Made by a program: the position numbers and the translations under genes
Notes under the pieces: model-generated
What the model saw: only the letters and a program-made list of their open reading frames with translations
Databases searched by the model: none
Told to the model about the DNA's origin: nothing
In this document: piece by piece, positions 1 through 64,000 of the stretch
How the letters are laid out: each line of letters begins with the position of its first letter
How positions within the stretch are numbered: position 1 is the first letter of the stretch
NCBI GenBank assembly: GCA_029247265.1
Contig: JAQWLN010000211.1
Location: 1-64,000, forward strand
Length of the DNA: 64,000 nt
Reading direction: 5' to 3'
Origin: Fuerstiella sp.
GTDB taxonomy: Bacteria > Planctomycetota > Planctomycetia > Planctomycetales > Planctomycetaceae

Positions 1-814
1 GGGCAATTTCATTGACGAGCAGGCGACCGGAGTTGGTCAGAAACAGCTCGATGCACAGCACACCAACGACGTCGAAATGCTCCAGCACGGCTCGAGCCAT
101 CTCGACCGCCTCGCTGGCGACGGACTCAGTGACCTGAGGAGCGGCAGACACAGACACGTCCAGAATATGGTTGGCGTGATGGTTGAGTAATGGATCATAG
201 AAAACTGTTGTGCCGTCAGCGTAACGACCGCCGACGATCGACAATTCAAAGTCGAAGTCGATGCGTTCTTCGACAATCCCTTCGTTGAGGCCGGTTTCGC
301 CCCACAATGAACCAACATCATCGCCGGACGCAGTCGACCACTGCCCTTTTCCGTCGTAGCCATCGGTGTTGGCTTTCAGGATCACCGCCCCGCCAAAGTC
401 ATCGCGAGCAGTCGCCAACTCCTCCGCCGAGCTCACCATTCGAAATCGAGCGGTCCGCAATCCGATGCTGCTAAGAGCCGTTTTTTCCGCGAACCGGTTC
501 TGAGCCGTTTTCAACAACTCCAACCCGGGGCACAGAGCTGCCTGCTGCTCAATCGCCGCCGCCGCCGCTGATGGAATGTTTTCGAACTCATACGTGACAA
601 CATCGCACGCTTGAGCAAATTCATGCAACTTTTCTTCATCGTCAAATGCGCCGGTCCACGCCAGGTCGCTGACCTGACCGGCAGGGCTGTCTTTGTCTCC
701 TCCAAAGACAGCAATTCGAAAACCCATTTGCCGCGCAGAAACTGCCAGCATTCGCCCCAGTTGACCGGCTCCCAGAATTCCGATCGTACTTCCCGGGCCA
801 ACGACACCGGTCAT
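1..814 (-). CDS. purK: N5-carboxyaminoimidazole ribonucleotide synthase PurK (3' end beyond window)
   Basis: This is the ATP-grasp enzyme that carboxylates AIR with bicarbonate to N5-CAIR in purine synthesis. Translated from ATG at 814, 271 codons are visible and the gene runs off the left edge; the family is usually about 360-390 residues. The N-terminal nucleotide-type fold motif [13 protein letters not shown] starts near residue 12. The family-typical block VTYEFENIP, the ATP-grasp lysine/glycine loop [14 protein letters not shown] and the [11 protein letters not shown] strand follow in order. The start overlaps the purE stop (ATGA), so the two are translationally coupled and should form one transcript. 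There is no frameshift or odd residue in the visible part. The identification is firm; only the C-terminus is unseen. Confidence 0.93.
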
Positions 815-1335
815 AGCCACGAATCCTGCAGTACGGTTTCCGTCTGATCAGCGTTGAACTTCTCCATTTTCTGCTGCAACGCTTCATCACCGGTTGCCAG
901 GATTCGCACGGCCAGCAACGCTGCGTTCTTCGCGCCCGCAGCACCGATCGCCAGAGTTCCCACAGGTACTCCGGCAGGCATCTGTACAATGGAGAGCAAC
1001 GAGTCCACGCCGTTCAGCACACGACTCTTAACCGGGACGCCCAACACAGGCAACGTGGTCATTGATGCCACCATACCCGGCAGATGCGCCGCGCCCCCCG
1101 CGGCGGCAATAATGACTTTCAAACCACGTGAGGACGCCGCAGATGCATACTCCACCATCCACTTTGGTGTCCGGTGAGCGGAAACGACGCGACTTTCGCA
1201 CGACACGCCGAATTCGGTCAGTAACTCGACCGTCGGCTGCATGGTTTCCCAATCGGATCGACTGCCCATGATCACCCCGACCAGGGGCTCAGATTCAGCC
1301 TGATTTGCTGCGGTTTCGCCGCCCGAAGATGACAT
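811..1335 (-). CDS. purE: N5-carboxyaminoimidazole ribonucleotide mutase PurE (class I)
   Basis: PurE converts N5-CAIR to CAIR in de novo purine synthesis. The 174-residue product is the usual size. It has the substrate loop GSRSDWETM near residues 24-32 and the catalytic-histidine motif SAHRTP near residues 53-58. The glycine/alanine-rich [12 protein letters not shown] segment and the C-terminal [13 protein letters not shown] block complete a class I PurE. The first roughly 17 residues (Ser/Gly/Glu-rich) are an unconserved extension, so the true start could lie slightly downstream. purK follows with a 4-base overlap. The PurE-PurK pairing indicates the two-step bacterial route rather than the single-step animal-type (class II) PurE. 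Confidence 0.95.
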
Positions 1336-1430
1336 CGGTTAAACTTCCATTTGGTGAAGACGTCGGACAATCCCCATCGTAGAGTCAGACGGCAGAATCT
1401 CAAGTCCGGTGGCCTCAACTGTTTCGCTGT

Positions 1431-2609
1431 TTACCAGTCACCAACGCTGCCGTCGGAATAGAAGACTCGTTGCGGTACTTCCTGCTGGAATGGGTGCTTG
1501 AGGACCTCCGCTTCATTGATCTCGATGCCCAGCCCCGGACGCGTGTTCGGCGTCACGGTCCGAGTCGCAGGATCGACAGCAAATCCCTCATCTACGATAT
1601 CATCTCGCCACGGCACATCATTGTGCACCGATTCACAGATAATATAGCTTGGCTGTGAAAATCCGAATTCCAGAGATGCTGCAGTACTGACCGGCCCCTG
1701 AGGATTATGGGGGGCTAATGCGATGCGGTAGGCATCGGCTAGGGCCGCGATCCGGCGTGCCTCCGTGAATCCGCCGCAGTGAGTGATATCCAGCTGACAG
1801 ATCTCGCAACCGCGTACCGCAAACAGATCACGAAAGGCGGCCAGATGAGTCATGCGTTCGCCCGTCGCGATGGGCGTCGTCACCGCGGCATTAATGGCGG
1901 CCAGACCTTCGATACTTTCCGGCCAGCACGGTTCTTCGAAAAAATACAATCCATACGGATCCAGGGCTCGCGCGAATTTCAGCCCCATGGCCGGTGATGG
2001 CCGAGCGTGACAGTCAACCATGATATCGATGTCGTCACCCACGGCGTCGCGCATCGCCGCAACACAGTCTTCCGCGGCTTTCACCGGGCGCAATCCTTCA
2101 ATCGGCATCGTCGGCGGCACGGCCATCGACTTAAACGCCGTGAAACCATCGGCGACAGACTGTTGCGCTAACTCGCCAAACATGCGGGCATTGTCGACAG
2201 ATGTCTCGTAAAAGCTCTCCAGATTGCCACCACCCAGATGACAGTATAAACGAATCGAATCCCGCACGGGTCCGCCCCAGAGTTGATGACAGGGTACTCC
2301 GTGAAGCTTGCCAACAATATCCCACAGCGCGATATCAATTCCGGCGATCGCCGTCGACCGTACGATGCCGCTGCCATGCCAGAAGTGCTGTCGCCACATC
2401 ATCTGCCACAGGTGCTCTACGCGAGTCGGATCTTCGCCAATCAATAATTGCGACACGTCTTCGACCGCACCGACAATGCTGCGAGTATGCCACTCCAGTG
2501 TCGCTTCGCCCCAGCCGAACAGCCCCGGCTGATCGGTGACGACCTTCACAAACACCCAGTTTCGCATGCGGGCATGACATACCAGAATTTCAATTGCCGT
2601 AATCTTCAT
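1431..2609 (-). CDS. Enolase-superfamily sugar-acid dehydratase (galactonate/mannonate dehydratase-like)
   Basis: A 392-residue mandelate racemase/muconate lactonizing enzyme family protein. The C-terminal barrel carries D199-x-H201, E225, E251 and H301. This spacing (+2, +26, +52, +102) is the one I know from D-galactonate and D-mannonate dehydratases, where D/E/E bind Mg2+ and the two histidines act in proton transfer. The N-terminal capping domain has the usual [10 protein letters not shown] and [10 protein letters not shown] blocks. The enzyme would dehydrate an aldonic or uronic-derived acid to a 2-keto-3-deoxy acid in the cytoplasm; no signal peptide is visible. The substrate cannot be read from the sequence. 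It is divergent from the PSD1 gene across about 130 bases, so the two promoters must share that gap. Confidence 0.85.
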
Positions 2610-2739
2610 CGTGATTCCATCAATGAGGGCAAAAACAGCAACAACACGTGACCTGCCCGCCGTTTCTCTTTATGCTGAGAGGTATGCTACCGGTTACAAT
2701 TCGCCAACGCGACCTTCCCCTCCCACCTCGGACCTGGCA

Positions 2740-5700
2740 ATGAAACAGCGATCCGTTCGCATCGCCCTGTTGGGCGCTCTCCAGACCATCACGGCTCAAC
2801 CACTTTGCGCCGCTGATCAAGTTGACTACGTGAAGCAGATCAAACCTCTGCTGGCAACAAAGTGTTACGCGTGCCACGGAGTGCTGAAACAGGAAGGCGG
2901 ACTTCGACTGGAAACTCGGGCGCTGATGACTCAGGGTGGTGACAGCGGGGCGGCCGTTGTCTCTGGCGACACCGCTGCCAGCAAGATTCTGGAACGCATC
3001 ACCGCCGACGAAGATTCACGCATGCCGCCGTCAGAAGACGGTGCCGCCCTGAAACCAGCCGAAATTGCCCTGCTCCGCAGCTGGATCGCATCGGGCGCCG
3101 TTGCTCCGGACGAAGAAACTCCGCTGGCTCCAACAGAGCACTGGGCCTTCCGACGGATCGAACGTCCGGCATTCGAGCAATCGTCCGGGAACCCAATCGA
3201 CGTCCTGCTGGACGCGAAGCGCAGTAAACATGGCCTGAGTATTCAGCCGCCGGCCGAACGGTCCATCCTGATCCGACGGCTGTACCTGGATTTGATCGGT
3301 CTTCCGCCATCATTAGAACAACTTCATGACCAGCGTCCCTGGGACGCCATCGTTGACGAACTTCTGGCCAGTCCGCATCACGGCGAGCGGTGGGGAAGAC
3401 ACTGGATGGATGTCTGGCGCTATTCTGACTGGTATGGCCTGGGAGCCCAACTCCGCAACAGCCAGAAACACATCTGGCACTGGCGCGACTGGATCGTGAA
3501 CTCGCTGAACGCGGACAAGGGCTACGACCGCATGATCCATGAAATGCTGGCCGGCGATGAAATCGCTCCGGAAGACCCGAACGTCGTGGCAGGAACCGGC
3601 TTTCTGGCTCGTAACTACTACCTGTTTAACCGCACGACATGGTTGGACAGCACGATTGAACACACTGGCAAAGCATTCCTCGGCCTGACGCTCAATTGTG
3701 CCAAGTGCCATGATCACAAGTACGACCCAGTCACCCATGTCGACTACTACAGTTTCCGAGCGATCTTTGAACCGCATCAGGTTCGTCTTGATCCTGTGCC
3801 CGGCGCGACCGACTTCGAAAAAGACGGCTTGCCGCGAGTCTTTGACGATCACCCGGATGCCCAAACCTTTCTGCACCTTCGTGGAAATCCGAAGGATCCG
3901 GACAGCGAGACAAAAATCGTCCCGCGAGTTCCCGAAATACTTGCCAGCTTCCAGCCGAAAATTGAAGCCATCAATTTACCGGTAGCCGCCTGGGCCCCTA
4001 GTGTCCGCGACTATGTGCGGCGAGACTACCTGCAAAATGCTCAGAATTCGATCGTATCCGCCGAACAGACAGTGGCCGCAGCTCAGAAGAAACTGGCCGA
4101 ACTGCCTGCGAAATCACCACAGAAAAACAGCCGCAATCCAGTCGCGGACTTCGTATTCACCGACGACTTCGAACAGCCCAACCCGGACGCATGGGAAGTC
4201 GTCGGCGATGGGTGGAAGTACGAAGGCGGAGCACTGCACCAGACGGTCGCAACCCGCGATCGGGAATTCGTGCGATTCAGGAAACCCCTGCCAGACGACT
4301 TCGACATTACCTGTCGATACACAACCACGGGCGGAACCACCTATAAGTCGGTCACGTTTCGTTTCGACGAATCAGAAGACCGAAAGTATGACAACTTCGT
4401 GTACACAAGTGCTCACGCACCTGGTCCGAAAGTTCAGGTTGCCTACACGCGAGGCGGGGCAAACACCTATCCGCCGCAGGGCCAGGCCGCTCGCCCCATC
4501 AAAGTCGGTGAAACATACGAGCTGCGATTTGCGGTGCGAAATCGGCTGGTCAACGTCTGGCTCAATGGCGAATTCGCCGTGGCATATTCGTTTCCCGATC
4601 GGCGGCCCGACGGTCGCTTCACTTTGTCCGGCTTCGACGCAACCGTCGCTTACGATTCGATTACGATCAAATCGCTGCCCACCGATGCAGAAATGGTGGA
4701 CGCAAAGAACCCGGCTGCACCGTCACCACAGGATGCAGCGACAGCGGTAAAAACAGCAGAAGCAAATCTACACGCGGCTAAAGCGCGGCTGAAGTCGCTG
4801 CAGGCGATTATCAGGGCCGACAGCGCGAAGCACCAACCATCCGGGACAGACGCAGCAGAGCAACTGGCAAAGGTCGCAGCAGCACGAGAAGCGGAAGCAA
4901 TGCTGGCCACGGCAGCTTACGACCTGCTGCTCGCTGGTGCAGACCAGAAAAAGATGCAGGCGGCACAGAACAAAGCAACACTCGCGAAAGAAAAGCAGGC
5001 GGCGATCGAAAAAGGAACGGTTAGTTACGCCAGTCTTCGAGCCTCTCGCAAGGCCCTGGAAGGTCCGGCACACAAGGAGTCCGACTACGCCCCGACATAT
5101 TCGAAAATCAGCACGGGCCGACGTCTGTCGCTGGCGCGCTGGATGACGGATCGTGACAATCCGCTGACTGCGCGCGTTGCCGTCAATCACGTCTGGGCGA
5201 GACACTTCGGTCAACCGCTGGTGGAATCAGTATTCGACTTCGGCCTGCGGGCAGAGAAGCCGCTGCATGCAGATGTCCTGAATTTGCTGGCGGTTGAATT
5301 TATAGAGTCTGGCTGGAGCTTCCAACATCTGCATCGGCTGATCGTCACGTCCCAGGCATATCAGCTCAGTTCATCAACAGCCGATGCGACCCGTGACACT
5401 CTTGCCGGTGATTCGGCGAACAGTTTCTACTGGCGTATGAACGCTCGCCGTATGGAATCGCAAGTGGTACGTGACAGTCTGCTGCACCTGTCCGGCACGC
5501 TCGATGAAAAACTCGGTGGTCCTTCGCTGAACGTCGGAAACGCCAGCAAACGCCGCAGCATCTACTTTAAGCACTCACGGGATGATCAGGACAAGTTCCT
5601 GTCCATGTTCGACGACGCGGATCTTCTGCAATGTTATCGCCGCAGCGAAAGCATCGTACCTCAACAGGCGCTCGCATTGGCCAATAGTGAACTGTCCATG

Positions 5701-5964
5701 TCGATGGCCGCCCTGATCGCTGACAGAATTTTCAAATCGCTAACCAAACCTGACCATAGCCAGTTCATAAGCAATGCCTTTGAAACACTGCTGAGCCGCG
5801 CTGCAACAACGGATGAACACGACGAATGCCTTGCGTTCTGTGAGCAGCTGCGGATATTACTCAATGACAGCAAGTCGATTGCCGACAGCGATTGGGACTC
5901 CCGCATTCGCACGCGTCTGGTACACACACTACTGAACCACAACGATTTCATATCCATTCGATAG
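2740..5964 (+). CDS. PSC1/DUF1549/DUF1553 protein with an inserted jelly-roll domain
   Basis: A 1074-residue secreted protein of the planctomycete PSC1-PSD1 class, whose biochemical role is not established. ATG at 2740 was chosen over an upstream in-frame ATG at 2611 because it starts a signal peptide (MKQRSVRIALLGALQ... ending near CAA/DQ). A haem-c motif CYACH sits at residues 42-46 (PSC1 domain). DUF1549 follows (about residues 150-380, with ERWGRHWMDVWRYSDW and CAKCHDHKYDP, a second CxxCH). DUF1553 occupies roughly residues 790-1060 (RRLSLARWMTDRDNPLTARV, CYRRSESIVPQQALALAN). Between them is a segment of about 180 residues (FVFTDDFEQPNPDAWEVVGD to YDSITIKSLP) resembling a DUF1080/LamG-type beta sandwich, then an Ala/Lys/Glu-rich coiled-coil stretch. 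The paired DUF1501 gene follows after about 100 bases. Confidence 0.9.
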   Translation: MKQRSVRIALLGALQTITAQPLCAADQVDYVKQIKPLLATKCYACHGVLKQEGGLRLETRALMTQGGDSGAAVVSGDTAASKILERITADEDSRMPPSEDGAALKPAEIALLRSWIASGAVAPDEETPLAPTEHWAFRRIERPAFEQSSGNPIDVLLDAKRSKHGLSIQPPAERSILIRRLYLDLIGLPPSLEQLHDQRPWDAIVDELLASPHHGERWGRHWMDVWRYSDWYGLGAQLRNSQKHIWHWRDWIVNSLNADKGYDRMIHEMLAGDEIAPEDPNVVAGTGFLARNYYLFNRTTWLDSTIEHTGKAFLGLTLNCAKCHDHKYDPVTHVDYYSFRAIFEPHQVRLDPVPGATDFEKDGLPRVFDDHPDAQTFLHLRGNPKDPDSETKIVPRVPEILASFQPKIEAINLPVAAWAPSVRDYVRRDYLQNAQNSIVSAEQTVAAAQKKLAELPAKSPQKNSRNPVADFVFTDDFEQPNPDAWEVVGDGWKYEGGALHQTVATRDREFVRFRKPLPDDFDITCRYTTTGGTTYKSVTFRFDESEDRKYDNFVYTSAHAPGPKVQVAYTRGGANTYPPQGQAARPIKVGETYELRFAVRNRLVNVWLNGEFAVAYSFPDRRPDGRFTLSGFDATVAYDSITIKSLPTDAEMVDAKNPAAPSPQDAATAVKTAEANLHAAKARLKSLQAIIRADSAKHQPSGTDAAEQLAKVAAAREAEAMLATAAYDLLLAGADQKKMQAAQNKATLAKEKQAAIEKGTVSYASLRASRKALEGPAHKESDYAPTYSKISTGRRLSLARWMTDRDNPLTARVAVNHVWARHFGQPLVESVFDFGLRAEKPLHADVLNLLAVEFIESGWSFQHLHRLIVTSQAYQLSSSTADATRDTLAGDSANSFYWRMNARRMESQVVRDSLLHLSGTLDEKLGGPSLNVGNASKRRSIYFKHSRDDQDKFLSMFDDADLLQCYRRSESIVPQQALALANSELSMSMAALIADRIFKSLTKPDHSQFISNAFETLLSRAATTDEHDECLAFCEQLRILLNDSKSIADSDWDSRIRTRLVHTLLNHNDFISIR

Positions 5965-6061
5965 AACAGCTTACGAATTAGCGGAACGGGGCTCGCTCAC
6001 GTGAGCAGCCGTTCTTCCACTAAGTCACTTCAACCGCAGCCATTGTCGCTGTAGACCAGCC

Positions 6062-7495
6062 ATGCACAGAAGACAATTACTCAGTCAATCAGCACTCGGC
6101 TTCGGCACACTGGCCCTGCAGTCCATGCTGCAGGCAGACGGTTTTTCCGCTGAAGCGAAAACCACCAGTGGGACACTCCCAACAGGCATTTCGCACTTCG
6201 CCCCGAAGGCAAAAAACGTCATCTGGCTGTTCATGCGAGGCGGCGTCAGCCACATGGAAAGTTTCGATCCCAAACCCGCACTGAATCAGTACGCCGGGAT
6301 TTCCATTCCCGACACGCCGTTTGCTGATGTGCAGAATCCGGAGCGACTGAAAAAAGTGCGTGTGGTTGTCGTCAACGACGCCAACGGACAGCAACGCAAC
6401 AAGATCTACCCGCTGCAGGTCGGTTACAAAAAGTATGGTCAAAGCGGAATCGAAGTCAGTGATTGGTTCCCGCACACCGGATCCGTCATCGATGACATTT
6501 CGGTGATCCGTTCCATGTGGACGACCGACGACAATCACGGAGCGCAGGTGCAGTTTCATTCCGGTCGCCACATGCTGGACCCACGGGTCCCCACCATCGG
6601 TGCGTGGATCACATGGGGGCTGGGAACGCTGAACGAAAACCTGCCGCAGTTCATTGCCATGGGGCCTCGATTCTTCGATCGTCGCGACGGGCATTACCTG
6701 GGACCGGCCTTTGATTCCATCGCATTAAAAGTCAACCCGAAGAATCCGCTGGACTACGCCAAACCGGAAGCTGATATTTCGGCTGCAGAACAACGGCTGA
6801 TTTTTGACCTGGTAAACCGACTGAACAAACTCACGGCACAGCGTTTTCCAAACGACGCGGCGCTGGATGCTCGGATCAAGTCGTATGAACTCGCCTTTCG
6901 TATGCAGACGGCTGTGCCGGACGTCATCAACTTCTCGGCAGAAACAGAAGCCACTAAGAATCTGTACGGTTTCGATCAAAAGGAAACACGGCCCTTTGGC
7001 GAACAGCTGCTGGCAGCACGACGCTTTGTCGAAAAAGGCGTTCGTTTCATTCAGATCCAACATGGCAGCGGCGCTGCGGGAGCATGGGATCAGCACTCAG
7101 GACTAAAAGCCAGACACTCTCAACTGGCCATGCAGGTGGACCGACCGGTCGCAGGACTCATCAGGGATCTTAAGCAACGCGGGCTGTTCGACGAAACTCT
7201 GGTTGTCTTTGCAACCGAGTTCGGCCGCACACCTGGGTCACAGGGATCGGACGGCAGAGATCACCACCCGCTTGGCTTCAGTGTGTGGATGGCCGGCGGT
7301 GGACTGAAAGGCGGAATTGCACATGGGGCCACCGATGAAATCGGATTCCATGCGGTCGAAAAACCACACTATGTCACCGACGTTCATGCAACGATCCTGA
7401 AGCAACTGGGCTTGAACTCTCACCGCATGGAGGTCCCCGGCCATAAGCGGCTGGAGCAGGACTTCGGACATCCGATCGACGACATCATTGCATAG
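6062..7495 (+). CDS. DUF1501 family secreted protein
   Basis: A 477-residue DUF1501 protein, a family distantly related to alkaline phosphatase/sulfatase folds and of unproved activity. The N-terminus [23 protein letters not shown] is a twin-arginine-type signal. Typical family blocks are visible: [48 protein letters not shown] and the C-terminal [39 protein letters not shown] supplies the histidine/aspartate cluster expected of a metal site. It lies 97 bases after the PSD1 gene in the same orientation. The same pairing recurs at 41-45 kb, so the two proteins probably act together in the periplasm. Confidence 0.9.
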
Positions 7496-7507
7496 CCACC
7501 GCGCAAC

Positions 7508-7538
7508 AAAAATCCCGGTCCGTTTCAGCAGACCGGGA
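7508..7538 (-). terminator. Intrinsic terminator of the glutathione peroxidase gene
   Basis: On the minus strand an 8-bp stem (TCCCGGTC/GACCGGGA, 7513-7520 with 7531-7538) with a 10-base loop is followed directly by five T (7512-7508). It lies 22 bases past the stop of the minus-strand gene. It sits between two convergent genes and only the minus-strand side has the T tract. Confidence 0.75.
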
Positions 7539-7559
7539 CACTTGAAGCGAGAGTGACCG

Positions 7560-8126
7560 TTACTTGCCGAGTTCCTCTTCCAGCAATTGAAGCACTTCGG
7601 GAGCGTCCGGCTTGGTGCCCGTCTTGAAACGGGCCGCCACTTTTCCGTCTTTGCCGACGATGAATTTCTCAAAGTTCCAGCCGATATTGCCGTGATCTTT
7701 CGCTGAGGTCTTCAGAAAATCATAGAGCGGTGCCTGGCCAGCTCCATTAACGTCAATCTTGGCGAACATCGGAAACTTCACTCCGTAGTTCGTAGAGCAG
7801 AACTTCTTGATCTGTCCGGCAGTGCCCGGTTCCTGAGCACCGAACTGATTGCACGGAAAGCCCATCACGACGAGTCCCTGGCTCGAGTACTTTTCATGAA
7901 GCTGCTGCAACTGGGTGTACTGAGGAGTGGCTCCGCACTGGCTGGCGACGTTGACGACCAGCAACACTTTATCTTTGTATTTCGACAGATCCACTTCCTT
8001 GCCGTCCAGTGACTGCAGCTTGAAGTCGTGGACTGACGTCGCTGGCTTCTGTTTCGCTTCTTCGGCCACAGCACTGACTCCTGAAACACGGACAAATGTC
8101 ATTATCAACGTAAGAAACAGTTTCAT
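7560..8126 (-). CDS. Glutathione peroxidase family protein (Cys type, exported)
   Basis: A thiol peroxidase of the GPx family that reduces hydroperoxides, in bacteria usually with thioredoxin rather than glutathione as donor. ATG at 8126 (188 residues) is preferred over longer ORF starts because AGGAG lies 8 bases upstream and the product then begins with a signal peptide (MKLFLTLIMTFVRVSGVSAVAEEA), placing the enzyme outside the cytoplasm. The peroxidatic site VNVASQCG has C64 where selenoproteins have Sec. GFPCNQFG (C92 as candidate resolving cysteine), the glutamine in AQEPG (Q98) and GWNFEKF (W150, N151) complete the catalytic tetrad. A terminator follows. The exact reductant is unknown. 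Confidence 0.9.
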   Translation of the reverse strand: MKLFLTLIMTFVRVSGVSAVAEEAKQKPATSVHDFKLQSLDGKEVDLSKYKDKVLLVVNVASQCGATPQYTQLQQLHEKYSSQGLVVMGFPCNQFGAQEPGTAGQIKKFCSTNYGVKFPMFAKIDVNGAGQAPLYDFLKTSAKDHGNIGWNFEKFIVGKDGKVAARFKTGTKPDAPEVLQLLEEELGK

Positions 8127-8281
8127 TCTGATTGATCTCCTGTCTTGGTTTATCGGACAATTCTCCTCCGCGATGACTATCATCCGCAGGCGAGGAATCG
8201 CTTTCTCTGTACCGTTTCTATTGTTGCCGCAAACCGGATTTCGGCAAGTCAACCGTTGTCGATTTTCTGAACACTGACTTT

Positions 8282-8848
8282 ATGTCATCCCGCTGGGCTG
8301 AAAAACAGAGCCTGATTGCTCGCCGGTTTATTCTGGCCACCACCACCCAGGCGGCCATTTGCATTGGCATTGCGTGGACACTTGCGGCGTTAATCGATAT
8401 CCCTGAGCCGTCAGATCGCATTCGGCTGCCGAAAGCGTTTCAGTTTGGCACGTTCTGTCTTCTTATCGGCAGCTGGTTTCTGCACGTCAGCCACAATCAT
8501 GTGCAAGGCGAACGTCAGATGCAGTTTCGACGGTCACTGTTGCTGGCGCTGCTGTTTGCCGTGCTGTTCACCGGCGTGCAGTCGTACGGCCTGTGGGCAT
8601 TCATGCGCAGCACGACCGACTACCAGGATCCTCAGCTGAACACTCACGGTTTCGTGTTCATGTTTGCAGCACTGCACGCCATGCATTTTCTGGTGGCTCA
8701 ATCAGTGCTGTTGTGGGTGACACTCAGCGCTTTTCTTGACCGTTACGATCACGAATACTATTGGGGCGTGACCTTCGCCACCTGGTTCTGGCATGCGCTG
8801 GGCATCGCGTGGATTGCGATCCTGTGTGTATTTTCAATCGCCTCGTAG
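8282..8848 (+). CDS. Cytochrome c oxidase subunit III-like membrane protein
   Basis: A 188-residue protein with about five transmembrane segments (near residues 18-40, 53-72, 84-105, 120-147 and 160-186). Histidines fall at membrane edges, for example in FLHVSHNH, HGFVFMFAALHAMHFL and WFWHALGIAW. The HAMHFLVAQSV and TWFWHALGIAWI arrangement resembles haem-copper oxidase subunit III. No other oxidase subunit is adjacent, so it may be a stand-alone homologue. It stands divergently to the peroxidase gene and converges with the ResB/CcsA gene, 52 bases from its end. The family call is by pattern only; an unrelated five-helix protein is possible. Confidence 0.65.
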   Translation: MSSRWAEKQSLIARRFILATTTQAAICIGIAWTLAALIDIPEPSDRIRLPKAFQFGTFCLLIGSWFLHVSHNHVQGERQMQFRRSLLLALLFAVLFTGVQSYGLWAFMRSTTDYQDPQLNTHGFVFMFAALHAMHFLVAQSVLLWVTLSAFLDRYDHEYYWGVTFATWFWHALGIAWIAILCVFSIAS

Positions 8849-8900
8849 AATCTCACAGAAAGCGACGGTGCAGCCCCACGCAAATCCCTACGTCTAAGAA

Positions 8901-11900
8901 CTACGCTGCCGGCTCAATCTTGTCATTGGCGGACTTGCCGATCACGGGGATCATTGCACCAAAGATGATCAGCCCCTGCAGGCCAATAAACACCAGCAAC
9001 GCCAGCAGACGTCCTTCCGTAAAGCCATACGTGTGTAACCCGGCTTTCAGTTCGTTCACTCCGAACCACGACCATGCGGTCACGATGTTGCCGAACATCG
9101 CCAGGACTGCTGTTCCATAATCACGAACAAGCTTGTCCCAGCGAGCGTGCAGAATCAGAGCATTCCACATAACGATCAGCATGGCCCCGTTTTCCTTGGG
9201 GTCCCAGCCCCAGAATCGGCCCCAGGAATCGTCGGCCCAAAGTCCGCCTAGCACAGTGCCGACGAGGCTGAAGAAGACAGCGAAACACAGAACGCCGTAG
9301 ATCATCTTGCCCAGCTGCGGCAGATCGTTTCGGCTTTTCTCTGCCCCGAAGTTGGAGATAACACAATAAGCGATGCCCATCGCTCCGGCCAGAAACGTGG
9401 CCGCATATCCAAGCGTGATGCAGACTACGTGAGTTGCCAGCCAGAACGTCGTGTCCAGGACCGCCTGCATGACGCCAAGCGTGTCACCTTCGTCGACTGC
9501 GAGGTAGTGGGCAATCATTAGTGTCGCCATGCCGACCGATGATCCCAGAATCGTGCCGATGCCGTTTTTCAGCAGACGTTCAATCAGGAAGGACGCACCC
9601 ACAACGGCCCAGCCGATGAAGATCGCGGACGAATACAGATTGGTGACCGGCGGTCGCCCCGATATATACATCCGCATCAGCAGCGCGACCGTGTGCGTGA
9701 TGAACGCCAGAGCCATCAACCAGAACGCGGTGCGACGAAGAGTCTTCGGCCACACGATCCAGCTGAAGAAGGACATCAACAGCACAGGCAGATACAGATA
9801 AATGGACTTTATGAAAGGTCCAAAGAAATTAAAGAACGCTTCCAGACTGACGACCGATGCATCCACGTGCGGCAAAGGCGTTACGGCCAGGTACTCCTGA
9901 TACCCGGAGACGCTGGTATTGAACGCATCGACGTCACTAACGCTCCATGCGGCAAGTATGTCGATCATCGCTTTTGTACTGGTCTGCAGCGTAGATGTGG
10001 AATCGGCCCGGTAAAGCATTCCGCCCGTCCGAGTCTCAAGATCATCCAGAGCCACTTTGACCAACTCCAGGTTCATCTGTGCGGCGAGAGCGGCCTCATC
10101 GTTCGTTCCGGCGTTTTGCAGCCTGCTCCGCATTCCTGCCAGGCGTTTGTCGTTTTCTTTTTCGTTCAACGCCTCAAAGATCTGAAAGACCTCAGACGAA
10201 ATTCGTTCCGCGGCAATCTCGCCAAAGTCTGAGTCAGACATACCGTCCAGCATTTCGTCAGCGGTCATTCCCGACTCGGCCTTGCCGATGATCTCCAGCA
10301 CGCGACGCAGGAACGGATCTGCGAGAGTCAGCGCCGCTTCCGCGGCACGGGTCTTAACAGCATCCGGTTTTAATTCTTCGCCGGCTGCTTTGGCAGCCTC
10401 TTCGACAGCCGACTGCAGAATCGTCACGCTTCCATCCACGGCATTCGCAACAAGTTCACGAGGAAGTTTCGTCTGAATGTAATCCAGCACCTGCTCATCG
10501 CTGGTCAACCCATGTTTCGCCAGATCCTGAGCCACGTTTCGCATCGCACTGGCAGCAATCAGCGTTTCCCATGATCGCTGTTCGTTTTCCGAACCAGTAG
10601 GAACGGCCATGATGGCCGCGCTGTTGCCAAGCCGATCGAGGACCCACCAGGCCTTGACGATCGAATCCAGCAGGCCTTCCGACTCACGAACCAGAAAGAT
10701 ATTCTGCAGCGAATCGACTCGACTGACAGTACGAAACAGCGAGACCACTCGCCGCTGCAGCTGTGACATCCGGTGTTCCTGCTTGCCCATTTCCAGCCGC
10801 AGACCTTCTCGATGAATCTTCTGCAGGTCAGCAAGGTTCTCCTGAACCTCATGCAATGAATAAGTCAGACCGGCACGCTTCTCGAGCCCCAGCAGCGACA
10901 ACACCTGATCATCGTCGATCTTGATCACGCGATGCCGTTTGGCATGTTCCGGACGAGCAACAACGTCCAGAAACCAGCGTACGGCGGGCATCCGCAGAGT
11001 CATAACGCCCCGCATACGTTCTTCGACGGCATCACGTCCAGACGATGTCAGCTTGACAATCTGTTCGATCCAGTCGTCATACTGTCCAGAGAAGTCTTCC
11101 AGAGATTCCGTCTTCACAGACGGCCAGTACTTCTGAACGCGTTCGACGAGTTCGTCATGCTTCTTCGGAACATCCAGTTCAGAAGCACTCAATTCGCCCT
11201 TGAACGTGGACTTGTGCGATGTCATCAGCAGTTCAGTGCGTGCGAACGAATCGACCGGTTGAGCCCGCCCTTTCCACGCCACTGGAAGTTGTGAGAAAGC
11301 AAAAAGATTCATCGCATCCGCATCAGCCTTTGGCGGACGAGCTTTGCTCATCAGCCACCCGCCACTCAACAGCAAAACAATCAACGGAACGGCGACGGGC
11401 CATATCGATTTCGGAACCTTGTCGGCAACCGAAACGTCGGAGACTATGGTCGCAGCAGCCGGTTTCCGGATTCCCGCCGGCATTGATGCGGCAAATGGAT
11501 CGTCACCATTTTGAACGTCGGCGACTGTTGCCCCGGTTCTTCCCATGCGAGAAAGATATCGCCCTAAAGTCTGACCAAACTTCGCAAACATACCGACCGC
11601 CACGATCATGCAGGCGATGTACGGCAGCATCCACCCCGTATTGCGAACAACAGACAACGTCGTCATCTCGGTGCCGTCTGGAGTCTCGTTGTAGCCGGAC
11701 TGGTAGAACGTTTCGCCTCGATACCGCAGTGGATTATTCATCCACAAAGTGAATTCTTCCGAAGCCCCGGTTTCACGATCTCGAATGACGATCTCTGACC
11801 GATAGTCGCGGGGGGTTGCAGAACCGACGTAGTTAGTGCGGCTCACGTCCAGCAGTTCCACTTCGTAGTCCCGATAATTGCGTTGAAACCGCAGGTACAA

Positions 11901-13259
11901 CTGGTAGTCACTTCCGTCCACAGTCGCCTGTTCCGCAATCGGAACGGTTCTCATCTCACTGACGTCCTGCGCCAGCAGGAGCGTTTCCAGTTCTTTGCCG
12001 GTGTCACGATCAAGCAGTGTAAGCTGCAACGAACTCATGTCATGACTGTCGTCCATGCCGGTGACCGGATCGACTTCGATCGACGTGGCGAACGTGCCTA
12101 ATCCGGAAGTTCCGCTGGAATCTTCACCGGGCAAGACAGACCGTAGACGACTGTTTCTGTGAAACCGATCCACTCGCAACACAAACGGCAGCGATGGAGT
12201 GTCGACGATCTGATCCTCCGAATCTCCGGCCTGCCCAGCTGCCGCAGCGGCAATCAATGCGGCTTCAGGAACGGCGACAACCTTTTCACTGTCGTCATCC
12301 TGACGATGCACAATCGCCAGTTCCCGTTCCCGCATATCCCTCAGAAAGGACGACTTCTGCCCCTCCACCAGGGCCAGCATATTTTCCTTCGCATAGAAAC
12401 CCACCTGCAGCTCACTAAACATCAGCAACGCTACCCCGGTGTGCAGCAGTACGATGCCACCTCGTTTCTCGAACAACAGATTGCAGCCAATCAACACTAC
12501 AAGGGCACAGGCACCGCCCTTCAATAATTGCCACAGGATCCGCATGGAAGACAGATTCAGCCTGGCTGCTTCGCCACCCACCAGAAAATAAACAAGCACT
12601 GCGGCCAGAGTGATTCCCACACTGCCCATAAGAATTCGCTCGGGACGGGACGTGCCTGACTTAGTGAGCGCGACACCCAGGGGCACAACCGATGCGACGC
12701 CCAGAACACCCAGCATCAGATACCAGATCTGCATTGCCGACAGGACGGAATTACCAGACTCGACACCCGTTTGCCCGTTGCCAGTCACAACAACTGCCGC
12801 CGTCAATGCCGCCCCCACAGCAATGATGCCGATTCCCGCAGCCATGCGTCCACCACGAACACGAACCGTGAACCGCAGCAAATGCGCCGTGGTCAGATTG
12901 GCCAGCATGATCCACCCGATGGTCCAGCCACCTGGAAACGGTATCCTTCGAAACGCTCCCAAAGAATCCCAGTTAAAGTCGATCCAACCAGGAAACATCG
13001 ACGGCGGAAACAGGTCGGCCACATCGATATAGGCAACGTAAGTACGGAAGTATTCACCGACCACCAGCCAGACGTCCTTGCGAGCCTGGGCCAGACTTCC
13101 CACAAAGACGATAAACATGCCCAGCAAAAGCAGAACGCAGGTCAGCTTTAGTGAACCCAGCGCATCAATGCACTGCCAGACGATTGCTGTGAAACGATCT
13201 TCTGACAGCTTTGCGTCGTCGCCACCCGCCAGATCACCAGGAAGTACTGTTGTCGACAT
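8901..13259 (-). CDS. ResB-CcsA fusion, system II cytochrome c biogenesis protein with large inserted region
   Basis: A 1452-residue membrane protein that should export haem and ligate it to CxxCH apocytochromes on the outer face. The N-terminal third is ResB/CcsB-like: membrane helices near residues 33-57 and 110-270, the GGIVLLHTGVALLMFSELQVG segment and a periplasmic beta-rich region with YRGETFYQSGYNE. The last roughly 330 residues are CcsA-like: histidine in FITHTVALLMRMY, PPVTNLYSS, THVVCITLGYAA, the WWD-type haem motif WGRFWGWDPKENGA and NALILHARW. Between them lie about 500 soluble, helix-rich residues (roughly 630-1130) that match neither half. The upstream lipoprotein gene is 4 bases away, so they are co-transcribed. 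Several c-type cytochromes in this window are plausible substrates. Confidence 0.88.
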   Translation of the reverse strand: MSTTVLPGDLAGGDDAKLSEDRFTAIVWQCIDALGSLKLTCVLLLLGMFIVFVGSLAQARKDVWLVVGEYFRTYVAYIDVADLFPPSMFPGWIDFNWDSLGAFRRIPFPGGWTIGWIMLANLTTAHLLRFTVRVRGGRMAAGIGIIAVGAALTAAVVVTGNGQTGVESGNSVLSAMQIWYLMLGVLGVASVVPLGVALTKSGTSRPERILMGSVGITLAAVLVYFLVGGEAARLNLSSMRILWQLLKGGACALVVLIGCNLLFEKRGGIVLLHTGVALLMFSELQVGFYAKENMLALVEGQKSSFLRDMRERELAIVHRQDDDSEKVVAVPEAALIAAAAAGQAGDSEDQIVDTPSLPFVLRVDRFHRNSRLRSVLPGEDSSGTSGLGTFATSIEVDPVTGMDDSHDMSSLQLTLLDRDTGKELETLLLAQDVSEMRTVPIAEQATVDGSDYQLYLRFQRNYRDYEVELLDVSRTNYVGSATPRDYRSEIVIRDRETGASEEFTLWMNNPLRYRGETFYQSGYNETPDGTEMTTLSVVRNTGWMLPYIACMIVAVGMFAKFGQTLGRYLSRMGRTGATVADVQNGDDPFAASMPAGIRKPAAATIVSDVSVADKVPKSIWPVAVPLIVLLLSGGWLMSKARPPKADADAMNLFAFSQLPVAWKGRAQPVDSFARTELLMTSHKSTFKGELSASELDVPKKHDELVERVQKYWPSVKTESLEDFSGQYDDWIEQIVKLTSSGRDAVEERMRGVMTLRMPAVRWFLDVVARPEHAKRHRVIKIDDDQVLSLLGLEKRAGLTYSLHEVQENLADLQKIHREGLRLEMGKQEHRMSQLQRRVVSLFRTVSRVDSLQNIFLVRESEGLLDSIVKAWWVLDRLGNSAAIMAVPTGSENEQRSWETLIAASAMRNVAQDLAKHGLTSDEQVLDYIQTKLPRELVANAVDGSVTILQSAVEEAAKAAGEELKPDAVKTRAAEAALTLADPFLRRVLEIIGKAESGMTADEMLDGMSDSDFGEIAAERISSEVFQIFEALNEKENDKRLAGMRSRLQNAGTNDEAALAAQMNLELVKVALDDLETRTGGMLYRADSTSTLQTSTKAMIDILAAWSVSDVDAFNTSVSGYQEYLAVTPLPHVDASVVSLEAFFNFFGPFIKSIYLYLPVLLMSFFSWIVWPKTLRRTAFWLMALAFITHTVALLMRMYISGRPPVTNLYSSAIFIGWAVVGASFLIERLLKNGIGTILGSSVGMATLMIAHYLAVDEGDTLGVMQAVLDTTFWLATHVVCITLGYAATFLAGAMGIAYCVISNFGAEKSRNDLPQLGKMIYGVLCFAVFFSLVGTVLGGLWADDSWGRFWGWDPKENGAMLIVMWNALILHARWDKLVRDYGTAVLAMFGNIVTAWSWFGVNELKAGLHTYGFTEGRLLALLVFIGLQGLIIFGAMIPVIGKSANDKIEPAA

Positions 13260-13263
13260 CGTC

Positions 13264-13845
13264 CTATTCTCCTGCGGAGATCCTTACAGACTTGCAGAAC
13301 GCACGAAACGAATCTCGTTGTGCATCCGCCAGTTTATTTCTGCCGCGAAACTTAAAAATCCACAGCTTGTCCTTAACAGGCAATAACATGCCCAGAATCG
13401 TTTCCTCTTCGCCCCTGAGGTCAACGATTGTTCCTGTACCGCCGTCCAGTTTTATGGTTTCCGCACCATTCATTGGATCCGAATTCGGATCGGCGGTGAT
13501 CCCAATCTGTCCTCTCCACCGAGTTATCTGCGGAACCAGTCCGGCTGCACCGGGCAGGTCGCTGAGCGTTATTCGGCCTGCATCTCCATCCAAACGAACC
13601 TGCCAAGCCATCTTGCTGAACTGATCATTATCACCAGCAACCCACGAATCCGGCACGCCCCATTGAAAAGGAATGGCAGGGAACTGGTCTCGAATCATCT
13701 CACTGGTGAACACGCGATTGTGTTCCGATTCGACGGTGTATTCGCGAATCTCAGGCGCTGGCGCGCAGCCGCTGAGGACCAGGGCCACAAGACCCGGGAC
13801 AGACAGAAGATGGCCAGGACAACATTCAACGAAATTCTTCAACAC
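13264..13845 (-). CDS. Putative lipoprotein of unknown function
   Basis: A 193-residue protein with a short hydrophobic N-terminus ending in the lipobox LVLSGC (Cys27), so it is probably lipid-anchored. I do not recognise the mature part; it contains QFPAIPFQWGVPDSWVAG and a segment near the end, KLWIFKFRGRNKLADAQRDS, and looks globular and soluble. It ends 4 bases before the ResB/CcsA start, which suggests an accessory role in cytochrome c maturation or membrane redox. That is inferred from position only. The start at 13845 gives a long n-region with two adjacent cysteines; a downstream start is possible. Confidence 0.7.
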   Translation of the reverse strand: MLKNFVECCPGHLLSVPGLVALVLSGCAPAPEIREYTVESEHNRVFTSEMIRDQFPAIPFQWGVPDSWVAGDNDQFSKMAWQVRLDGDAGRITLSDLPGAAGLVPQITRWRGQIGITADPNSDPMNGAETIKLDGGTGTIVDLRGEEETILGMLLPVKDKLWIFKFRGRNKLADAQRDSFRAFCKSVRISAGE

Positions 13846-14188
13846 GGTGGAACAGCCGTCAGAGATGAATGGGGAATGAAAGGGAGGCAGGTGGGAAACG
13901 TTTGTTTGCCGCCGGAGCGACGGACAGACACTCTACACGTTTTTGCCAGGCGGAAGTTCGCCGATTATAGACCTGCGCTCGTCGAAAACCATGCGTTCAT
14001 GAATGCAAGCCATGGATATCCTATTTCATGGGGTTTACAAAAGACTCCAGCACCGGCCCTGCCCTGACGCGCGAGCGGCAACTAATCCCGCTACACTGCT
14101 GATTACTATGATTACACGCACTTTGACGGCAAATGCTGCGTCTGTTCACCTGCCCTGCAGACCCTCTCCTGAATCTGAGACTTCCGCC
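13846..14188. other. 343-base intergenic region between divergent genes
   Basis: No convincing gene or RNA was seen. It must hold the promoter of the lipoprotein-ResB/CcsA operon (minus strand) and that of the esterase (plus strand). In-frame ATGs upstream of 14189 extend the esterase ORF to 14003 but encode no recognisable sequence. A palindrome-rich stretch around 14010-14040 contains two CATGG/CCATG-type motifs of unknown meaning. Confidence 0.5.
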
Positions 14189-16402
14189 ATGAGTACCCGC
14201 CTGAATGACTCTCGTCTGCTTTGGTTCGCCACTCTGGCGTCGATCTTCCTCTGCTGCACGCCGACCTTCGCAGCCGATGCCGACAATCATCGAGTCTTTG
14301 ATTCCGGCCAGCAGCCGGATGATTCCCGCCTCCAGGCTCCCAAAGATCTGAACGATTATTTTCCGTTCGAGGTCCCAAAATCGAAGGCAGCCTGGGAAAA
14401 GCGGCAGGCCGAACTGAAGCAACGAGTCCTGATCGCCACCGGCCTCTGGCCAATGCCGGAAAAGACGCCGCTGAATCCCGTGATTCACGGCAAAGTCATT
14501 CGAGACGGCTTCACGGTCGAAAAAGTCTACTTCGAAAGCCTGCCGGGGCACTTTGTCAGCGGCCTGCTGTTTCGCCCCGAAGGCGAAGCGGACGGCAAAC
14601 GCCCCGCCGTTCTTTGTCCGCACGGTCATGGTGGTCGACAACAGGATTACGGTGCCGACAAAATGGACGACCTGATCGCAACCGGCGCAGAGATCCATCG
14701 TGAGTCCGGTCGGTTTCCGAAGCTGGCACGGTGTGCACAACTGGCACGGATGGGCTGCGTCACGTTCATCTTTGACATGATGGGCTACGTCGACAGCAAT
14801 CAGGTATCGTACCAACTGGCCCATCGTTATGCCGATATACGACCGGACTTTGAATCGAACGACAGCTGGGGCTTCTACAGCCCTCAGGCTGAATCTCGTT
14901 TGCAGAGCATCATGGGACTGCAGACCTGGAATGCAGTGCGTTGCCTGGACTTTCTGGCCAGCCTGCCGGACGTTGATTCCGCTCGCATGGCTGTTACGGG
15001 AGGCAGCGGCGGCGGAACTCAGACGATTCTTCTGGGAGCCGTCGACGACCGCCCGATTGCCGGATTTCCGAATGGCATGGTGTCCACCAGCATGCAAGGT
15101 GGCTGCACGTGCGAAAACTGCAGCCTGCTGAGAATCGGAACGGGTAACGTGGAACTGGCCGCACTGTTTGCACCTCGCCCACAGGCGATGACCTCGGCCA
15201 ACGACTGGACAAAGGAAATGATGACCAAAGGCTACCCACAACTGCAGCAGCTGTATGCAATGCTGGGTGTGCCGGACGACGTGTACTGTGAACCGATGCT
15301 GCACTTTCCGCACAACTACAACGCTGTCACGCGCAGCATCATGTATTCGTGGATGAACAAGCACCTGAACCTGGGACACAAGACGCCAATCAAAGAGCTC
15401 GACTGGAAACCGCTCAGCAAAGACGAGTACACCGTCTGGAATGACCAGCATCCGGCTCCGCCTGCAGGCGACGACTACGAACGAAAACTGCTGCAACAAC
15501 TGAACGAACGCGACCGTGCCGCCTTGTCGAACCACGCTCCGCAGAACAGCAGCGACGCGCAGAACTATTTTTCCACAGTTCGCGCAGCATGGGAGACACT
15601 CATCGGACGAAGTCTGCCGAAAGCTGAAGACGTCCAACGCGCCAAGAGCTGGAAAGAGACCCGGGCAGGCTACCTTGAATTCGGCGACACGCTGACTCTG
15701 ACAACGCACAACGAACAGTTGCCCATCATTTCCGTCTATCCCAAGTCGGTGGCCTGGAACCAGAAGGTTATCCTGTGGGTTGACGGCAACGGCAAATCCG
15801 GAATGTTTCCCAACGGACAGGCTCATGCAGACCTGCTGCGTCTGATCGACGCCGGATATTCCGTCGTGGGAGTGGACCTGTTTGGTCAGGGAGAATTCAC
15901 CACCAACGGAGAAGCTCTGACCGAAAACCCAACGGTCAAGAATCCGCGACAGTTTGCAGGGTTCACGTACACCTACAATGACACGCTGTTTGCTCGTCGA
16001 GTCCACGACATTCTGACTCTGACCGCGTGGATCAACGGCGACGAACACAGTCCAAAGGCACTGCACGCCGTCGGCGTCAACGGCGGGGGACCATTGCTGG
16101 CCGCCGCCCGAGCCATCGCCGGATCGCAATTCAGTGCCGCAGCAATCGACACCGCCGGCTTCCGATTTGCGAATCTGAACAGTTGGAAACACGCTAATTT
16201 TCTCCCGGGGGCCGTCAAATATGGTGACATTTCAACACTACTGTCACTGTCCGCTCCAAACAAACTGTGGGTCGGAGGCGAAGAATCAATGCCAACCATC
16301 GTGACGACAGCCTACGGCACGGCCAACGCGAATGATGCCATCGCTACATCCGATCGACTAGATGCCACCGCAGCTGCCATTGACTGGATCCTTCAACAAT
16401 AG
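14189..16402 (+). CDS. Secreted two-lobed alpha/beta-hydrolase (acetyl xylan esterase-like)
   Basis: A 737-residue protein if translation starts at the ATG at 14189, chosen because it begins a signal peptide (MSTRLNDSRLLWFATLASIFLCC ... FAA/DAD). The first half is an alpha/beta-hydrolase with VLCPHGHGG (oxyanion region) and the nucleophile elbow TGGSGGGTQ near residue 271. The second half repeats the fold (SVVGVDLFGQGEF, VGVNGGGPLLAAARA), but the elbow serine is Asn there, so only the first lobe should be catalytic. The overall type resembles planctomycete acetyl-xylan-esterase-like hydrolases acting on acetylated polysaccharides. Substrate unknown. It is a single gene with no operon partner. 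Confidence 0.82.
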   Translation: MSTRLNDSRLLWFATLASIFLCCTPTFAADADNHRVFDSGQQPDDSRLQAPKDLNDYFPFEVPKSKAAWEKRQAELKQRVLIATGLWPMPEKTPLNPVIHGKVIRDGFTVEKVYFESLPGHFVSGLLFRPEGEADGKRPAVLCPHGHGGRQQDYGADKMDDLIATGAEIHRESGRFPKLARCAQLARMGCVTFIFDMMGYVDSNQVSYQLAHRYADIRPDFESNDSWGFYSPQAESRLQSIMGLQTWNAVRCLDFLASLPDVDSARMAVTGGSGGGTQTILLGAVDDRPIAGFPNGMVSTSMQGGCTCENCSLLRIGTGNVELAALFAPRPQAMTSANDWTKEMMTKGYPQLQQLYAMLGVPDDVYCEPMLHFPHNYNAVTRSIMYSWMNKHLNLGHKTPIKELDWKPLSKDEYTVWNDQHPAPPAGDDYERKLLQQLNERDRAALSNHAPQNSSDAQNYFSTVRAAWETLIGRSLPKAEDVQRAKSWKETRAGYLEFGDTLTLTTHNEQLPIISVYPKSVAWNQKVILWVDGNGKSGMFPNGQAHADLLRLIDAGYSVVGVDLFGQGEFTTNGEALTENPTVKNPRQFAGFTYTYNDTLFARRVHDILTLTAWINGDEHSPKALHAVGVNGGGPLLAAARAIAGSQFSAAAIDTAGFRFANLNSWKHANFLPGAVKYGDISTLLSLSAPNKLWVGGEESMPTIVTTAYGTANANDAIATSDRLDATAAAIDWILQQ

Positions 16403-16500
16403 CCGGGATCCCCCGGCGGGCCGTGGCGTAGAACGTGGGGCGTGAGAGCGATCAAGCGCCGAGGTGGTTGACTGGTGAATAGGATGTTCTGCGCCGCTGT

Positions 16501-17096
16501 TCAGTGGCGAACTTCTCTCTGGGCTGACGTATCGTGGCACCACATGCATGTTTCAAACCCCGGACTATTCATGTGCTCACGTCGAAAGTCAGTCTCGGCA
16601 GCCGTGATCCCATCGTGACAACGGAGACACTGTTGCTCGTTCGCTGCGGCATATTTCTTTCCACTGATGGCACATAACATGGCCACCCGCGGCCCCCGCA
16701 TCTGATCGCCCTGCACAACATCATTGTGCCAGTCCGCCTTAACCACCGTCACATTTGTTTCTTCACGACGAGCGTGGTCTTCCGCCACATGCGAAAAACT
16801 GGCATCAACCACTGGTTCCTTGCCGCCCTCCGCAACATCGCCGCCCTCTACAACATCGCTGCTCACTGCAGACGCGGTCCCCATGGTGTGACCAACAAAG
16901 ACGCCAATCACCAGACACGCCGCAGCAACAACAGACACCCCCCCCACGACCCCACTCGACGTGATGCCGGTCCATATGCCGGTCCACATGCCGGTTCAGA
17001 GGCACGAAGGCACGACTCAACTTTTCCATCCAGTTCTGATGACGGTTCCGCCAACGACATCTGCCGCAATAGATTTTCAACTTGCGACTCTTTCAT
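16501..17096 (-). pseudogene. Frameshifted anti-sigma-like membrane protein with two CxxCH motifs
   Basis: The gene starts at ATG 17096, overlapping the sigma-factor stop (ATGA), with MKESQVENLLRQMSLAEPSSELDGKVES, an N-terminus of the kind seen in partners of planctomycete ECF factors. That frame stops at 16908. The other frame, open from 16989 to 16501, supplies a membrane helix (VSVVAAACLVIGVFVGH) and an outer domain ending in CLRCH and CMWCH. The two frames meet around a run of eight C on the plus strand (16938-16945). One extra base there would give a continuous protein of about 198 residues. Either a real frameshift, a slippage-prone tract or an assembly error is possible. The CxxCH pair suggests haem or metal binding outside the membrane. 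The independent reading is a free-standing 162-residue protein from 16989. Confidence 0.6.
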
Positions 17097-17461
17097 AATT
17101 GACCTCGTAGTCTTTCTTCCAGTTTGATCAGTGATCGACGGTAGCGTGTCGCCACGGTCTTGGCCGGCTGATTGAGAATTTCTCGCACGGCGTCAAACGT
17201 GAGCCCGGCGAATATCTTCAGAACAACCACTTCGCGATCCGATTCGTCAAGATCATTGACGGCTGTCCGCAGAATCTGGTCCCGTTCCGCTGTTAACACG
17301 TCATCGGCCGGAGACTCGGCGTCCAGACGACAAAGCCGTTCAAACGCAGCGTGAATGGCATCTTCGGCCAACTGACGACAGCCAGTGATCGACAGCGCCA
17401 GAGAAAACAATCCCTGCCGTTGCGAACAGTACGTTTCTTCCAGTTGATCTCGCACAGACAT
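17093..17461 (-). CDS. Short ECF-type sigma factor apparently lacking regions 2.3-2.4
   Basis: A 122-residue sigma-70 family protein. Region 2.1-2.2 is recognisable (GLFSLALSITGCRQLAEDAIHAAFERLCRL, residues 17-46). Region 4 is complete (LDESDREVVVLKIFAGLTFDAVREILNQPAKTVATRYRRSLIKLEERL, residues 70-118). Between them there are only about 23 residues (DAESPADDVLTAERDQILRTAV), where ECF factors normally carry the YLFRVARN-like region 2.3-2.4 that melts and reads the -10 element. The product is thus about 50 residues shorter than a usual ECF factor. It overlaps its putative membrane partner by 4 bases. Either it is decaying or it is an unusual minimal factor. Confidence 0.75.
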   Translation of the reverse strand: MSVRDQLEETYCSQRQGLFSLALSITGCRQLAEDAIHAAFERLCRLDAESPADDVLTAERDQILRTAVNDLDESDREVVVLKIFAGLTFDAVREILNQPAKTVATRYRRSLIKLEERLRGQL

Positions 17462-17571
17462 TGTCCACTGTCGCTACTCGCCTTACGTCCCTGCAAGACT
17501 ACACGCACGAGCCATGATTGGTTCTTCAGAAAACCTGGCAGTTTTCCTGTACGGACCACAATTGATCGGAT

Positions 17572-18699
17572 TCAGCACAAACCCGGCCGATCCAGCCTCA
17601 GAAAGTTCACGTCGACCGACGGACGTCCATCCAGTGCCAACTCCGACAGAATCTGCCCAAGTGACGAAGTAAATTTGAAGCCGTGTCCGGACAAACCTGC
17701 GGCGAAGCAGACCGATTCGTACTCCGGGTGACGGTCCACGACAAAATGTTCGTCCGGAGTCATCGTATAAAAACAAACGTCATGGCGAGACCTGTTTGCT
17801 GATACGCCGGGCAGATGCTGCGTCAGGAACTGTTCAATACGCTGAGTATCGTTGAACTCTTCTTCTCCCGAATCGCTAAGCGGGTCACTGATCTCTGTCC
17901 CCCCGCTGTGTTCGGCAACCTTGACGCCAAGTTCTCCCGCATCGGGAAATCCGTAAAAATATCCGCCGTTCACTTCATAGAAGAAACAGGGATACCCGTT
18001 CGATTGGCGATAAGCCTGTTCAACGCTCGCGTACCAGTGCAGGTGTTTTCGAACAATACGAAGTGGAACTCTGAGTTGCCGCAGAAGGCCGCCGGCCCAG
18101 CATCCGGCAGCGATCACAAGTCGCGAGGCCGTGTACGTGTTCGAATCAGTTTCCACAACAACGGAATTGTCCCCAGCGGCCCAGCGTAAAACAGTTTCGC
18201 CGTGATGATGTACTGCCCCCATTTGCACAGCTTCCTTAATCTGTGCACAGACACATTTCTCGACCTCAAGATAACCGGCGTCGGCTTCGAACAGCACGCC
18301 TGCTTCCGGCGGCACGACATACCCGGGGAACCGCCGCCGGGAATCATCGGCACTGATCTTTTCAACAACAAGCTGATGATCGTCCGCACTCTTTAAGACC
18401 CCGCGCAATACGACTCCGTCCTGCGGCCCAAAGTACACCACACCTGTGCGATGCAGAAACGGTTCATTTCGCGCTTGCTCAAGCTCGCCCCACAGGTCGT
18501 ACGCCAGATTCAGCAGTGGCACATAATCGGCGTGTTCGAAGTAAGACCGCCTGATCACTCGTGATTCGCCGTGTGAACTGCCGCGGTCGTGTCCCGGCGG
18601 AAACCGGTCCAGACCGAGCACTTTGGATCCGCGTTTTGCGCATGCCAGCATCGCAGCACTGCCAACACCGCCGGTCCCTAGAACAATAACGTCGTACAT
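17572..18699 (-). CDS. FAD-dependent amine oxidoreductase (monomeric sarcosine oxidase/N-methyltryptophan oxidase type)
   Basis: A 375-residue DAO-family flavoprotein. The N-terminal dinucleotide fold VLGTGGVGSAAMLACAKRG and the following GLDRFPPGHDRGSSHGESRVIRRSYFEH are characteristic of the monomeric sarcosine oxidase/SolA family, in which the arginine-rich segment contacts FAD and substrate. A cysteine in HDVCFYTMTPDEHFVVDRHP lies where these enzymes attach FAD covalently, and FAAGLSGHGFKFTSSLG is the C-terminal FAD-binding block. The enzyme would oxidise a secondary N-methyl amine in the cytoplasm, producing H2O2. Substrate not determinable. It is monocistronic and about 190 bases from the divergent DJ-1 gene. 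Confidence 0.88.
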   Translation of the reverse strand: MYDVIVLGTGGVGSAAMLACAKRGSKVLGLDRFPPGHDRGSSHGESRVIRRSYFEHADYVPLLNLAYDLWGELEQARNEPFLHRTGVVYFGPQDGVVLRGVLKSADDHQLVVEKISADDSRRRFPGYVVPPEAGVLFEADAGYLEVEKCVCAQIKEAVQMGAVHHHGETVLRWAAGDNSVVVETDSNTYTASRLVIAAGCWAGGLLRQLRVPLRIVRKHLHWYASVEQAYRQSNGYPCFFYEVNGGYFYGFPDAGELGVKVAEHSGGTEISDPLSDSGEEEFNDTQRIEQFLTQHLPGVSANRSRHDVCFYTMTPDEHFVVDRHPEYESVCFAAGLSGHGFKFTSSLGQILSELALDGRPSVDVNFLRLDRPGLC

Positions 18700-18893
18700 A
18701 TCAACTCCCTGCTGTCCGTCTCAGAATCCGTTTTCCCTGCAGATGGTGGCGGTGAACTCTAATTTCGAAAGTTGATCGTTGCACTCCGACTAACTGCAAT
18801 CGACAGCGAATTGTACTACCATACGACCAGACAGGCTTCGAGAAACCCGCAGGTTTCAAATCAACAAAACTGATACGAACTGGATCCACAGGA

Positions 18894-19454
18894 ATGGACA
18901 AAGTGCTGATCGTCGTGGGTGATGCCACGGAAACACTGGATACGATGTACCCGTACTATCGACTGATGGAAGCCGGGTTCCAGCCTGTCGTAACAGCGCC
19001 CGAAAAGCGGCTGTATCAGATGGTGCTTCATGAAGTCAAACCGGGATGGAACATCACGAAGGAATGGGAAGGCTACACCATTCAATGTGATGTGCCCTTC
19101 AGCGAAGTACAGGAAGAAGACTACGCAGGCATCATGTTCAGCGGTGGCCGGGCTCCTGAATACATTCGCTACGACGAGAATCTCGTCCGCATCACGAAAC
19201 ACTTTTTCGCAACCAACAAACCGGTGGCCAGCGTGTGTCATGGCGTTGAAATCCCTGCTTACGCCGACTGCGTGCGTGGTCGCAGGATGGCGACCGTGCC
19301 GAAATGCAAATTTGATCTCGAAGTCTGCGGTGGCACTTTCGTGGATGAGCCGTGCGTGATCGACGGAAATCTTGTGAGTGGCCGGACATTTCACGATAAC
19401 GGTCACTACGTCGCTCCGTGGATCAAGATGCTTGAAGAAGCACGGGACAAATAA
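18894..19454 (+). CDS. DJ-1/PfpI family protein
   Basis: A 186-residue class I glutamine-amidotransferase-like protein. The core motif VASVCHGVEIPAYAD places the nucleophilic Cys115 followed by His116, as in PfpI/YhbO-type proteins. MDKVLIVVGDATETLDTMYPYYRLMEAGF is the usual N-terminal strand with a conserved acidic residue. AGIMFSGGRAPEYIRYDENLV corresponds to the GGR-P-dlR signature of the PfpI branch. Members act as proteases, deglycases or stress chaperones; which applies here is unknown. No signal peptide. It is transcribed alone. Confidence 0.88.
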   Translation: MDKVLIVVGDATETLDTMYPYYRLMEAGFQPVVTAPEKRLYQMVLHEVKPGWNITKEWEGYTIQCDVPFSEVQEEDYAGIMFSGGRAPEYIRYDENLVRITKHFFATNKPVASVCHGVEIPAYADCVRGRRMATVPKCKFDLEVCGGTFVDEPCVIDGNLVSGRTFHDNGHYVAPWIKMLEEARDK

Positions 19455-19637
19455 CTCGCGAGTTCGCAGGTTTCCTCCAGATCACGCTATCCCACTGCAA
19501 TGGGCCGCCTGAACGAACATGATCGTCGCTGCTGGTCTCTCAGACTTAGTCTTCCCGTCGTGGTTTCATCAGGTTCAGACATGCCCCATGAACGTCCACA
19601 GGAACTGTTACCGCGGTCAGTGAAGGAGGAGTTCAAA

Positions 19638-22079
19638 TTGAACACCAGGTTCTTTGTGGCCATGGTCACTTGTCTGATACTGCCGACGAATCGGACTTCT
19701 GCTGACAGTCCGTTCGTTGCGGCTTTTGACCGGTTCGCCAGACATGCGGACATTGGCGGTGCGGTCGGGGGACGGCTGCTGCTGAGTGAACTGAGTTGCA
19801 CAGGCTGCCACTCAACGAACGTGCAGGAACTCCAGCCGAAGGGCGGCCCCAACCTTGACGATGTCGGCAACCGAGTACAGTCTGAGTGGGTGAAGAGTCT
19901 TCTGCATTCACCACAGAAAGTCAAACCCGGAACGACGATGCCCGACGTGCTGGCCTCGTTGCCTCTGGGACAGAAGAAACATGCCGTCAATGCGCTGGCC
20001 ACATTTCTAGAGTCGTTGCGGCAGCCGTATCCGGAACTGAAAGCCAACGGCGCTACGCCCGTACCTCTGGAGTTCTGGAAACACGGTCATGCCGAACATG
20101 GCCGAACGCTGTATCACCAGATCGGCTGCGTCGCCTGTCACGAACCCGATAATGACTACGAAGTTGTAAAGATCAAGCCCTCGCCGATCGATGAGCTGCT
20201 GGAACAGCTCGATCCGGATGAGATTGCAGAGATGGGACTGACGTCGGCGGCTCGACGCGTCAACTCTGTGCCGCACGGCGAATTGCCGACGAAATACACT
20301 AAGAAGTCTCTCACGTTCTTCCTGCTGGCACCGGAAAAAGTGAGACCGTCCGGGCGAATGCCGAACTTTCAGCTGTCAGCAGTTGATGCCGCTGATATCG
20401 CGGCGTACCTCTTGCGGGGTGCAAAGATCGATGTTGCGACTGACAGCAGAAAACCGTCGCATTCCGGTAATACAGCGATCAATAACTCCAGTCTCGTGGA
20501 ACAAGGTCGAAAACTGTTCGTCAATTTGCAATGCGCGAACTGCCATGTCGTGACCGGCCTGAAACCGACAGGGCCTGCCAAACCACTCACAAATCTGCAG
20601 ACAGAAACAGACACCACATGCCTGGATGGGCCGTTAAGGAATCAACCGCATTTCGAACTTGACGATTTCGCGCGCAACAGCGTCGTCGCTGCACTCACCA
20701 CAATGCAGGCCCAGACAGACGTGAATACTGCCGAGTCGCTGAACTTCAGGATGCTGCAGTTAAATTGCTATGCCTGCCACGAGCGAAACAAACAGGGTGG
20801 CGTCGGGCGGTTTCGTAAACCGTACTTCGAAACGATCGGACATGTTGACATCGGCGACGAAGGGCGACTGCCCCCGCCGTTGACCGGGGTCGGGCAAAAA
20901 CTCAAAGAGCCATGGATGCGGAACATCTTCAATGGCAAGGCTGCTGTACGACCTCACATGCATTTCCGCATGCCGAAGTTCCCTGAGTCCGCCACACGGG
21001 ACCTGCCGTCTCAATTTTTGCGAACTGATGGTGGCACGCAACAACCTTCCGAACAATCGGTATTCTCAGCCGCCAGGCGTCCTGAATTGGTTGAGGCAGG
21101 TCGCCAGTTGATGGACGTCGGGTGTGTGCAGTGCCATTCCTTCAAAGGGCACGCACTGCCGGGAACCGTCGGCGTCGACCTTGACGGCATCGCCAACCGA
21201 GTGAACCCGAAATGGTTCCACGGTTTTCTGCTGAACCCTCCCGAACTCAAGGCACGAACTCGGATGCCAACCTTCTTCCCAAACGGCACAAGCCAGAACA
21301 AAGAATTACTGGGTGGAGATACCGACAAACAGATCGCAGCAATGTGGGCGTATCTTCGTGATCTGAACAAACAACCGCTGCCTGAAAAAATCATTCATGC
21401 TCGCAATCAAAATTACGAATTGACACCCACCGATCGCCCCATAGTTTTGCGAACGTTTATGCAGTCCGCGGGCACTCACGCCATTGCCGTTGGGTTTCCG
21501 CAGAACGTGCATTTCGCCTTTGACGCAGAACAAGTATCACTCGCTCAGGCATGGCGTGGCAGATTTCTGGATGCCGAGGGCACATGGTTCGTTCGCTCTG
21601 CCCCCCCTGCAGATCCGATCGGTAATGCACGCGCACGCCTGCCAGGCGGCGTCCCATTCGCCGCGATTGACAGCCCGCTGCAACCGTGGCCTACCAATGC
21701 TGAAACGGCGGGGTACCGATTCGGTGGTTACCGACTGAACAAGGATGGAGTGCCCACGTTTCTGTATCGCATTCACGAGATTGATGTCGAGGACCGAATT
21801 CAGCCGACCGACGATGGCGGTCTGGTTCGCCAGATTGTTCTTCGCAAACGAGAAGGTGCGCGGCACGTTGCGGACCAACTGTATTTTCGCCCCCACTTAG
21901 GCAAGACACTCACGTTAAGACAGGCCGGGGCGTACTCAAACGACGACGGAGTGACGGTTGCGGTCAGTCTGCGATCTGACCCGGCCGGCGAGCTTCGCAA
22001 CAGCGACGCCGGAACGGAATGGCTCATGCCCCTCGAAGTCAATTCAGACTTACAGATCGAAGTGCAGTACTCATGGTAG
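19638..22079 (+). CDS. Secreted multihaem c-type cytochrome (five CxxCH)
   Basis: The best start is TTG at 19638. A perfect AAGGAGGAG (19623-19631) lies 6 bases upstream and the product then opens with a signal peptide (MNTRFFVAMVTCLILPTNRTSADS). The upstream in-frame ATG at 19500 has neither. The 813-residue protein carries CTGCH, CVACH, CANCH, CYACH and CVQCH, each with a downstream P-N/M-P pattern typical of cytochrome c domains (for example TRMPTFFPNG after the last). The C-terminal 200 residues lack CxxCH and look like a beta-rich domain. The downstream propeller gene overlaps by 7 bases, so the two are coupled and probably form an outer redox unit. Confidence 0.85.
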   Translation: MNTRFFVAMVTCLILPTNRTSADSPFVAAFDRFARHADIGGAVGGRLLLSELSCTGCHSTNVQELQPKGGPNLDDVGNRVQSEWVKSLLHSPQKVKPGTTMPDVLASLPLGQKKHAVNALATFLESLRQPYPELKANGATPVPLEFWKHGHAEHGRTLYHQIGCVACHEPDNDYEVVKIKPSPIDELLEQLDPDEIAEMGLTSAARRVNSVPHGELPTKYTKKSLTFFLLAPEKVRPSGRMPNFQLSAVDAADIAAYLLRGAKIDVATDSRKPSHSGNTAINNSSLVEQGRKLFVNLQCANCHVVTGLKPTGPAKPLTNLQTETDTTCLDGPLRNQPHFELDDFARNSVVAALTTMQAQTDVNTAESLNFRMLQLNCYACHERNKQGGVGRFRKPYFETIGHVDIGDEGRLPPPLTGVGQKLKEPWMRNIFNGKAAVRPHMHFRMPKFPESATRDLPSQFLRTDGGTQQPSEQSVFSAARRPELVEAGRQLMDVGCVQCHSFKGHALPGTVGVDLDGIANRVNPKWFHGFLLNPPELKARTRMPTFFPNGTSQNKELLGGDTDKQIAAMWAYLRDLNKQPLPEKIIHARNQNYELTPTDRPIVLRTFMQSAGTHAIAVGFPQNVHFAFDAEQVSLAQAWRGRFLDAEGTWFVRSAPPADPIGNARARLPGGVPFAAIDSPLQPWPTNAETAGYRFGGYRLNKDGVPTFLYRIHEIDVEDRIQPTDDGGLVRQIVLRKREGARHVADQLYFRPHLGKTLTLRQAGAYSNDDGVTVAVSLRSDPAGELRNSDAGTEWLMPLEVNSDLQIEVQYSW

Positions 22080-23659
22080 ATCATTGTAAACTCGACCAAA
22101 GACGTTTCTCGCGTCAGCTGGCGACTGCACTCGTGTTGTCCCTCGTCTGCACTTCCAGCGCCGAACTCGCCGGCGCCGCAGAGGAAAACGATTACTACCG
22201 ACTGATTTCGATCGCCACGCCAAGGGCGCAGACAGATTCGCGTTCCAAAACATGGAAACCTGCCCCCGAAGGACTGGCACTGGAAGTCAGCGGCATGACA
22301 GTGCTGGATGACAAGAGAGTTGCTGTCGCCATTCGCAAGGGCGAAGTCTGGATTCTGGACGGTGTCTACGACGATCCTCCGAAGAACGTCCGTTACAAAC
22401 GATTTGCATCGGCGCTGCACGAACCCCTGGGCCTGTTGAAACATGACGATTCCCTCTACACGGCGCAACGGACAGAGTTGACTCAGCTGAAGGACACAGA
22501 CGGCGACGAAGTTGCCGACGAATACCTGACGGTTGCCAAGGGCTGGGGCGTCACCGGACACTATCACGAATATGCCTACGGACCGAAGCTGGATGGTGAC
22601 GGGAACATGTGGCTGACTCTGAATATCGGTTTGGGCTTGAAGGGCAATCAGCTGACACGCACCGTTCGCGAGCCGATTCTGGGCTATCGGCAGGGATGCT
22701 GGCGCGGCTGGGGATTGAAGATCACTCCGAACGGAACCATGATTCCCGTTTGCGCCGGGATGCGTTCACCCTGCGGTATCGGGGCCAATGCTGGCGGAGA
22801 CATGTTCTACACCGATCAGCAGGGCAACTGGGTCGCGACCAACTCGCTGCATCATATGCGGAAAGGAGCGTTCTTTCATCACGCGGAGGCCCTGGCTTCG
22901 ATGAGTCAGCCCGGATCCACAATCCAGGGAGTCACAAGCGTGCCGAACGGAGCGCCCCTGCCCCAGGCACTTGAGCAATTTCCACAACTGAAGCCACCGG
23001 CCGTCTGGTTTCCGTACAAAAAGATGGGGCAGTCGGCGACGGACATCATGCTGGACGCCAGCGGCGGGAGATTCGGCCCGTTTGCCGGACAGTTGTTTGT
23101 CGGCGAATTCACTCAGGCCTCAATGAGTCGCGTATTCCTGGAACAGGTCGACGGTGAATATCAGGGAGCCTGCTTTCCGTTTCGATCCTCGTTTGCATCG
23201 GCCGTTCTAAGAATGGCTCAAGGAGCAGACGGCAGTGTCTTCGTTGGTCTTACAAACCGTGGCTGGAGCAGCCTGGGGACATCATCGTACGGACTGCAAC
23301 GACTTGTCTGGACCGGAAAAACACCGTTTGAAATCAAAGAGATGCGGGCTCGGCCACACGGATTCGAACTCGTCTTCACCAAACCCGTCGACGCGCAGAC
23401 AGCACAGGACCTGCAGTCGTATGCCATGAACAGCTACACCTACCTGTACCATTCAACGTACGGCAGCGACGAAATCCAAAAACAAAACCTAGCGATCAAA
23501 AGGTCCGTGGTTTCGGACGATGGCTACCGCGTGCAGCTGCAGATTGACGGCCTGCGTGAGCTGTTTGTCCACGAACTCGTTGCGGCTGGAATCCGCAGCA
23601 GAAACGGTGAGCCGCTGTTACATCCGCATGGGTACTACACGCTCAACAGAATTCCATGA
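22073..23659 (+). CDS. Secreted beta-propeller protein (membrane-bound dehydrogenase-like domain)
   Basis: ATG at 22073 overlaps the cytochrome stop (ATGGTAG) and starts a signal peptide ending near ELAGAAEEND; the product is 528 residues. Repeated propeller blades are suggested by GMTVLDDKRVAVAIRKGEVWILDG, LHEPLGLLKHDDSLYTAQRTELTQLKDTDGD and AYGPKLDGDGNMWLTLN, a pattern shared with planctomycete glucose/sorbosone-dehydrogenase-like and membrane-bound dehydrogenase domain proteins. A cofactor such as PQQ cannot be confirmed. The fused arrangement with the multihaem cytochrome suggests that the propeller oxidises a substrate and the cytochrome takes the electrons. That is inference. Confidence 0.78.
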   Translation: MVDHCKLDQRRFSRQLATALVLSLVCTSSAELAGAAEENDYYRLISIATPRAQTDSRSKTWKPAPEGLALEVSGMTVLDDKRVAVAIRKGEVWILDGVYDDPPKNVRYKRFASALHEPLGLLKHDDSLYTAQRTELTQLKDTDGDEVADEYLTVAKGWGVTGHYHEYAYGPKLDGDGNMWLTLNIGLGLKGNQLTRTVREPILGYRQGCWRGWGLKITPNGTMIPVCAGMRSPCGIGANAGGDMFYTDQQGNWVATNSLHHMRKGAFFHHAEALASMSQPGSTIQGVTSVPNGAPLPQALEQFPQLKPPAVWFPYKKMGQSATDIMLDASGGRFGPFAGQLFVGEFTQASMSRVFLEQVDGEYQGACFPFRSSFASAVLRMAQGADGSVFVGLTNRGWSSLGTSSYGLQRLVWTGKTPFEIKEMRARPHGFELVFTKPVDAQTAQDLQSYAMNSYTYLYHSTYGSDEIQKQNLAIKRSVVSDDGYRVQLQIDGLRELFVHELVAAGIRSRNGEPLLHPHGYYTLNRIP

Positions 23660-23792
23660 CAGCCCTGCCGTCGTGAGGGTTCTTTTTCGTACAGCGAGGA
23701 AACTCCGGATCTGTTCCCTCGCGATCAGATTCGGGACGTGGTAAAAGCGAGAAACATTACGGCCCCGGCTTTCGCATCGGCAGGTTGGCATC

Positions 23793-25151
23793 ATGTTCAG
23801 GATTACCACACTATTCGTCACATCGACACTTCTCGTAGCGTTGACACTCTCAGTCGCGCAGCCTATTTCGACGGCTGCTGAGAAACAAGCGGACTTTCGG
23901 ATTCCGGAAACTGACGACGGTTTGCCGGGTGCCGGACCGATTCGGCGATATGACTGGTTTCGCAATCTGTGGATGAAACGCCGAACAGACTTTGCCACGC
24001 AGGTCGAATCGAAACAGGGTGCTGTTGTCTTCCTGGGCGATTCCATCACTCAGGGCTGGGGACCAAACCTGCGTAACTTCTTCCCGGGCCTCAACGTCGC
24101 CAATCGAGGTATCAGCGGCGATACGACTCGTGGCATGCTGATCCGCCTGAATGAAGACGTGCTGGCGCTGAATCCGTCCACAGTCATCATGCTCATGGGC
24201 ACGAACGACCTGGAAGAAAAGGCGGATCCGGAAACCATTGCTGCCAACGTCAAGCTGATCCTGACCGAACTCAGGAAACATCGCGCTGACATGCCGATCG
24301 TGCTGTGTAATGTTTTCCCCAGTTCCACGACCAAGAGCCGGTCGGCCGACAGCATCAAGAAGATTAATACGTTGTACGCTTCTGCGGTCAAAGATGACGC
24401 TCACGTAACGGTGATCGATACATGGACGTTGTTCGCTGACGAACAGGGCGATGCAAAAAAGGAAGAATTCCCGGATCTGCTGCACCCGAATGACATCGGG
24501 TACACCAAGTGGGGCAAAGCGCTGCGTCCGATCCTGGCGACACTGAGTCTGACAGATACGCAAGCAGACGATTTCCAACCGGAGGAGGGATTCGTCAGTC
24601 TGTTCAACGGTCATGACCTGACGGGTTGGGGCTTCCTTCCGACCACAGAAAAGATGCTGAAGTCACGGGAACGGTGGCACAGTCGGGATCCCAATGCTCC
24701 ACCTTGGCCTGTCGTTAAGAAGGCAGTCGCATTCAACGGCAAGGCCACAACGCCTGGTGGCCGCTACGTTGCAAGAAATGGACGTCTGGTTGTCACAACA
24801 CCACCCGAAGGTCGAAAAATACAGCAGCTCTGGACCACGCAGGAATTCGGCAGCAATTTCACTTTGAAACTGGAGTTCCGAGCGACACCAAATGCCGACA
24901 GCGGCGTCTTCATTCGAGGACCGCAGTTGCAGTGTCGCGATTTCGCTCTGGCTGGTCCGTACAATGATCTATCAAAGTACAAGCCGCAGGACTGGAACGA
25001 ACTGACGGTCATTGTCAAAGGTGGCCTGGCTCGCTGCACATGCAACGGCGAACTGCTGGAAGCCGAGTTCAAAGTTCCGGCATCCGGCCCCATCGGCCTG
25101 GAAGGCGACCGAGGGCAGATTGAATATCGCCGAATTCGCATCCGGATGTAG
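23793..25151 (+). CDS. Secreted GDSL/SGNH hydrolase fused to DUF1080 domain
   Basis: A 452-residue exported protein with signal peptide MFRITTLFVTSTLLVALTLSVAQPISTAA. The first half is an SGNH esterase: block I VVFLGDSITQGWG with nucleophile Ser84, block II glycine in NRGISGDTT, block III asparagine in LMGTNDLEEK and block V DLLHPNDIGY with the Asp/His pair. The second half, from about residue 255, is a DUF1080 (3-keto-disaccharide hydrolase-like) jelly roll: EGFVSLFNGHDLTGWG, LKLEFRATPNADSGVFIRG, GPIGLEGDRGQIEYRRIRIR. The fusion implies deacetylation or deesterification of a glycan with a second glycan-active or glycan-binding domain. Substrate unknown. Confidence 0.9.
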   Translation: MFRITTLFVTSTLLVALTLSVAQPISTAAEKQADFRIPETDDGLPGAGPIRRYDWFRNLWMKRRTDFATQVESKQGAVVFLGDSITQGWGPNLRNFFPGLNVANRGISGDTTRGMLIRLNEDVLALNPSTVIMLMGTNDLEEKADPETIAANVKLILTELRKHRADMPIVLCNVFPSSTTKSRSADSIKKINTLYASAVKDDAHVTVIDTWTLFADEQGDAKKEEFPDLLHPNDIGYTKWGKALRPILATLSLTDTQADDFQPEEGFVSLFNGHDLTGWGFLPTTEKMLKSRERWHSRDPNAPPWPVVKKAVAFNGKATTPGGRYVARNGRLVVTTPPEGRKIQQLWTTQEFGSNFTLKLEFRATPNADSGVFIRGPQLQCRDFALAGPYNDLSKYKPQDWNELTVIVKGGLARCTCNGELLEAEFKVPASGPIGLEGDRGQIEYRRIRIRM

Positions 25152-25216
25152 CATCCGAAGGAGTACAGGGCTGTCAAGCAGTAGTCGTTGCGCCGAGTAA
25201 ACCCGTCGTGCGCCGA

Positions 25217-26126
25217 CTACTGAGGCTGCGTGGTTTTCTGTGGTTGTCGACTCGACGTTTCAAAACGTCCTCGCTGAGCCACGATGATAGCGTGAAATTC
25301 AGTTTTTTTCAGCAGTCCGGAACCTGTGTACCCATTAGACCTCAGACGGCAGGCAACGATCGGCTGTACCCAGACGGCCTTCCTCTGACTGGGTACCTCA
25401 GGTTGTTTTTGAACTGCGGAATGCAGCCGAACGGCAATCTGGCGAAACTTCGCTGGTGGCAATCGCTCAACTCTGATTTCGGCAACATGTCTTACCTGAC
25501 CTCTCACATCGGCCGCGAACAGAAAGCTGATCGGCGTTTTATTGGCGTCAATCACGACACCATAGATAAAACATTCCAGTTCGATAACGGGTTCGTCAAC
25601 GGCGGCCCGGTCTGCGAGAGCCTCTTCACCAAGTGCCTCAATCTGGTCCTCAACGCCATCGAGTTCGGAGAGTGCTTTGCCCATTTTTCCTGAGCCGCCG
25701 GCCCCACGTCCGTTTTCATCATCCGACTCTTCTTCCTGAAGATCGTTAAGTGCTTCATCAAGCGAAACGTCGTCTTCACCTGCCTCCTTAGCGGCACTTG
25801 TAATGGCTCCGACAGCGGCCGAAACCTTCGGTGTTTTCGTTTTCTTAGGGTCGTCAACACGAAACGGCGCCGAGTAATCGATGCCACCGATAATTGTCAT
25901 GGCGGTCATCACTGCAACTCCGCCCCAAACGAGGCCCCATACGCGAGCATACATCCGGTAAATCATCGGCCCACGACGCTCCATCAACGATCGGGTAGTA
26001 GCCACAAGCCGGACACCATGACGATTCGCCCCATTCCTGCGACGTATGGCAACGAATACACGTTTCCGCGCGTTCAGCTTCCGGAGTTTCTAATGATTCT
26101 TCCGGCTCAATTGCGCTAGTTGACAT
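25217..26126 (-). pseudogene. Zinc-ribbon/transmembrane protein interrupted by an apparent frameshift
   Basis: From ATG 26126 the first frame encodes a treble-clef-like pair, CIRC-H and CPAC-GYYP (residues 23-45), then loses all resemblance and stops at 25854. A second frame, open from a GTG at 26005 to 25217, supplies the rest: a membrane helix (VWGLVWGGVAVMTAMTIIGG), an acidic linker (VSLDEALNDLQEEESDDENG) and a globular domain (IYGVVIDANKTPISFLFAADVRG ... AVWVQPIVACRL). Joining them just after CGYYP needs one base removed or two added near 25990. The joined product would be about 300 residues and resembles zinc-ribbon membrane proteins of planctomycetes. There is no long homopolymer, so slippage is less obvious than at 16.9 kb. 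Function unknown. Confidence 0.6.
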
Positions 26127-26628
26127 TGTGCTGTTTCTTTGTCTTTCGTTGCGTTGTTACAGCGTTTTACGCTGACTTATGGCCGCGGCGAACGGCTATC
26201 CGCCTATGAGAGTGGCTCTGCCACGAGCCCCACGACGACATCTTTTCGACAACTGCACTAGTCGCGTCGACTTCATCCGGCCGAGTGAGCTCGGCATGGC
26301 GTAACACCTGCATCGTGATCCACCGACTACAAAACGTGGTATTATGGAAACATAGGTTCCGCGAATTCGTCTGCGGATTTTTCTCAACATTTCCCACGAT
26401 GAGGGGACCGCAGAATCCGGGCAATCCACACAATCGATCAGCATCGTCGTACGTTGACCCTACGGCCGCCGTTTTGATCACACCTGCCCGTTCATACCCG
26501 CCATTAGCCTGGCGCTGTATGTTGTGTGAATTGCATGTCCCATCGCTCAGGAGGCGATCGGCATGAAGAAGAGGGAGATGGCAAAATCACTTCCGCGAGC
26601 ACCACGGTAGCGGAATTTCAGCGGCGTT
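26127..26628. other. 502-base region without a confident gene
   Basis: Overlapping short ORFs on both strands show no family resemblance or biased codon use. The only item of note is a 15-codon ORF with a strong Shine-Dalgarno at 26563-26610, listed separately. The promoter of the zinc-ribbon gene (minus strand) should lie at the left end. Confidence 0.5.
26563..26610 (+). CDS. Possible 15-residue small protein
   Basis: ATG at 26563 is preceded by AGGAGG (26549-26554) at a spacing of 8. It encodes MKKREMAKSLPRAPR, then TAG. The Shine-Dalgarno match is perfect and the product is strongly basic. A 15-codon ORF can still arise by chance, and I recognise no family. It lies 18 bases from the mazG stop on the opposite strand. 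Confidence 0.25.
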   Translation: MKKREMAKSLPRAPR

Positions 26629-27555
26629 TCAGCGGCGTTTCTCTTTGGCTTTGGCCGCCTGGTACGCCTGCTCCATCTCTCGCAATGACGCCTCTTCCAT
26701 CGACAGCTTCTGCTCCCGCATGGCGGCTTCTATTGCCTGGAAACGTCGACTGAACTTCGCATTGCTTTTGCGCAACGCTTCTTCCGGGCTGATGCCCCAG
26801 CGGCGAGCGATATTGGCAACGACAAACAGCACGTCGCCCAGCTCGCCCTCAACCCGAGCCTTCACTGCTGAATCGGTAATGTGTTCGTCCGGGATAGGAT
26901 CAACATCAACACCGGCTGTCACTTCCGGAATAATTCCTTCGCTGAACAGCTCGTCTGCGAGTTCCTGAATTTCCTCACGCAGCTTATCGAACAACATTCG
27001 ACGGTCAGGGAAGTCATACCCGACCGATGCCGCCCGCGCAGCAATGCGAGAAGCACGGGCAAGCTGCGGCAGATCCTTTGGAATGCCGTCCAGCTGGGAC
27101 GTCCGCTCATGCTTCTCATTGTTCTTCGCAGCATGCCAGTGCCGCTTCACGTCTTCCGTCGTTTCTGCATGGGCATCCCCAAAGACGTGCGGATGCCGAC
27201 GGACCATCTTGTCCGCAATCTGCTGGATCACGTGCACCAGCTCAAAACGCTTTTCATCTGATGCAATTTGAGCATCAAGAATCACCTGCAGCAACACATC
27301 GCCAAGTTCTTCCTGAATGGCGGCGTTGTCGTCAGAATCGATGGCCTCCAGCAGCTCGTAGGTTTCCTCCAGTGTGTACGGCTTGATAGAAGCCAGCGTC
27401 TGTTGTCGATCCCACGGACAGCCTTCCGGTGAACGCAGTTTGGCAATCACCTCGCACAATCGCTGAAATTCCGGCAGCACCGCGGCAAACTCCGGAGGCT
27501 TGCCAAAACCCGCGGAGACATCCGCAACATCGCTGGCAGGGCTGTTTTCTGTCAT
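26629..27555 (-). CDS. mazG: Nucleoside triphosphate pyrophosphohydrolase MazG
   Basis: A house-cleaning NTP pyrophosphohydrolase that hydrolyses (d)NTPs to NMP and PPi. The start at 27555 (308 residues) is chosen because family homology begins soon after (LPEFQRLCEVIAKLRSPEGCPWDRQQT) and an upstream extension would be unconserved. The first MazG domain has the metal-binding set EETYELLEAID and EELGDVLLQVILDAQ (E-E-x-x-E plus E-x-x-D). The second MazG domain has KLREEIQELADEL and EGELGDVLFVVANIARRWGISPEEAL. The C-terminus SRRFQAIEAAMREQKLSMEEASLREMEQAYQAAK is family-typical. leuA is the gene upstream on the same strand, separated by about 175 bases. Confidence 0.95.
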   Translation of the reverse strand: MTENSPASDVADVSAGFGKPPEFAAVLPEFQRLCEVIAKLRSPEGCPWDRQQTLASIKPYTLEETYELLEAIDSDDNAAIQEELGDVLLQVILDAQIASDEKRFELVHVIQQIADKMVRRHPHVFGDAHAETTEDVKRHWHAAKNNEKHERTSQLDGIPKDLPQLARASRIAARAASVGYDFPDRRMLFDKLREEIQELADELFSEGIIPEVTAGVDVDPIPDEHITDSAVKARVEGELGDVLFVVANIARRWGISPEEALRKSNAKFSRRFQAIEAAMREQKLSMEEASLREMEQAYQAAKAKEKRR

Positions 27556-27730
27556 GCTGCCGGGATCACCTAAGTTACTGCCTCGTGAAATACTCGCGCC
27601 AGAATCAGCATCGATATCTTCGCCAAATACAGTCAGTCGATGGACATGAATTCGGCACACTCAGAGTCGCCCCGCCTCATGCCCCGGGGAATTTATCGGA
27701 CGCTAACGAGACGACTCTGCACTGGAACCG

Positions 27731-29296
27731 TCAGGGACTGTCCGCAGCCACTTCATCCGCCGGTTGTTCAGAAATTCCTTTACGCTCGGCATCCGCTTTA
27801 TTCAACGCCTGCAGATACGCACGAGCTGCCGCTTCAATGATGTCCGTGCTGACACTCTTGCCCATGTAGTGACGACCATGAACATTGATCGTCACCCGAA
27901 CTTCTCCCTGTGCGTCTTTGCCTTCCGAGACGCTGCGAACATTGAATTCCTCAAGTCGCGCCGTCAATTCGATGATACGTTCCATGGCGCGAAACACTGC
28001 GTCAATCGGCCCGTCACCGGTGGCCGCGTCACACAGGACCGGCTGCTCTTCACACTTCAATTCCAGTGTCGCCGTTGGAATTGCTGACGACCCAGCTGAT
28101 GTATGAAAGCTGACCAGTTTCCAGCGTTCCGGTGCATCCGCCAGACGGTTGTCGATTAACGCAATGATGTCGGAATCGTAGACTTCCTTCTTTTTGTCAG
28201 CCAGGACGATGAAGTCATCAAATGCCTTCTGAACGGCGGCGTCATCCAGATCGAAGCCCAGCTCTTTTGTGCGGTCACGAAACGCATGGCGACCACTGTG
28301 CTTCCCCAGGACCAGATTCCGCCCCGAATACCCCACGTCTTCCGGACGCATGATTTCGTAGGTGGACCGCTCCTGCAACATTCCGTGCTGGTGAATGCCC
28401 GCTTCGTGAGCAAAGGCATTCTGCCCGACGATGGCCTTGTTCCTCTGCACTTTCATGCCGGTGATCGATGAGACCAGCTGACTTGTCGGAAACAGTCGCT
28501 CGGTGTTGATCTTCGTATGGACACCGTAGTAATCCGCACGCGTGCGAATGGCCATGACCAACTCCTCCAGAGCGGCATTGCCGGCCCGTTCACCCAGTCC
28601 GTTGATCGTGCACTCGACCTGACGAGCCCCCGCTTCGATCGCCGACAGGCTGTTCGCCACTGCCATGCCAAGGTCGTTGTGACAATGACTGCTGATAATC
28701 GATCGATCAATATTCGAAACGTGCTGCTTCAGATAGGAGATTACCTTGAAGTAGTGACTTGGAGTGGCATAGCCGACGGTGTCCGGAATGTTGACTGTTG
28801 TCGCACCAGCATCAATGGTCTTTTCAACCACTTCGCACAGGAAGTCCAGTTCGGTACGAGCTGCGTCTTCAGGCGAAAATTCGATGTCGTCACAGAATTC
28901 TTTCGCATCCCGAACCGAATGCACAGCGCGATCAATAATCTGCTGCTTGTCCATCTTCAGTTTGTGCTCGCGATGGATGGCGCTGGTGGCCAGAAAAACG
29001 TGAATACGCGGCTTTTCGGCACTCGCCAGCGCTTCTTTTGCCTTTTGAATATCGTCGTCCCGACTGCGAGCCAGCGCGCAGATCGTGGACCGGTCACTGA
29101 ACTGACTGGCAATCATCTGCACGGCTTCGAAGTCACCAGGAGAGGCGATCGGGAACCCAGCCTCGATCACGTCGACACCAAGTTCCACCAGCGCGTTGGC
29201 GACCTTCAGCTTTTCGTTGGTATTCATACTGCAGCCCGGAGACTGCTCGCCGTCGCGCAGTGTCGTGTCGAAAATGATGATCTGGTCGCCGGTCAT
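27731..29296 (-). CDS. leuA: 2-isopropylmalate synthase LeuA
   Basis: Catalyses acetyl-CoA + 2-ketoisovalerate to 2-isopropylmalate, the first committed step of leucine synthesis. The 521-residue product has the DRE-TIM barrel motifs DTTLRDGEQSPG (residues 9-20), HCHNDLGMAV (metal-binding histidines) and NGLGERAGNAALEE. A complete C-terminal LeuA regulatory domain runs from about residue 385 (ATLELKCEEQPVLCDAATGDGP ... TDIIEAAARAYLQALNKA), so leucine feedback inhibition is likely. The start at 29296 has AGGAG 9 bases upstream. A leader peptide and attenuator lie directly upstream at 29352-29471, so transcription is probably also leucine-controlled. No other leu gene is nearby. Confidence 0.96.
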   Translation of the reverse strand: MTGDQIIIFDTTLRDGEQSPGCSMNTNEKLKVANALVELGVDVIEAGFPIASPGDFEAVQMIASQFSDRSTICALARSRDDDIQKAKEALASAEKPRIHVFLATSAIHREHKLKMDKQQIIDRAVHSVRDAKEFCDDIEFSPEDAARTELDFLCEVVEKTIDAGATTVNIPDTVGYATPSHYFKVISYLKQHVSNIDRSIISSHCHNDLGMAVANSLSAIEAGARQVECTINGLGERAGNAALEELVMAIRTRADYYGVHTKINTERLFPTSQLVSSITGMKVQRNKAIVGQNAFAHEAGIHQHGMLQERSTYEIMRPEDVGYSGRNLVLGKHSGRHAFRDRTKELGFDLDDAAVQKAFDDFIVLADKKKEVYDSDIIALIDNRLADAPERWKLVSFHTSAGSSAIPTATLELKCEEQPVLCDAATGDGPIDAVFRAMERIIELTARLEEFNVRSVSEGKDAQGEVRVTINVHGRHYMGKSVSTDIIEAAARAYLQALNKADAERKGISEQPADEVAADSP

Positions 29297-29351
29297 GGGT
29301 CACTCCTGATTGATTCGAGGCTGCACCTGCGAGTTTACCCGACATGGGAAC

Positions 29352-29381
29352 AAAAAAACCCTGAGGCACTGCCTCAGGGTT
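29352..29381 (-). terminator. leuA attenuator terminator hairpin
   Basis: On the minus strand AACCCTGAGGC/GCCTCAGGGTT form a perfect 11-bp stem (29381-29371 with 29367-29357) with a 3-base loop. Seven T follow, beginning within the stem end (29358-29352). It lies 55 bases before the leuA ATG and 42 bases after the leader-peptide stop, where an attenuator terminator is expected. The plus-strand T tract is 9 bases from the stem and less suitable, so this works mainly towards leuA. Confidence 0.85.
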
Positions 29382-29410
29382 TGAAACTTCTTTTTTGATA
29401 AGCATGCGTA

Positions 29411-29420
29411 CCTGAGGCGG
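29411..29420 (-). promoter_or_regulatory. Antiterminator segment of the leuA attenuator
   Basis: CCGCCTCAGG on the minus strand begins 3 bases after the leader-peptide stop codon and repeats the GCCTCAGG of the terminator's 3' arm. It is complementary to CCTGAGGC in the terminator's 5' arm, over 8 consecutive pairs. It can therefore form the 2:3 antiterminator in competition with the 3:4 terminator. The leader coding segment also contains CTGAG, which could pair with its CTCAG as a 1:2 structure. Confidence 0.75.
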
Positions 29421-29423
29421 ACT

Positions 29424-29471
29424 TCACGTTGGAAGTAATAGAAGGCTCAGATTTAGTAGCAGGCTCCTCAT
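29424..29471 (-). CDS. Leucine leader peptide of leuA
   Basis: A 15-codon ORF, MRSLLLNLSLLLLPT, with 8 leucines, ending 127 bases before leuA on the same strand. The leucine codons are CTG, CTA, CTA, CTG, CTT, CTA, TTA and CTT. In the long genes of this window CTG dominates, so the CTA/TTA content is notable and would make translation sensitive to charged tRNA-Leu. The peptide is followed by an antiterminator segment and an intrinsic terminator, the order found in the enterobacterial leu operon leader. The Shine-Dalgarno is weak (GAGG about 14 bases upstream), so initiation may be nearly leaderless if the promoter below is right. The frame is also open upstream, but only this segment has the leucine run. 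Confidence 0.85.
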   Translation of the reverse strand: MRSLLLNLSLLLLPT

Positions 29472-29480
29472 GTGGTTCAG

Positions 29481-29507
29481 ATTATCCTCGGAAAACACGA
29501 TGGTCAA
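29481..29507 (-). promoter_or_regulatory. Candidate promoter of the leuA leader transcript
   Basis: TTGACC (29507-29502) and GATAAT (29486-29481) match sigma-70 -35 and -10 boxes at 5/6 each, with a 15-base spacer that is shorter than ideal. Transcription would begin within a few bases of the leader ATG at 29471. Planctomycete promoters are poorly defined, so this is tentative. Confidence 0.4.
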
Positions 29508-29822
29508 CCCAGAATCGAAGGTGGATGCCCGGTCTCCGTCAATTCCCCTGACACCGTAGCAGTTACTCCGGTTCGGCAGCGCCTCGGGGATTCCGCATAT
29601 TCTATCTCTGAACCCGATAAATCCACGGGCCTGCGGCCGTTCGTCGGTCAGTGAGCAAGCCTGCTCACGGCACAAATCACATGCCACGCCGGAGCACCTC
29701 ACAAGAAAAACGTAATTCGCGCGAACTCTATAGAACCTGCTGCGTCTTCCTCTCTGCACACGCAGCATCGTGCCTCTGCCGACTGCGAACACCAAACCAC
29801 CAGTAGCAACGGAAACAATACA

Positions 29823-29921
29823 ATGATCCTCCTGTCGTCCGGCTTATCAGGCAAACAGAACAGCGTCGGTCAGGTTGTCAATCAACCGGCCACCGACCTG
29901 CTGTATCTCCTGCGCCAATGA
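29823..29921 (+). CDS. Possible 32-codon leader ORF upstream of the tRNA array
   Basis: ATG 29823 to TGA 29921 encodes a 32-residue peptide beginning MILLSSGLSG and ending ATDLLYLLRQ, with seven leucines. The stop codon lies inside TGACACC (29919-29925), which repeats the 3' arm of the terminator 30 bases downstream. The sequence has no known domain. The rest of the gap between the leuA leader and the tRNA array (29508-29822) shows nothing I can support. Confidence 0.3.
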   Translation: MILLSSGLSGKQNSVGQVVNQPATDLLYLLRQ

Positions 29922-29951
29922 CACCTGAGGGACCATCGCGATCGAAAACGC

Positions 29952-29986
29952 AAAGCCCGGTGTCACATATGACACCGGGCTTTTTT
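29952..29986 (+). terminator. Strong intrinsic terminator upstream of the tRNA array
   Basis: GCCCGGTGTCA/TGACACCGGGC form a perfect 11-bp stem (29955-29965 with 29970-29980) with loop CATA, extended by flanking A/T pairs and followed by six T (29981-29986). It is oriented for plus-strand transcripts. No annotated plus-strand gene precedes it, so it ends either a small RNA or the short leader ORF transcript. Confidence 0.8.
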
Positions 29987-30063
29987 CGTATAACAAACAC
30001 ACACATGGAATCTGACATGACCATTCTGCACCGATTGAAACGCACACCCACAACCGACAACTC

Positions 30064-30135
30064 GGGGTTGTGGTGTAACGGCAGCACAGCAGACTTTTAA
30101 TCTGCACGGTGAGGGTTCGAATCCCTCCGATCCCA
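30064..30135 (+). tRNA. tRNA-Lys(TTT)
   Basis: Acceptor GGGGTTG pairs with CGATCCC (two G-T pairs). Anticodon loop CTTTTAA sits on GCAGA/TCTGC; T-loop is TTCGAAT. Discriminator A; CCA not encoded. First member of the array. Confidence 0.88.
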
Positions 30136-30162
30136 TACCGCCCTGTGGCGAATGAACAACCG

Positions 30163-30234
30163 GCACTGGTCGTCCAGCGGCTAAGACTCCGCCTTCGTAA
30201 CGCGGCAACGTGGGTTCGATTCCCACCCGGTGCT
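30163..30234 (+). tRNA. tRNA-Thr(CGT)
   Basis: Acceptor GCACTGG pairs with CCGGTGC. Anticodon loop TTCGTAA on CCGCC/CGCGG has a C-C mismatch at the pair next to the loop. T-arm GTGGG-TTCGATT-CCCAC is perfect. Discriminator T; CCA not encoded. Confidence 0.82.
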
Positions 30235-30297
30235 CTCAGTGAGTCGCAGGCACAACCTGCAAACGCTCTTTGACAACCACTTTCGTTCAATTGCAAC

Positions 30298-30368
30298 GCG
30301 CCCATGATGTAGCGGTAGCCTACTGCCTTGCCATGGCGGAAGCGCGGGTTCAACTCCCGCTGGGCGCA
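30298..30368 (+). tRNA. tRNA-Gly(GCC)
   Basis: Acceptor GCGCCCA pairs perfectly with TGGGCGC. Anticodon loop TTGCCAT on CTGCC/GGCGG. T-arm GCGGG-TTCAACT-CCCGC. The D-arm (GTAG/CTAC) is cramped against the anticodon stem, so the D region is irregular. CCA not encoded. Confidence 0.8.
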
Positions 30369-30516
30369 AACCGGGCGTTTGATCGGGTGCCGTGGCACTC
30401 TGCCAGAACGCCGAACACGTGTACACCGCAGGATGTTTGGTTAGCCGCGTGTCAGCCGGGGAGTTAACCGAAACATGCTTTTTATTTGCGCTGACGATAC
30501 CGTCAGAACTCAATTT

Positions 30517-30591
30517 TGCGGTGGGGCCTGTGCTGGTACGGGCAGGCGGTTGTTAACCGTTCAGACGCAGTTTCGATTCCTGCCACCGCAG
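30517..30591 (+). tRNA. tRNA-Asn(GTT)
   Basis: Acceptor TGCGGTG pairs with CACCGCA. Anticodon loop TTGTTAA on GGCGG/CCGTT (two G-T pairs). T-loop TTTCGATT region with GCAG/CTGC. Discriminator G; CCA not encoded. Confidence 0.82.
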
Positions 30592-30723
30592 CTTGTGGCA
30601 CCGGCCACGGCGGATGCGAGCTAACGCCCCGCGAGAATGTTGTTCGTCGCTGAGAACAGACGGCAGAAATTGACGAGCACAAAATTAATTTCTCGCCCGA
30701 CAATTGTTATACGACGTTGAATG

Positions 30724-30814
30724 GGAAGGACAAGCCAATGGGCGATGGCAGCTGTTTCGAAAACAGTCGAGTGTGCGTGAGCATTCCCTGGGGGTTCGAA
30801 TCCCTCTCCTTCCG
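30724..30814 (+). tRNA. tRNA-Ser(CGA)
   Basis: Acceptor GGAAGGA pairs perfectly with TCCTTCC. Anticodon loop TTCGAAA on GCTGT/ACAGT. A long class II variable arm (about 20 bases) is present, as expected for Ser. T-loop TTCGAAT; discriminator G; CCA not encoded. Confidence 0.88.
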
Positions 30815-30834
30815 CTTTCAACAATTCAGAATTT

Positions 30835-30906
30835 GTGCCTCTGACCGAGCGGCAAAGGTGCCGGGCTTCCACCCCGGTCAGGCGGGTTCGACTCCCGCGA
30901 GGCACT
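30835..30906 (+). tRNA. tRNA-Gly(TCC)
   Basis: Acceptor GTGCCTC pairs perfectly with GAGGCAC. Anticodon loop CTTCCAC on CCGGG/CCCGG. T-arm GCGGG-TTCGACT-CCCGC. The next tRNA begins at the very next base, so 3' processing of this one and 5' processing of the next share a junction. Confidence 0.87.
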
Positions 30907-30981
30907 TGCGGGGTAGTTTCCGCTGGTAGAAATACGTGGCCTTGAACCACGTGTCCGCAGGTTCGATTCCTGCCCCCGCAG
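30907..30981 (+). tRNA. tRNA-Gln(TTG), with C at position 33
   Basis: Acceptor TGCGGGG pairs perfectly with CCCCGCA; T-arm GCAGG-TTCGATT-CCTGC. The anticodon stem CGTGG/CCACG encloses CCTTGAA, giving anticodon TTG but a C where U33 is nearly universal. Discriminator G; CCA not encoded. Confidence 0.8.
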
Positions 30982-30997
30982 TTTATTGTGATCATGC

Positions 30998-31070
30998 GGC
31001 ACCGTAGCCCAACGGAAGAGGCAGTCGTTTCAAAAGCGACACAGTGTGAGTTCGAATCTCGCCGGTGCCA
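30998..31070 (+). tRNA. tRNA with Leu anticodon CAA but short (class I) variable loop
   Basis: Acceptor GGCACCG pairs perfectly with CGGTGCC; D-arm GCC/GGC; anticodon loop TTCAAAA on GTCGT/GCGAC; variable loop only ACAGT; T-arm GTGAG-TTCGAAT-CTCGC; discriminator A. Bacterial tRNA-Leu normally has a long variable arm, so the charged amino acid is uncertain although anticodon and A73 fit leucine. Confidence 0.82.
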
Positions 31071-31179
31071 TCAGGCAGCGCCTGCATTCATGGCGTGGAT
31101 GGTTTGTTACGCATTGATCGTTGCACCGCCGAGATGGTTTATGTGATGCCATCCTTCTGGCACATACAAAACATGATAC

Positions 31180-31254
31180 GCCCTCGCAGAGCAGTCCGGA
31201 GTGCTCGCCATCCTGTCACGGTGGAGATCGTCGGTTCAAATCCGACCGGGGGTG
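31180..31254 (+). tRNA. tRNA-Asp(GTC)
   Basis: Acceptor GCCCTCG pairs with CGGGGGT (G-T at the end and one inside). D-arm GAGC/GCTC; anticodon loop CTGTCAC on CCATC/GGTGG; T-arm GTCGG-TTCAAAT-CCGAC. Discriminator G, as usual for Asp; CCA not encoded. Confidence 0.85.
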
Positions 31255-31335
31255 CTTGAATAACGGCTGATTCGACAGCTCAGACTTCGAACAAAGGAAA
31301 GACCGTTTCGGCGATATCCTGCGTCGTTGGAATTT

Positions 31336-31410
31336 GGCGTGGTAGCCCAACGGCAGAGGCATCCGGCTTAAGCCCGGAACAGTGTGGGTTCGAATCCCAC
31401 TCACGCTATC
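31336..31410 (+). tRNA. tRNA with Leu anticodon TAA but short (class I) variable loop
   Basis: Acceptor GGCGTGG pairs with TCACGCT (G-T at both ends); D-arm GCC/GGC; anticodon loop CTTAAGC on TCCGG/CCGGA; variable loop ACAGT; T-arm GTGGG-TTCGAAT-CCCAC; discriminator A. Closely related in body to the CAA and TAG members. Confidence 0.82.
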
Positions 31411-31423
31411 GATCATTGAACAT

Positions 31424-31498
31424 GGCACCGTAGCCCAATTTGGCAGAGGCGCTCGGCTTAGAACCGAGATGTTGGGAGTTCGAATCTCCCCGGTGCTA
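31424..31498 (+). tRNA. tRNA with Leu anticodon TAG but short (class I) variable loop
   Basis: Acceptor GGCACCG pairs with CGGTGCT; D-arm GCC/GGC; anticodon loop CTTAGAA on CTCGG/CCGAG; variable loop ATGTT; T-arm GGGAG-TTCGAAT-CTCCC; discriminator A. It would read CUA, a codon used three times in the leuA leader peptide. Confidence 0.82.
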
Positions 31499-31503
31499 CT
31501 TTC

Positions 31504-31588
31504 GGGCTTTGTTCCTCATGGCGGTCTGTAAAACCGCTGTCAATAAACGCTGAGGTGGTGAGGAGAGGTTCGATTCCTTCAAAGCCCA
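31504..31588 (+). tRNA. tRNA-Tyr(GTA)-like gene without a D-arm
   Basis: Acceptor GGGCTTT pairs perfectly with AAAGCCC. Anticodon stem GCGGT/ACCGC encloses CTGTAAA (GTA). A long variable region follows, as in tRNA-Tyr. Only about 10 bases separate acceptor and anticodon stems, too few for a D-arm. The T-stem (AGAGG/CCTTC) is imperfect. TTCCTCA in the short 5' spacer is complementary to TGAGGAG in the variable region. It may be a degenerate copy or a structurally novel RNA. Confidence 0.5.
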
Positions 31589-32169
31589 TTGCACAACGAC
31601 CGTCAGGATCGCAATCAGAGCCCCCTCGAAAGCCCCGGCACTGAGATTGCCCGTGGCTTCGCTTCGCCGTGAAAGAAGGCTGTTCCCCCGTGGAGTTATT
31701 GCATTCCGGCCGGTTGACGGAAGCGGACTTAGCACACAGCGCTGCTATTTGCGCAGGAACTGCCGGTATCGTCGCGGAGGAATACAGGTAACAGTGGATT
31801 GCCTCACTGTCGGCATCGACTTCGTATTGACCGACTTTTCAACCATAAAATAGAACCCAATCACGAATGTCGCGACCTGGCTGATTCGTCGAAAAACGAT
31901 TCCGTGAATCGACGAAACTGCCGGCAGCAAATTCATCCTCTCACTCCTCTCACTCCTCTCACTCCTCTCCTCTCCTCTCCTCTCCAATCTAAACCCAGCC
32001 TGCTGGATTTACGGACGTCGGAGCATTTTCGCACGGCAGACGCCACAAAATCTCCGTTCTCTTATATTCATTTGGTCTTACCACCGCGTGTTCTGCCGTT
32101 TAAGCTGAATGCTGACATTCAGCCGGCGCCGGGGATATATCAGCAAATTTGCCTGGGTGAAAACTCCAG
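31589..32169. other. 581-base region between tRNA array and polysaccharide export locus
   Basis: No credible gene on either strand. It contains a C/T-rich tandem repeat (31938-31985) and presumably the promoter of the export locus. Short ORFs here are low-complexity (for example Glu/Arg/Ser repeats read from the tandem repeat) and are not supported. No tRNA T-arm consensus was found beyond 31588. Confidence 0.5.
31938..31985. repeat. C/T-rich tandem repeat upstream of the polysaccharide locus
   Basis: CTCACTCCT occurs three times in tandem and grades into about five copies of the pentamer CTCCT. It ends 184 bases before the first gene of the export locus. Polypurine/polypyrimidine tracts of this kind are prone to length change by slippage. 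Confidence 0.9.
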
Positions 32170-33309
32170 ATGAAAACATCTAGTTCCGGATGCCCGATAT
32201 CGCTGTGGACACACGGCAGAAGGCTGCAATCGCCGTCGTTCTGCGTGAACATCGTGGCATGTACGATGGCAGTTCTGCTTGCCGGCTGCCAGAGCGGCAA
32301 TCACTATTACGCTCAATCCATGCCCGGAAGCCTGCGGCTGACAGCTCAATCCAATCCTCAGGAAGCAGATTTATCGCGATTGGCCAGCGCATCCGGCGGC
32401 AGCCAGACAATCGGTCGCGGCGACGTGCTGGAAGTTTCGATCGCAGCAAGCCTGAGCAAAGACGATCAATTTACGATGAAAATTCGGGTCGCGGAAGACG
32501 GCAGAGCACTGTTGCCCGATATCGGATTTGTAACGCTGGCTGGTGTTGAACCCCAGGCGGCTGAAGCCCTGATTGGCCAGGAGGCCGTGAACAAGGGGTA
32601 TTATCGCAACCCTACGGTGACCGTGTCGTACCTCAGCAGAAAAATGAATCGCGTTCGGGTGATTGGCGCTGTGAATGAACCCAGCACTTATGAGCTTCCA
32701 CCTGGTGAAAGCGATGTGGTGTCGGCCATTGCGGCAGCCGGCGGACTGGCGGAAAACGCTGGCGAAAAAGTGGAAGTACGTAACCCAAACCATGTTTCAT
32801 CGGCAAAACGCCCCATCGTCGCCGGAGACTCGAAGCCTTCGGTTTCGACGGTAAGTGCAACATCGCCGAGCGACGGCATGAGGTCATACACCATCAATCT
32901 GGTGTCTGCGGCCAGGGCCGGAACAAATATGTACGCCGTAGAAGATGGTGGTGTTGTCATGGTCGAAAAACGCGACCCAGCCCCCGTCAAAGTCGGTGGA
33001 CTTGTGAATAAACCGGATGAGTACGACTATCCCGTGGGCAAAGATTTAACAGTCCTGGGTGCGATTTCTCTGGCGGGCGGTACCAACAACCAGCTGGCCG
33101 ACAAGGTCTTCGTAATTCGCCCCCTCGTAAACTCGAAGGACCCGGCGGTGATTCAGGTCAGTCTTCGGAAAGCAAAGAAGATGGGGAAAGAAAACATACT
33201 TCTCGGTCCGGGCGACATTGTCTGGGTTGAGCAGACAACCGGAACCGTCTTCATGGAAGCACTACAGCTGATTCGATTCGGAGTCTCCGGATCAGCACCG
33301 TTGTTCTGA
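32170..33309 (+). CDS. Wza-like polysaccharide export lipoprotein
   Basis: A 379-residue outer-membrane polysaccharide export protein. The N-terminus ends in lipobox LLAGC (Cys40) after a hydrophobic stretch. A Poly_export domain follows (IGRGDVLEVSIAASLSKDDQFTMKIRVAEDGRALLPDIGFVTLAG, about residues 76-125), then an SLBB repeat (RVIGAVNEPSTYELPPGESDVVSAIAAAGG, about 160-190) and a second near residues 274-310 (VKVGGLVNKPDEYDYPVGKDLTVLGAISLAGG). It should form the export channel for a capsule or exopolysaccharide. It is followed after 78 bases by the tyrosine autokinase and then the polymerase-like gene, making a compact export locus. Confidence 0.9.
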   Translation: MKTSSSGCPISLWTHGRRLQSPSFCVNIVACTMAVLLAGCQSGNHYYAQSMPGSLRLTAQSNPQEADLSRLASASGGSQTIGRGDVLEVSIAASLSKDDQFTMKIRVAEDGRALLPDIGFVTLAGVEPQAAEALIGQEAVNKGYYRNPTVTVSYLSRKMNRVRVIGAVNEPSTYELPPGESDVVSAIAAAGGLAENAGEKVEVRNPNHVSSAKRPIVAGDSKPSVSTVSATSPSDGMRSYTINLVSAARAGTNMYAVEDGGVVMVEKRDPAPVKVGGLVNKPDEYDYPVGKDLTVLGAISLAGGTNNQLADKVFVIRPLVNSKDPAVIQVSLRKAKKMGKENILLGPGDIVWVEQTTGTVFMEALQLIRFGVSGSAPLF

Positions 33310-33387
33310 TTCGTCAGTCACCTCACTGCCCCGACAATAAGTCGTTGCGGCCACAAAGATCGAAGCCACGGCAGGAAGCCGAAAGAC

Positions 33388-35745
33388 ATGACAACTTCTC
33401 AAGGTCAGATACCGGGCATGGAAGCAGGAGGGCACGATGCCCTGGCGACAACGCTGCACTCCATCGCTCGTTTCCTGCGCACTGTGCGCCTGCGAAGCAT
33501 CATCCTGCTGGCCTGCCTGGTGACGTCGGGAATCCTGGGAGCACTCTATTATGTGACTGCGCCCAGGATCTATCAGTCTAATGCGTCGTTATACGTGATG
33601 AAGGTCGGTTCCGGAATCACCGAAGAAAGCATGCGCGGCGCAAGTGACCCGTCACGTGCCATGCCCACTTTTCGAACCTTAATGAGCTGCGAACGAGTCA
33701 TGCAGCTGACGCTGGAACGACTGTCGGACCGGTTTAAGACGCAGTTCGAAGGACTAACTGAAGCTGAAGCTGCTGCTGCCATACAGGCATCGCTTACCGT
33801 CTCGTTCGAATTCAACACAAACATTCTTGACGTTCGATATCGGTCCAAAGATCCCAAGGCCGCCGCCGCAGTTCTGGCAGCTCTGTTCAGTGCTTACGGA
33901 TCATTCATGAACGACATGAACGAGGGATCCGCAGATCAGAACCTTGTGCGACTCAGATCAAAACTGGACGAAGTGACGGAGGAGCTGGAAGAAAACCGAC
34001 AGCTGCGCAACAAGCTGAAAGCGTCTGCACCAGACTACGTTGGAACCGGCAGTGAAGACTCTTTGAACGTCCACCTGGAGAATATCCGACATCTGACGGC
34101 GAAATTGTCTGAGGCCGGTGACGAAACGGCGAAAGCCAACAGCACGGTCATGGAACTTCAAAGGGCCATCTCCGAAGGACGAGATGTTCTTCAATTTGCA
34201 GATACGCTGGCACCTCAGATGATGGCGGAAGCACTGGGAATCGGTACCCAGAATTCAGTAGAAGCCGCGAGGATCAGTCAGGAACTGCTGGAAAAGACCT
34301 CTGAGCTACAGAACGCCCAGCGCAGATTCGGACCAAATCATCAGGATATTCTGGATCTTCGTTCTCAGATCGCGACTCTGCAGTCTCATCTGCTCCAAAG
34401 TCCCGGCGTAAAGATGCAGGCCACGAAAGCCTCCACCAAAACATATCTCGGACCACAGCTTCTGCAAATGGCACAGCAGCGACTGGGAACCGCCATTGCA
34501 ACCGAACATGGACTTCAGGCTCAGCTACAGCAGGAAAAAGCTCTGGCTCTGGAAATGGATATCACTCTCAGCCAGATCTACGACCTGGAACAGGAGATGA
34601 AACAGCTCAACGCACTGCGGGCACAGTTTTTCGAACGTACGGCAATGATTGATCTGGAAAAGGGCACGTTCATCAAGACCGAAGTGTCGACGCCGCCCAG
34701 CATTCCGAAATCCCCTGTTTCTCCACGATTGATTGTGGTCGGATTTCTGTCAATCTTCTTCGGCGCGGCTGCAGGACTGGGCATCATCTGGGTGCTGGAT
34801 ATTCTGGACGATCGTTTTCGAGCACCGGAGGAACTGAAGCTGCATCTGAATACTGAGATTCTGACGATGGTACCGGCCATGGAAGAGATATCCGGGGAAG
34901 GCTTCGATTCAGTGATGTGTCAATCACGGCCAAACAGCACAGAAGCAGAATCATTCCGCAGTCTTCGAACAACTCTTGAGTTTTCAGCCAACGACACCGG
35001 GCGGATTGTCTGCACCAGCACAGAGCCCGGCGACGGCAAGACGACAATTTCAGCAAATATGGCGGTCGCCTTTGCACAGGCCGGCAAAAAGACGCTGATC
35101 ATTGACGCTGACATGCGGCGCCCCGGATTGTCGACCCTGCTCAACCTGCGTGACGACAAAGGGCTGTCGGTCATTCTTCGATCGTCAGGAGAACTGGACT
35201 TCAGCGTACGCGAAAATCTGCGTCCAACACAGGTCGACGGTCTGGATGTCATTTCCTGCGGGCCCCGTCCCGTCAACCCGGCCGAACTGCTGGCCAGTGA
35301 AGGCTTCGCCAACCTGCTGGCATGGGCTGAAACACGCTATGACCAAATCATTATCGATGCTCCTCCAGTCCTGGCTGTAAGCGACCCGTTGATCATTGGG
35401 CGGCTGGTAGACGGCGTGGTCCTGGTTGTACGTCCGGATAAGGACCGACGCCGCAGCGTCATTCGAGCGACCGAATCGCTGCACAGCCTACGCTGTAATT
35501 TGCTTGGCGTAGTCGTGAATCATCTCAGCGAAAGCGACGCCGCCGGCTATGATTATGGCTATGGTTATGGTTATGGCTACGGATACGACGAAAACGACAA
35601 ACATGCCAGCGACGAAAACATGGCCGACAACGGCGACACCAACAATACATTCACAATAAATCCAGCAGTCGACGACGTCGTAAGGCTTCCACTCGCCAGT
35701 CACAATGACACTGTGCCGGAGGCTGAACGAGAAGACGCTGCATAG
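33388..35745 (+). CDS. Wzc-like chain-length regulator and tyrosine autokinase
   Basis: A 785-residue inner-membrane BY-kinase that controls exopolysaccharide polymerisation and export. A Wzz-type domain has membrane helices near residues 30-52 and 447-470, with a long periplasmic coiled-coil region between. The cytoplasmic kinase carries Walker A (STEPGDGKTTIS, about 543), Walker A' (LIIDADMRRPG, about 569) and Walker B (IIIDAPPVLAVSDP, about 653). The C-terminal tyrosine cluster (YDYGYGYGYGYGYD, about 722-735) is the expected autophosphorylation site, encoded by tandem TATGG[CT] hexamers. About 50 acidic residues follow the cluster. Fusion of Wzz and kinase halves is the proteobacterial-type arrangement. 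Confidence 0.92.
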   Translation: MTTSQGQIPGMEAGGHDALATTLHSIARFLRTVRLRSIILLACLVTSGILGALYYVTAPRIYQSNASLYVMKVGSGITEESMRGASDPSRAMPTFRTLMSCERVMQLTLERLSDRFKTQFEGLTEAEAAAAIQASLTVSFEFNTNILDVRYRSKDPKAAAAVLAALFSAYGSFMNDMNEGSADQNLVRLRSKLDEVTEELEENRQLRNKLKASAPDYVGTGSEDSLNVHLENIRHLTAKLSEAGDETAKANSTVMELQRAISEGRDVLQFADTLAPQMMAEALGIGTQNSVEAARISQELLEKTSELQNAQRRFGPNHQDILDLRSQIATLQSHLLQSPGVKMQATKASTKTYLGPQLLQMAQQRLGTAIATEHGLQAQLQQEKALALEMDITLSQIYDLEQEMKQLNALRAQFFERTAMIDLEKGTFIKTEVSTPPSIPKSPVSPRLIVVGFLSIFFGAAAGLGIIWVLDILDDRFRAPEELKLHLNTEILTMVPAMEEISGEGFDSVMCQSRPNSTEAESFRSLRTTLEFSANDTGRIVCTSTEPGDGKTTISANMAVAFAQAGKKTLIIDADMRRPGLSTLLNLRDDKGLSVILRSSGELDFSVRENLRPTQVDGLDVISCGPRPVNPAELLASEGFANLLAWAETRYDQIIIDAPPVLAVSDPLIIGRLVDGVVLVVRPDKDRRRSVIRATESLHSLRCNLLGVVVNHLSESDAAGYDYGYGYGYGYGYDENDKHASDENMADNGDTNNTFTINPAVDDVVRLPLASHNDTVPEAEREDAA

Positions 35746-35801
35746 TCAGCCCAACACAGCATTTTATCGTCGACAACGATATCGATCGAAGGAGTACAAC
35801 C

Positions 35802-38630
35802 GTGTCACACCTCGCAGCCATCGAAGACCGTCGCGGCCGACTGTCGAACATGCTGCTGAACGCGGTGGACGTCCTGATCGGTGCTTTGATCTTCGGATTG
35901 CCGTTCATTATGGGCGGTCGCGAAGCGTGGGGACACTGGTTTCTGGTCTCGGCCGCCTTTCTGCTGGGTGCCACATGGGCTGCGTACGCTACGATTCGTG
36001 GCTGCCGATTCAAGGTGTCATGGTTCGAAATATTTTTCATCGCGGGTCTGACGATCGTTGCATTTCAGGTGCAACCACAATCGCCGGACGTAATGCAGAC
36101 GTTTTCGACCGAGTATCAGCGGCTGCTGCCAACATGGGCAGCCACTCAGGGTGCGGTTGAAGGAACAGGCCACGGCTGGTCCACGTTAAGTCTGACGCCC
36201 GTTGAATCACGCCATGGCTGGTGGATATTTCTGGCCTATGCGGTAATCACCACGGTACTGTTCCAGCGCGTGCGAGAACAGGAGGACTGTCATCGACTGT
36301 TGCAATCGGTCGCCATTGTCGGGGTGGCGATGACAGGCTTTGCGTTGTTCCAATGGGTGACTTCAAATGACCGATTCTTCTGGTTCTATGAACATCCTTA
36401 CACGGAACCGACGGTCCATCTGAAAGGCGCTTTCACCAACAGGAACCATTTCGCACAGTTCCTGTCTCTGACGATCGGACCGTTGTTATGGTGGCTGTTT
36501 TATAATGTCAAAGCATATTCTGACGGCGCTAATAACGAAGTAGCCGAGGCGCCGCGGCGAAAGTCGCGACGCCGATCCGGATCGAAAAACTCCGGAGGTC
36601 AGAAGCAAAGTCCGTCGTGGAACACGGTCGAACGAAACCTGTCGATTCCGGTTGTGCTGTTGCTCTGTGCAGTTTCTGTCGTCATCCTGGCCGTCCTGCT
36701 TTCACTATCACGTGGCGGGATGATCGCCGCCTTCGCCGCCACCCTGGTAGGCCTGATCGGTCTGTGGCGAGGATTCAAAGTGGGCGGCGCGATGGCGGGA
36801 TTGCTGCTTGGCGGCGGCATATTATTTCTTTCGCTGCTGTCCTTCGCAGACCAGGAACAGGTCCAAATCAAAATCGATCAGTTGATATCGACCGACGCAG
36901 ACGAAATCGACACCGGCGGCAACCGCCGAGCCGTCTGGGCTGCTGATGCCAACGTGATTGAGCGTTTTCCTCTGCTCGGAACCGGCGTCGGAAGTCACCG
37001 CGATGTGTATTCGATGTACATGGAAAACTATGCGGATTTCGCCACATCAGAAATGACTCACGCCGAAAGCAGTTTCGTACAGGTGGCTCTGGAAACCGGC
37101 TTCATTGGCGCCGGGTGCCTGGTACTGGCGCTGTTGATGCTGCTGATTCGACTGGGCGTTGGCTACTTTCGCTCAAATCTCGGGGCCTGCCGGGCCTGTA
37201 CGGCCGCTGTCGCCGCGAGCGCCGCAGCCGGTATTCTGCATGCGGTCACCGACTTCATCTGGTATGTACCTGCGATTGTTGTGATCAGCCTGGCCCTGAT
37301 GGTCGTCGGCCTGAAAACTGCGTCGCGAAACTTCGGAACAGAAGCGGCCTCAGCGGGCATCTGGTTTCCGCGTCTGGGCTGGGCCGTTACTGGAGGTCTG
37401 TGTTTGCTGGCACTTGTTCATCTGCAGCCTGAACTGCAGGCGCGCATCACAGCAGAAAAACACTGGTATGCGTTTCTGCGCACCAAACTGGAAGTTCAGT
37501 TCGATGACTCGGACGGCTATGCAGACCTGAAGGAAGGAGACACTGTCAGCGTTGAAATCAAACAGGTTTCTTTCCTGAAGGAACAGGAGCCAGAGTACAC
37601 CCCGGAACTGGCGGCTCGCAAAGAGCAGGCCCAACTTGTCTTCGTCCGCGAGCGAATCAAACATCTGACGGCCTCGCTGAAGGCCTCTCCGGACCAGCAT
37701 CGCGTTCAGCATGTCCTTTCCGAGCAGTTGCTCCAGCTGTTCGATCTTATCCAGGGACGCTGCGATAATTCGATGCCGCTGAAAATGATTCGTGACGCTG
37801 CGATAACAAATTTTTCAGACGTCGCCGAACGGCAGGACTGGGTCAGCATTGTCTGCGACGACCGGATTCGCTTAATCCATGCCGCAGATCAACTACTGCG
37901 CGACTCGCTGAAAGGTTGTCCGGTCCAGGGGCACGCCTATCTGACACTGCTGGACACAGCATTCATCGCCGAAGAATCTGATCTTCGTCATCAGGATCTG
38001 ATCGACCAGGCAATGCTTGTTCGAGGCCACGACCCTCGCGTGCGTTTTGTTGCCGGTCGTGAAGCACTGCTCTCGGGCGACAAAGAGACGGCCCTCCAAC
38101 TCTGGGAATCGGTCTTTCATTCCAACCATATTTTCCGAATCGGAATCCTGAGGCTCGTCGCATCGCAGCTGCCAGCAGAGTTTTTCCTGCAACAGTTTCA
38201 GCCGGACTCTGATGAGTTGCTGGACCTGGTGAGCGTATACGACTTACTCAAACGCAAACGTGATTCCACCGTCATTCTAACTGCACTGTGCGAAGTCATC
38301 CCCAAAGAGGCCCCGAACATAGAAGACGAAGAAGAACGTGAAGAGAAAATGATAATCGCCTATCAGGCCGCTCGGGAACTGGACGACCTGGAAAAAGCCA
38401 TTCAGATTCTGCAGATCGTCATCAATGACTTTCCCCTTTCCTATGAACCACGGTACCACCTGGCCATGACACTGGTGGAGCTGGAACGACCAAAGGCAGC
38501 ACTGGAACACCTGAAGTGGTGCCACGATCAGGACCCAAGCAACATCTGGGTTCCCGACCTGATTCGCCGTGCTCGTGAACAAATCCTTAAATTGCCCGAA
38601 GACGACGATGCACCGCTGATGCGGCTTTAG
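35802..38630 (+). CDS. O-antigen ligase/Wzy-type polymerase with C-terminal TPR region
   Basis: Starts at GTG 35802 with GAAGGAG 7 bases upstream; 942 residues. The first half has about ten membrane helices with a large outer loop and the family block FTNRNHFAQFLSLTIGPLLWW, LSLSRGGMIAAFAATLVGLIG and RRAVWAADANVIERFPLLGTGVGSH, which are typical of Wzy_C/O-antigen ligase proteins. The second half is soluble and helical, with tetratricopeptide-like repeats near the end (IIAYQAARELDDLEKAIQILQIVINDFPLSYEPRYHLAMTLVELERPKAALEHL). It should polymerise or ligate the exported glycan. It is 56 bases downstream of the autokinase. No glycosyltransferases are in the window. Confidence 0.85.
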   Translation: MSHLAAIEDRRGRLSNMLLNAVDVLIGALIFGLPFIMGGREAWGHWFLVSAAFLLGATWAAYATIRGCRFKVSWFEIFFIAGLTIVAFQVQPQSPDVMQTFSTEYQRLLPTWAATQGAVEGTGHGWSTLSLTPVESRHGWWIFLAYAVITTVLFQRVREQEDCHRLLQSVAIVGVAMTGFALFQWVTSNDRFFWFYEHPYTEPTVHLKGAFTNRNHFAQFLSLTIGPLLWWLFYNVKAYSDGANNEVAEAPRRKSRRRSGSKNSGGQKQSPSWNTVERNLSIPVVLLLCAVSVVILAVLLSLSRGGMIAAFAATLVGLIGLWRGFKVGGAMAGLLLGGGILFLSLLSFADQEQVQIKIDQLISTDADEIDTGGNRRAVWAADANVIERFPLLGTGVGSHRDVYSMYMENYADFATSEMTHAESSFVQVALETGFIGAGCLVLALLMLLIRLGVGYFRSNLGACRACTAAVAASAAAGILHAVTDFIWYVPAIVVISLALMVVGLKTASRNFGTEAASAGIWFPRLGWAVTGGLCLLALVHLQPELQARITAEKHWYAFLRTKLEVQFDDSDGYADLKEGDTVSVEIKQVSFLKEQEPEYTPELAARKEQAQLVFVRERIKHLTASLKASPDQHRVQHVLSEQLLQLFDLIQGRCDNSMPLKMIRDAAITNFSDVAERQDWVSIVCDDRIRLIHAADQLLRDSLKGCPVQGHAYLTLLDTAFIAEESDLRHQDLIDQAMLVRGHDPRVRFVAGREALLSGDKETALQLWESVFHSNHIFRIGILRLVASQLPAEFFLQQFQPDSDELLDLVSVYDLLKRKRDSTVILTALCEVIPKEAPNIEDEEEREEKMIIAYQAARELDDLEKAIQILQIVINDFPLSYEPRYHLAMTLVELERPKAALEHLKWCHDQDPSNIWVPDLIRRAREQILKLPEDDDAPLMRL

Positions 38631-38745
38631 GCTGAAGTCAGCGCATGTCAGTTCCGGAGCGGGCTGCACCAGAGCGTAGAGCCTTTCTCAACGGTTCACG
38701 TATCACACGGCGATTCAGAATCGTGACGCAGTCGTGCGTCATGTG

Positions 38746-40239
38746 CTAACGTGGTCCCGTCAAATTGACTCGATCAGCGTTCCGATCTTCGCCTGGAGTA
38801 ATAACAATCGCCGCCGTTATGTCGGGCGTGGGCAATCGATCGCCGGTTTCACGATGAAACGTATCGGGACTGACCGCCACCGGAACGCTGTCTGCCGTTT
38901 CGTCCATCCAGCGAGTAAGAACAAGCTCAAGATTTTTTTGCGTCGAAGCCAGCTCCGATCTTCCCGCAACGTTGTTTAACTGGTGCGGATCACGTTTGAA
39001 GTTGTAGAGTTCGACGGCTGGACGCGGAGCAAGGAATACGTCCTTCTGAGCTGCATTCAGGTCACCATTTTTTTTGAGTGCGAGCAACTTCTGATGCGAA
39101 GCTGACCTGACCGAATCTGCGGGCCCCTGCCACGGCAGGTAGGGACGAAAATTCCGCAGCAACAGATAATCACCGTGCCGCACACTACGCCCATGCGCTT
39201 CATAGTCATGCCAGTTATGTTCAGAAAAGGCGTAGTCGCGAATCACTGCCGATGAGTCGTGCAACACAGGCACCATTGAGACTCCCTGCATTGTCGCTGG
39301 CACTTTACAGCCCGCTACGGTTAACACCGTCGGCGCCAGATCAATCACACTGACAAGACTTTCACACGGACCGGTCTGTTTGATTCCGTCCGGCCAGTGA
39401 GCGACCAGTGCTGTCTTCATTCCGGAATCATGCAGCCGTGTCTTTGCGCGAGGAAATGGGCGACCATTGTCTGCCATCACCAGCAGCAGTGTGTTGTCGA
39501 GCACATTCTGTTTTTTCAACTCAGACACAACCTCGCCTATGTAATGATCAAAACGAGTGACTTCGTTGTAGTACGACGCCAGATCCTGCCGCGTTTCAGA
39601 ATCATCCGACAGAAACGGCGGCACGATCACGTCCATCGGTTTGTGCATCGCACCGTACCGGGACTCGTCCCATTGCCTGTCTGCGTCCCAGCCCCGATGC
39701 GCATCGTAAGCAGGGAACCAGAAGAAAAATGGTTTATCCTGAGGGCGCTGCTGCACAACGCTGATCCAGTTAGCGTGCCCGCCGGAATTATTCTTCGACC
39801 TGCCTCCATCGACATGATCAAATGGCAAAGGTCGTGCTTCCGGGCCGGTCCTGGGGGCCGTCGAAGTCATGTGGTGCTTACCGGACAGCGCCGTGTAATA
39901 ACCGGCTTGGCGCAGTATCTCAGGAAACCAGGGGATGTGTCCGGAGATCGGTTTGTGCAGTTCGGCCGCCTTACCGTTGTTGTGAGGATATCGTCCGGTG
40001 ACGATGCTGGAACGACTCGGGCTGCAGCTGCTTGCCGTCAGAAACGCGCGATCGAATCGAATCCCGCGTTCCGCCAAAGCATCAATATTCGGAGTCCGCG
40101 CCGCTGGATTACCGTAACAACCGTAGTCATTCCAGCTGACGTCGTCTGCGATGAACAGAACGACATTCGGCGGACCGGCGGCCATGACGTGGCTGGCAGC
40201 CAGAGTCATCAAAACAACCAGTAATCTTACGGATTCCAC
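38746..40239 (-). CDS. Secreted sulfatase (CSPSR type)
   Basis: A 497-residue sulfatase. GTG at 40239 is chosen because GAAGGTG lies just upstream and the product then starts with a signal peptide (VESVRLLVVLMTLAASHVMAAG). The metal-binding strand NVVLFIADDVSWNDYGCYGN, the formylglycine motif C-S-P-S-R in ASSCSPSRSSIVTGRYPHNNG and the downstream SGKHHMTS lysine/histidine block are all present, so maturation by a formylglycine-generating enzyme is expected. Later blocks include VMADNGRPFPRAKTRLHDSGMKTALVAHWP. It should cleave sulfate esters on a polysaccharide. It is separate from the sulfatase operon further on. Confidence 0.92.
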   Translation of the reverse strand: MESVRLLVVLMTLAASHVMAAGPPNVVLFIADDVSWNDYGCYGNPAARTPNIDALAERGIRFDRAFLTASSCSPSRSSIVTGRYPHNNGKAAELHKPISGHIPWFPEILRQAGYYTALSGKHHMTSTAPRTGPEARPLPFDHVDGGRSKNNSGGHANWISVVQQRPQDKPFFFWFPAYDAHRGWDADRQWDESRYGAMHKPMDVIVPPFLSDDSETRQDLASYYNEVTRFDHYIGEVVSELKKQNVLDNTLLLVMADNGRPFPRAKTRLHDSGMKTALVAHWPDGIKQTGPCESLVSVIDLAPTVLTVAGCKVPATMQGVSMVPVLHDSSAVIRDYAFSEHNWHDYEAHGRSVRHGDYLLLRNFRPYLPWQGPADSVRSASHQKLLALKKNGDLNAAQKDVFLAPRPAVELYNFKRDPHQLNNVAGRSELASTQKNLELVLTRWMDETADSVPVAVSPDTFHRETGDRLPTPDITAAIVITPGEDRNADRVNLTGPR

Positions 40240-40519
40240 GTTTTCACCTTCGGATAGAGAATATTGCTGTGCCCCTGCACTGCCGATTGTTTGCGACAAT
40301 GACGCCAAGCACAAGTCGCTCCTAATTTTCCGAGAACACGTCACTGTTATTCTTGGCATACGCCGTAATTCTTCACAAAACGCATCATAGTAGGGCGGCT
40401 GTGACAGTGGTAGCCCCTCCACAAGTGGTGATTCCCCTATTCGAACTTACCCCTGCCCGTCCCTGCAAATGTTCTCCACGAAAAAAATGAGATAACGCAT
40501 TGGATGATACCACTCTTGA

Positions 40520-41053
40520 ACGAAAGTCGGAAAATGCTCTCCACTGCTTCGCGCGGGCGACGTTGTAACGTACATCTTTCGCGGCGGCGAATGGAGCATT
40601 ATCCGCAACGACGCAGGCATACTGCCCGAAGTTCTGGAAGCACGCGACCGCGGTGTCCTGTTCGATGCATGCCACGGGATGCAAAGTTTTTCTTTTGCCG
40701 TGGCAGAATCCGCTTTTGCCGCCGGCTTCTATCCAGACACAATTTCAACTGACCACCATGCCGCACATGCTGACTCGCAACCGCCCCACGACCTGCCGCG
40801 GACGATGAGTAAGTTTCGAGCCGCCGGGATGCCGGAACATGAAATATTCGCCCGCGTTGGCGCGCGACCCGCCGATATCCTCGGGCTATCCGGTGAAGTC
40901 GGCATACTCACACCAGGCAGTTGTGCTGACCTGACAGTCCGTGAAATGAAAGATGCGGCTGCACCGCTGCTTGACGCCTACCAGCAATCACTTCCTGGCG
41001 GCTGCTGGGAAACAAAAATGGTCGTGCGGGCAGGAGTCGTAGAGACCGGTTAA
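40520..41053 (+). pseudogene. 5'-truncated amidohydrolase/deacetylase fragment
   Basis: The frame is open from 40520 (just after a stop at 40517) to 41053 and encodes about 177 residues from the C-terminal half of a dihydroorotase-like amidohydrolase: GDVVTYIFRGGEWSIIR, VLEARDRGVLFDACHGMQSFSFAVAE, ISTDHHAAHA and ADILGLSGEVGILTPGSCADLTVRE. The metal-binding HxH of the N-terminal part is absent and no start codon precedes the homology, so this is a remnant. An internal ATG at 40679 could be mis-called as a 124-residue gene. It lies between the lone sulfatase and the second PSD1 gene. No mobile element is seen at its broken edge. Confidence 0.75.
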
Positions 41054-41296
41054 TAAACGGTGCTGCGATCACTGTCTTCCCTCGTTCCGGTCGCCTGACT
41101 CCGCTGTCAGAAAACTATTACCGGGTTGCTGAAGAGAAATCGCCCCTTAATATTTACCACTTCGAGCCTTCAAACGGTAGCATCGTGGCTCCGTAGGACG
41201 ACACAGCGACTGTTCCCTCCCTGCCCGCAATTCAAATTCACGACCGCGCGTTGATCTCATGCGACAGGCATCGCTTCCCCACTGGACGTTCTCACT

Positions 41297-44107
41297 GTGA
41301 ATTCAAACCCAGTTCTTATCGACAATTCACGTATGAACCGTCACGAATCAGTTCACCGCAATTCATGGGCACGCCGCGACTCCTTTCAGAGTCGACGTTT
41401 GACATTCGTCCGCTCTGAATCGTTTCGTCAATTGTTCACATTTCTGTTACTTTGTCTGGTGACCAGTCCAGTCGGGCGGTCAGCAGACACATCCGATGGT
41501 GTCGACTATCAGCGCGACATCCAACCGCTGTTCGCTCAGAAATGTGGCGCTTGTCACGGAGCACTCAAACAAGAGGCCGGACTACGGCTCGACGCCGGTG
41601 TGATGATTCACAAAGGCAGTGAAGAAGGGCCGACCATCGTACCTGGCAAGGCTGCGGACAGCCTGCTGATTCAGAGAGTCGCAGCGAAACATGCTGACGA
41701 GCGGATGCCGCCGGAGGGCGAAGGCGCTGCTTTGAACGCGCATGAAGTCGCCTTGCTGCGCTCGTGGATCGATTCCGGCGCTGCTTCGCCTGCGGATGAA
41801 ATCATCCCGGCTGATCCTCGAGAACACTGGTCATACGTCATCCCACAGCGCCCACCAGTGCCTCCCCTGAAAGATGCTGATTGGGCCCATCCGATTGACG
41901 CATTCATCAACCGCGAACATCAACGACTGGGACTGACAGTCGTCGAACCAGCCGATCCATACACCCTGTTGCGGCGCGTCTATCTGGACCTGATCGGCCT
42001 GCCACCAACACAACAGCAGTTGCAGGCGTTTATTAACGCCAATGACACGTCACCCAATGCGTGGCAGCGAGTGGTGGATGATTTGCTGAAGAGTTCGCAT
42101 TACGGCGAACGCTGGGGACGGCACTGGATGGACGTCTGGCGATACAGCGACTGGGATGGCTACAAACAACAGTTGCGGGGCAGTCAGCGCCATATCTGGA
42201 GATGGCGTGACTGGATCGTCCAGTCGTTGAACGCCGACAAAGGCTACGACCGAATGATTATCGAAATGCTGGCCGCAGACGAGGTTGCTCCGAACGAACC
42301 GGAGATTCTGCCGGCAACCGGTTTTCTGGCACGCAACTATCACAAGAGTAACCGCAACATCTGGCTGGACGCCACTGTCGAACATACGGCGAAAGCGTTT
42401 CTGGGAATGACACTGAACTGTGCGCGCTGCCACGATCACAAGTTCGACCCGATTGCTCAGACCGCGTATTATCAGTTTCGCGCCATCTTTGAACCTCACA
42501 ATGTTCGTACTGACCAGGTGCCCGGTCAGCCCAATGTGGCGAAAGACGGTCTGCCCCGCGCCTATGACGCAGATCTCACGGCGAAGACATTTCTTTTTCT
42601 GCAGGGCAACGAAAAACTTCCTGACGAAGATCATCCCATGACACCCGCAGTACCGACGGTACTGGGCGGAAATTTCGACGTTCAGCCCGTGGACTTACCC
42701 ATCGAATCTTACTTTCCGTCTCTGGTGACTTTTATAGAGCAGGAACAGGTCGCCGCGGCCCAAACAGCACTGGCCAAAGTGACGAAGCCGTCCGACAGCC
42801 GCCCTGAATCTGACGAGCAGGAAACGAATTCAGAAAATCGACTGCTGGATCTGAAAAAATCCATCGCTGACCTGCGATTAAAGTCGCTGGTCGCACGCTA
42901 TGCGGCCGACCGAGCCAAGGTCGCAGGTGATGAATCAGAAACCAGCCGGCTGGCCCGAAATGCAGCCAGCGCGGAACGTCAGCTGAACGTCACACAGGCA
43001 GAACTGGCGGTTGCTCAGAAACAGGCGTCCGTAAAGAAGGCGGAAGCAGACGAAGAAACAGACGAGAAGAAGAAACAGGCCGCGGTCGCCGCTGCCAAAA
43101 AAGAACTTGCGGACGCGATCACGAAACAGAAAGCAGCTCACCAAGCCGCAAAGAATACCGACAACAAATACACTCAGACCGGTAAAGAGTATCCTCATAC
43201 CAGCAGCGGACGACGGCTGGCGCTGGCTCGCTGGATCGCTAACGAAGCTAACCCGTTGACAGCACGAGTACTTGTGAATCACATCTGGATGCGGCACTTC
43301 GGTCAACCGCTGGTGGACAACATTTTCGACTTTGGATTACGCAGCGCTAAGCCCAGACACGCCGATCTGCTGGACTGGCTGGCGGTCGAGTTGATGAAGA
43401 ACAACTGGAGTATGAAGCACCTGCACCGCCTGATCGTGACTTCGCGGACCTGGCAGATGGCGTCAACGACCGGCGAAACAGACACGTCTGAAAACCGCAC
43501 CGTTGACCGCGACAACGATTTTCTATGGCGTATGAATTTCCAGCGCATGGATGCCGAAATTATCCGAGACAACGTGCTGGCTGTGTCCGGCCAACTGGAT
43601 ACAACGATGGGCGGAGCCGATATCGACTACAATAAAGGAGAAGAAACACGCCGCCGCAGCATTTATCTGCGTCACGCATACGAGAAGCAGATGACGATGC
43701 TGGTCTTATTCGATGCCGCCAGTCCTAACGAATGTTACCGGCGGTCAGAAAGTATTATCCCGCAGCAGGCGCTGGCGTTGTTAAACAGCACATTGTCGCT
43801 CAGCCAATCCCGATTGCTGGCTCCCGAACTCTGGCAGGCAGCTTCGACCGATCAGTCGCCGCAGCAAAGTTTTGTCCGTACCGCGTTTCTACAGATTCTG
43901 TCACGACCGCCAACCGACAACGAACTTGCTGCATGCAGTGATTTTCTGACCAAACAGTCAGCCACCCTTTCAGATACATCCGACCTGAATACTTTTATCG
44001 GAGGCACGGCCGCAAAAATCACGCCGTCCACTGACCCGCAGCAGCGGGCACGGGAGAATCTGGTTCAGGTTCTGATGAATCACAACGATTTCGTCACGGT
44101 TCGTTAA
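41297..44107 (+). CDS. PSC1/DUF1549/DUF1553 protein (second copy)
   Basis: A 936-residue secreted PSD1-class protein. It may start at GTG 41297 or ATG 41333 (neither has a clear Shine-Dalgarno); both precede a late signal segment (LFTFLLLCLVTSPVGRSAD). The PSC1 haem motif CGACH follows near residue 82. DUF1549 is marked by ERWGRHWMDVWRYSDWDGYK and CARCHDHKFDP, and DUF1553 by RRLALARWIANEANPLTARVLVNHIW and CYRRSESIIPQQALALLN. Unlike the copy at 2.7 kb there is no jelly-roll insert. Instead a highly charged Ala/Lys/Glu coiled coil of about 140 residues fills the linker. The DUF1501 gene follows after 65 bases. Confidence 0.9.
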   Translation: MNSNPVLIDNSRMNRHESVHRNSWARRDSFQSRRLTFVRSESFRQLFTFLLLCLVTSPVGRSADTSDGVDYQRDIQPLFAQKCGACHGALKQEAGLRLDAGVMIHKGSEEGPTIVPGKAADSLLIQRVAAKHADERMPPEGEGAALNAHEVALLRSWIDSGAASPADEIIPADPREHWSYVIPQRPPVPPLKDADWAHPIDAFINREHQRLGLTVVEPADPYTLLRRVYLDLIGLPPTQQQLQAFINANDTSPNAWQRVVDDLLKSSHYGERWGRHWMDVWRYSDWDGYKQQLRGSQRHIWRWRDWIVQSLNADKGYDRMIIEMLAADEVAPNEPEILPATGFLARNYHKSNRNIWLDATVEHTAKAFLGMTLNCARCHDHKFDPIAQTAYYQFRAIFEPHNVRTDQVPGQPNVAKDGLPRAYDADLTAKTFLFLQGNEKLPDEDHPMTPAVPTVLGGNFDVQPVDLPIESYFPSLVTFIEQEQVAAAQTALAKVTKPSDSRPESDEQETNSENRLLDLKKSIADLRLKSLVARYAADRAKVAGDESETSRLARNAASAERQLNVTQAELAVAQKQASVKKAEADEETDEKKKQAAVAAAKKELADAITKQKAAHQAAKNTDNKYTQTGKEYPHTSSGRRLALARWIANEANPLTARVLVNHIWMRHFGQPLVDNIFDFGLRSAKPRHADLLDWLAVELMKNNWSMKHLHRLIVTSRTWQMASTTGETDTSENRTVDRDNDFLWRMNFQRMDAEIIRDNVLAVSGQLDTTMGGADIDYNKGEETRRRSIYLRHAYEKQMTMLVLFDAASPNECYRRSESIIPQQALALLNSTLSLSQSRLLAPELWQAASTDQSPQQSFVRTAFLQILSRPPTDNELAACSDFLTKQSATLSDTSDLNTFIGGTAAKITPSTDPQQRARENLVQVLMNHNDFVTVR

Positions 44108-44172
44108 CAGAGTTACAGATCACCCACACTGCAAAGTTACTCACAACACAAGCATCTGAACTGGACGACCCA

Positions 44173-45663
44173 ATGAATGCCGGATCTCCTGCTCCTTCGT
44201 TTCCAATATCATCTTCTTCCCGTCGCCGTGCATTTCTACAGGACATGGGACTGGGATTCGGCAGCGTTGCTTTAGCCTCAATGCTCGATCGAGATGCTTC
44301 TGGTGCAGAGCCCGGCAAGTCGCAGACCGGGGACCGAACGTCGTTCGCTGCCAAAGCAAAGAACGTGATCTGGCTGTTCATGATTGGTGGCGCCAGCCAT
44401 ATGGAATCATTCGATCCCAAGCCCGCGTTAACTCGTTACGCCGGAAAAACAATCGATGAGACTCCATTCGGAGACGTCCTGAAGTCGCCATATCTGGAGA
44501 ACGAACGTGTCGTGGCGTTTGACCCGAACAACGGCTTTGTCCGCAACACCTGCTATCCGCTACAGGTCGGTTATCGCAGACGTGGCGACAGTGGGTTGGA
44601 AATCAGCGACTGGTGGCCTCATGTCGGCGACTGCGCTGACGACATGTGTCTGGTCCGTTCGATGTGGACCGAAGACAGTAACCATGGAGCTCAGCTGCAG
44701 TTTCATACCGGGCGCCATCGGGCTGACGGTTTCTTTCCGACTGTCGGGTCGTGGGTCAATTACGGACTGGGGTCGCTGAACGAAAACCTGCCGGAATTCA
44801 TGGTCCTTGGAACTCCCCTGGCTGATTGCTGCGGTGGCCGAGAGGCACATCGGGCGAATTATCTGGGACCACAATATGACGGCGTGCCGCTCAAAGTCGA
44901 TCCGAAGAACAGCATGCCCTATCTATCACCTGAAGAAGGCGTATTTGTCGAAGAACAGCGGCAGCAGCTGGATCTGCTGCGGCAGCTGAATCAATTCACA
45001 TCGAATCGAAACCCTGACGACACTGCCATTCTGGCCAGGATTCGCGCGTATGAACTGGCGTTTCGTATGCAGATGACTGTGCCACAGGTTGTCGATCTGA
45101 ACAACGAAACTCAGGAGACACAGAATCGATATGGCCTTAACAAAGATGCAACAAAGACGTTTGGTCGGCAAATGCTGACGGCCCGGCGTCTTGTTGAAAA
45201 TGGTGTCCGTTTTGTTCAGGTCTATCACGGCAGCAGCGGTGGAGCCGGCCGCTGGGATGCTCACAAAGGACTGAAGAAAGGCCACTCGAAAGTATGCGGC
45301 GAAGTCGATCAACCAATTGGAGCTTTGCTGAAGGACTTGAAACAACGAGGCCTGCTGGAGGAGACCATTGTCGTCTGGGCCAGCGAATTCGGTCGCACGC
45401 CCGGTTCTCAGCACAGTGACGGTCGGGATCATCATCCGTACGGCTTCACAGTCTGGATGGCCGGCGGTGGGATCAAAGGCGGAATCGCGCACGGAGCAAC
45501 GGACGAACTCGGATTTCACGCGGTCGAAAACAGACACTACGTCAGCGATATTCACGCCACGCTGCTGCATCAGCTGGGGCTGAACCCTCACCACCTTGCC
45601 ATCCCCGGACACAAGCGGCTGGAACGCGAAGTCGGATCACCGATCCACGACGTCATTGTCTGA
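44173..45663 (+). CDS. DUF1501 family secreted protein (second copy)
   Basis: A 496-residue DUF1501 protein with a twin-arginine signal (SRRRAFLQDMGLGFGSVALASML). It is closely related to the copy at 6.1 kb: [23 protein letters not shown], the conserved [19 protein letters not shown] stretch, [25 protein letters not shown] and LAIPGHKRLEREVGSPIHDVIV. It is transcribed with the upstream PSD1 gene. Conserved pairing of the two families at two loci in one window supports joint function, though the activity is unknown. Confidence 0.9.
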   Translation: MNAGSPAPSFPISSSSRRRAFLQDMGLGFGSVALASMLDRDASGAEPGKSQTGDRTSFAAKAKNVIWLFMIGGASHMESFDPKPALTRYAGKTIDETPFGDVLKSPYLENERVVAFDPNNGFVRNTCYPLQVGYRRRGDSGLEISDWWPHVGDCADDMCLVRSMWTEDSNHGAQLQFHTGRHRADGFFPTVGSWVNYGLGSLNENLPEFMVLGTPLADCCGGREAHRANYLGPQYDGVPLKVDPKNSMPYLSPEEGVFVEEQRQQLDLLRQLNQFTSNRNPDDTAILARIRAYELAFRMQMTVPQVVDLNNETQETQNRYGLNKDATKTFGRQMLTARRLVENGVRFVQVYHGSSGGAGRWDAHKGLKKGHSKVCGEVDQPIGALLKDLKQRGLLEETIVVWASEFGRTPGSQHSDGRDHHPYGFTVWMAGGGIKGGIAHGATDELGFHAVENRHYVSDIHATLLHQLGLNPHHLAIPGHKRLEREVGSPIHDVIV

Positions 45664-45725
45664 CACGAATGAACGGAGCAGACCAGCGACTTCCCCATCG
45701 ATTTTCTCTGGAGTCTGCGACGTAT

Positions 45726-47315
45726 TCAATCGCGCGTGAAAAAGTAGTCGGGATACGTCAGCGTCAGTCGCGACTTACTAGCGCCACCGTCCTCAAGACA
45801 TGCGTCAATCTCTGCCTTTAGGCTCAGCAGGTTGTCGGAGACAAGCAGCGGATCTTTTGTCCGCCTGCGCCATGCCGCCAGCTGTTCCTTTAAGTTCTGC
45901 AGCACATCCGAGTAATCAGCATTGGCCGCCAGATTGCGAAACTCATACGGGTCACTGTGCAGGTCGTATAGTTCGAATGCCGGCGGTGTCTGCATGCGAT
46001 GATAGGACCTTCGAATATGGTCCGGTGCGGCTTCAATCGTGTCCGGCAGATCCGCAAAGAAACGATTCAGAGTAAAGCCGTAGCCGGGATTATTCTGACC
46101 TGGCATCAGATTCTGAATCAGCTTGTACCGCCCGTCGCGAACCGTCCGTTGTGGATAGAAGTTGTGCGCTGAGTGAAGGTGATATTCGGTGAACAGAAAC
46201 TGGCGCCAATCGGGCCCCTTCCCGTCCGGCGACTCTGTCTGCAGCAGTGGCAGCAGCGAACGCCCTGGCAGGTCGACGACGGGATCTGCTGCTGCGACTG
46301 TCAGCAGTGTTGGCATCAGGTCAAGCGTCGACACAAGCTCCTGACAAACAGTATTTGATGCCGTGTTCCCCGGCCATCGGATAATCAACGGTATGCGAAT
46401 ACCACCTTCGTACGACGTGCGTTTCCCTCGCAACAGGTCTGCACCATGATCGCCCATATAGATGACCAGTGTATTGTCGGCTTTCCCTGTCCGCTGCAAA
46501 GCGGACAGCAGGTCTCCGATCAATGAATCCAACCGACTCATGCAGTTGTAATAGTCGGCCGTGTCCTGCCGCAATTGTGGTGTATCAAGTCCAAAATATT
46601 CCAGCGGCTTCACGTCGGCGCCGGTCAGTGGTTTCGCGGGCAGACCGCGTACCTGGGTGGTGAACGGACGATGGGCGTCAGCATAGTTCACGCTCAGGAA
46701 AAAGGATTCGTCACCGTCGGTCATAAACTCTTCTGCATGCTTCGAATAGTCACCCAGTTTCTTGCGGCTGAAGTTCGCTTTGGGAATATCGTGCACGTCA
46801 AACGGAAACGCAGACGCCGGATTAACATGAAGTTTCCCGATGATGCCGGTCCGGTACCCAGCCTGTTTCAAACTGCTGATCAGGTTGGGCGTATCCCGGC
46901 GGTACATACGAAACTTCCACGTCGCCAGACCGATCTGCCCGTTCTGATGTGGATAAAGTCCGGTCAGCAAGGCTGCTCGAGACTGGCTGCATCCCGCCTG
47001 CGGAACATATGCGTTGTGAAACCGCACGCCATCTGCCGCGAGTTTGTCCAATACGGGTGTCTGTACAAAAGGATCGCCGTAACAGCCGAGCTCCGGACCG
47101 TTGTCTTCTGAGACGATCAACAGGATGTTCGGACGCGCTGCAGCGAAGGCAGATGGTGTTCCGCATAGTCCACAACACAAAACAACCACAGCGACAGCGA
47201 CAGCGACAGCGATTCGCCCCACGCCACGAAGGCCGCGTATCCGCGTTGTCGACGATTCGCGCGGCCCGTTGGGCACGCGGTTAAACGATGTAATTTTGCG
47301 TACAGCAATGGTCAC
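45726..47315 (-). CDS. Secreted sulfatase with atypical CSQSR site
   Basis: Starts at GTG 47315, overlapping the upstream sulfatase stop (GTGA), with AGGAG 7 bases upstream; 529 residues. The signal peptide contains a run of alternating Ala-Val encoded by (GCGACA)n on the plus strand (47191-47212). The sulfatase core is clear: NILLIVSEDNGPELGCYGD, GIIGKLHVNP, YMGDHGADLLRGKRTSYEGGIRIPLIIRWPG. The maturation site reads AGCSQSRAALLTG, with Gln where the consensus C-x-P/A-x-R has Pro or Ala. Whether the cysteine is converted to formylglycine is therefore open. It is the last gene of the four-sulfatase run. Confidence 0.9.
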   Translation of the reverse strand: MTIAVRKITSFNRVPNGPRESSTTRIRGLRGVGRIAVAVAVAVVVLCCGLCGTPSAFAAARPNILLIVSEDNGPELGCYGDPFVQTPVLDKLAADGVRFHNAYVPQAGCSQSRAALLTGLYPHQNGQIGLATWKFRMYRRDTPNLISSLKQAGYRTGIIGKLHVNPASAFPFDVHDIPKANFSRKKLGDYSKHAEEFMTDGDESFFLSVNYADAHRPFTTQVRGLPAKPLTGADVKPLEYFGLDTPQLRQDTADYYNCMSRLDSLIGDLLSALQRTGKADNTLVIYMGDHGADLLRGKRTSYEGGIRIPLIIRWPGNTASNTVCQELVSTLDLMPTLLTVAAADPVVDLPGRSLLPLLQTESPDGKGPDWRQFLFTEYHLHSAHNFYPQRTVRDGRYKLIQNLMPGQNNPGYGFTLNRFFADLPDTIEAAPDHIRRSYHRMQTPPAFELYDLHSDPYEFRNLAANADYSDVLQNLKEQLAAWRRRTKDPLLVSDNLLSLKAEIDACLEDGGASKSRLTLTYPDYFFTRD

Positions 47316-48742
47316 GGATTCTCTCCTGTATACTCAGGATTTGGCAGCATCGGATCGGCGCCCACCCGGTCACGCCAAGCCTTAAGCTTGCCGTATAATT
47401 CGGCGGCCTTTCCGGGATTCTGTTCGGCCAGGTCAGTGGTTTCGCCCAAGTCGCTGGCAAGGTTATAAAGCGATCGTTTCCCTGTCTCAAAGGCTTCGAC
47501 CAACTTCCACTCGCCAGCACGAATGACACCCGGAGGAAAACTCTGCGGATGCTGGTTGTAGTGCGGGTAGTGCCAGTAAAGAGCATCCCGATCAAGTTCG
47601 CCCTGCCCCGTCAGGACCGGCACCAGATTTTCACCGTCCACGTGTTGAAACGGCCGCTCGTCCTGCCCCGTGGCGGCAAGAATTGTGGGATAAAAATCGG
47701 TGCTGATAACCGGCTCGTGTGAGACGGAACCTGGCTGCGTCTGACTTGGCCACTTGATAATGACCGGCACACGGAGACCGCCTTCGTAGTTCGATCCCTT
47801 ATTCGCACGCAGCGGAGAATTATCAGTCGCCTTCGCAAAACCGCCGTTGTCGCTGGTGAAAATCACCAGGGTCCGCTGGTCGATCTTCAGTTCCCGCAGG
47901 GTTTGCAGGACTCGGCCGACGCTGTCATCCACACTCTCGACCATTGCCGCATAGTCCGGTTTTCCCTGACGAGCCTTCTTCGCCGTTTTTGCATAGCGAG
48001 TAACTTTATCAGGCTTACCCTGTAGCGGAGAATGAACAGCGTAGTGCGACAGCATCAGGAAGAACGGCTGATCGGCCCTTTCGCGAATGAACAATTCGGC
48101 TTCTTCGGCCAGTCGATCGACAAGATAGTCACCTGTCTTGCCAGCCACCGGTGGATCCTTGTGCAGCATCTGGCCCGTTGTCGGTATCTTCCAGCTGCCC
48201 TTGAAAGGATAAAAGTAACCGCCCGGCGCACCGTAGTCGCGACCTCCGACATTCACGTCAAAGCCCTGATGTCGCGGGTAGTAATACGTTTCGGTTCCCA
48301 GATGCCATTTACCCATGAACGCCGTGCGATAACCGGCCTCGCGCATCGCCTCGGCAATGGTGACATCTTCAAGCGGCAGATTCGAAAGATAACGAGCCTC
48401 ACGCATTCTGTTCTTTGTCGCGTTCCAGCGGCCCGACGGCAGCCATTGAGTCAGCAGCAGTCGAGCCGGATACTTGCCGGTCATGATCGCCGCGCGAGTT
48501 GGCGAACAGACGTTACACGCCGCGTAGCCATCCGTAAACCGCATGCCTTCGTCGGCAAGCCGGTCGATGTTGGGAGTCTGATAATATGTGCTGCCGTAGC
48601 ATCCAACATCCTTCCAGCCAAGGTCGTCGACAAGGATCAGCACGACGTTGGTCTTTGCGGCATCGACGACGCTGGCATCAACAGCACGCGCACTCCAGCT
48701 GAGCAGCAGCAGGGCGATCAGTACGAAGTTGGTTCGTTTCAT
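47312..48742 (-). CDS. Secreted sulfatase (CSPTR type)
   Basis: ATG 48742 overlaps the upstream stop (ATGA) and begins a signal peptide (MKRTNFVLIALLLLSWSARAVDA); 476 residues. Core motifs are NVVLILVDDLGWKDVGCYGS, the maturation site C-S-P-T-R in NVCSPTRAAIMTGKYPARL, FMGKWHLGTE and IFTSDNGGFAKATDNSPLRANKGSNYEGGLRVPVIIKWP. The arylsulfatase A-like pattern is standard and the enzyme should be active after formylglycine formation. The substrate is not readable from the sequence. Translational coupling on both sides places it in a four-sulfatase unit. Confidence 0.93.
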   Translation of the reverse strand: MKRTNFVLIALLLLSWSARAVDASVVDAAKTNVVLILVDDLGWKDVGCYGSTYYQTPNIDRLADEGMRFTDGYAACNVCSPTRAAIMTGKYPARLLLTQWLPSGRWNATKNRMREARYLSNLPLEDVTIAEAMREAGYRTAFMGKWHLGTETYYYPRHQGFDVNVGGRDYGAPGGYFYPFKGSWKIPTTGQMLHKDPPVAGKTGDYLVDRLAEEAELFIRERADQPFFLMLSHYAVHSPLQGKPDKVTRYAKTAKKARQGKPDYAAMVESVDDSVGRVLQTLRELKIDQRTLVIFTSDNGGFAKATDNSPLRANKGSNYEGGLRVPVIIKWPSQTQPGSVSHEPVISTDFYPTILAATGQDERPFQHVDGENLVPVLTGQGELDRDALYWHYPHYNQHPQSFPPGVIRAGEWKLVEAFETGKRSLYNLASDLGETTDLAEQNPGKAAELYGKLKAWRDRVGADPMLPNPEYTGENP

Positions 48743-50337
48743 TTCTCTTTCCCGTGCGTTGTCGTACCAGTCTCTCTGTGCGTCCACGTGAAAGCATCAG
48801 GATCAAAAAGGAACGCTCGTTTGGTCGGAGCAGGCTCGGCCCATTGCTTTGTAATCCAACCCGCCAGTTCAGACTTGATAGGCGCCGCGTCTTTTTCCGA
48901 CGCCAGATTATTCCACTCGTGTGAATCGACGCGGTGATCGTACAGTTCTTCGCCTCCATCGCGGTAACGGATATAACGATACCGTTCACTGCGAACTGCC
49001 ACGTTCCCCTGTTTGTATTCGATGACTGCCGGACGATTCCACTCGGCCTTCGGATCCCGCAGCAAGGGCACGAGGCTTACGCCGTCAAGTTGAGTGTTTT
49101 CATCTCGCAGGTTCTGAAGCTTCACCACGCTGTCCTGTACAGCCGAAGACGTGCCTGCTGTGCACAGCTCAATCAATGTCGGATACAGATCCAGCAGACT
49201 GACGGGACGATTGGACCTGCCGGAACCGAATCCCGGAGCGCTGATGACCAGCGGCACTCGCGTCGCTTCTTCCCACAACGTCGTCTTGTGCCAGTGCTCT
49301 TTTTCGCCAAGATGCCAGCCGTGGTCAGACCAAAGTGCAATCACAGTGTTGGCCGCATGCGGACTGCGATCAAGAGCGTCAAGGACTCGGCCAAGTTGCT
49401 CGTCGGCATAGCTGATGCTGGCGAGGTACGCACGCACAGCCTGCTTCCAGGCATTTGCCTTTCTGATAACGTTCAGGTCGCTCCGACGTGCTTTCGCAAA
49501 TTTCAGACCACCGTCCGGGATGTCGCCCAGATCGTCGTCCGGAACATCCGGCAATACGACGTCATCCAGCGGGTACAGATCGAAGAATTTCTGCGGCACG
49601 TACCATGGCAGGTGTGGCCGGAACAATCCGCAGGCCAGAAAAAACGGGCCGGAATCTGCCTGCTGTCGGTGGCCCTTCAGAAACCGGACAGCATAGTCCG
49701 CACTCAGTGCATCGTCGTATTGCTCGGCAGCAATCGGCAGCGAACCCCAGTCATTTTCGTGGCCCAGTCCCGGCACGCCACTGAATGGAAACCCATCCGG
49801 ATTGGGGCCAAACTCTGACCACGGGTAGTTCGTCCGCACGCTGCGAAACCACGGGTCGTTGCGAAAGGTCAGCCGAAAAAAATCATCCCATTGATTCGGT
49901 GGATTATTACCAGCCGTGTGATGAAAAATCTTTCCCGCACCAACAACACGGTAACCGTGGTTGCGAAAATGCTGAGGAATAGTGACGACGTCGGGCAGGT
50001 TGGGCAGCCACCAGTGACCATTGTCGTACAAGCCCGTCGTCGATGGCCGCAGGCCTGTCATGATGGCCGCGCGAGACGGGGCACACTTGGGCGATGGACA
50101 ATGAGCATTGGTAAACAATACGCCTCGGCCGGCAAGCCGGTCGATGTTTGGCGTGTGGACCGTTCCCTCGTACCCGCGCAGACAATTCACCCAGTCCTTC
50201 ATGTCGTCCACAGCCAGGAACAGGACATTGGTACGTTGCGCCTCCGCATCAGCCGTACTCATGACTGGCGCAACGAACAGGCACGCGAGTGCAGCGATTA
50301 TTCGGACTGGTCGTGCGATGAGGGATTCGCAGCTCAT
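48739..50337 (-). CDS. Secreted sulfatase, iduronate-2-sulfatase-like (CAPSR)
   Basis: A 532-residue sulfatase starting at ATG 50337, which overlaps the previous stop. Signal peptide MSCESLIARPVRIIAALACLFVAPVMSTADA. NVLFLAVDDMKDWVNCLRGYEG and TPNIDRLAGRGVLFTNAHCPSPKCAPSRAAIMTGLRPSTTGLYDN resemble the iduronate-2-sulfatase branch, with maturation site C-A-P-S-R. LWSDHGWHLGEKEHWHKTTLWEEATRVPLVISAPG is the usual metal-binding and substrate region. An attack on sulfated uronic-acid-containing glycans is plausible but inferred. Confidence 0.92.
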   Translation of the reverse strand: MSCESLIARPVRIIAALACLFVAPVMSTADAEAQRTNVLFLAVDDMKDWVNCLRGYEGTVHTPNIDRLAGRGVLFTNAHCPSPKCAPSRAAIMTGLRPSTTGLYDNGHWWLPNLPDVVTIPQHFRNHGYRVVGAGKIFHHTAGNNPPNQWDDFFRLTFRNDPWFRSVRTNYPWSEFGPNPDGFPFSGVPGLGHENDWGSLPIAAEQYDDALSADYAVRFLKGHRQQADSGPFFLACGLFRPHLPWYVPQKFFDLYPLDDVVLPDVPDDDLGDIPDGGLKFAKARRSDLNVIRKANAWKQAVRAYLASISYADEQLGRVLDALDRSPHAANTVIALWSDHGWHLGEKEHWHKTTLWEEATRVPLVISAPGFGSGRSNRPVSLLDLYPTLIELCTAGTSSAVQDSVVKLQNLRDENTQLDGVSLVPLLRDPKAEWNRPAVIEYKQGNVAVRSERYRYIRYRDGGEELYDHRVDSHEWNNLASEKDAAPIKSELAGWITKQWAEPAPTKRAFLFDPDAFTWTHRETGTTTHGKEK

Positions 50338-51812
50338 TTGTCGCGCTCCATTCCACTTGGTAGCGCCACCTTCCAGCCGTCCGAAAGAACCTGAGATAGC
50401 CGCTGCACAGTTTTCTGTTGTTCCGCCTGACCTGCCACATTCTTCATTTCCTCAGAATCCTGTTGGTGGTCATACAATTCGACGGACACAACATTCTGAG
50501 ATTTCCAATCACGCCATTCCACGTAGCGGTGACCATCTGTGCGCACCGCGTATCCCATAATATCACCATGACTGCGGTGACGCTTTCCCTGGAAAGCTCG
50601 TGGATACTGACTGAACACAGCTCGTTTCCACGGCCGCTGCGGTTCTGCCAACAAGGACTTCAGACTGATGCCTTCCACGTCCATCGGGAGCTTCAGACCG
50701 CATACACCCGACAACGTTGGATAGACATCGACAAGCTCAACAAGAGCATCAGACTTGGCGCCGGGATTCACCTGTCCGGGAACGGATACGATCAGAGGAA
50801 CGCGGGTGGACAGTTCATAATTATTGGCCTTCGTCCACAAGCCCTGCTCACCCAGATGAAAACCATGATCGCCCCACAGGACGATCACTGTATTATCCTG
50901 GAGTTTCAGTCTGGAAAGCTCATTCAGCAGGCGACCAACCATCGCGTCTGCGAAGCTGACGCAGGCATAATAGCCGTGCCGCAGTTCGCGCACCCTGGCC
51001 AGCGAAATCTGTCCGTCGCCGGAAATGTCGGTGTAGCCTTCCAGCTCCTGCCAGCTGCGCACGGCCAGTTCCGGTGCTGCGTGCGGATGACGGTCACTTG
51101 CGGGCAGCGGAATTTTCGTGCGGTCGTAGAGATCCCAGTATTTTTTTGGAGCACAGAACGGCAGATGAGGTTTACGGAGCCCGACCGCCAGAAAAAAGGG
51201 ATCTTCTCCTGCCTGCAGTTCCGCAAGTGCGGCAACAGCGGCATCGCAGACGATGCCGTCGATATACGTATTGTCCGGAACATCTGCAGCTTCGGATGCT
51301 GACCTCTTGAGCCCCTTGCCCTGCAGATTCTTCGGCAAGGCGTAACGAACCTTTGGGTCACGTACATAATCGTACTGCGGCTCGACCGACCACGAAGGCG
51401 GATCCTTCGACGGCTTTCCGCTGCCGTGAAAAACCTTGCCGATACTTTGTGTGTGATAACCGTTATTTCGGAAGTGCTGCGGCAGAGTTACGGCGTCGGG
51501 AACAGCCTTACGAAAATGTGTCGCCAAATCCCAGACGCGAATTGTGTCGGGCCGTTTTCCCGTCAGCAGTGACAGCCGTGACGGGCTGCAGACCGCCTGT
51601 TGGCAATAAGCTCGGTTGAACAGCGTGCCGCGCTGTGCCAGACGGTCGATGTTGGGCGTAATCGCGATGCTGTCGTCGTAGCAACCGAGCGCCGGACGCA
51701 GATCATCGATCACAATGAACAGAACGTTGGGGCGTCCGCGCGGTGACTGAGCGCTGGCAGTCTGCCAGAAAACCACGATTGAAACGGCGAACGTACCGAG
51801 GAAGTATTTCAT
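50334..51812 (-). CDS. Secreted sulfatase, iduronate-2-sulfatase-like (CSPSR)
   Basis: A 492-residue product from ATG 51812, chosen because it starts a compact signal peptide (MKYFLGTFAVSIVVFWQTASAQS). In-frame starts at 51860 (ATG) and 51866 (TTG) remain possible and would leave only about 10-16 bases from the sialidase stop. Motifs: NVLFIVIDDLRPALGCYDDS, C-S-P-S-R in QAVCSPSRLSLLTGKRPDTI, QSIGKVFHG and LWGDHGFHLGEQGLWTKANNYELSTRVPLIVSVPG. It is most similar in layout to the neighbouring iduronate-type sulfatase, suggesting duplication. First of the four coupled sulfatases. Confidence 0.9.
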   Translation of the reverse strand: MKYFLGTFAVSIVVFWQTASAQSPRGRPNVLFIVIDDLRPALGCYDDSIAITPNIDRLAQRGTLFNRAYCQQAVCSPSRLSLLTGKRPDTIRVWDLATHFRKAVPDAVTLPQHFRNNGYHTQSIGKVFHGSGKPSKDPPSWSVEPQYDYVRDPKVRYALPKNLQGKGLKRSASEAADVPDNTYIDGIVCDAAVAALAELQAGEDPFFLAVGLRKPHLPFCAPKKYWDLYDRTKIPLPASDRHPHAAPELAVRSWQELEGYTDISGDGQISLARVRELRHGYYACVSFADAMVGRLLNELSRLKLQDNTVIVLWGDHGFHLGEQGLWTKANNYELSTRVPLIVSVPGQVNPGAKSDALVELVDVYPTLSGVCGLKLPMDVEGISLKSLLAEPQRPWKRAVFSQYPRAFQGKRHRSHGDIMGYAVRTDGHRYVEWRDWKSQNVVSVELYDHQQDSEEMKNVAGQAEQQKTVQRLSQVLSDGWKVALPSGMERDK

Positions 51813-51875
51813 GGAACGACTCACGCTCAAATTGACTGCGTCTATGACCGGACTGCTCATGGCCAATCGATGACG

Positions 51876-53036
51876 TCACGGACTCAGTCCGGCGGAAACC
51901 GTCCCGTCACCTGTCGACTCACCGGCAAGCAACCATGACAGATTAAACCGAGCCACCTGTGAACCGCCGTCGGGACCACCTTCGAAGTGCAGATAAATCC
52001 AGCCTTCGCTGGCTGTTGCAGGCCGTCCGGCTGTCAGCGACGAATAGGCACTGGCGCCTTCATAGACAAGACGTTTCACGGGCCATGTTTTGCCACCGTC
52101 CAGACTGGCCCAGACAGTACCACGTTCTCGTTTTGAATTGGGAGTGTCGATGTTGCTGAAAACCAGAATATTCCGACCTTCAACGGGCAGTCGGACCAGC
52201 CCTCCCATGCAGCCGTACGACCGATGCTGATGTCCGTCGGGCAGAACTTCAACAATCCGCCAGTCCTTCCACGTCTGACCACCGTCAGCGCTGATCGCAC
52301 TGCGACGACGGGTATTCTTCGGTCGTTCCTGCCAGTGCACTCGCGAATTGTAATACAGGCGGCCGTCAGACAATTCAACGACGGTCGCTTCGCCAGTGCC
52401 GTTCTCCGGAAACGGATCACTGGTGCGCCACGTCCTGCCGCCGTCGTCACTGTAGATGGCGTTGGTGTAATGATTCGGCCATTCCGATCGATCGTTCTTT
52501 TCTCCGTAGTAACGAGCCGGACGCAGCAGTCGCCCCTTGTGCGAACCATGTCGCAACGTAATCCCATGTTCGTTCATGTGCATCGACGGCATGTTGCCGT
52601 TGCTGTCGGCGTGAATATTCACCTTCTCGGGTTGCCACGTCCTGCCGTCATCACGGCTGCGATAAACCGTCAGCGGTGCTGGCGGGTGGTCATCTTCCAC
52701 AAACGCCAGGATGTCACCTGTGGTCTCATCCACCGTTGTGCCACCACCCTGAAAACCCGGTTTTGCCACTGTGATTTCCGGCCCCCATGTCGCGCCTCCG
52801 TCTTCACTCCGACGTGCGCGAACAGACGTATTTCCCCACGTGGCGAGCACGGTTCCGTCGCGTGTCACAACGATGTTCGGAAACCGTTCCGTCCTGAAGA
52901 CCTGCTGCATTTCCATGACAGGCTCACCGACGAAGGGCTTTAACGGACCTTCGAACGCCAGGTCTGCGGCAAGCAGATCCGTCGCTGCGGAATAAAAGAG
53001 GAAGCACGCAGCATTGATGAACAAACACGACTTCAT
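51876..53036 (-). CDS. Secreted BNR-repeat sialidase-like protein
   Basis: A 386-residue protein from ATG 53036 with a signal peptide (MKSCLFINAACFLFYSAATDLLAA). Five Asp boxes are visible: SEDGGATWGP, SRDDGRTWQP, SDDGGRTWRT, SADGGQTWKD and SLDGGKTWPV. These and FPNIVVTRDGTVLATWG indicate a six-bladed sialidase propeller. Planctomycete members often lack proven sialidase activity and may act on other glycans. It stands at the head of the sulfatase run, on the same strand, which supports a role in degrading one complex sulfated glycan. Confidence 0.88.
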   Translation of the reverse strand: MKSCLFINAACFLFYSAATDLLAADLAFEGPLKPFVGEPVMEMQQVFRTERFPNIVVTRDGTVLATWGNTSVRARRSEDGGATWGPEITVAKPGFQGGGTTVDETTGDILAFVEDDHPPAPLTVYRSRDDGRTWQPEKVNIHADSNGNMPSMHMNEHGITLRHGSHKGRLLRPARYYGEKNDRSEWPNHYTNAIYSDDGGRTWRTSDPFPENGTGEATVVELSDGRLYYNSRVHWQERPKNTRRRSAISADGGQTWKDWRIVEVLPDGHQHRSYGCMGGLVRLPVEGRNILVFSNIDTPNSKRERGTVWASLDGGKTWPVKRLVYEGASAYSSLTAGRPATASEGWIYLHFEGGPDGGSQVARFNLSWLLAGESTGDGTVSAGLSP

Positions 53037-53103
53037 GAGATTTCCCGTTGGTCTGTTGCTGAACTTATGAGGATGCTCACCTGCCCGATGTACCACACGC
53101 CCG

Positions 53104-53871
53104 TCAGATTTTTCCGGACGCTTTCATCTCCTCGGCCAATCGGTGCTGATACGCAGCATGAGCTGCAGAATCTGTTTTCGCCCGCTCACTATAGTAAACC
53201 AATCCGAGCGCTCTTCGCGACCGGGTCGGCGACTGATTCCCATCGGCACGGTGAATCGTCAGCGAGTTATGAATCAGCAAATCTCCTGCATTTGCGGGCA
53301 CGGGGACTTCAAGATTCACATCCTCGCTTGTCGGATAATCGACGATGCCCTGACTGAAGCCGAGTGTCTGAGTCCGGCTGTGCTCTCGCATACCTCGGTT
53401 CTGAGAACCCGGCACGTAACGAACACATCCGTTTTCTGTGTCAACGTCGTCCAGCGCCAGCCACATGGTCACCGCCTCGCACGGATCGAGCATAAAATAG
53501 TAGCCGTCCTGATGCGGTGGAGTCGGCCGACCGACTTTGGGCGGCTTATTGAAATACTGCAGATTCATGGGAACCACCGGCCCGCGCAGCAACAGCTCCG
53601 CAGTCTCCCGGAACCGGCTGGCTGTCAGCAATTCATGAAAAGAAGGATCATGATCCTCCATGTGCTGAACCTGCTTCAGAGTCCCGACGTCACTCCGATC
53701 CTCGTAGAAGGCGTGTTCCCGTGGCAGCTGCGGCACAATGTCGCGGACCAACCGATCGACGTTCGCCAACAGATCATGCAGCTGCGCGCCCCTCAGAAAC
53801 TGTCGAAGTGCGACGAAACCGTCGACCTCAAACAGCTTCTGTCGTTCGGCACTGGACAGGGGCTCGTTCAT
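53104..53871 (-). CDS. Phytanoyl-CoA dioxygenase family protein
   Basis: A 256-residue Fe(II)/2-oxoglutarate oxygenase from ATG 53871, only 16 bases after the acsA stop. The iron triad is H120-x-D122 (TPPHQDGYYFM) and H207 (LTIHRADGN), and a downstream arginine (RSRRALGL) would bind 2-oxoglutarate. Longer upstream frames have no homology. Members hydroxylate diverse small molecules or lipids and the substrate here is unknown. No signal peptide, so it is cytoplasmic. Co-transcription with acsA and perhaps with the sialidase gene (67 bases downstream) is likely. Confidence 0.88.
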   Translation of the reverse strand: MNEPLSSAERQKLFEVDGFVALRQFLRGAQLHDLLANVDRLVRDIVPQLPREHAFYEDRSDVGTLKQVQHMEDHDPSFHELLTASRFRETAELLLRGPVVPMNLQYFNKPPKVGRPTPPHQDGYYFMLDPCEAVTMWLALDDVDTENGCVRYVPGSQNRGMREHSRTQTLGFSQGIVDYPTSEDVNLEVPVPANAGDLLIHNSLTIHRADGNQSPTRSRRALGLVYYSERAKTDSAAHAAYQHRLAEEMKASGKI

Positions 53872-53887
53872 GGATCCGACGCGCCAA

Positions 53888-55843
53888 CTATTCGTCTTCA
53901 GCCCGAAGTTTCGCCAGCACAGTGTAGTCTTCAAGCGTTGACGTATCCTGAGCCGACTCTTTTCCGGCCGCGATATCTCGCAGCAGACGTCGCATGATCT
54001 TTCCGCTGCGAGTCTTCGGCACGGACGCAGCAAAACGAATCTGATCCGGAGTCGCCAGAGCGCCTATTTGTGTACGGACGTGCTGGATCAGTTCCGCCTT
54101 CAGTTCATCGGTGCCGTCGTCATTCTTCAGCGTGACAAAACAGCAGATGCCTTCGCCTTTGATTTCGTGAGGAAAACCAACCACGGCCGCTTCGGCCACA
54201 CGATCATGCGACACCAGTGCACTTTCCACTTCCATTGTGCTGAGGCGATGTCCGGACACATTGATGACGTCGTCAACGCGGCCCATCACCCAGATGTATC
54301 CATCTTCATCACGGCGAGCACCGTCGCCGGCGAAGTAACAATCGTCGATGGCAGAAAAATAGACATCGATGTAACGCTGATGGTCGCCGTACAGAGTTCG
54401 CAGCATGTGCGGCCACGGTTGAGCCATCACCAGCAACCCCCCTTGATTTGCGTCCAGACTTTCCCCCTGTTCAGAAACGATATCCGGAACGACACCCGGC
54501 AGCGGCCGCGCACAACTTCCCGGTTTCGTTGCCGTAACACCAGGCAGAGGACTGATCATGATGCCGCCGGTTTCCGTTTGCCACCATGTGTCCACGATCG
54601 GGCAGCGTTCCTGGCCAATGACTTCGTGATACCACATCCACGCTTCCGGATTGATCGGTTCCCCGACGGTGCCCAGCAGTCGCAGGCTGGACAGATCATG
54701 TTTTTCGGGCCACTGATTGCCCCACTTGATGAATGCGCGAATCGCGGTCGGTGCCGTGTAGAAAATGCTGACCTGATACTTTTCAACGATCTCCCAGAAT
54801 CGCCCTTCGTCCGGCCAGTTCGGAGCGCCTTCGTACATGACAACGGTGGCACCGTTGGACAGCGGTCCGTAGCAGATATAACTGTGTCCGGTAATCCAGC
54901 CAATGTCGGCCGTACACCAGTACGTATCCGTTTCCTTCAGATCGAACACCCACTGCGTGGTCATCGTCGTGCCCAGCAGATAACCAGCTGAGGTGTGCAG
55001 CACGCCCTTGGGCTTTCCGGTGCTTCCCGAAGTATACAGAATGAACAGCGGATGCTCGCTGTCCAGTACCACAGCTTCGCATTCAGCCGACGCACCTTCC
55101 ATCAAGTCGTGCCACCAGAAGTCGCGGTCGGAAACCATGTCGACATCACCGCCCGTGCGACGAACGACAACGACTTTTTCCACCGACGGTGATTTCTCAA
55201 GACTTGCGTCGACAGCAACCTTCAGTGGAATCTCTTTGCCCCGCCGCCATCCACCGTCTGATGTGATCACAACTTTGGCCTGAGCGTCATTATTGCGGTC
55301 AGCAACGGCGTCGGCACTAAAGCCGCCAAAGATAATAGAGTGAATGGCCCCGATACGGGCACAGGCCAGCATCGCGATCGTGAGTTCAGGAATCATGGGC
55401 ATGTACAGTGTGACTCGGTCACCCGTTTCCACACCCAGATTCTTCAGCACATTGGCGAACTTGCAAACCTCGCGATGCAGATCCTGATAACGCAGGACTC
55501 GAGTATCGCCCGGTTCACCTTCCCAGATAATCGCGGCCTTGTTGCGACGATCCGTTTCCAGGTGACGGTCGACGCAGTTGTAGCAGACATTGATCTTGCC
55601 GCCCTGAAACCACTTTGTGTCGGGCATCGCGCCTTCCATCACGGTATCCCAGCGCTGGAACCAGCTTAGGTTTTCCGCCATGTCTCCCCAGAATCCGGCG
55701 GGGTCGTCTTTGGCTCGCTGCCACAGTTCCTGATACTGTTCCTCGCTGCTGATATTCGCCTGCTCTGCAAATGTTGCGGGCGCCGGAAAGGAACGGGTTT
55801 CGGTCAGGACACTTTCAATATTTGTATTCTCGGCAGCCGCCAT
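53888..55843 (-). CDS. acsA: Acetyl-CoA synthetase
   Basis: AMP-forming acetyl-CoA synthetase, 651 residues from ATG 55843 (AAGGAC just upstream), exactly the family length; longer ORF starts add unrelated sequence. Adenylation motifs: [62 protein letters not shown] and [23 protein letters not shown]. The acetylatable lysine lies in [19 protein letters not shown]. It activates acetate for central metabolism, which suits a cell that removes acetyl groups from polysaccharides. It heads the minus-strand run acsA-phyH-sialidase-sulfatases. Confidence 0.96.
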
Positions 55844-56126
55844 GGTTCGTCCTTTGTACTCTTCAATGACTGTGAATCTGATTATGTCAGGGCGGGAGTT
55901 CGGTGTGGTCGTGCTCTCATGATTTCGACCGCCTGCCGCTGGCACCTTTTTAAGCGACGGCCGCCCGATTTCCAACCGAACGCAGTCGGCAACTCCAGAA
56001 CCCGAATGAATCGCCAGATGAAACAAGCGGTGCAATTTCGGTTTTTTTGACTACGGTACTTGTGCGGACTGATTTTCGTACAATGGCAAGGATCGACAGC
56101 ACAGGGAGCCGGCGTGAGATCTGACA

Positions 56127-57212
56127 ATGACAGAAGATAATCTGCCGGCAGCGAAAGGACGTGGTTCGGCGATCAGGCCGCCGAATCGTTTCGAATCAAA
56201 GCACCGGGAACCGGATCTTGAGCAGGTTGCGGACGACGTAGAGTATCTCGAAAGTCTACGTTCCACCCCCACGCAGTTTATTTCCGACGATTCGAAATCC
56301 ATCGTCAGCAGCAATGACAGTCCGGACGTGTTCTTTCGCTTCAGTGTCAATCCGTATCGTGGATGCGCTCATGGCTGTTCGTACTGCTACGCCCGGCCGA
56401 CCCATGAATATCTCGGGCTGGATGCCGGCCTGGACTTTGAATCCAAAATCTTCGTCAAGCATCGGGCCCCCGAACTGTTTCGCGACTGGCTGGCAAGGGA
56501 ATCATGGCAGCCTGAATACATTGCATTTTCGGGAGTTACCGACTGCTATCAGCCGGCCGAACGGGAATATCAACTGACACGCGGCTGCCTTGAGGTCGCG
56601 CTGGAAGCCCGCCAGCCGGTCGGCGTGATCACCAAGAATGCGCTGGTCACGCGTGATATCGATCTGCTGGCCGAAATGGCCCACTTCAACACCATTTCCG
56701 TTTCCATCAGTGTCACGACACTCGATGCAAAGCTGGCGGCGACGATGGAACCCCGCACCAGTGCGCCCCATGCAAAGTTGCGAGCCATTCGCGATCTGAC
56801 CGACGCGGGGATCCCGATCACCGCGATGATCGCCCCCGTTATTCCCGGACTGACAGACAGCGAGGTCCCCGCGATTCTGGAAGCGGTTGCCGCGGCAGGA
56901 GCCGTGTCCGCCAGCTACATCGTCTTGAGACTGCCGCGAAACGTCCGGCCCGTTTTTCTGGAATGGCTGGAACGCACTCAACCGTCCAGGAAGCAACTGG
57001 TGGAATCTCGGATTCGCTCAACGCGGGACGGAGATCTCAACAACCCCAACTTCGGCAGCCGTATGCGCGGAGATGGTGAAATCGCGGACCAGATTCGGCA
57101 GACGTTCAATGTCTTCGCCAGAAAACACAGTCTCGACGCCGATCTGGAACCACTGTCGACAGAGCACTTCCGCCGACCCACGCCGTCCTCAGGTCAACTG
57201 CGTCTGTTTTGA
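56127..57212 (+). CDS. PA0069-family radical SAM protein
   Basis: A 361-residue radical SAM protein. The [4Fe-4S]/SAM motif is C80-x3-C84-x2-C87 in NPYRGCAHGCSYCYARPTHEYLG. KGRGSAIRPPNRFES at the start and SFSGVTD/AFSGVTDCYQPAERE and the C-terminal NPNFGSRMRGDGEIADQI are characteristic of the PA0069/SplB-related family, whose substrate is unknown. It is transcribed alone, divergent from acsA. No signal peptide. Confidence 0.9.
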   Translation: MTEDNLPAAKGRGSAIRPPNRFESKHREPDLEQVADDVEYLESLRSTPTQFISDDSKSIVSSNDSPDVFFRFSVNPYRGCAHGCSYCYARPTHEYLGLDAGLDFESKIFVKHRAPELFRDWLARESWQPEYIAFSGVTDCYQPAEREYQLTRGCLEVALEARQPVGVITKNALVTRDIDLLAEMAHFNTISVSISVTTLDAKLAATMEPRTSAPHAKLRAIRDLTDAGIPITAMIAPVIPGLTDSEVPAILEAVAAAGAVSASYIVLRLPRNVRPVFLEWLERTQPSRKQLVESRIRSTRDGDLNNPNFGSRMRGDGEIADQIRQTFNVFARKHSLDADLEPLSTEHFRRPTPSSGQLRLF

Positions 57213-57254
57213 TCAAACGGAGTGAAGAGCCATGCTTCGTTCCCCGATGACCGC

Positions 57255-57851
57255 TTATCCGTGCCGTTCCTTAAGCACCATGTCGATGCACATCACGGCC
57301 CCCATGATCAGTTCACGAACGGGATTATCGGCGGGTACTACATCCGAAATCTGCAGAACGTAATTATCAGCCGTTGTAAACATTTCCTTGCCGATACCGG
57401 CCCATTTTTTTGTCACGTGAGCAAACTCGGTGTTGCCGGACATGAATTTGAAATTCCATCCGGTCCAACTGCCCTTCAGAGTGCAAAGCTCCTGGTCGTC
57501 AGCGCCCAGGACTCGGAACGCCCCGCCGATCGATAACAGTTTCTGCTGAAATCCGCCAACCCGTTCGTCTTCTTCATCCAGCACGTTTACGGTGGAAAGA
57601 AACAGCGAGACTCCGCGCTGTACACTGAGCACCTGATCTCCGGACGGCGTTCGCAGATCGACATGAAACGGCGTCAGGGTCTTCCATTCTGTAAACCGCA
57701 GCATCTTCGTGATCGGGCCGATGCGTTCCTCACGGCAATGAATGACTTCCTCGCCCGTTTCCGGATCAAAGATGTCGTAGTTGTTGGCAGCCTTGAACAT
57801 GCCAACCTTTTCCTTGACCAGAAACAGATTGCGATTCAAAACCGAATGCAT
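57255..57851 (-). CDS. LURP-one/scramblase-like beta-barrel protein
   Basis: A 198-residue protein from ATG 57851 (AGGAG 8 bases upstream). NLFLVKEKVGMFKAANNYDIFDPETGEEVIHCREE, WTGWNFKFMSG and YVLQISDVVPADNPVRELIMGAVMCIDMVLKE show the alternating strand pattern and terminal hydrophobic helix of the LURP1-related/phospholipid-scramblase-like (Tubby) fold. Function in bacteria is unknown. It converges on the radical SAM gene with 42 bases between stops. Confidence 0.75.
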   Translation of the reverse strand: MHSVLNRNLFLVKEKVGMFKAANNYDIFDPETGEEVIHCREERIGPITKMLRFTEWKTLTPFHVDLRTPSGDQVLSVQRGVSLFLSTVNVLDEEDERVGGFQQKLLSIGGAFRVLGADDQELCTLKGSWTGWNFKFMSGNTEFAHVTKKWAGIGKEMFTTADNYVLQISDVVPADNPVRELIMGAVMCIDMVLKERHG

Positions 57852-58067
57852 ATGACGGACTCCTGATTCCTCGGCCGGAAGAAAATAACGTGCAACCACA
57901 AATCTTCGCTCAGGGCACAAAGAGATTCAAATAATCTGGCCATGAAACGTAAACACCGCGGACTCAGATCATTCTTTTTCCGGAATTCTTACCCGACCTC
58001 CACCACGGCTGATTCATTCAACAGATCGGGATTGCGCATAGCTGCCCGCCGAACACTCAATGACTGT

Positions 58068-59093
58068 TTACATCAGTCCACGTCGATTCAGTTCCGCAAC
58101 CACCTGCTGCACGATCGCCGAAACGTCTGCGGAGTTGGGGGCTGCTGCCGAAGCATCGATCGGGCAGCCGCCCACGGGCTGATCGGTGAATCCGTGAGCC
58201 GACAGCATGCACTGGAGTTCATTGCTGAGTGTGCTTAAATCCGTACGCTGTTCAGACGACAACGGCTGCCGACCATGCCCCATGTTGAAGCCTCGCAGGT
58301 TCACGGCCGCACGGAATCCTTCCGGAAACTCCGCCGAATAGATCATCGTGTCGAACAGTTTCAGCAGGTCGTACTGAATTTCTCGAGCAGCGTCGATCTG
58401 ATGACTGGTCGTAAGATCGTACAGTTTTCGCGTCAGTTCCGGAACAACTCCGGAACTGGCATTCGTGCCGCCGTCGGCTCCAGCCAGCAGCATGGGCATC
58501 AATGCCGCATCCCATCCGGTCAGAAACGCGAAGTCCGGACGATTGGGCTTAACAGCCTGAATCATGCGAATCATATGAGGAATTTCGCCGGACGAATCTT
58601 TGATCGCGATGATTCGCTCGCATTCTTCGGAAAGTCGCTGCGTGGTCGGGACATCAATCGGACTGGCAAACATCGGGATGTTGTACAACGTGACGTCAAT
58701 AGGAGTGTTGTCGCCGATTTCCTTAAAGTAGGCGTACACGCTGGCGGGGCTGAGCTTGTAATAAAACGGAGCCACGATCGCGACGGCTCGAATTCCGAGC
58801 GATGCATAGTACTCGCAGGCAGACAGCGTTTCCTTAACGTTGGCTTCCGCCGCACCGGCCAGAATCGGCACCCGCCCTTTTGTCTGATCGGCAATGATGG
58901 CGACAATACGACGACGTTCTTCTGGAGTAAAACGCGTGAACTCGCCGGTGGAACCGTTGGGGTACAGGCCATGAACGCCGCGTTCAATCAGCCAGTCGAC
59001 ATATCGACGAAGTTCGTCTTCGTTGATGCCTCCGTCGGCAGTGTACGGAACAAGATTGGGAGTAAAAATGCCTTTGAGTGCTGGCTGAGTCAT
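58068..59093 (-). CDS. DapA/NanA-family class I aldolase
   Basis: A 341-residue lyase of the dihydrodipicolinate synthase/N-acetylneuraminate lyase superfamily. Schiff-base lysine K165 ([10 protein letters not shown]) and catalytic tyrosine Y137 (VTLYNIPMF) are present. The carboxylate-binding loop is GSTGE (residues 47-51), the form found in N-acetylneuraminate lyases, rather than GTTGE of true DapA. A C-terminal extension of about 40 residues exceeds the usual length. It would cleave or form a 2-keto acid-derived sugar acid. It lies 30 bases downstream of an antiporter gene that may serve uptake of ions or the substrate. The exact substrate is unknown. Confidence 0.87.
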
Positions 59094-59123
59094 AATAGAA
59101 ATGAATATGAAGGTGAAGGTGGG

Positions 59124-60668
59124 TTAACTGATTTCAGGGTGATCTGATGACGCCACGTTTCTCGGCAATCGACCAAGAACAACGACGGCACCAATACACG
59201 CGATGGAACTCAACGGCAGAGCAATCCACCACGGGACACCGAATCCAATCGGCAGGTATCCAAATAGTAACGAGCAGACCGCCATCAGGATCGCGTACGG
59301 CAATTGGGTGGCTACGTGCTGCAAATGATTGCATCCTGCGGCGGCGGATGAAAGGACTGTTGTGTCAGAAATCGGCGAACAATGGTCTCCGAAGATCGCT
59401 CCCGCCAGAATCGCGCCGACGGTGGCCAGGAAAATGGGGTGATCGACCGAAACGACGTCCCCCTGCCCTGCCAGAACACTCCAACAAAGCGGAATAAACA
59501 TCGGCACCAGTAATGCCATCGTTGTAAATGAACTTCCGATCGATACGGCAATGGCCCCCGCAACCAGAAACGAAATGCATGGCAGAAACTCCGGCCGCAC
59601 GGCATCACCAACCAGAGAAATGATGTAGCCGGCTGTATCCAGCTTATCCGGTCGACAAACATCCGATACGGCCCATGCAAGGATGAGAACAATCACCGCA
59701 GGTATCATCGATCCAATTCCGCCTGTCCAGCTGCGGGAACATGCACTGATGGACATTTTTTGAGTCAGAACGGGCAGTACGGCTGCAAGGGTCGCGGCGC
59801 CCAGCGACGCCAGCAACAACAGCCGGTAAGCATCGACATCGTTGAAGTACCCCATAATCACAATCAGCACAAGAATCGTCACGGGCAGAATTGCAAACCA
59901 GACACTGCCGTCCGTAGCTTCATCGGCAGATTGCTCTGGCTTCATCACGGGCCGTTGCGTCTCTTCTTCGGCACGCAGCATGGGCCCGAAATCCCGTCCC
60001 GTGTAGGCGATCGCCGCGACAGTCGTGATCGCCACAATCGGATACACACGGAAGGGAATTGTCGCAAAAAATATTGAGCCGGCATCACCCTCAATGCCCG
60101 CGGCTGCAAGCCCTGCTGTGACTTGATCGATTTCGAAAGCGGTCCATGAAGACAGAGCGAGGCCCGCGATTGGTGCCGCCGTGGCATCGATCAGGAAAGC
60201 CAGTTTGGCACGGGAAACCTTCAGTCGGTCGCTGAGTGGTCTCATGGCACCGCCGATGAGCATCGTGTTGGCATAGTCGTCAAAAAACACGACCAGCCCC
60301 AACAGCCATGTCAGCAGTTGCCCTTTCTTTCGCGTGTTCGCGTACCGTGCCATTCTGTCGACCACGGCATTTGTACCGCCGCTGTCATTCATCAGTCCAA
60401 TCATGGCTCCGAGCAGCACCGTGAACAGAATGACTGACGCATGGTCAGAATCCGCCAGCTGATTTACCAGGACATCGCACAGCGTGTTTACGGCCTGAAG
60501 CAGGTCAAACCCGCACAGCAGCAGGCATCCACCCAACGTGGCCAACACAAGAGCCAGATTAACGTCCTTAAATGCGATTGCGAGAACAACGGCCAGAACC
60601 GGAGGAGACAGTCTCAGCCAGGGCAGCGTTTCAAGAATGCTGGACGTTGTGTTCGAGGGCTCAAGCAT
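59124..60668 (-). CDS. NhaC-type Na+/H+ antiporter family protein
   Basis: A 514-residue membrane protein with about eleven or twelve helices. The family blocks LLGAMIGLMNDSGGTNAVVDRMARYANTRKKGQLLTWLLGLVVFFDDYANTMLIGGAMRPLSDR and AGAIFGDHCSPISDTTVLSSAAAGCNHLQHVATQLPYA are typical of NhaC/Na_H_antiporter proteins, including the paired polar residues in membrane segments. It probably exchanges Na+ for H+ or moves an organic anion. It is co-transcribed with the downstream aldolase. Confidence 0.88.
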   Translation of the reverse strand: MLEPSNTTSSILETLPWLRLSPPVLAVVLAIAFKDVNLALVLATLGGCLLLCGFDLLQAVNTLCDVLVNQLADSDHASVILFTVLLGAMIGLMNDSGGTNAVVDRMARYANTRKKGQLLTWLLGLVVFFDDYANTMLIGGAMRPLSDRLKVSRAKLAFLIDATAAPIAGLALSSWTAFEIDQVTAGLAAAGIEGDAGSIFFATIPFRVYPIVAITTVAAIAYTGRDFGPMLRAEEETQRPVMKPEQSADEATDGSVWFAILPVTILVLIVIMGYFNDVDAYRLLLLASLGAATLAAVLPVLTQKMSISACSRSWTGGIGSMIPAVIVLILAWAVSDVCRPDKLDTAGYIISLVGDAVRPEFLPCISFLVAGAIAVSIGSSFTTMALLVPMFIPLCWSVLAGQGDVVSVDHPIFLATVGAILAGAIFGDHCSPISDTTVLSSAAAGCNHLQHVATQLPYAILMAVCSLLFGYLPIGFGVPWWIALPLSSIACIGAVVVLGRLPRNVASSDHPEIS

Positions 60669-60898
60669 GACCAGTCAATGCGTAGATTGCGGGCGATATC
60701 ATCGCCTGACAATAAAGAGTCACAGGCAGACAAAACTGCCCTGTCTATATCAGTTCAACGCCAGGACGACAAACAGAACAGACAATACCATGTTGACCGC
60801 AGCAGACGACAGCGACGTTCCTTCCAGAACACCCTCGTTCTGCGGCGACGCCGAGTTTATGGGCGTCACGTGTTGACGACCGTGTACACACAGGAAGT

Positions 60899-62068
60899 TC
60901 ACACCGGATCCGCTCTAACCTCTGTCGGCAGCACCACAAGAAAGCGATTTCCCTGCTCCAGTGACTCCTGCATCAGAATTCCGTTGTGCATCCTCACAAT
61001 TTGCCAGCAGTGACAGAGCCCAAATCCAAGTCCACGTCCTGCCTGACGGCCCGAGAAAAACGGATCAAACAGATGCTTTCTGATCTCTGCGGGAATTTCC
61101 GGGCCATTGTCGGAAATGGAAAGACTTGCCGCGAATTCTGTATTGCACGCAAGGAGCACCGTGATCGCCCCTTCTGAACTCTCGTTATCCTGCACACCCT
61201 GAAACGCATTCCTCAGCAAATGTGACACCAACGTCGACAGCTGAGACTCATCGGCAAATGCTGTTATCGTCGATGCTGGCAGGTGCACTTTGACGTCAAC
61301 GCCAACAAACGTCTTCTGCAATTGCCCGACAACCGTTTCAATAATCTGTCCAAGGTCGCAATCAGCAAATTCCGGCTGGGGCGGACGAGCAAACAGCATC
61401 GTGTCGCCGATCATATCGCGTATACGCCACGCCTGAGCACCGATGGTTTCAAGTGCCTGTTTGTGATCGGCTTTGTCGTCACGTTTCAGCAACAATTGCG
61501 TCTGACCGATGATGCTTCCCAACGGGTTATTGATCTCATGACCAGCGCCGGCAGCAAACTCCGCCATCGCCTCCATATGGTCCGGATTCGCAAAGGACGT
61601 CAGGGGAGTGGTCCAGCGTGAAAGCAATTTGCGACTCAGATCCTGAATCAGGTCACTTCGCTCGTTGTCAACCAGAGATTCATCCCGCTTAACAAGAACT
61701 GCTGCAAGATGTTCCGGCCAGCGAAAAACATCCGTGGGTTCGTCGATAGAACATGGCCCATCACCAGACGACAGGCTTTCCGGACGCAACAGTAAAGCAA
61801 CAGAAGTGGTCTTCCGCCCCACGTATGTTGTAACGTGAGTATCGTTGTCTCGCTGGCCGTGAGCGACAATGCAGCTGGTGCTTGACTCAAAGACCGCAAC
61901 GGCCACTCGATCTGCCTGGACATAATTCATCCACGCTGCGGCACAGGCCAGAGCCGCGTCTTCCGCCGTGGACGGCGACACCAGCGCCTGCAATACTTCA
62001 AGCCCCCAGTCCTCCTGATCACTCTCAGCAGATGGCACCACTGATGATGTTTTGCGGGTCACGTCCAT
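60899..62068 (-). CDS. Soluble sensor histidine kinase
   Basis: A 389-residue kinase with no membrane helix. Residues about 25-150 form a GAF-like sensory domain. The H-box AGAGHEINNPLGSIIGQ has phospho-accepting His177. The catalytic domain has an N-box (LLRNAFQGV), G1 (ISDNGPEIP), F-box (LFDPFFSG) and G2 (GRGLGFGLCHCWQIV). It should sense a cytosolic signal and phosphorylate a receiver, plausibly the HTH-receiver protein next door. A terminator lies between the two genes, so they may be transcribed separately. Ligand unknown. Confidence 0.9.
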   Translation of the reverse strand: MDVTRKTSSVVPSAESDQEDWGLEVLQALVSPSTAEDAALACAAAWMNYVQADRVAVAVFESSTSCIVAHGQRDNDTHVTTYVGRKTTSVALLLRPESLSSGDGPCSIDEPTDVFRWPEHLAAVLVKRDESLVDNERSDLIQDLSRKLLSRWTTPLTSFANPDHMEAMAEFAAGAGHEINNPLGSIIGQTQLLLKRDDKADHKQALETIGAQAWRIRDMIGDTMLFARPPQPEFADCDLGQIIETVVGQLQKTFVGVDVKVHLPASTITAFADESQLSTLVSHLLRNAFQGVQDNESSEGAITVLLACNTEFAASLSISDNGPEIPAEIRKHLFDPFFSGRQAGRGLGFGLCHCWQIVRMHNGILMQESLEQGNRFLVVLPTEVRADPV

Positions 62069-62182
62069 GCGTGGAGTGATTCTGTCTGGAGCGGAACCCG
62101 CTCAAATTCTGACACGGCCAACAGCGAAGAACACCGACTCCCGCAACTAGGAGTGTACAGGTCGAGCCAAGACATGCTCTAT

Positions 62183-62214
62183 AAAAAACAGCGGTCGCTA
62201 AAGAGCGACCGCTG
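62183..62214 (-). terminator. Intrinsic terminator after the response regulator
   Basis: On the minus strand CAGCGGTCGCT/AGCGACCGCTG form a perfect 11-bp stem (62214-62204 with 62199-62189), loop of four, followed by six T (62188-62183). It starts 30 bases after the regulator stop and separates it from the histidine kinase gene. Confidence 0.85.
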
Positions 62215-62243
62215 GTCGATAACAGCTCATTATTACTCATTGA

Positions 62244-62822
62244 CTACGTCGTCAACTGCTCAATATCCAGCAGCCGACAGATACGCTCGATCAGCTGATC
62301 GATTTCGAATGGCTTCTGCAGGAACTGATCCGCTCCTGAATCCTTCAGATCCTGGATCTTGTCCTGCTCAACCATACCACTGATGCAAATGATACGAACA
62401 TCGTCCAGTGCCGAATCACTGCGAACGCGATGGCAGACTTCCTTACCGTTGATGTCCGGCAGCATCACATCCAGCACGATAATGTCAGGATGATACTCCT
62501 TGACCATCATACCCGCGTCAAAACCATTGTTAGCAGCTCGGGTCTCGAAGCGACCGTCAGCTTCCAGAGCATCCGTGATGAGTTCAACCAGCTCCTCATC
62601 GTCATCCACAATCAACGCTTTGCGTTTGCCACTCTCCAGTGCGTCCGTAGGAATCCCGTTGTCCTTCATGAATTTATAAAGGATATCTCGTGGGATTCTG
62701 CGAAACCGTGATCCCGGAACGCGAAATCCTTTGAGTTGGCCGGAATCGAAGCAACGAATGATGGTCTGCTGACTAACCTTGCAGATCTTCGCGGCTTCAC
62801 CTGTGGTAAAGACTGTTTTCAT
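62244..62822 (-). CDS. Response regulator with N-terminal excisionase-type HTH and C-terminal receiver
   Basis: A 192-residue regulator with an unusual order. Residues 1-55 form a MerR/excisionase-like winged helix (FTTGEAAKICKVSQQTIIRCFDSGQLKGFRVPGSRFRRIPR). Residues about 66-190 form a receiver domain with acidic pocket D73-D75 (IVDDDEE), phosphoacceptor D118 (IIVLDVMLPD), S148 and K170 (FLQKPF). Most response regulators have the receiver first. It should bind DNA when phosphorylated, perhaps by the neighbouring kinase. A possible binding site is the inverted repeat at 63158-63179. A terminator follows its stop. Confidence 0.9.
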   Translation of the reverse strand: MKTVFTTGEAAKICKVSQQTIIRCFDSGQLKGFRVPGSRFRRIPRDILYKFMKDNGIPTDALESGKRKALIVDDDEELVELITDALEADGRFETRAANNGFDAGMMVKEYHPDIIVLDVMLPDINGKEVCHRVRSDSALDDVRIICISGMVEQDKIQDLKDSGADQFLQKPFEIDQLIERICRLLDIEQLTT

Positions 62823-63232
62823 GCTTCACAATCCGTTCTGTGATAAGCGACAAACTACTTTACAGCAGTCATATTTATCCGACCTCAATCGGACACCATC
62901 CATGTATCGCCAAGAACATTAAATGACATGATCCTTCAACGGTGCAGAGAAGAATCCTTGAGAGACAGCTCACATGAACAATCAAACTGTCGAACCTCGC
63001 CAGACCAGCTGACTCTTGGTAGTCCCCTCAGCTTTCTTGTTCCTCAACATCGCCGATTGTATCTATTCGTGAAAGTCGGTCAACGGTAGTTTAGTGCCGC
63101 AAACCTCCTGTTTTAACTTAACTGCAGAAACTATTGAAAGCACTTGCTTTTGCCCCAAGTAATGGACACGTCAATTACTGCTTTATGCCGTTAAAGTGTT
63201 TTTCAAAAACAGTTTAAGACTTCTCAGGAGTC
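62823..63232. other. 410-base intergenic region between mnmG and the regulator gene
   Basis: No gene is seen. It is notably A/T-richer than its surroundings. It contains an imperfect inverted repeat (63158-63179) and must hold the promoter of the regulator gene. The mnmG gene upstream ends at 63233, and any terminator of mnmG would lie at the left-hand side of this region on the minus strand; a weak hairpin near 63190-63220 is not convincing. Confidence 0.5.
63158..63179. repeat. Imperfect inverted repeat, candidate operator
   Basis: AGTAATGGAC-AC-GTCAATTACT: two 10-base arms, 9 of 10 complementary, 2-base spacer. The 22-base size, near symmetry and position in an A/T-rich promoter region suit a dimeric regulator. 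It lies 336 bases upstream of the HTH-receiver gene. Assignment is by pattern only. Confidence 0.5.
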
Positions 63233-64000
63233 CTACTGAGAATGTTCACCTGACTTTAGATACATCATCAGAATGGCGATGTCGGTGGGCGTAATGCCAC
63301 TTACCCGGCTGGCCTGCCCCACCGTTGACGGACAAATTCTCCCCAATTTCTCGCGTGCTTCGTGGCGAAGCTGGGGTATTCCGGCGAAGTTGAAAGTTTC
63401 CGGAATACGTACGCTGTCCACTTTTTGCAGTTTGGCGATCTCAGCTTCCTGCCGGCGGATATAGCCAGCGTATTGCACTTCGACCTCGATGTGACGCTTG
63501 CACCGCTGCGACAACGGCAACGCAGCCAATTCGGGACTCATCGTTTCAGCATCAGTCCATGTGATCTCCGGTCGTCTTAGCCACTCTTCCAGGGAATTGC
63601 CCTGATACCGCGTTGCGGTGATTGCGGTCTGAGCCATCCGGACCTGCCCTTCGTAGTGCTGAAAGTTCTTCGCCCGTTCGTGACAGACCGTTCCTAGTTC
63701 AATTCCCAACGGAGTCAGCCTGCGGTCGGCATTGTCCTGCCGCAACAGCATTCTGTATTCCGCACGTGACGTAAACATCCGATACGGTTCGTCCACGCCC
63801 TTCGTCACAAGATCGTCAATCAGCACACCCAGGTATGCCTGGCTGCGATCCAGCACGAACGATTCTCGGCCAGCGACTTTCAACGCGGCATTGATTCCTG
63901 CCAACAGCCCCTGACCAGCTGCTTCTTCATAGCCTGTTGTGCCGTTGATCTGCCCGGCAAAGTACAGTCCGGCCACGCGTCGTGTCTCCATGGTGGCATA
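63233..64000 (-). CDS. mnmG: tRNA uridine-5-carboxymethylaminomethyl synthesis enzyme MnmG, C-terminal part
   Basis: FAD-dependent MnmG (GidA) works with MnmE to modify U34 of several tRNAs. The visible 255 residues are the C-terminal part; the gene enters from the right edge. LYFAGQINGTTGYEEAAGQGLLAGINAAL is the hallmark motif, followed by YLGVLIDDLVTKGVDEPYRMFTSRAEYRMLLRQDNADRRLTPLG and the C-terminal helical domain (YAGYIRRQEAEIAKL ... GITPTDIAILMMYLK). No anomaly is seen. In many bacteria mnmG is followed by rsmG; here it is not. Confidence 0.96.
   Translation of the reverse strand, partial: YATMETRRVAGLYFAGQINGTTGYEEAAGQGLLAGINAALKVAGRESFVLDRSQAYLGVLIDDLVTKGVDEPYRMFTSRAEYRMLLRQDNADRRLTPLGIELGTVCHERAKNFQHYEGQVRMAQTAITATRYQGNSLEEWLRRPEITWTDAETMSPELAALPLSQRCKRHIEVEVQYAGYIRRQEAEIAKLQKVDSVRIPETFNFAGIPQLRHEAREKLGRICPSTVGQASRVSGITPTDIAILMMYLKSGEHSQ

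Follow-up and report, generated by a model that had tools for sequence, protein, structure and literature searches.

Results

The gene pair and its surroundings

The window analysed here is a stretch of 64,000 nt of Fuerstiella sp. DNA on contig C245 of genome G000, an assembly of 6.53 Mb in 280 contigs with an estimated completeness of 90.5%. It carries a shortened ECF sigma factor gene preceded by a promoter-like element, a partner gene divided between two reading frames, and, beyond a convergent gene, a predicted lipoprotein gene followed by the gene of a cytochrome c synthetase (Table 1). The sigma protein and the second partner frame resemble genes of the genome G002 at 2.9e-34 and 8.2e-57, respectively, so the feature is more than chance. 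The synthetase gene, the promoter-like element, and the cross-genus family described below are additions to what was noted earlier.

Table 1. Features of the locus (window coordinates)
Feature	Position	Strand	Basis and remarks
ECF sigma gene, shortened, 122 aa	17093..17461	-	Regions 2.1-2.2 and 4; deletion junction near 17323/17324
Partner, first piece: cytoplasmic anti-sigma-like N-terminus (predicted)	16941..17096	-	Genus profile positions 1-48, 1.5e-11; start overlaps sigma stop
Partner, second piece: membrane helix, stalk, CLRCH/CMWCH domain	16501..16937	-	Genus profile positions 47-187, 2.2e-42
C8 (G8 on the coding strand), place of the partner frame change	16938..16945	-	Sequence, run-length comparison
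Membrane helix SVVAAACLVIGVFVGHTMG	16879..16935	-	Sequence; one such helix in 10/10 intact partners
First CxxCH (CLRCH)	16615..16629	-	Among aligned partners, CxxCH here is confined to Fuerstiella
H-x8-CxxCH (HMNSPGFETCMWCH), motif also found in genera g56 and g62	16534..16575	-	In 9/10 intact partners
Predicted autoregulatory promoter CTGAAGAA-N16-CGTGTA	17500..17529	-	Starts 68 nt upstream of the annotated sigma start
Fused ResB-CcsA cytochrome c synthetase, 1452 aa, unbroken	8901..13259	-	PF05140 and PF01578 above cut-off; 56% identity to G153 protein
Predicted lipoprotein gene, before ResB-CcsA	13264..13845	-	48% identity to G153 gene
Convergent AXE1/Abhydrolase_7-like gene between the pair and the lipoprotein gene	14003..16402	+	Same place in G002, G004, G005

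Pfam recognises region 4 of the window sigma protein above the cut-off (residues 62-114, 6.2e-06) and region 2 partially and below it (residues 17-45, 0.006). Relative to the G002 gene there is an in-frame gap of 138 nt, and in an alignment with the four full-length sigma factors of the genus (rows of 158-167 aa) the absent columns are regions 2.3-2.4 and the linker. The predicted lack of regions 2.3-2.4 is thus confirmed by Pfam, by the gap, and by the congeneric alignment. Being without them, the window protein falls short of the domain composition of ECF factors (region 2 including 2.1-2.4, together with region 4), whereas the intact G005 relative has both domains (PF04542 at 2.3e-10, PF08281 at 8.1e-08). 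TIGR02984 (Sig-70_plancto1), like the window protein a planctomycete ECF type, matches residues 45-117 at 1.8e-11 with 44 bits against a cut-off of 183.75, which places the short sigma factor outside that subfamily; this comparison concerns the short window protein alone.

The N-terminal open frame of the partner extends over 16908-17096 (62 aa, start at 17096), and the frame that holds the membrane helix and the CLRCH and CMWCH motifs extends over 16501-16989 (162 aa). A profile of five partners from the genus hits the two pieces separately, in agreement with the predicted split at the C8 tract, which is the only G/C run of at least 8 in the window. The tail comes slightly under the Pfam cut-off of Paired_CXXCH_1 at 5e-4 (PF09699, 20.1 versus 20.6 bits) and also under that of the cytochrome c7-like family (PF14522, 19.6 versus 24.8 bits).

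Comparison within the genus

Eight genomes of the genus were compared, with G002 as the nearest relative of the window. The original prediction had proposed that relatives be searched for a full-length sigma factor and a continuous partner; both are present, one after the other, in G003, G004, G005, and G007. G002 has a continuous partner of 188 aa, and its sigma gene is interrupted by a stop codon inside the very stretch that is deleted in the window. G001 has a distant sigma match only (3.3e-9) and no partner match; homology and profile searches of G006 gave no sigma match at 1e-8 and no partner match. In the sigma tree the window groups with G002 as its sister (support 98/94), and two neighbouring lineages therefore carry different lesions in one stretch of the sigma gene. 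A short sigma factor shared by relatives had been named as evidence against damage. It was not seen, since all four unbroken congeneric sigma factors are full length and that of G002 has a stop, and a conserved short form was rejected because it is absent from every congeneric relative. Judged by these alignments, the short sigma gene and the split partner are damage in this lineage, not a conserved design; the claim that both genes are damaged here stands, given the intact congeneric pairs and the differing lesion in G002.

Between the window and G002 the sigma gene has a dN/dS of 0.12 (120 codons). For 33 other syntenic genes the median is 0.083 and the highest value 0.20, which means that the loss is recent or that some constraint persists. 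The partner has a dN/dS of 0.36-0.49 in the same comparison. This was rejected as a sign of decay because whole intact partners reach 0.38-0.83 in three close pairs of genus g56.

Matches in the window were found for 46 of 52 ORFs of G002, and six were without a match. Nine of the 46 are matched in more than one frame: four are adjacent paralogues that hit each other, three, of low identity, are perhaps not genes at all, and the remaining two are the partner and a gene at about 25217-26153. With so few frame changes among the matched ORFs, the assembly is not generally rich in them. The region 25217-26153 is a second damaged gene by comparison with G002, where the copy has 433 codons; about 300 nt are lost and the frame is changed, and a T4SS_pilin match lies below the cut-off. 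Positions 45726-51866 hold four adjacent, cross-matching genes of similar size on one strand, of which the two scanned are sulfatases.

A further observation concerns positions 16350-16650. The 98-bp gap between the stop codons of the partner and the convergent hydrolase gene, together with the 3' end of the partner, has 91-97% identity to G002 in 100-base windows, compared with a mean of 81% in 150-base windows. The last 44 partner codons have a pS of 0.075 versus 0.33-0.63 in the 33 other genes. The corresponding gap in G003 and G005 is just 2 and 7 bp. The low divergence would be explained by a recent exchange between the lineages or by constraint acting on more than the protein. That the block downstream of the pair is a repeat was rejected, as it occurs once in G000, once in G002, and not in G005.

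A sigma/anti-sigma family in several genera

Sigma factors of this family from four genera (14 rows including the window) form one clade with support 98/96 against 21 other ECF rows, retained out of 24 extracted, and this placement supports common descent of the window protein with ECF sigma factors. The family may already have an ECF group number.

The profile of five Fuerstiella partners already detected relatives of them in further genera. A wider profile of ten partners, run on 397 genomes of the class, gave matches in 28. Thirteen of the partners detected in this way have a CxxCH tail, six from Fuerstiella (the window included), five from g56, and two from g62. Outside this count are a fourteenth tail-bearing match, a 44-codon remnant in G188, and one additional CxxCH tail in the G431 partner; matches in the remaining genomes are weaker (8e-6 or worse). 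All ten aligned intact partners have one clear membrane helix, which lies between residues 49 and 85, is preceded by 48-66 residues, and has the greater positive charge on its N-terminal side; the N-terminal parts scanned have no Pfam match. An H-x8-CxxCH motif stands near the C-terminus in all except the G058 partner, which is without CxxCH. The last 28 residues are nearly fixed in the three close g56 pairs (pN 0.000-0.015). The five Fuerstiella partners share the His of both CxxCH motifs and, besides these motifs, one invariant His and one further Cys; in the tail motif, the CxxCH His is kept almost without exception across the ten aligned partners. To go by sequence, then, the intact pair consists of an ECF sigma factor and a membrane anti-sigma-like protein with one helix and a C-terminal CxxCH tail. 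The aligned partners bear out the original description of such a protein with its CxxCH domain beyond the helix.

No Pfam cytochrome cut-off that was tried is reached by the tail, in the window or in the relatives scanned. The genus partner profile found no relatives in the PDB up to E 1, and the wide profile, up to E 5, matched no more than two unrelated chains and, in the tail part, a reaction-centre cytochrome (0.013). The partners of G058 and G341 are without the tail motif, and in both the next gene encodes a CxxCH protein: a PDZ protein with two CxxCH motifs in G058 (L061 2058-2783) and a 278-codon ORF in G341 (L088 540-1376). Possibly, the same sensor is split over two proteins there.

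The synthetase neighbourhood

The window ResB-CcsA protein has the ResB and CcsA/Cytochrom_C_asm domains of a System II cytochrome c synthetase and keeps the WWD motif (WGRFWGWDPKE at residue 1346). The gene order in g56 and g62 is sigma factor, anti-sigma factor, lipoprotein, and long protein; three of the long proteins were scanned (1451-1471 aa) and have ResB and Cytochrom_C_asm domains, and are thus fused cytochrome c synthetases. Overall, in three genera the pair adjoins the lipoprotein and ResB-CcsA genes or, in Fuerstiella, lies one gene away, and 11 of the 13 tail-bearing partners (with the window, without the G188 remnant) are found by these genes. The other two belong to G003 and G007, whose intact pair is on another contig than the synthetase locus. 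G004 and G005 have an intact pair despite the hydrolase gene in between.

The converse survey covered 30 lipoprotein loci besides the window, namely the 29 best-scoring ones from 151 matching genomes, and that of G007. In all 30, the lipoprotein gene is followed by ResB-CcsA, as judged from the N-terminus of the encoded protein. The pair is upstream in 11 (G002 counted with its split sigma gene), remnants of it are found in two (G188 and a fragment in G180; a G114 match at E 0.04 was excluded), and 17 have no pair in the available upstream sequence, the contig ending near the gene in G434 and G006. The synthetase is hence not dependent on the pair. Beside the kept synthetase locus of G188, the remnant anti-sigma gene (L150 5493-5624) preserves the CxxCH tail and is accompanied by no sigma match, apparently an independent loss.

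A promoter-like element upstream of the sigma gene

An element YTGAAKRA-N16/17-CGTGTD, with the spacer of 17 in G002, is located upstream of the sigma gene in 13/13 loci examined from four genera at a score of at least 12/14 (in G345, which scores 12, the start codon used is unsure). Such scores were reached in 0.26 loci on average, and in two at most, by 200 mononucleotide shuffles, a contrast that is inflated, the consensus having been derived from these very sequences. ECF promoters usually have the form GGAAC/CGTC, from which TGAAKRA/CGTGTD differs; a canonical GAAC...CGT/GTC element before the pair was rejected, as it occurs in 2/15 sigma upstream regions. The sigma factor is predicted from this conservation to direct RNA polymerase to its own promoter.

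A scan of the window assembly gave a single exact match of the pattern, before the sigma gene, and likewise a single match of the reversed control pattern. The 14 genomes with the pair have 29 matches versus 13 for the control, eight of these 29 being sigma promoters; in the 10 further genomes scanned, among them G180 with its anti-sigma fragment, the numbers are 10 versus 7. Thirteen of the 31 matches not belonging to sigma genes were inspected and ten lie inside ORFs of more than 120 codons, so that no further target is claimed. A wider regulon was accordingly rejected, most of the inspected matches being intragenic. G005 has a second exact match, inside no long ORF (L173, G005:C1:6223451-6223480). 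Finally, the 250 nt upstream of the lipoprotein gene contain no element at 12/14 or more in any of eight genomes, six of them Fuerstiella (best scores 10-11), and a direct effect of the sigma factor on the synthetase would therefore need read-through from the sigma operon.

Discussion

In ECF systems a membrane anti-sigma factor keeps the sigma factor bound until a signal from outside removes it. We explain the locus as a broken copy of an autoregulated operon of this kind whose anti-sigma factor has a haem-tail sensor, an account to which, taken whole, we give somewhat better than an even chance. Anti-sigma action of the partner is quite probable. Its short N-terminus would hold the sigma factor at the membrane, and after a single crossing the H-x8-CxxCH tail would be exposed outside. 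Haem would be attached to this tail by the ResB-CcsA encoded nearby, which the motif and the neighbourhood make slightly more probable than the opposite. CcsBA, as described in PMC10663686, recognises CXXCH substrates, moves haem out, and joins it to CxxCH. The signal could tentatively be cytochrome c maturation itself: when haem attachment lags, the unfilled tail would destabilise the anti-sigma factor and free the sigma factor, although this polarity of the response is distinctly doubtful. The freed sigma factor would transcribe its own operon from YTGAAKRA-N16-CGTGTD, and in g56 and g62 the transcript could run on into the lipoprotein and ResB-CcsA genes, closing a feedback loop. The convergent hydrolase gene of Fuerstiella would block such read-through. 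With the pair and the synthetase separated in this way the loop cannot close, the pair may become dispensable, and the convergent gene may explain the decay of a pair that would be in the course of being lost. In the window, the sigma factor would be unable to read the -10 element, and the anti-sigma factor would be cut off ahead of its helix.

Not all of the damage need be real. The frame change of the partner falls exactly at the longest G/C run of the window, in an assembly of 280 contigs, and no other syntenic ORF tested has a plain frame change apart from the three low-identity ORFs; a read or assembly error at the homopolymer, with the sigma deletion alone being real, would account for this. 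However, the 138-nt in-frame deletion in the sigma gene is no error of this type, and the intact G004 partner contains a run of 8 elsewhere, which implies that such runs can be read correctly, and we regard the error as unlikely, if worth serious attention. The same tract had been proposed to switch the anti-sigma factor on and off. A long mononucleotide run inside a gene, with a run of 7 at the same place in G002, would suit phase variation, but the longest runs there are 2-4 in the other four intact partners, and a sigma factor without regions 2.3-2.4, itself broken, would profit nothing from the switch; we consider phase variation extremely improbable. It is also conceivable that the short sigma factor is alive, with its regions 2.1-2.2 and 4 under selection for a role as decoy or co-regulator, in which it would bind RNA polymerase and the anti-sigma factor but not recognise the -10 element. 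Its dN/dS against G002 is low in the N-terminal part (0.061) and the C-terminal part (0.157), and its promoter element is kept. Moreover, in the 2.3-2.4 core of G002, upstream of the stop, 4/12 conserved columns are changed versus 3/54 in the flanks (Fisher p 0.017, uncorrected, one of five such tests), which could mean that the core was unneeded first and is the basis of this explanation. Yet recent loss accounts for the low dN/dS equally well, the two parts are separated by a stop codon in G002, the partner is broken in the window, and two region-4 positions fixed in intact genus members are altered in the window protein (G to R and A to S). A retained short form is very improbable, and loss of the pair is the reading that we keep.

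Instead of carrying haem, the CxxCH and the conserved His of the tail might coordinate zinc or iron or form a thiol redox pair, and the sigma/anti-sigma pair would then sense metal or periplasmic redox state. The tails are short and reach no Pfam cytochrome cut-off, and the single invariant His and Cys beyond the CxxCH motifs of the Fuerstiella partners would suit such a site. On the other hand, 11/13 loci have the gene of the enzyme that joins haem to CxxCH close by, and the His of the CxxCH motifs, which is invariant or nearly so, speaks for haem. Metal or redox sensing thus appears the less plausible use of the tail, with perhaps a minor share of the probability, and haem loading remains the use assumed in our account.

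Known systems share parts of this architecture. The intact pair resembles the short class II ECF pairs such as CnrH-CnrY in combining a sigma2-sigma4 factor with a one-helix anti-sigma-like protein that has 48-66 residues before the helix. CnrY-type proteins have two short helices binding sigma4 and sigma2 and then one membrane helix; predicted length and the single helix agree with this. The family described here differs in its periplasmic CxxCH tail and gave no CnrY sequence match in the PDB searches. For the class I anti-sigma domain (ASDI), PMC7406223 gives a limit of at least 50 residues, which the family partners straddle, and this comparison is one of lengths alone; their N-terminal part, where scanned, has no Pfam match. 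The c-type haem sensors of other signalling classes (sCache_heme/Tll0287 and the Geobacter chemoreceptors GSU0582 and GSU0935) likewise have a covalent-haem CxxCH in an extracytoplasmic sensor, a motif that is read from sequence in our family. Their folds are of the Cache/PAS kind and belong to histidine kinases, chemoreceptors, and GGDEF/EAL proteins, and 'sigma factor' and 'anti-sigma' occur 0 times in the text of PMC12889525. The Has and Hxu haem uptake systems (HasI-HasS, HxuI-HxuR) also link an ECF sigma factor and a membrane anti-sigma factor to haem. Their sigma factors are released via a haem-binding outer-membrane receptor, according to PMC12670364, in which CXXCH and anti-sigma appear separately and for different systems; in contrast, no such receptor is present among the window neighbours scanned. 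None of the full-text literature matches listed for CXXCH, cytochrome c maturation, c-type haem sensors, and planctomycetes describes an anti-sigma factor with a c-haem motif.

To our knowledge, it is largely unknown how bacteria adjust their cytochrome c synthetase to the haem available and to the need for cytochromes. The widest form of our proposal, which we advance as speculative and rather unlikely in its entirety, is that a class of Planctomycetaceae anti-sigma factors are substrates of the cytochrome c synthetase. Haem on the H-x8-CxxCH tail, or on the next-encoded protein in G058 and G341, would report maturation, and the freed sigma factor would raise the synthetase; the window would then be a loop dismantled after the convergent gene cut the pair off. 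The idea is testable, since it specifies a motif, a promoter, and a partner enzyme. The locus itself is one of several, beside the G188 tail remnant and the G180 fragment, in which the regulator is broken or gone and the synthetase gene remains. If the tail is loaded with haem, it would directly report what the synthetase itself produces, and the intact relatives, often placed near a synthetase and carrying a haem-attachment motif on the outside, suggest a way for cells to monitor their cytochrome manufacture.

Follow-up and report, generated by a model that had tools for sequence, protein, structure and literature searches.

Leucine-rich leader and terminator upstream of leuA

The window (the whole 64,000-nucleotide stretch of Fuerstiella sp. 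DNA that was analysed) carries a leuA gene on its minus strand, whose product was identified by an equivalog match to TIGR00973 (729 bits; cut-off, 599). Read in the direction of transcription, the following features were found at this locus:

29502..29507, minus strand: predicted -35 box TTGACC (TTGACC-N17-TAATCT)
29479..29484, minus strand: predicted -10 box TAATCT, 7 nt before the leader ATG
29424..29471, minus strand: leader peptide ORF MRSLLLNLSLLLLPT, read directly; 15 codons, 8 Leu
29446..29451, minus strand: candidate region 1 (TCTGAG, within the Leu codons), whose pairing with region 2 is possible
29411..29418, minus strand: region 2 GCCTCAGG (CCTCAGG segment), 5' strand of the antiterminator, recognised by the 2:3 duplex and the conserved helix
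29371..29382, minus strand: region 3 AAACCCTGAGGC, 5' arm of the terminator, recognised by folds and conserved helices
29371..29378, minus strand: CCTGAGGC within region 3, doubling as the 3' strand of the antiterminator
29356..29367, minus strand: region 4 GCCTCAGGGTTT, 3' arm of the terminator (12-bp perfect stem, AGT loop)
29352..29358, minus strand: T run of the intrinsic terminator, seven T, read directly
27731..29296, minus strand: leuA, 2-isopropylmalate synthase, 521 aa, the regulated gene

A preliminary description of this DNA had placed leuA at 29296, where its ATG was read, and had reported a 15-codon ORF with eight leucines as well as a short segment behind it, both of which were verified by direct reading, the segment being located at 29418-29411. 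The codons of the ORF are ATG AGG AGC CTG CTA CTA AAT CTG AGC CTT CTA TTA CTT CCA ACG TGA, with Leu encoded by CTA three times, CTG and CTT twice each and TTA once, in agreement with the CTA and TTA counts given earlier. Region 2 begins 6 nt past the leader stop codon. The perfect terminator stem and seven T described previously are both present; however, the stem of the hairpin (AAACCCTGAGGC-AGT-GCCTCAGGGTTT, 29382-29356) comprises 12 bp and not 11, its outer pairs overlapping the T run. An AGGAG motif (29303-29307) lies ahead of the leuA ATG, and leuA is followed by mazG, with no leuBCD behind it.

No other sORF on either strand of the window combines 7 or more Leu residues with a Leu content of 40% or higher, and the leader is one of three places in the window with a perfect-stem terminator. 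None of 60 dinucleotide shuffles of the 400-nt region upstream of leuA contained a Leu run as strong, and the leader fold was beaten by just 1 of 200 shuffles (z -2.8). The genes adjoining the leader on its upstream side encode tRNAs and run divergently on the plus strand; the terminator is therefore not owned by an upstream gene of the same strand. This cluster contains 11 tRNA genes (30064-31499), including those for tRNA-Leu with anticodons CAA, TAA and TAG. A second perfect-stem hairpin (29952-29983), which has T-rich flanks on both strands and resembles a bidirectional terminator, separates the tRNA cluster from the leuA promoter.

Conservation of the leader in related genomes

We located leuA in 58 genomes of the same class and read the upstream DNA for 55 of them. 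Using a residue test, which asks for each residue if any sORF is richer in it than shuffled sequences, a significant Leu-run sORF was detected before leuA in 46 of the 55 genomes (the next residue was Asn, with 11), and a terminator was present downstream of a leader-like ORF at 46 of the 55 loci. Outside the Leu run, the leader peptides vary across genera (for example, MSSLLLNLSLLLLPK, MISLRLNLNLLLLLS, MQYLNLLSLLLPGLLLCGGA, MNQNLLLLQLLLITPGC, and MPCISLLPLLLLTGLRP). The leader of Schlesneria leuA (MTFNTFLLLGLLTR) is accompanied by a terminator of the same type, and reading of the G018 locus gave the order leader, terminator and leuA.

A covariance model built from 24 leuA leaders was used to search the whole genomes of 120 family members. 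It returned 104 matches at E <=4.5e-4, of which 93 are located before leuA, 6 before cimA and 1 before a DAHP synthase gene, while the remaining 4 lie at contig ends with the next gene out of view; a detectable leader was absent in a few genomes.

Some leaders deviate from this pattern. At six loci of family f3, they have fewer Leu codons and the hairpin near the leuA start is mostly devoid of a clean T run; competing helices are not clear in these leaders, which are possibly a translational or otherwise different variant, or decayed. In genus g16, a conserved leader lies far from leuA, at approximately 890 nt in G278:C283 and 450 nt in G022:C27, as if DNA had intervened.

Competing helices

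The 5' arm of the terminator had been proposed to be shared with an antiterminator, and both helices are kept in an alignment of 24 diverged leaders, so that the Leu-run ORF and the competing hairpins, for which the preliminary description had suggested a search in relatives, were both recovered. In this alignment, the terminator helix (3:4) is 97.5% paired and the antiterminator helix (2:3) is 82.6% paired, the latter value being 22-63% when the partner strand was slid by 1-3 columns. Five antiterminator pairs vary on both sides, only a moderate excess given that 80 of 500 shuffles reach that number, and the covariation score of the antiterminator was reached by 8 of 500 shuffles. The 2:3 duplex of the window has an energy of -17.1 kcal/mol versus -8.0 kcal/mol in shuffles (p 0.01). 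When this duplex was compared with shuffled spacers at 46 loci, the combined p was 5e-19, which is overstated since related sequences are not independent; individually, 24 of the 46 loci were at p <=0.05 and 22 above it. Protector pairing (1:2) is weak for the window leader (p 0.57), with p <=0.05 in 9 of 44 leaders and a pooled p of ~1e-6 over the 44.

The window leader was also folded with a ribosome masked at different positions. A ribosome placed over the Leu codons, before region 4 has been made, allows an 8-bp antiterminator to form (-16.7 to -19.7 kcal/mol), whereas one placed on the stop codon hides region 2, so that the antiterminator is lost and the terminator alone is left. Together with the duplex energies and the aligned helices, these folds indicate that antiterminator and terminator are mutually exclusive and that the antiterminator would be freed by a stalled ribosome and masked by a completing one. 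The naked leader, with no ribosome, folds directly into the terminator, and therefore the whole switch would hinge on putative coupled translation.

Codon usage of the leaders

Among leader Leu codons, CTA accounts for 20%, CTT for 26% and TTA/TTG for 9%, compared with 0.2%, 7% and 18%, respectively, in leuA genes (leader versus gene for CTA, p 4e-35). The earlier suggestion that the leader may respond mainly to minor leucyl-tRNAs is supported by this bias, which also fits theoretical and experimental work that ranks CUA highest and UUA/UUG lowest in sensitivity among the Leu control codons in E. coli (PMC1183508). For the Salmonella leu leader, a work cited in that paper is described there as showing that a CUA-to-CUG change reduces sensitivity. 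The tRNA-Leu that reads CTA (anticodon TAG) is encoded in the adjoining tRNA cluster. The leaders of Planctomycetota may offer an independent test, in another phylum, of CUA as the best Leu control codon.

Predicted promoter and leaderless start

A sigma70-like motif (TTGANN-N16-18-TANNNT), a looser pattern that was scored against shuffles, was found upstream of 35 of 44 leaders, no more than 110 nt away, versus 0.4 expected. A transcription start below the terminator, which the preliminary description had named as contrary to its reading, is therefore unlikely. A generic promoter scan missed the predicted promoter of the leader in the window because it matches the consensus at only 8 of 12 positions overall and at 3 of 6 in the -10 box. 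The gap between the -10 box and the leader ATG is 6-7 nt in all nine genomes comprising the genus of the window and its nearest neighbour G012, 6-9 nt in G028, G020 and G011, and 20-69 nt in most other leaders. Transcription is predicted to start at ~29471-29473, at the leader ATG. Because the usual spacing from the -10 box puts the start at the ATG, the leader peptide is probably leaderless in the genus of the window. A leaderless attenuator transcript is already known from Sinorhizobium meliloti, in which the trpL transcript likewise begins at the ATG of the leader ORF (PMC7298713); that system differs in having Trp codons, in preceding trpE(G) and in belonging to another phylum, and its 5' end is experimental whereas the one described here is predicted from the promoter.

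Leaders of cimA and possible leaders of DAHP synthase genes

Citramalate synthase, encoded by cimA, begins an isoleucine pathway. The genome from which the window derives contains this paralogue of leuA (TIGR00977, 663 bits). The loci considered here are:

G000:C250, 12991-14556, minus strand: cimA with Ile-run leader and terminator (L003 / L204)
G013:C19:11509-12522: DAHP synthase locus (L255 / L260; further loci, L261-L284)

In this genome, cimA is preceded by an ORF rich in Ile, a segment of the GCCTGAGG type and a terminator whose stem is CCCTCAGG, the counterpart of which at leuA is CCCTGAGG; in the genus of the window, the cimA leader peptide has the form VIIGIQIISICDVIVS. By the residue test, Ile was significant at 22 of 30 cimA loci across the family and Leu at none of them, and a terminator was present at 27 of the 30. 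Four of the six cimA matches obtained with the leuA-leader model were read, and all four carry Ile-run leaders. The Ile-run leader with its terminator (seen also at L205-L233) is conserved in the genus and in much of the family. We regard the cimA leader as a probable isoleucine attenuator. Although LeuA and CimA are related enzymes, their leaders contain runs of Leu and Ile, respectively, showing that the sensed amino acid follows the product.

Following the covariance match to a DAHP synthase gene, 24 upstream regions of such genes (NF006421 and TIGR01361) were tested. A significant Phe/Tyr/Trp-rich sORF, mostly with a terminator, was found at 11 of the 24 (such as KYWFGFWF, CGGYFYFWW, and DFYFWFSF), compared with 2 of 14 trpE and hisG control loci for the same residue group. 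These results are suggestive, but not settled, with respect to a possible DAHP synthase attenuator sensing all three aromatic amino acids. No amino acid run was detected upstream of trpE and hisG in the genus of the window or upstream of the leuC-like and ilvB-like genes of the same genome, and no leader was found for its second LeuA-like protein (418 aa).

Proposed mechanism and alternative explanations

We consider it very probable that the leuA leader is a classical ribosome-mediated transcription attenuator that senses charged leucyl-tRNA. Transcription would begin at or just before the leader ATG, so that the leader peptide would probably be read from a leaderless transcript. A shortage of charged Leu-tRNA would stall the leading ribosome on the Leu codons, and region 2 (GCCTCAGG) would remain available for pairing with region 3 (CCTGAGGC); this pairing would block the terminator and allow RNA polymerase to continue into leuA. 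With plentiful leucine, the ribosome would get to the stop codon just ahead of region 2 and cover that region, and regions 3 and 4 would then make the terminator.

Three other explanations were weighed, all of them highly improbable in our opinion. The ORF might code for a small membrane peptide, hydrophobic and with a separate function, the terminator merely ending its transcript. The peptide is indeed Leu-rich and hydrophobic, and some leader peptides act in trans, such as peTrpL (PMC7298713); however, the peptide is unconserved across genera outside the Leu runs, its Leu codons are skewed to rare CTA, the segment behind the ORF shows complementarity to the terminator arm, and the cimA paralogue has Ile in place of Leu, so that only a very small chance is left to this explanation.

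Even less credit is given to the possibility that the leader boosts leuA translation by reinitiation, a role suggested for short leader genes of several phyla, Planctomycetes among them (PMC4833913). A translated sORF does precede the gene, and planctomycete leader genes peak at ~10 bp from the start codon (PMC4833913), but the leader stop codon is 127 nt away from the leuA start with a strong terminator in between, and attenuation requires a distance of at least 40 bp according to the same paper. The leuA leader is distinct from the short-distance reinitiation leaders.

A non-stalling RNA switch (T-box, LEU-element pseudoknot or leucine riboswitch) governing the same terminator is just as improbable as reinitiation, even though an actinobacterial leuA leader with Leu codons behaved non-classically (PMC1262725): an Rfam covariance search of the leader with E up to 10 listed no leader or T-box family and gave only chance matches, the fold shows no pairing between the Leu codons and the leuA SD, and what the leaders have in common is codons and competing helices and not a fixed aptamer-like fold. 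The actinobacterial LEU element resembles the leader described here in that a Leu-run leader peptide precedes leuA. However, it forms a pseudoknot in which the Leu codons pair with the SD of leuA, and it has no evident terminator (PMC1262725), whereas the planctomycete leader has a terminator and shows no pairing of Leu codons with the SD in the minimum-energy fold through the leuA start.

In its proposed mechanism, the leader resembles enterobacterial leuL (Salmonella and E. coli), which likewise has Leu control codons including rare CUA and an intrinsic terminator, lies upstream of leuA and uses the 5' arm of the terminator for its antiterminator. The leader in the window differs in having 15 codons, in being probably leaderless in its genus, in the lack of leuBCD and in sharing no sequence-level family with leuL. 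The likeness to the enterobacterial leu leader, which had been noted for this locus earlier, lies in the mechanism; the leader matches no Rfam leader family, and its 1:2 pairing is weak in the window. Outside Proteobacteria, a leucine-rich attenuator peptide of Staphylococcus aureus similarly controls branched-chain amino acid genes, differing in that the organism is a firmicute and that CodY acts as a second regulator (PMC5794164).

Probable attenuation in Planctomycetota

The preliminary description knew of no such leader in Planctomycetota, and the open literature searched yielded no account from this phylum of leader peptides attenuating leuA, cimA or DAHP synthase genes, which does not prove priority. 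The mechanism is known, whereas the phylum as well as the cimA and DAHP synthase targets appear to be undescribed in that literature. We think it fairly likely that Planctomycetota possess undescribed, phylum-wide ribosome-mediated attenuators, in part with leaderless leader peptides, on the initial enzymes of amino acid pathways (Leu for leuA, Ile for cimA, and Phe/Tyr/Trp together for DAHP synthase). Attenuation requires ribosomes close behind RNA polymerase. If such attenuators indeed exist throughout the phylum, planctomycete ribosomes must follow RNA polymerase closely and translate RNA that is still being made, which would bear on the disputed nucleus-like compartment and could be used to probe whether planctomycete DNA is walled off from translation. 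The separation of DNA and translation in these organisms is contested, with papers for and against it (PMC5287468, PMC5394234).

For a long time, classical attenuation was documented chiefly in Proteobacteria and Actinobacteria, and a survey from 2010 was aware of no demonstration elsewhere before the firmicute case that it reported itself (PMC2965389). A deeply conserved set of Leu, Ile and probably aromatic attenuators in Planctomycetota would broaden the known range of this regulation and may provide native sensors of leucine and isoleucine in a phylum whose regulation is little known. The system gains interest from its depth across the phylum, from the corresponding Ile and aromatic leaders, from the probable lack of a 5' leader ahead of some leader ORFs and from its bearing on coupled transcription-translation.

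In other classes of Planctomycetota, a leader was found in several families and none in others (e.g., f44), and no clear leader was detected at the leuA loci of the anammox bacteria Brocadia and Loosdrechtia. Beyond the phylum, Verrucomicrobia UBA6053 carries a Leu-run sORF (MIRSGLLRRLLLLLLLEG) 132 nt upstream of leuA, and attenuation of this kind may extend to other PVC phyla.

Follow-up and report, generated by a model that had tools for sequence, protein, structure and literature searches.

The twelve tRNA-type genes packed into 1.5 kb of Fuerstiella DNA (30,064 to 31,588 of the window, the whole stretch of 64,000 nucleotides that was analysed) are probably a shortened copy, now resident in the chromosome, of a mobile tRNA array, and would serve as spare translation tRNAs against tRNA cutting or stress. 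The last of these genes, as judged from its sequence, encodes a conserved RNA of the tRNA-Tyr type, built on a new scaffold that lacks the D-arm. A chance origin of the array is excluded by the related arrays in many other planctomycete genera. The array and its immediate surroundings contain the following features.

27731..29296, minus strand: leuA (2-isopropylmalate synthase), with Pfam LeuA_dimer and HMGL-like domains; same position in G001 and G002
29952..29983, plus strand: intrinsic-terminator-like hairpin just upstream of the array (14 pairs, T tail)
30064..30135, plus strand: array tRNA-Lys(UUU); ARAGORN, Rfam 66.6 bits; 99% identical in G002
30163..30234, plus strand: array tRNA-Thr(CGU), C-C mismatch in the anticodon stem; ARAGORN, Rfam
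30298..30368, plus strand: array tRNA-Gly(GCC), irregular D-arm kept family-wide; ARAGORN, Rfam; 96% identity to another genus
30517..30591, plus strand: array tRNA-Asn(GUU); ARAGORN; 96% identical in G002
30724..30814, plus strand: array tRNA-Ser(CGA); ARAGORN, Rfam 36.6 bits
30835..30906, plus strand: array tRNA-Gly(UCC); ARAGORN, Rfam
30907..30981, plus strand: array tRNA-Gln(UUG), C33, abutting the Gly gene; ARAGORN, Rfam
30998..31070, plus strand: array tRNA-Leu(CAA), short variable region, 73 nt; ARAGORN, Rfam
31180..31254, plus strand: array tRNA-Asp(GUC); ARAGORN, Rfam
31336..31408, plus strand: array tRNA-Leu(UAA), short variable region; ARAGORN, Rfam
31424..31498, plus strand: array tRNA-Leu(UAG), short variable region; ARAGORN, Rfam
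31504..31588, plus strand: tRNA-Tyr(GUA) without D-arm, pseudoknot of the 10-nt D region with the variable-arm loop; covariance model R1 (98.8 bits), covariation, array position
32170..33309, plus strand: polysaccharide export protein on the other, conserved flank (Pfam Poly_export and SLBB)

Eleven plus-strand tRNAs, from 30,064 to about 31,499, were called by ARAGORN where the original prediction had placed them, and ten of these scored 36.6 to 66.6 bits with the Rfam tRNA model, whose gathering score is 29 bits. The tRNA-Asn was called by ARAGORN only and falls under the Rfam gathering score. The predicted count of twelve is completed by the Tyr-like gene at 31,504 to 31,588, a conserved structured RNA that was missed by both ARAGORN and the Rfam tRNA model. 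The structural oddities that had been noticed are real: the C-C mismatch of Thr also occurs in the arrays of two other genera (G022 and G056), C33 is present in 5 of the 22 array Gln genes compared, and the irregular D-arm of Gly(GCC) is retained throughout the array family. Gly(UCC) and Gln do abut, with zero spacer at the 30,906/30,907 junction. The three Leu-like genes lack a long variable arm and measure 73 to 76 nt, against 85 to 89 nt for the housekeeping tRNA-Leu genes; this short variable region is family-wide and is likewise seen in Felix O1-type phage and cyanobacterial plasmid arrays. None of the array genes encodes CCA, as predicted, yet this is ordinary here because the housekeeping tRNAs also lack it, except for one Leu(GAG) gene with CCA nearby, and the absence of CCA was rejected as a special array trait.

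A Pfam scan of the ten proteins around the array placed it among ordinary chromosomal genes, with MazG and leuA on one side and the polysaccharide export protein, a ParA/AAA-type ATPase and an O-antigen ligase-like protein on the other. The original prediction that no integrase is visible holds for these ten proteins, but the hallmark of the family is instead an HNH endonuclease, which in this genome lies on contig C126. No match to a sigma-70-type promoter was found upstream of the array, and planctomycete promoters may differ from that type. A further terminator-like hairpin, on the minus strand at 29,356 to 29,382 of the window, lies directly upstream of leuA, is 91% conserved in congeners and is possibly an attenuator.

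Sequences related to the array were found in 62 of 98 relatives, part of them as single weak matches. A single isoacceptor order, running from Phe to Cys, is kept across about 40 loci (5413 concordant versus 350 discordant gene pairs, 94%), and full arrays hold 36 to 40 tRNA genes that cover nearly all codons. The window array corresponds to the middle part of this canonical set, with the conserved gene order and the array-lineage tRNA sequences of the planctomycete family, and its retained genes span only part of the genetic code. A second array fragment of the same genome, with Phe and Cys, lies on contig C130. In full arrays an HNH protein (Pfam HNH) is encoded between tRNA-His and tRNA-Trp; it is missing from the window array, and contig C126 carries it together with an array-type tRNA-His. 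The HNH gene occupies a separate locus in all eight genomes of the genus, mostly with tRNA-His just upstream. Its homologues are found inside the tRNA arrays of Nostoc, Kovacikia, Acidiphilium and Mycobacterium plasmids and of one jumbo phage. The idea that HNH is an array-only gene was rejected, as close homologues are solitary in many array-less genomes (L141-L152, L154, L159, L160), where they may be traces of former arrays or represent a domesticated gene.

Arrays split over several loci (L089, L129 and L122 of G050; also G030, G003 and G059) share nearly no isoacceptor between their parts, and the canonical order is kept in each. This scarcity of shared isoacceptors is significant in G050, G030, G059 and G003 and not in the genome of the window. 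The little overlap suggests fragmentation or reciprocal loss; complementary loss as a proof of selection was downgraded to suggestive, since simple fragmentation would also explain it. Other loci showed a tRNA-Sec gene within an array (L240 5735-5820; 47.6 bits against a Rfam cut-off of 47) and a housekeeping-like tRNA-Arg that breaks off after the anticodon arm and lacks its 3' half (L031 200-260; genome G000, contig C219), possibly an insertion site.

The proposal that the array is a mobile reserve set is partly supported, in that the set is supernumerary and its family moves between replicons: HNH homologues stand in plasmid and jumbo-phage arrays, and two IMG/VR contigs (G098 and G099) carry a same-order array with HNH. 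Both contigs are genuine tailed phages: the first encodes terminase, portal, head, tape-measure and tail-fibre genes, and the second encodes terminase, portal, major head protein, polymerase, helicase and RNA ligase. Carriage on mobile elements was therefore found for the array family in these two phage contigs; the window copy has ordinary flanking genes. The tRNA-Tyr of the same-order phage arrays is of the canonical form. A Ro60 (TROVE) protein adjoins the array in the first phage contig and in several chromosomes, and it is the most recurrent protein neighbour of planctomycete arrays (L245 7233-8891; L100, L207, L221, L076, L081, L240, L079, L086, L087). The Ro60 of the phage shares 92% identity with a chromosomal copy, and the same phage also encodes a PTH2-type peptidyl-tRNA hydrolase. 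Ro60 as a fixed array partner was rejected, since no more than 15 of 98 genomes contain its close clade and the genome of the window lacks it.

It is important to consider whether the array could be the ordinary tRNA set of the genome for these isoacceptors. Separate, dispersed housekeeping genes were found for nine of them, namely Lys(UUU), Thr(CGU), Gly(GCC), Asn, Gln(UUG), Asp and Leu(CAA, UAA, UAG); these are spread over many contigs and mostly outscore their array counterparts. For Ser(CGA), Gly(UCC) and Tyr no separate gene was found elsewhere in the assembly, which is incomplete (6.5 Mb in 280 contigs), and this is what speaks for an ordinary set. However, the contig with the start of the housekeeping tuf-type tRNA cluster stops just after Thr(UGU), and the same cluster in the closed congener G005 includes Tyr and Gly(UCC). 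The codon of Ser(CGA) should be readable by Ser(UGA). Identity between the array genes and their own housekeeping isoacceptors is 51 to 68%, whereas their best matches in the arrays of other genera reach 74 to 96%, and the array is consequently a separate tRNA lineage. As in Mycobacterium-type units, the anticodons are redundant with those of the housekeeping tRNAs and the bodies are different. Given the separate genes and the separate lineage, an ordinary set was rejected and can hardly be credited.

A second alternative, that a phage or plasmid array was captured long ago and is now a relic under neutral erosion, its oddities being mutational damage, draws on signs of loss in the genus. The gene number is below that of full arrays, and the genus has its arrays broken over several loci. 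Thr and Gly(GCC) are missing from the array of G001, and in G002 the anticodon arm of the Tyr-like gene contains 4 inserted nt; this gene is possibly damaged, and Gly(GCC) also looks damaged. On the other hand, comparison with the colinear array of G002 gave 92.6% identity for the tRNA genes against 58.0% for the intra-array spacers and 62% for the third codon positions of the flanking leuA, which served as a neutral yardstick for divergence (LeuA protein, 94.8%). Over the aligned window bases, the Tyr-like gene and that of G002 share 91% identity. By these divergences the array is under purifying selection, and a neutral relic was rejected for most of its genes. The oddities recur in other genera, and the oddest gene, the Tyr-like one, has covarying helices throughout, so that the earlier term "degenerate" did not survive the comparison. 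A decaying relic is accordingly improbable; the alignments show a set that shrinks gene by gene in the genus, the remaining genes being conserved.

The structure of the last gene was explored with a covariance model (R1) built from eight Tyr-like sequences, with the pseudoknot helix left out. Of 397 sampled genomes of the class, 37 had a match to the model of at least 56 bits, the next candidate scoring 31 bits, and further matches in other classes of the phylum scored 64 to 83 bits. Closely similar D-armless designs exist in other genera. The D region is exactly 10 nt in all 37 distinct sequences, which is too short for a D stem-loop to be possible, and the predicted D-armless character is therefore real. 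Six bases of this region pair with the loop of the variable arm, and the variable arm retains its own stem; the D-V helix together with this stem therefore makes a pseudoknot. Across 46 distinct sequences 95.8% of the cells are paired, and 20 of the 26 pairs show changes on both sides. The covariation was reached by none of 500 shuffles and was lost when the partners were slid, although the sequences are related and the cells are not independent events. The D-V helix alone showed pairing and covariation above all shuffles, and held-out members from other classes and viral contigs keep the complementarity with different letters, such as CCCGCG/CGCGGG. In the window copy five of the six D-V pairs are in register.

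Apart from the D stem-loop between acceptor and anticodon stems, which the gene at 31,504 to 31,588 lacks, the canonical features of a tRNA are present: a 7-bp acceptor stem (98.8% of cells paired), a 5-bp anticodon stem (97 to 100%) and a T-arm with a TTCRATT-type loop (98.9%). A pyrimidine-G-G after the D-V helix is conserved in most copies and may take the place of G18-G19, lost with the D-loop. Exact-pattern scans of viral contigs for the D-armless RNA gave no match; a looser pattern retrieved seven contigs, five of them fitting the model. Among the D-armless viral contigs L392 alone was confirmed as phage, with terminase, helicase and thymidylate synthase genes. Its D-armless copy (L392 8691-8777) has the anticodon UCU (Arg) and an encoded CCA, and the contig also has a canonical tRNA-Tyr. 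Two other candidate identities were discarded: a damaged form of the common array tRNA-Tyr, because the two do not align as one family and the gene has its own covarying structure, and a tRNA-Sec, given the score of 28.4 bits against a cut-off of 47 and the GUA anticodon.

That this RNA is of the tRNA-Tyr type is supported by its position as well as its bases. The gene usually lies next to Leu(CAA), the slot of Tyr in canonical arrays, with one isolated exception (L383), and a canonical tRNA-Tyr is present in none of 36 D-armless array loci, some of them overlapping, versus 30 of 48 other large array loci (P about 2e-10). The GUA anticodon and A73 are found in 33 of 37 distinct sequences, and the gene has the GUA, G1-C72, A73 and long variable arm of a tRNA-Tyr. 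In one genus the scaffold is duplicated, with Cys-type copies (GCA, U73) and a Tyr copy nearby (L372 1202-1287, L373 3058-3143, L374 2996-3081); GCA and U73 are known Cys signals. It could be argued that the element is a regulatory or decoy tRNA-like RNA with no decoding role, since the usual D-arm cannot form and Ro60, which binds tRNA-like RNAs in other bacteria, stands beside several arrays. Such a role is nonetheless improbable in our estimate, as the gene occupies the Tyr slot to the exclusion of canonical Tyr, retains its Tyr identity bases, switched its discriminator to U73 when respecified to Cys, and encodes CCA in two viral copies.

A competing account of the whole array is codon supply, the standard proposal for phage tRNAs, by which it would speed the decoding of a transferred element or of particular host genes instead of replacing cleaved tRNAs. 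The near-complete codon coverage of full arrays is in favor of this account; however, the window array duplicates isoacceptors already present and sits among ordinary chromosomal genes, and we regard codon supply as unlikely here, though a little less so than a relic or a decoy. Under the favored reading, a spare set of translation tRNAs of phage or plasmid origin, the array would descend from one of about 40 tRNA genes and one HNH endonuclease gene, of a family that circulates among Planctomycetota and their tailed phages. The array genes would be transcribed and matured with added CCA, and host synthetases would charge the products, the Leu, Tyr and Cys identity bases being kept. The array tRNAs would then form a second pool used in translation, which may pay off when phage-defence or toxin nucleases, or other translational stress, cut or deplete the ordinary tRNAs. 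Their divergent bodies, above all the rewired variable region of Tyr, would make them poor nuclease substrates, and the HNH protein may aid the spread or recombination of the array.

Use under stress is plausible by analogy with the trn operon of Anabaena, a spare tRNA operon that is silent and then stress-induced (PMC10272220). According to PMC13096335, the variable loop of tRNA-Tyr is cut by Septu and retron-Eco7, and the tRNA-Tyr of phage T5 resists retron-Eco7 through a distinctive variable loop. A variable loop tied up in a pseudoknot would be a further solution of this kind. More tentatively, it is possible that Planctomycetota and some phages use translation-active Tyr, Cys and Arg tRNAs in which the D-V pseudoknot replaces the D-arm and the pyrimidine-G-G probably replaces G18-G19, selected to hide the variable region from nucleases like Septu.

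According to PMC11551756, bacterial tRNAs are invariably cloverleaf-shaped and natural arm-less tRNAs occur in mitochondria only. This statement is contradicted by the present D-armless scaffold, which is supported by covariation, is spread over many planctomycete genera and some viral contigs, and has been respecified to other amino acids. The scaffold would also provide a natural starting point for the design of tRNAs to which other enzymes may be blind, and a concrete structural solution in the arms race over tRNAs between phages and the defences that cut them. Moreover, the array family connects phages, HNH endonucleases, Ro60 and reserve tRNA pools in Planctomycetota.

Arrays of this sort are a known kind and are new for Planctomycetota in the literature searched, which was largely without subscription papers and preprints. 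In Mycobacterium, tRNA array units are found on chromosomes, plasmids and phages (PMC5966550, PMC12803027), and the planctomycete family has in common with them dense supernumerary arrays, a single embedded HNH, redundant anticodons, divergent bodies and an association with mobile elements; the array on a Mycobacterium intracellulare plasmid encodes a homologous HNH at 33% identity. The gene order is different, however, and the window copy, with only 12 genes, has neither the at least 20 tRNA genes nor the embedded HNH of a Mycobacterium-type unit. In the M. intracellulare array examined, the D-arm of tRNA-Tyr is normal, whereas the Tyr-like gene here has none. The trn operon of Anabaena PCC 7120 comprises 26 tRNAs on a megaplasmid, is repressed by TrcR and is induced by translation inhibitors; HNH genes go up when TrcR is mutated (PMC10272220). 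Like the present array, it is a supernumerary tRNA operon beside a housekeeping set. The Nostoc and Kovacikia plasmid arrays, which are related to that of Anabaena, share the HNH family and the short Leu tRNAs but differ in gene order. Among phages, Erwinia phage phiEa21-4 (Felix O1-type) has Leu genes with short variable regions, as here, and the jumbo phage Tunturi_5 carries HNH and tRNAs with RtcB-type ligase and RimK-like genes. In the latter, a Tunturiibacter phage, the tRNA array and HNH are followed by the tRNA ligase and then the RimK-like gene (L140 5329-11804), an arrangement that echoes the translation genes co-regulated with the Anabaena trn operon. The Felix O1-type and jumbo phage clusters have other gene orders, the same order being found only in the IMG/VR contigs G098 and G099.

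For the D-armless scaffold, the nearest parallels are the mitochondrial tRNA-Ser and the engineered "mini HisT", a D-armless tRNA that functions in Escherichia coli (PMC11551756), both also without a D stem-loop. Unlike these, the scaffold described here is natural, occurs in bacteria and phages, and combines a long variable arm with pairing between the loop of that arm and the D region; it is distinct from the metazoan mitochondrial tRNA-Ser in having a 6-bp D-V helix as a substitute and in residing in bacterial or phage DNA. The tRNA-Tyr of T5 is likewise a phage tRNA-Tyr with an altered variable region, and the available part of its description (PMC13096335) reports no loss of the D-arm. 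By analogy, the nuclease resistance of the T5 tRNA-Tyr may represent the selective pressure behind the D-armless scaffold too.

Follow-up and report, generated by a model that had tools for sequence, protein, structure and literature searches.

Three class I tRNAs with leucine anticodons that probably accept leucine and belong to a possibly mobile tRNA array

The window (the whole stretch of 64,000 nucleotides of DNA that was analysed) carries a tRNA array in which three genes combine leucine anticodons with the short variable loop of class I tRNAs. Judging from sequence comparisons, and with a probability of about 0.8, we consider them to be leucine-accepting tRNAs that belong to an auxiliary array, itself probably spreading by horizontal transfer, that are charged by the resident LeuRS and that probably form a back-up set.

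The three genes, their array and the host genome

ARAGORN identified 11 tRNA genes at 30064-31499, all on the plus strand. Among them, tRNA-Leu(CAA) (30998-31070) reads UUG, tRNA-Leu(TAA) (31336-31408 according to Infernal, 31335-31410 according to ARAGORN) reads UUA and, by wobble, UUG, and tRNA-Leu(TAG) (31424-31498, or 31424-31499 according to ARAGORN) reads CUA and other CUN codons. Each has a variable loop of 5 nt and A as the discriminator. Infernal scored them at 54.2, 55.8 and 60.0 bits, respectively, about twice the RF00005 gathering score of 29; their common body shows 84% mean column identity, and the D arm TAGCCCAA..GG.AGAGGC is present in all three. The first-pass annotation, which had reported leucine anticodons in class I bodies, a body common to the three genes and a retained discriminator A, and had called for covariance-model scoring, is borne out on all these points. 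A canonical class II tRNA has a variable arm of at least 10 nt; here, only 5 nt lie between the anticodon stem and the T stem in each of the three. An alternative fold with a long arm, which the same annotation had named as an objection, was looked for by energy folding and rejected, as no such arm appeared in the folds of the three tRNAs (z -3.4, -1.2 and -2.3); the D and anticodon arms of the minimum-energy folds correspond only roughly to the cloverleaf in two of the three cases. We also analysed covariation in an alignment of 42 class I tRNA-Leu sequences (41 of them distinct), comprising 39 of the 40 from the window and the loci of relatives described below, and three from one phage; the sequence left out, from L076, has lost U48. 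Of the 820 pair cells, 98.2% hold standard pairs, and changes on both sides are seen in 17 of 20 pairs. None of 500 shuffles matched this, and no slid version of the alignment came near the observed covariation. It is almost certain that the three genes encode real, selected and functional tRNAs.

The other members of the array are tRNA-Lys(TTT) (30064-30135), tRNA-Thr(CGT) (30163-30235), tRNA-Gly(GCC) (30298-30368), tRNA-Gly(TCC) (30835-30906), tRNA-Gln(TTG) (30906-30982) and tRNA-Asp(GTC) (31180-31255), all identified by both ARAGORN and RF00005, together with tRNA-Asn(GTT) (30517-30592), which at 26.6 bits falls just under the RF00005 cut-off, and tRNA-Ser(CGA) (30724-30815), which has kept a long variable arm (variable region of 22 nt). 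Directly after tRNA-Leu(TAG), at the end of the array, lies a degenerate tRNA-like element (31503-31588, plus strand) with a clear T arm and acceptor stem, identical at 77 of 87 positions in the relative G002 and at 79 of 87 in G001. It gives a weak match to the tRNA-Sec model (28.4 bits), but this identity was rejected, since the score is below the cut-off and a proper tRNA-Sec gene exists in the same genome, on contig C44. By eye, the D region of the element may pair with its variable region, and its anticodon triplet is not the same in G002. Upstream of the array, a terminator-like hairpin (29952-29983, plus strand) was detected as a consensus match only, and a search of 29300-32200 for promoters of the sigma-70 type gave none, against 1.4 expected.

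The host assembly (6.53 Mb in 280 contigs, rated 90.5% complete, with the window on contig C245) is planctomycete-like according to the PSCyt1, PSCyt2 and PSD1 domains found in two proteins of the window, PSCyt1 being described in Pfam as a planctomycete cytochrome C. It contains separate class II tRNA-Leu genes with the anticodons TAA, CAA, GAG, TAG and CAG (L031-L035; RF00005 matches read with ARAGORN), and the three class I genes are therefore supernumerary. A second small group of divergent tRNAs in this genome (L036 6483-6787, contig C130) comprises Cys(gca) and Phe(gaa) genes along with one further RF00005 match. Mycobacterial tRNA arrays on chromosomes, phages and plasmids have been described, in passages of two reports, as redundant and as a putative antidefense system (PMC5966550, PMC12803027), with an array unit defined as 20 or more tRNA genes (PMC5966550). 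As in those units, the window genes are clustered and redundant with a dispersed host set, but there are only 11 of them, or 12 counting the degenerate element; as this is below the 20-gene size, we describe the group as a short cluster of the array type, which resembles array units.

Leucine identity elements and charging

Passages of the literature on the identity of tRNA-Leu (PMC9976931) list A73, A15-U48, G18G19, A20a and the D-loop/T-loop core for E. coli LeuRS, for which the long arm is dispensable and not a determinant, and describe human mitochondrial tRNA-Leu(UUR) as leucylated through A73 and A14 without a long arm. A73, A14, A15-U48, G18G19 and A20a are all present in each of the three window tRNAs. 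In the loci of relatives, which were found through the array and not through the D-arm pattern, this set, defined in E. coli and human mitochondria rather than in planctomycetes, is complete in 30 of the 40 class I tRNAs with leucine anticodons (the three from the window included) and in none of the 175 whose anticodons are not those of leucine (Fisher 2e-28, for sequences that are related and hence not independent). One feature is missing in the remaining ten, and A73 is found in 40 of 40. The identity-element analysis that had been proposed in the first-pass annotation thus found the full leucine set in every window gene and, on the synthetase side, one LeuRS gene over its family cut-off, on contig C119; two further LeuRS matches, on another contig, are both below it. 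A dedicated second LeuRS was rejected, as this is the only gene to pass the threshold in an assembly with a completeness of 90.5%.

The fate of the variable arm in other tRNAs of the arrays agrees with this assignment. In loci of at least 5 tRNAs the long arm is kept by 18 of 18 tRNA-Ser and 8 of 8 tRNA-Tyr, and tRNA-Leu is short in 36 of 41. With the genes selected by the D-arm pattern excluded, the loci of matches listed from genome_contigs contain long tRNA-Ser in 21 of 21 cases, long tRNA-Tyr in 6 of 6 and short tRNA-Leu in 21 of 25, and the corresponding numbers for viral loci of matches listed are 48 of 49, 22 of 24 and 33 of 62. Among the matches listed, with pattern-selected genes included, A73 is present in 35 of 35 short tRNA-Leu from genome_contigs and 97 of 97 from viral contigs. 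Such a distribution would be in keeping with an arm that is required by SerRS and TyrRS but dispensable for LeuRS. On the strength of these comparisons, the three class I tRNAs very likely accept leucine. It had been proposed that charging with leucine would be an unusual case of recognition; the cited work on E. coli LeuRS and on the armless mitochondrial tRNA-Leu(UUR) speaks against this.

The other possibility raised in the first-pass annotation was recoding, in which tRNAs reading UUG, UUA and CUA would carry some amino acid different from leucine. In its favour, the class I body does differ from that of the host's own tRNA-Leu, and the genes are supernumerary. Against it stand the complete set of leucine identity elements and the invariant A73, the lack of a second LeuRS over the cut-off, and the host class II tRNAs that read the same codons, which would result in ambiguity throughout the proteome; recoding to serine in particular would need G73 and a long arm, according to passages of two reports (PMC9976931, PMC7609411). 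In four actinobacterial genomes, moreover, the class I form is the only reader of UUA and UUG found (see below). Recoding was rejected on the identity elements, and we regard it as very unlikely.

Class I tRNA-Leu in related genomes, actinobacteria, phages and plasmids

A blastn search with the array against 39 genomes (its own included) yielded matches in 23, and a locus of at least 5 tRNAs was found in 15 of the 39, i.e. in 8 of 8 genomes of the same genus and in 7 others (34 stretches fetched); loci in G022, G034, G036 and G037 reach 19-32 tRNA genes. Class I tRNAs with leucine anticodons are present in 17 of 19 loci of at least 5 tRNAs (the window counted). The neighbours of the loci differ among relatives, the presence of the loci is patchy, and related tRNAs occur in phages and plasmids, a pattern that may reflect horizontal transfer. 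Comparison with G002 showed 92.6% identity at tRNA positions (771/833) and 74.1% in the aligned spacers (602/812); for the first part of the array and G001 the values are 95.1% (448/471) and 74.1% (274/370). The stronger conservation of tRNA positions therefore indicates purifying selection on the tRNAs. tRNA-Leu(CAA) is identical at 68 of 73 positions in G002 and 69 of 73 in G001, and tRNA-Leu(TAG) at 74 of 76 in G002. The G002 counterpart of tRNA-Leu(TAA) has diverged (62 of 76 identical) and is not called by ARAGORN, hence single array members can be lost. This divergence, like that of Gly(GCC) (62 of 71 identical in G002), the redundancy with the host class II set, the degenerate element at the array end and the absence of a sigma-70-type promoter-like site in 29300-32200, would be expected if the array, once acquired, had fallen silent or begun to decay, leaving genes that are structurally sound but unexpressed or unneeded. 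The excess of tRNA over spacer conservation, the compensatory changes and the kept identity elements point instead to lasting selection, at least in this lineage, and make such a relic state improbable. Among array tRNAs we also observed the opposite oddity to that of the leucine genes: in Trp(cca) (L071 2772-2854) and Asn(gtt) (L073 3298-3378) the variable region is long, at 13 and 12 nt, respectively.

We scanned the D-arm pattern in genome_contigs and viral_contigs, and the counts for these two refer to the matches listed. A called tRNA contains 113 of 124 matches in genome_contigs (112 Leu and one called Phe) and 116 of 131 in viral_contigs (112 Leu and 4 ambiguous); in the 112 of 113 and 112 of 116 cases with a clear leucine anticodon, the variable loop is always short. 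For 92 of the 113 genome_contigs matches the tRNA is the only one called in its stretch, mostly in Actinomycetota by record title. In a set of 397 genomes, 40 matched the pattern: 16 are confirmed tRNA-Leu (8 of the same genus as the window, and G038, G122, G124, G136, G253, G258, G353 and G385), in 19 ARAGORN calls no tRNA at the match, and G013, G045, G140, G307 and G389 were left out. Matches outside called tRNAs mean that the pattern over-counts class I tRNA-Leu. Among phages, 133 of 50,697 records match the window tRNA-Leu(TAG); in 25 rows taken across the ranking, tRNA-Leu is annotated under the match in 15, and nothing or a hypothetical protein in 10.

The class II tRNA-Leu genes found have the anticodons CAG, GAG and UAG in Mycolicibacter MYC123, Mycolicibacterium sediminis and Corynebacterium yonathiae, and GAG and UAG in the actinobacterium IMCC26103; the UAA and CAA tRNA-Leu are class I in all four genomes. 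As scoring covered 150 of 339-4171 candidates per genome, we also checked exhaustively with a class II UAA/CAA pattern (a pattern that could miss a divergent class II gene), which had no site in the four genomes and two each in the controls G000 (the host) and G005. The class I tRNAs, as the only UUA/UUG readers found in these actinobacteria, must carry leucine under the standard code. Judging from these genes, tRNA-Leu of the class I form occurs widely among bacteria and phages. The search for similar genes advised in the first-pass annotation thus succeeded in relatives, phages, plasmids and actinobacterial chromosomes, and the annotation's premise of class II tRNA-Leu in bacteria does not hold in general. 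We found no paper describing bacterial class I tRNA-Leu in the open-access literature searched, although one may still exist. The occurrence of this form in arrays, phages and actinobacteria contradicts the statement of a recent review that only animal mitochondria lack the arm, and provides a natural test of LeuRS requirements; such genes should not be read as pseudogenes or recoding tRNAs.

The known systems share some of these features. In passages of reports on mycobacterial array units (PMC5966550, PMC12803027), supernumerary tRNAs are likewise clustered, with diverged bodies and redundant anticodons, and are spread on phages and plasmids; those passages contain no description of class I tRNA-Leu, and the window cluster has fewer than 20 genes (11-12), a size that its relatives do approach or exceed (19-32). 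Class I tRNA-Leu is also present in a plasmid array of Mycolicibacterium alvei (L091) and in cyanobacterial arrays of Kovacikia (L090) and Cylindrospermum (L169). The Anabaena trn operon, according to a passage of PMC10272220, encodes 26 tRNAs on the delta plasmid, is silent under repression by TrcR and becomes active under translational stress; like the window array, it is a supernumerary cluster beside a dispersed housekeeping set, but differs in that its expression and repressor are established (PMC10272220). Phage-encoded tRNA-Leu, such as those of Erwinia phage phiEa21-4, Vibrio phage KVP40 and Mycobacterium phage Chaser, agree with the window genes in their D arm and identity elements. 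The three tRNA-Leu genes of phiEa21-4 share the 5-nt variable loops and A73, and differ from the window genes in encoding CCA. The housekeeping tRNA-Leu(UAA) and (CAA) of actinobacteria share the class I form, the D arm and A73 with the window genes, but are dispersed single genes and sole readers of their codons rather than supernumerary. Human mitochondrial tRNA-Leu(UUR) resembles the window genes in lacking the long arm and in its A73 and A14 (PMC9976931, in part). It differs in being organellar, in having its own LeuRS and in a partly unfolded anticodon branch.

Possible role, the leuA neighbour and permuted tRNA-like elements

We infer that the window tRNAs are expressed, leucylated and of physiological use. 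The single resident LeuRS would charge them with leucine via A73 and the D-loop/T-loop core (A14, A15-U48, G18G19 and A20a), with no need for a long variable arm, and the charged tRNAs would read UUG, UUA and CUA as leucine. The array could then serve as a second tRNA set when housekeeping tRNAs are limiting or damaged, the trigger being translation stress or attack by tRNA-targeting nucleases. By analogy with the known arrays, we give this back-up role an even chance. It is rather doubtful, but worth considering, that the class I form represents a second, mobile architecture of leucine tRNA across phyla. If so, it would travel in phages, plasmids and tRNA arrays, and in Actinomycetota it would have taken over the reading of UUA and UUG from class II tRNAs. 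In arrays, where Ser and Tyr kept the arm, its loss from tRNA-Leu would protect the reserve tRNAs against nucleases or toxins recognising the housekeeping tRNA-Leu, with the resident LeuRS still charging them.

The codons concerned had been described as the minor leucine codons. In 26 long open reading frames of the window this is true of UUA (3.5% of leucine codons) and CUA (2.7%), but UUG, at 12.3%, equals CUU in frequency and exceeds CUC. Outside the array lies leuA, encoding 2-isopropylmalate synthase (27731-29296, minus strand; HMGL-like and LeuA_dimer domains). Upstream of it is an attenuator (29356-29471, minus strand) consisting of a leader peptide, MRSLLLNLSLLLLPT (29424-29471, minus strand), followed by a terminator-like hairpin. 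The leader has 8 leucines among 15 residues, with three CUA and one UUA among the eight leucine codons, in agreement with the earlier report of CUA and UUA in the leader. A similar leader is seen by eye in G002, with UUG replacing UUA. The spare tRNAs might be imagined as a leucine sensor that sets the reading speed of the leader CUA and UUA codons, given that these make up four of its eight leucine codons vs 6.3% in the long reading frames, and that leuA adjoins tRNAs in the host, G001 and G002. Rare codons are, however, usual in leucine attenuators and part of their ordinary design, the leader codons are already read by the host class II UAA and UAG tRNAs, and leuA adjoins tRNAs in only 2 of the 21 stretches of relatives, those of G001 and G002. 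As this adjacency is seldom conserved, we claim no functional link between leuA and the array; the sensor explanation was rejected and appears very unlikely.

The D-arm pattern also revealed a different kind of element. A circularly permuted tRNA-like motif, in which a T arm, the acceptor 3' strand and A73 lie upstream of the matching acceptor 5' strand and a leucine-type D arm, is present in 32 of the 42 pattern matches that lie in no called tRNA (L378-L390, L392, L396-L398 and L400, and further L095, L131, L140, L192, L201, L205, L206, L215, L229, L251, L256, L267 and L297). The spacing between the two parts is 3-17 nt, with four cases of 89-100 nt. A looser scan gave 65 matches vs none in one shuffle, a few of them being two ordinary neighbouring tRNAs. 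The element in L379 gives a weak match to the Rfam YrlA (Y RNA-like) family (24 bits vs a cut-off of 69), by which the permuted elements are probably divergent bacterial Y RNAs. Many of the loci contain two modules about 140-160 nt apart, perhaps two tRNA mimics.
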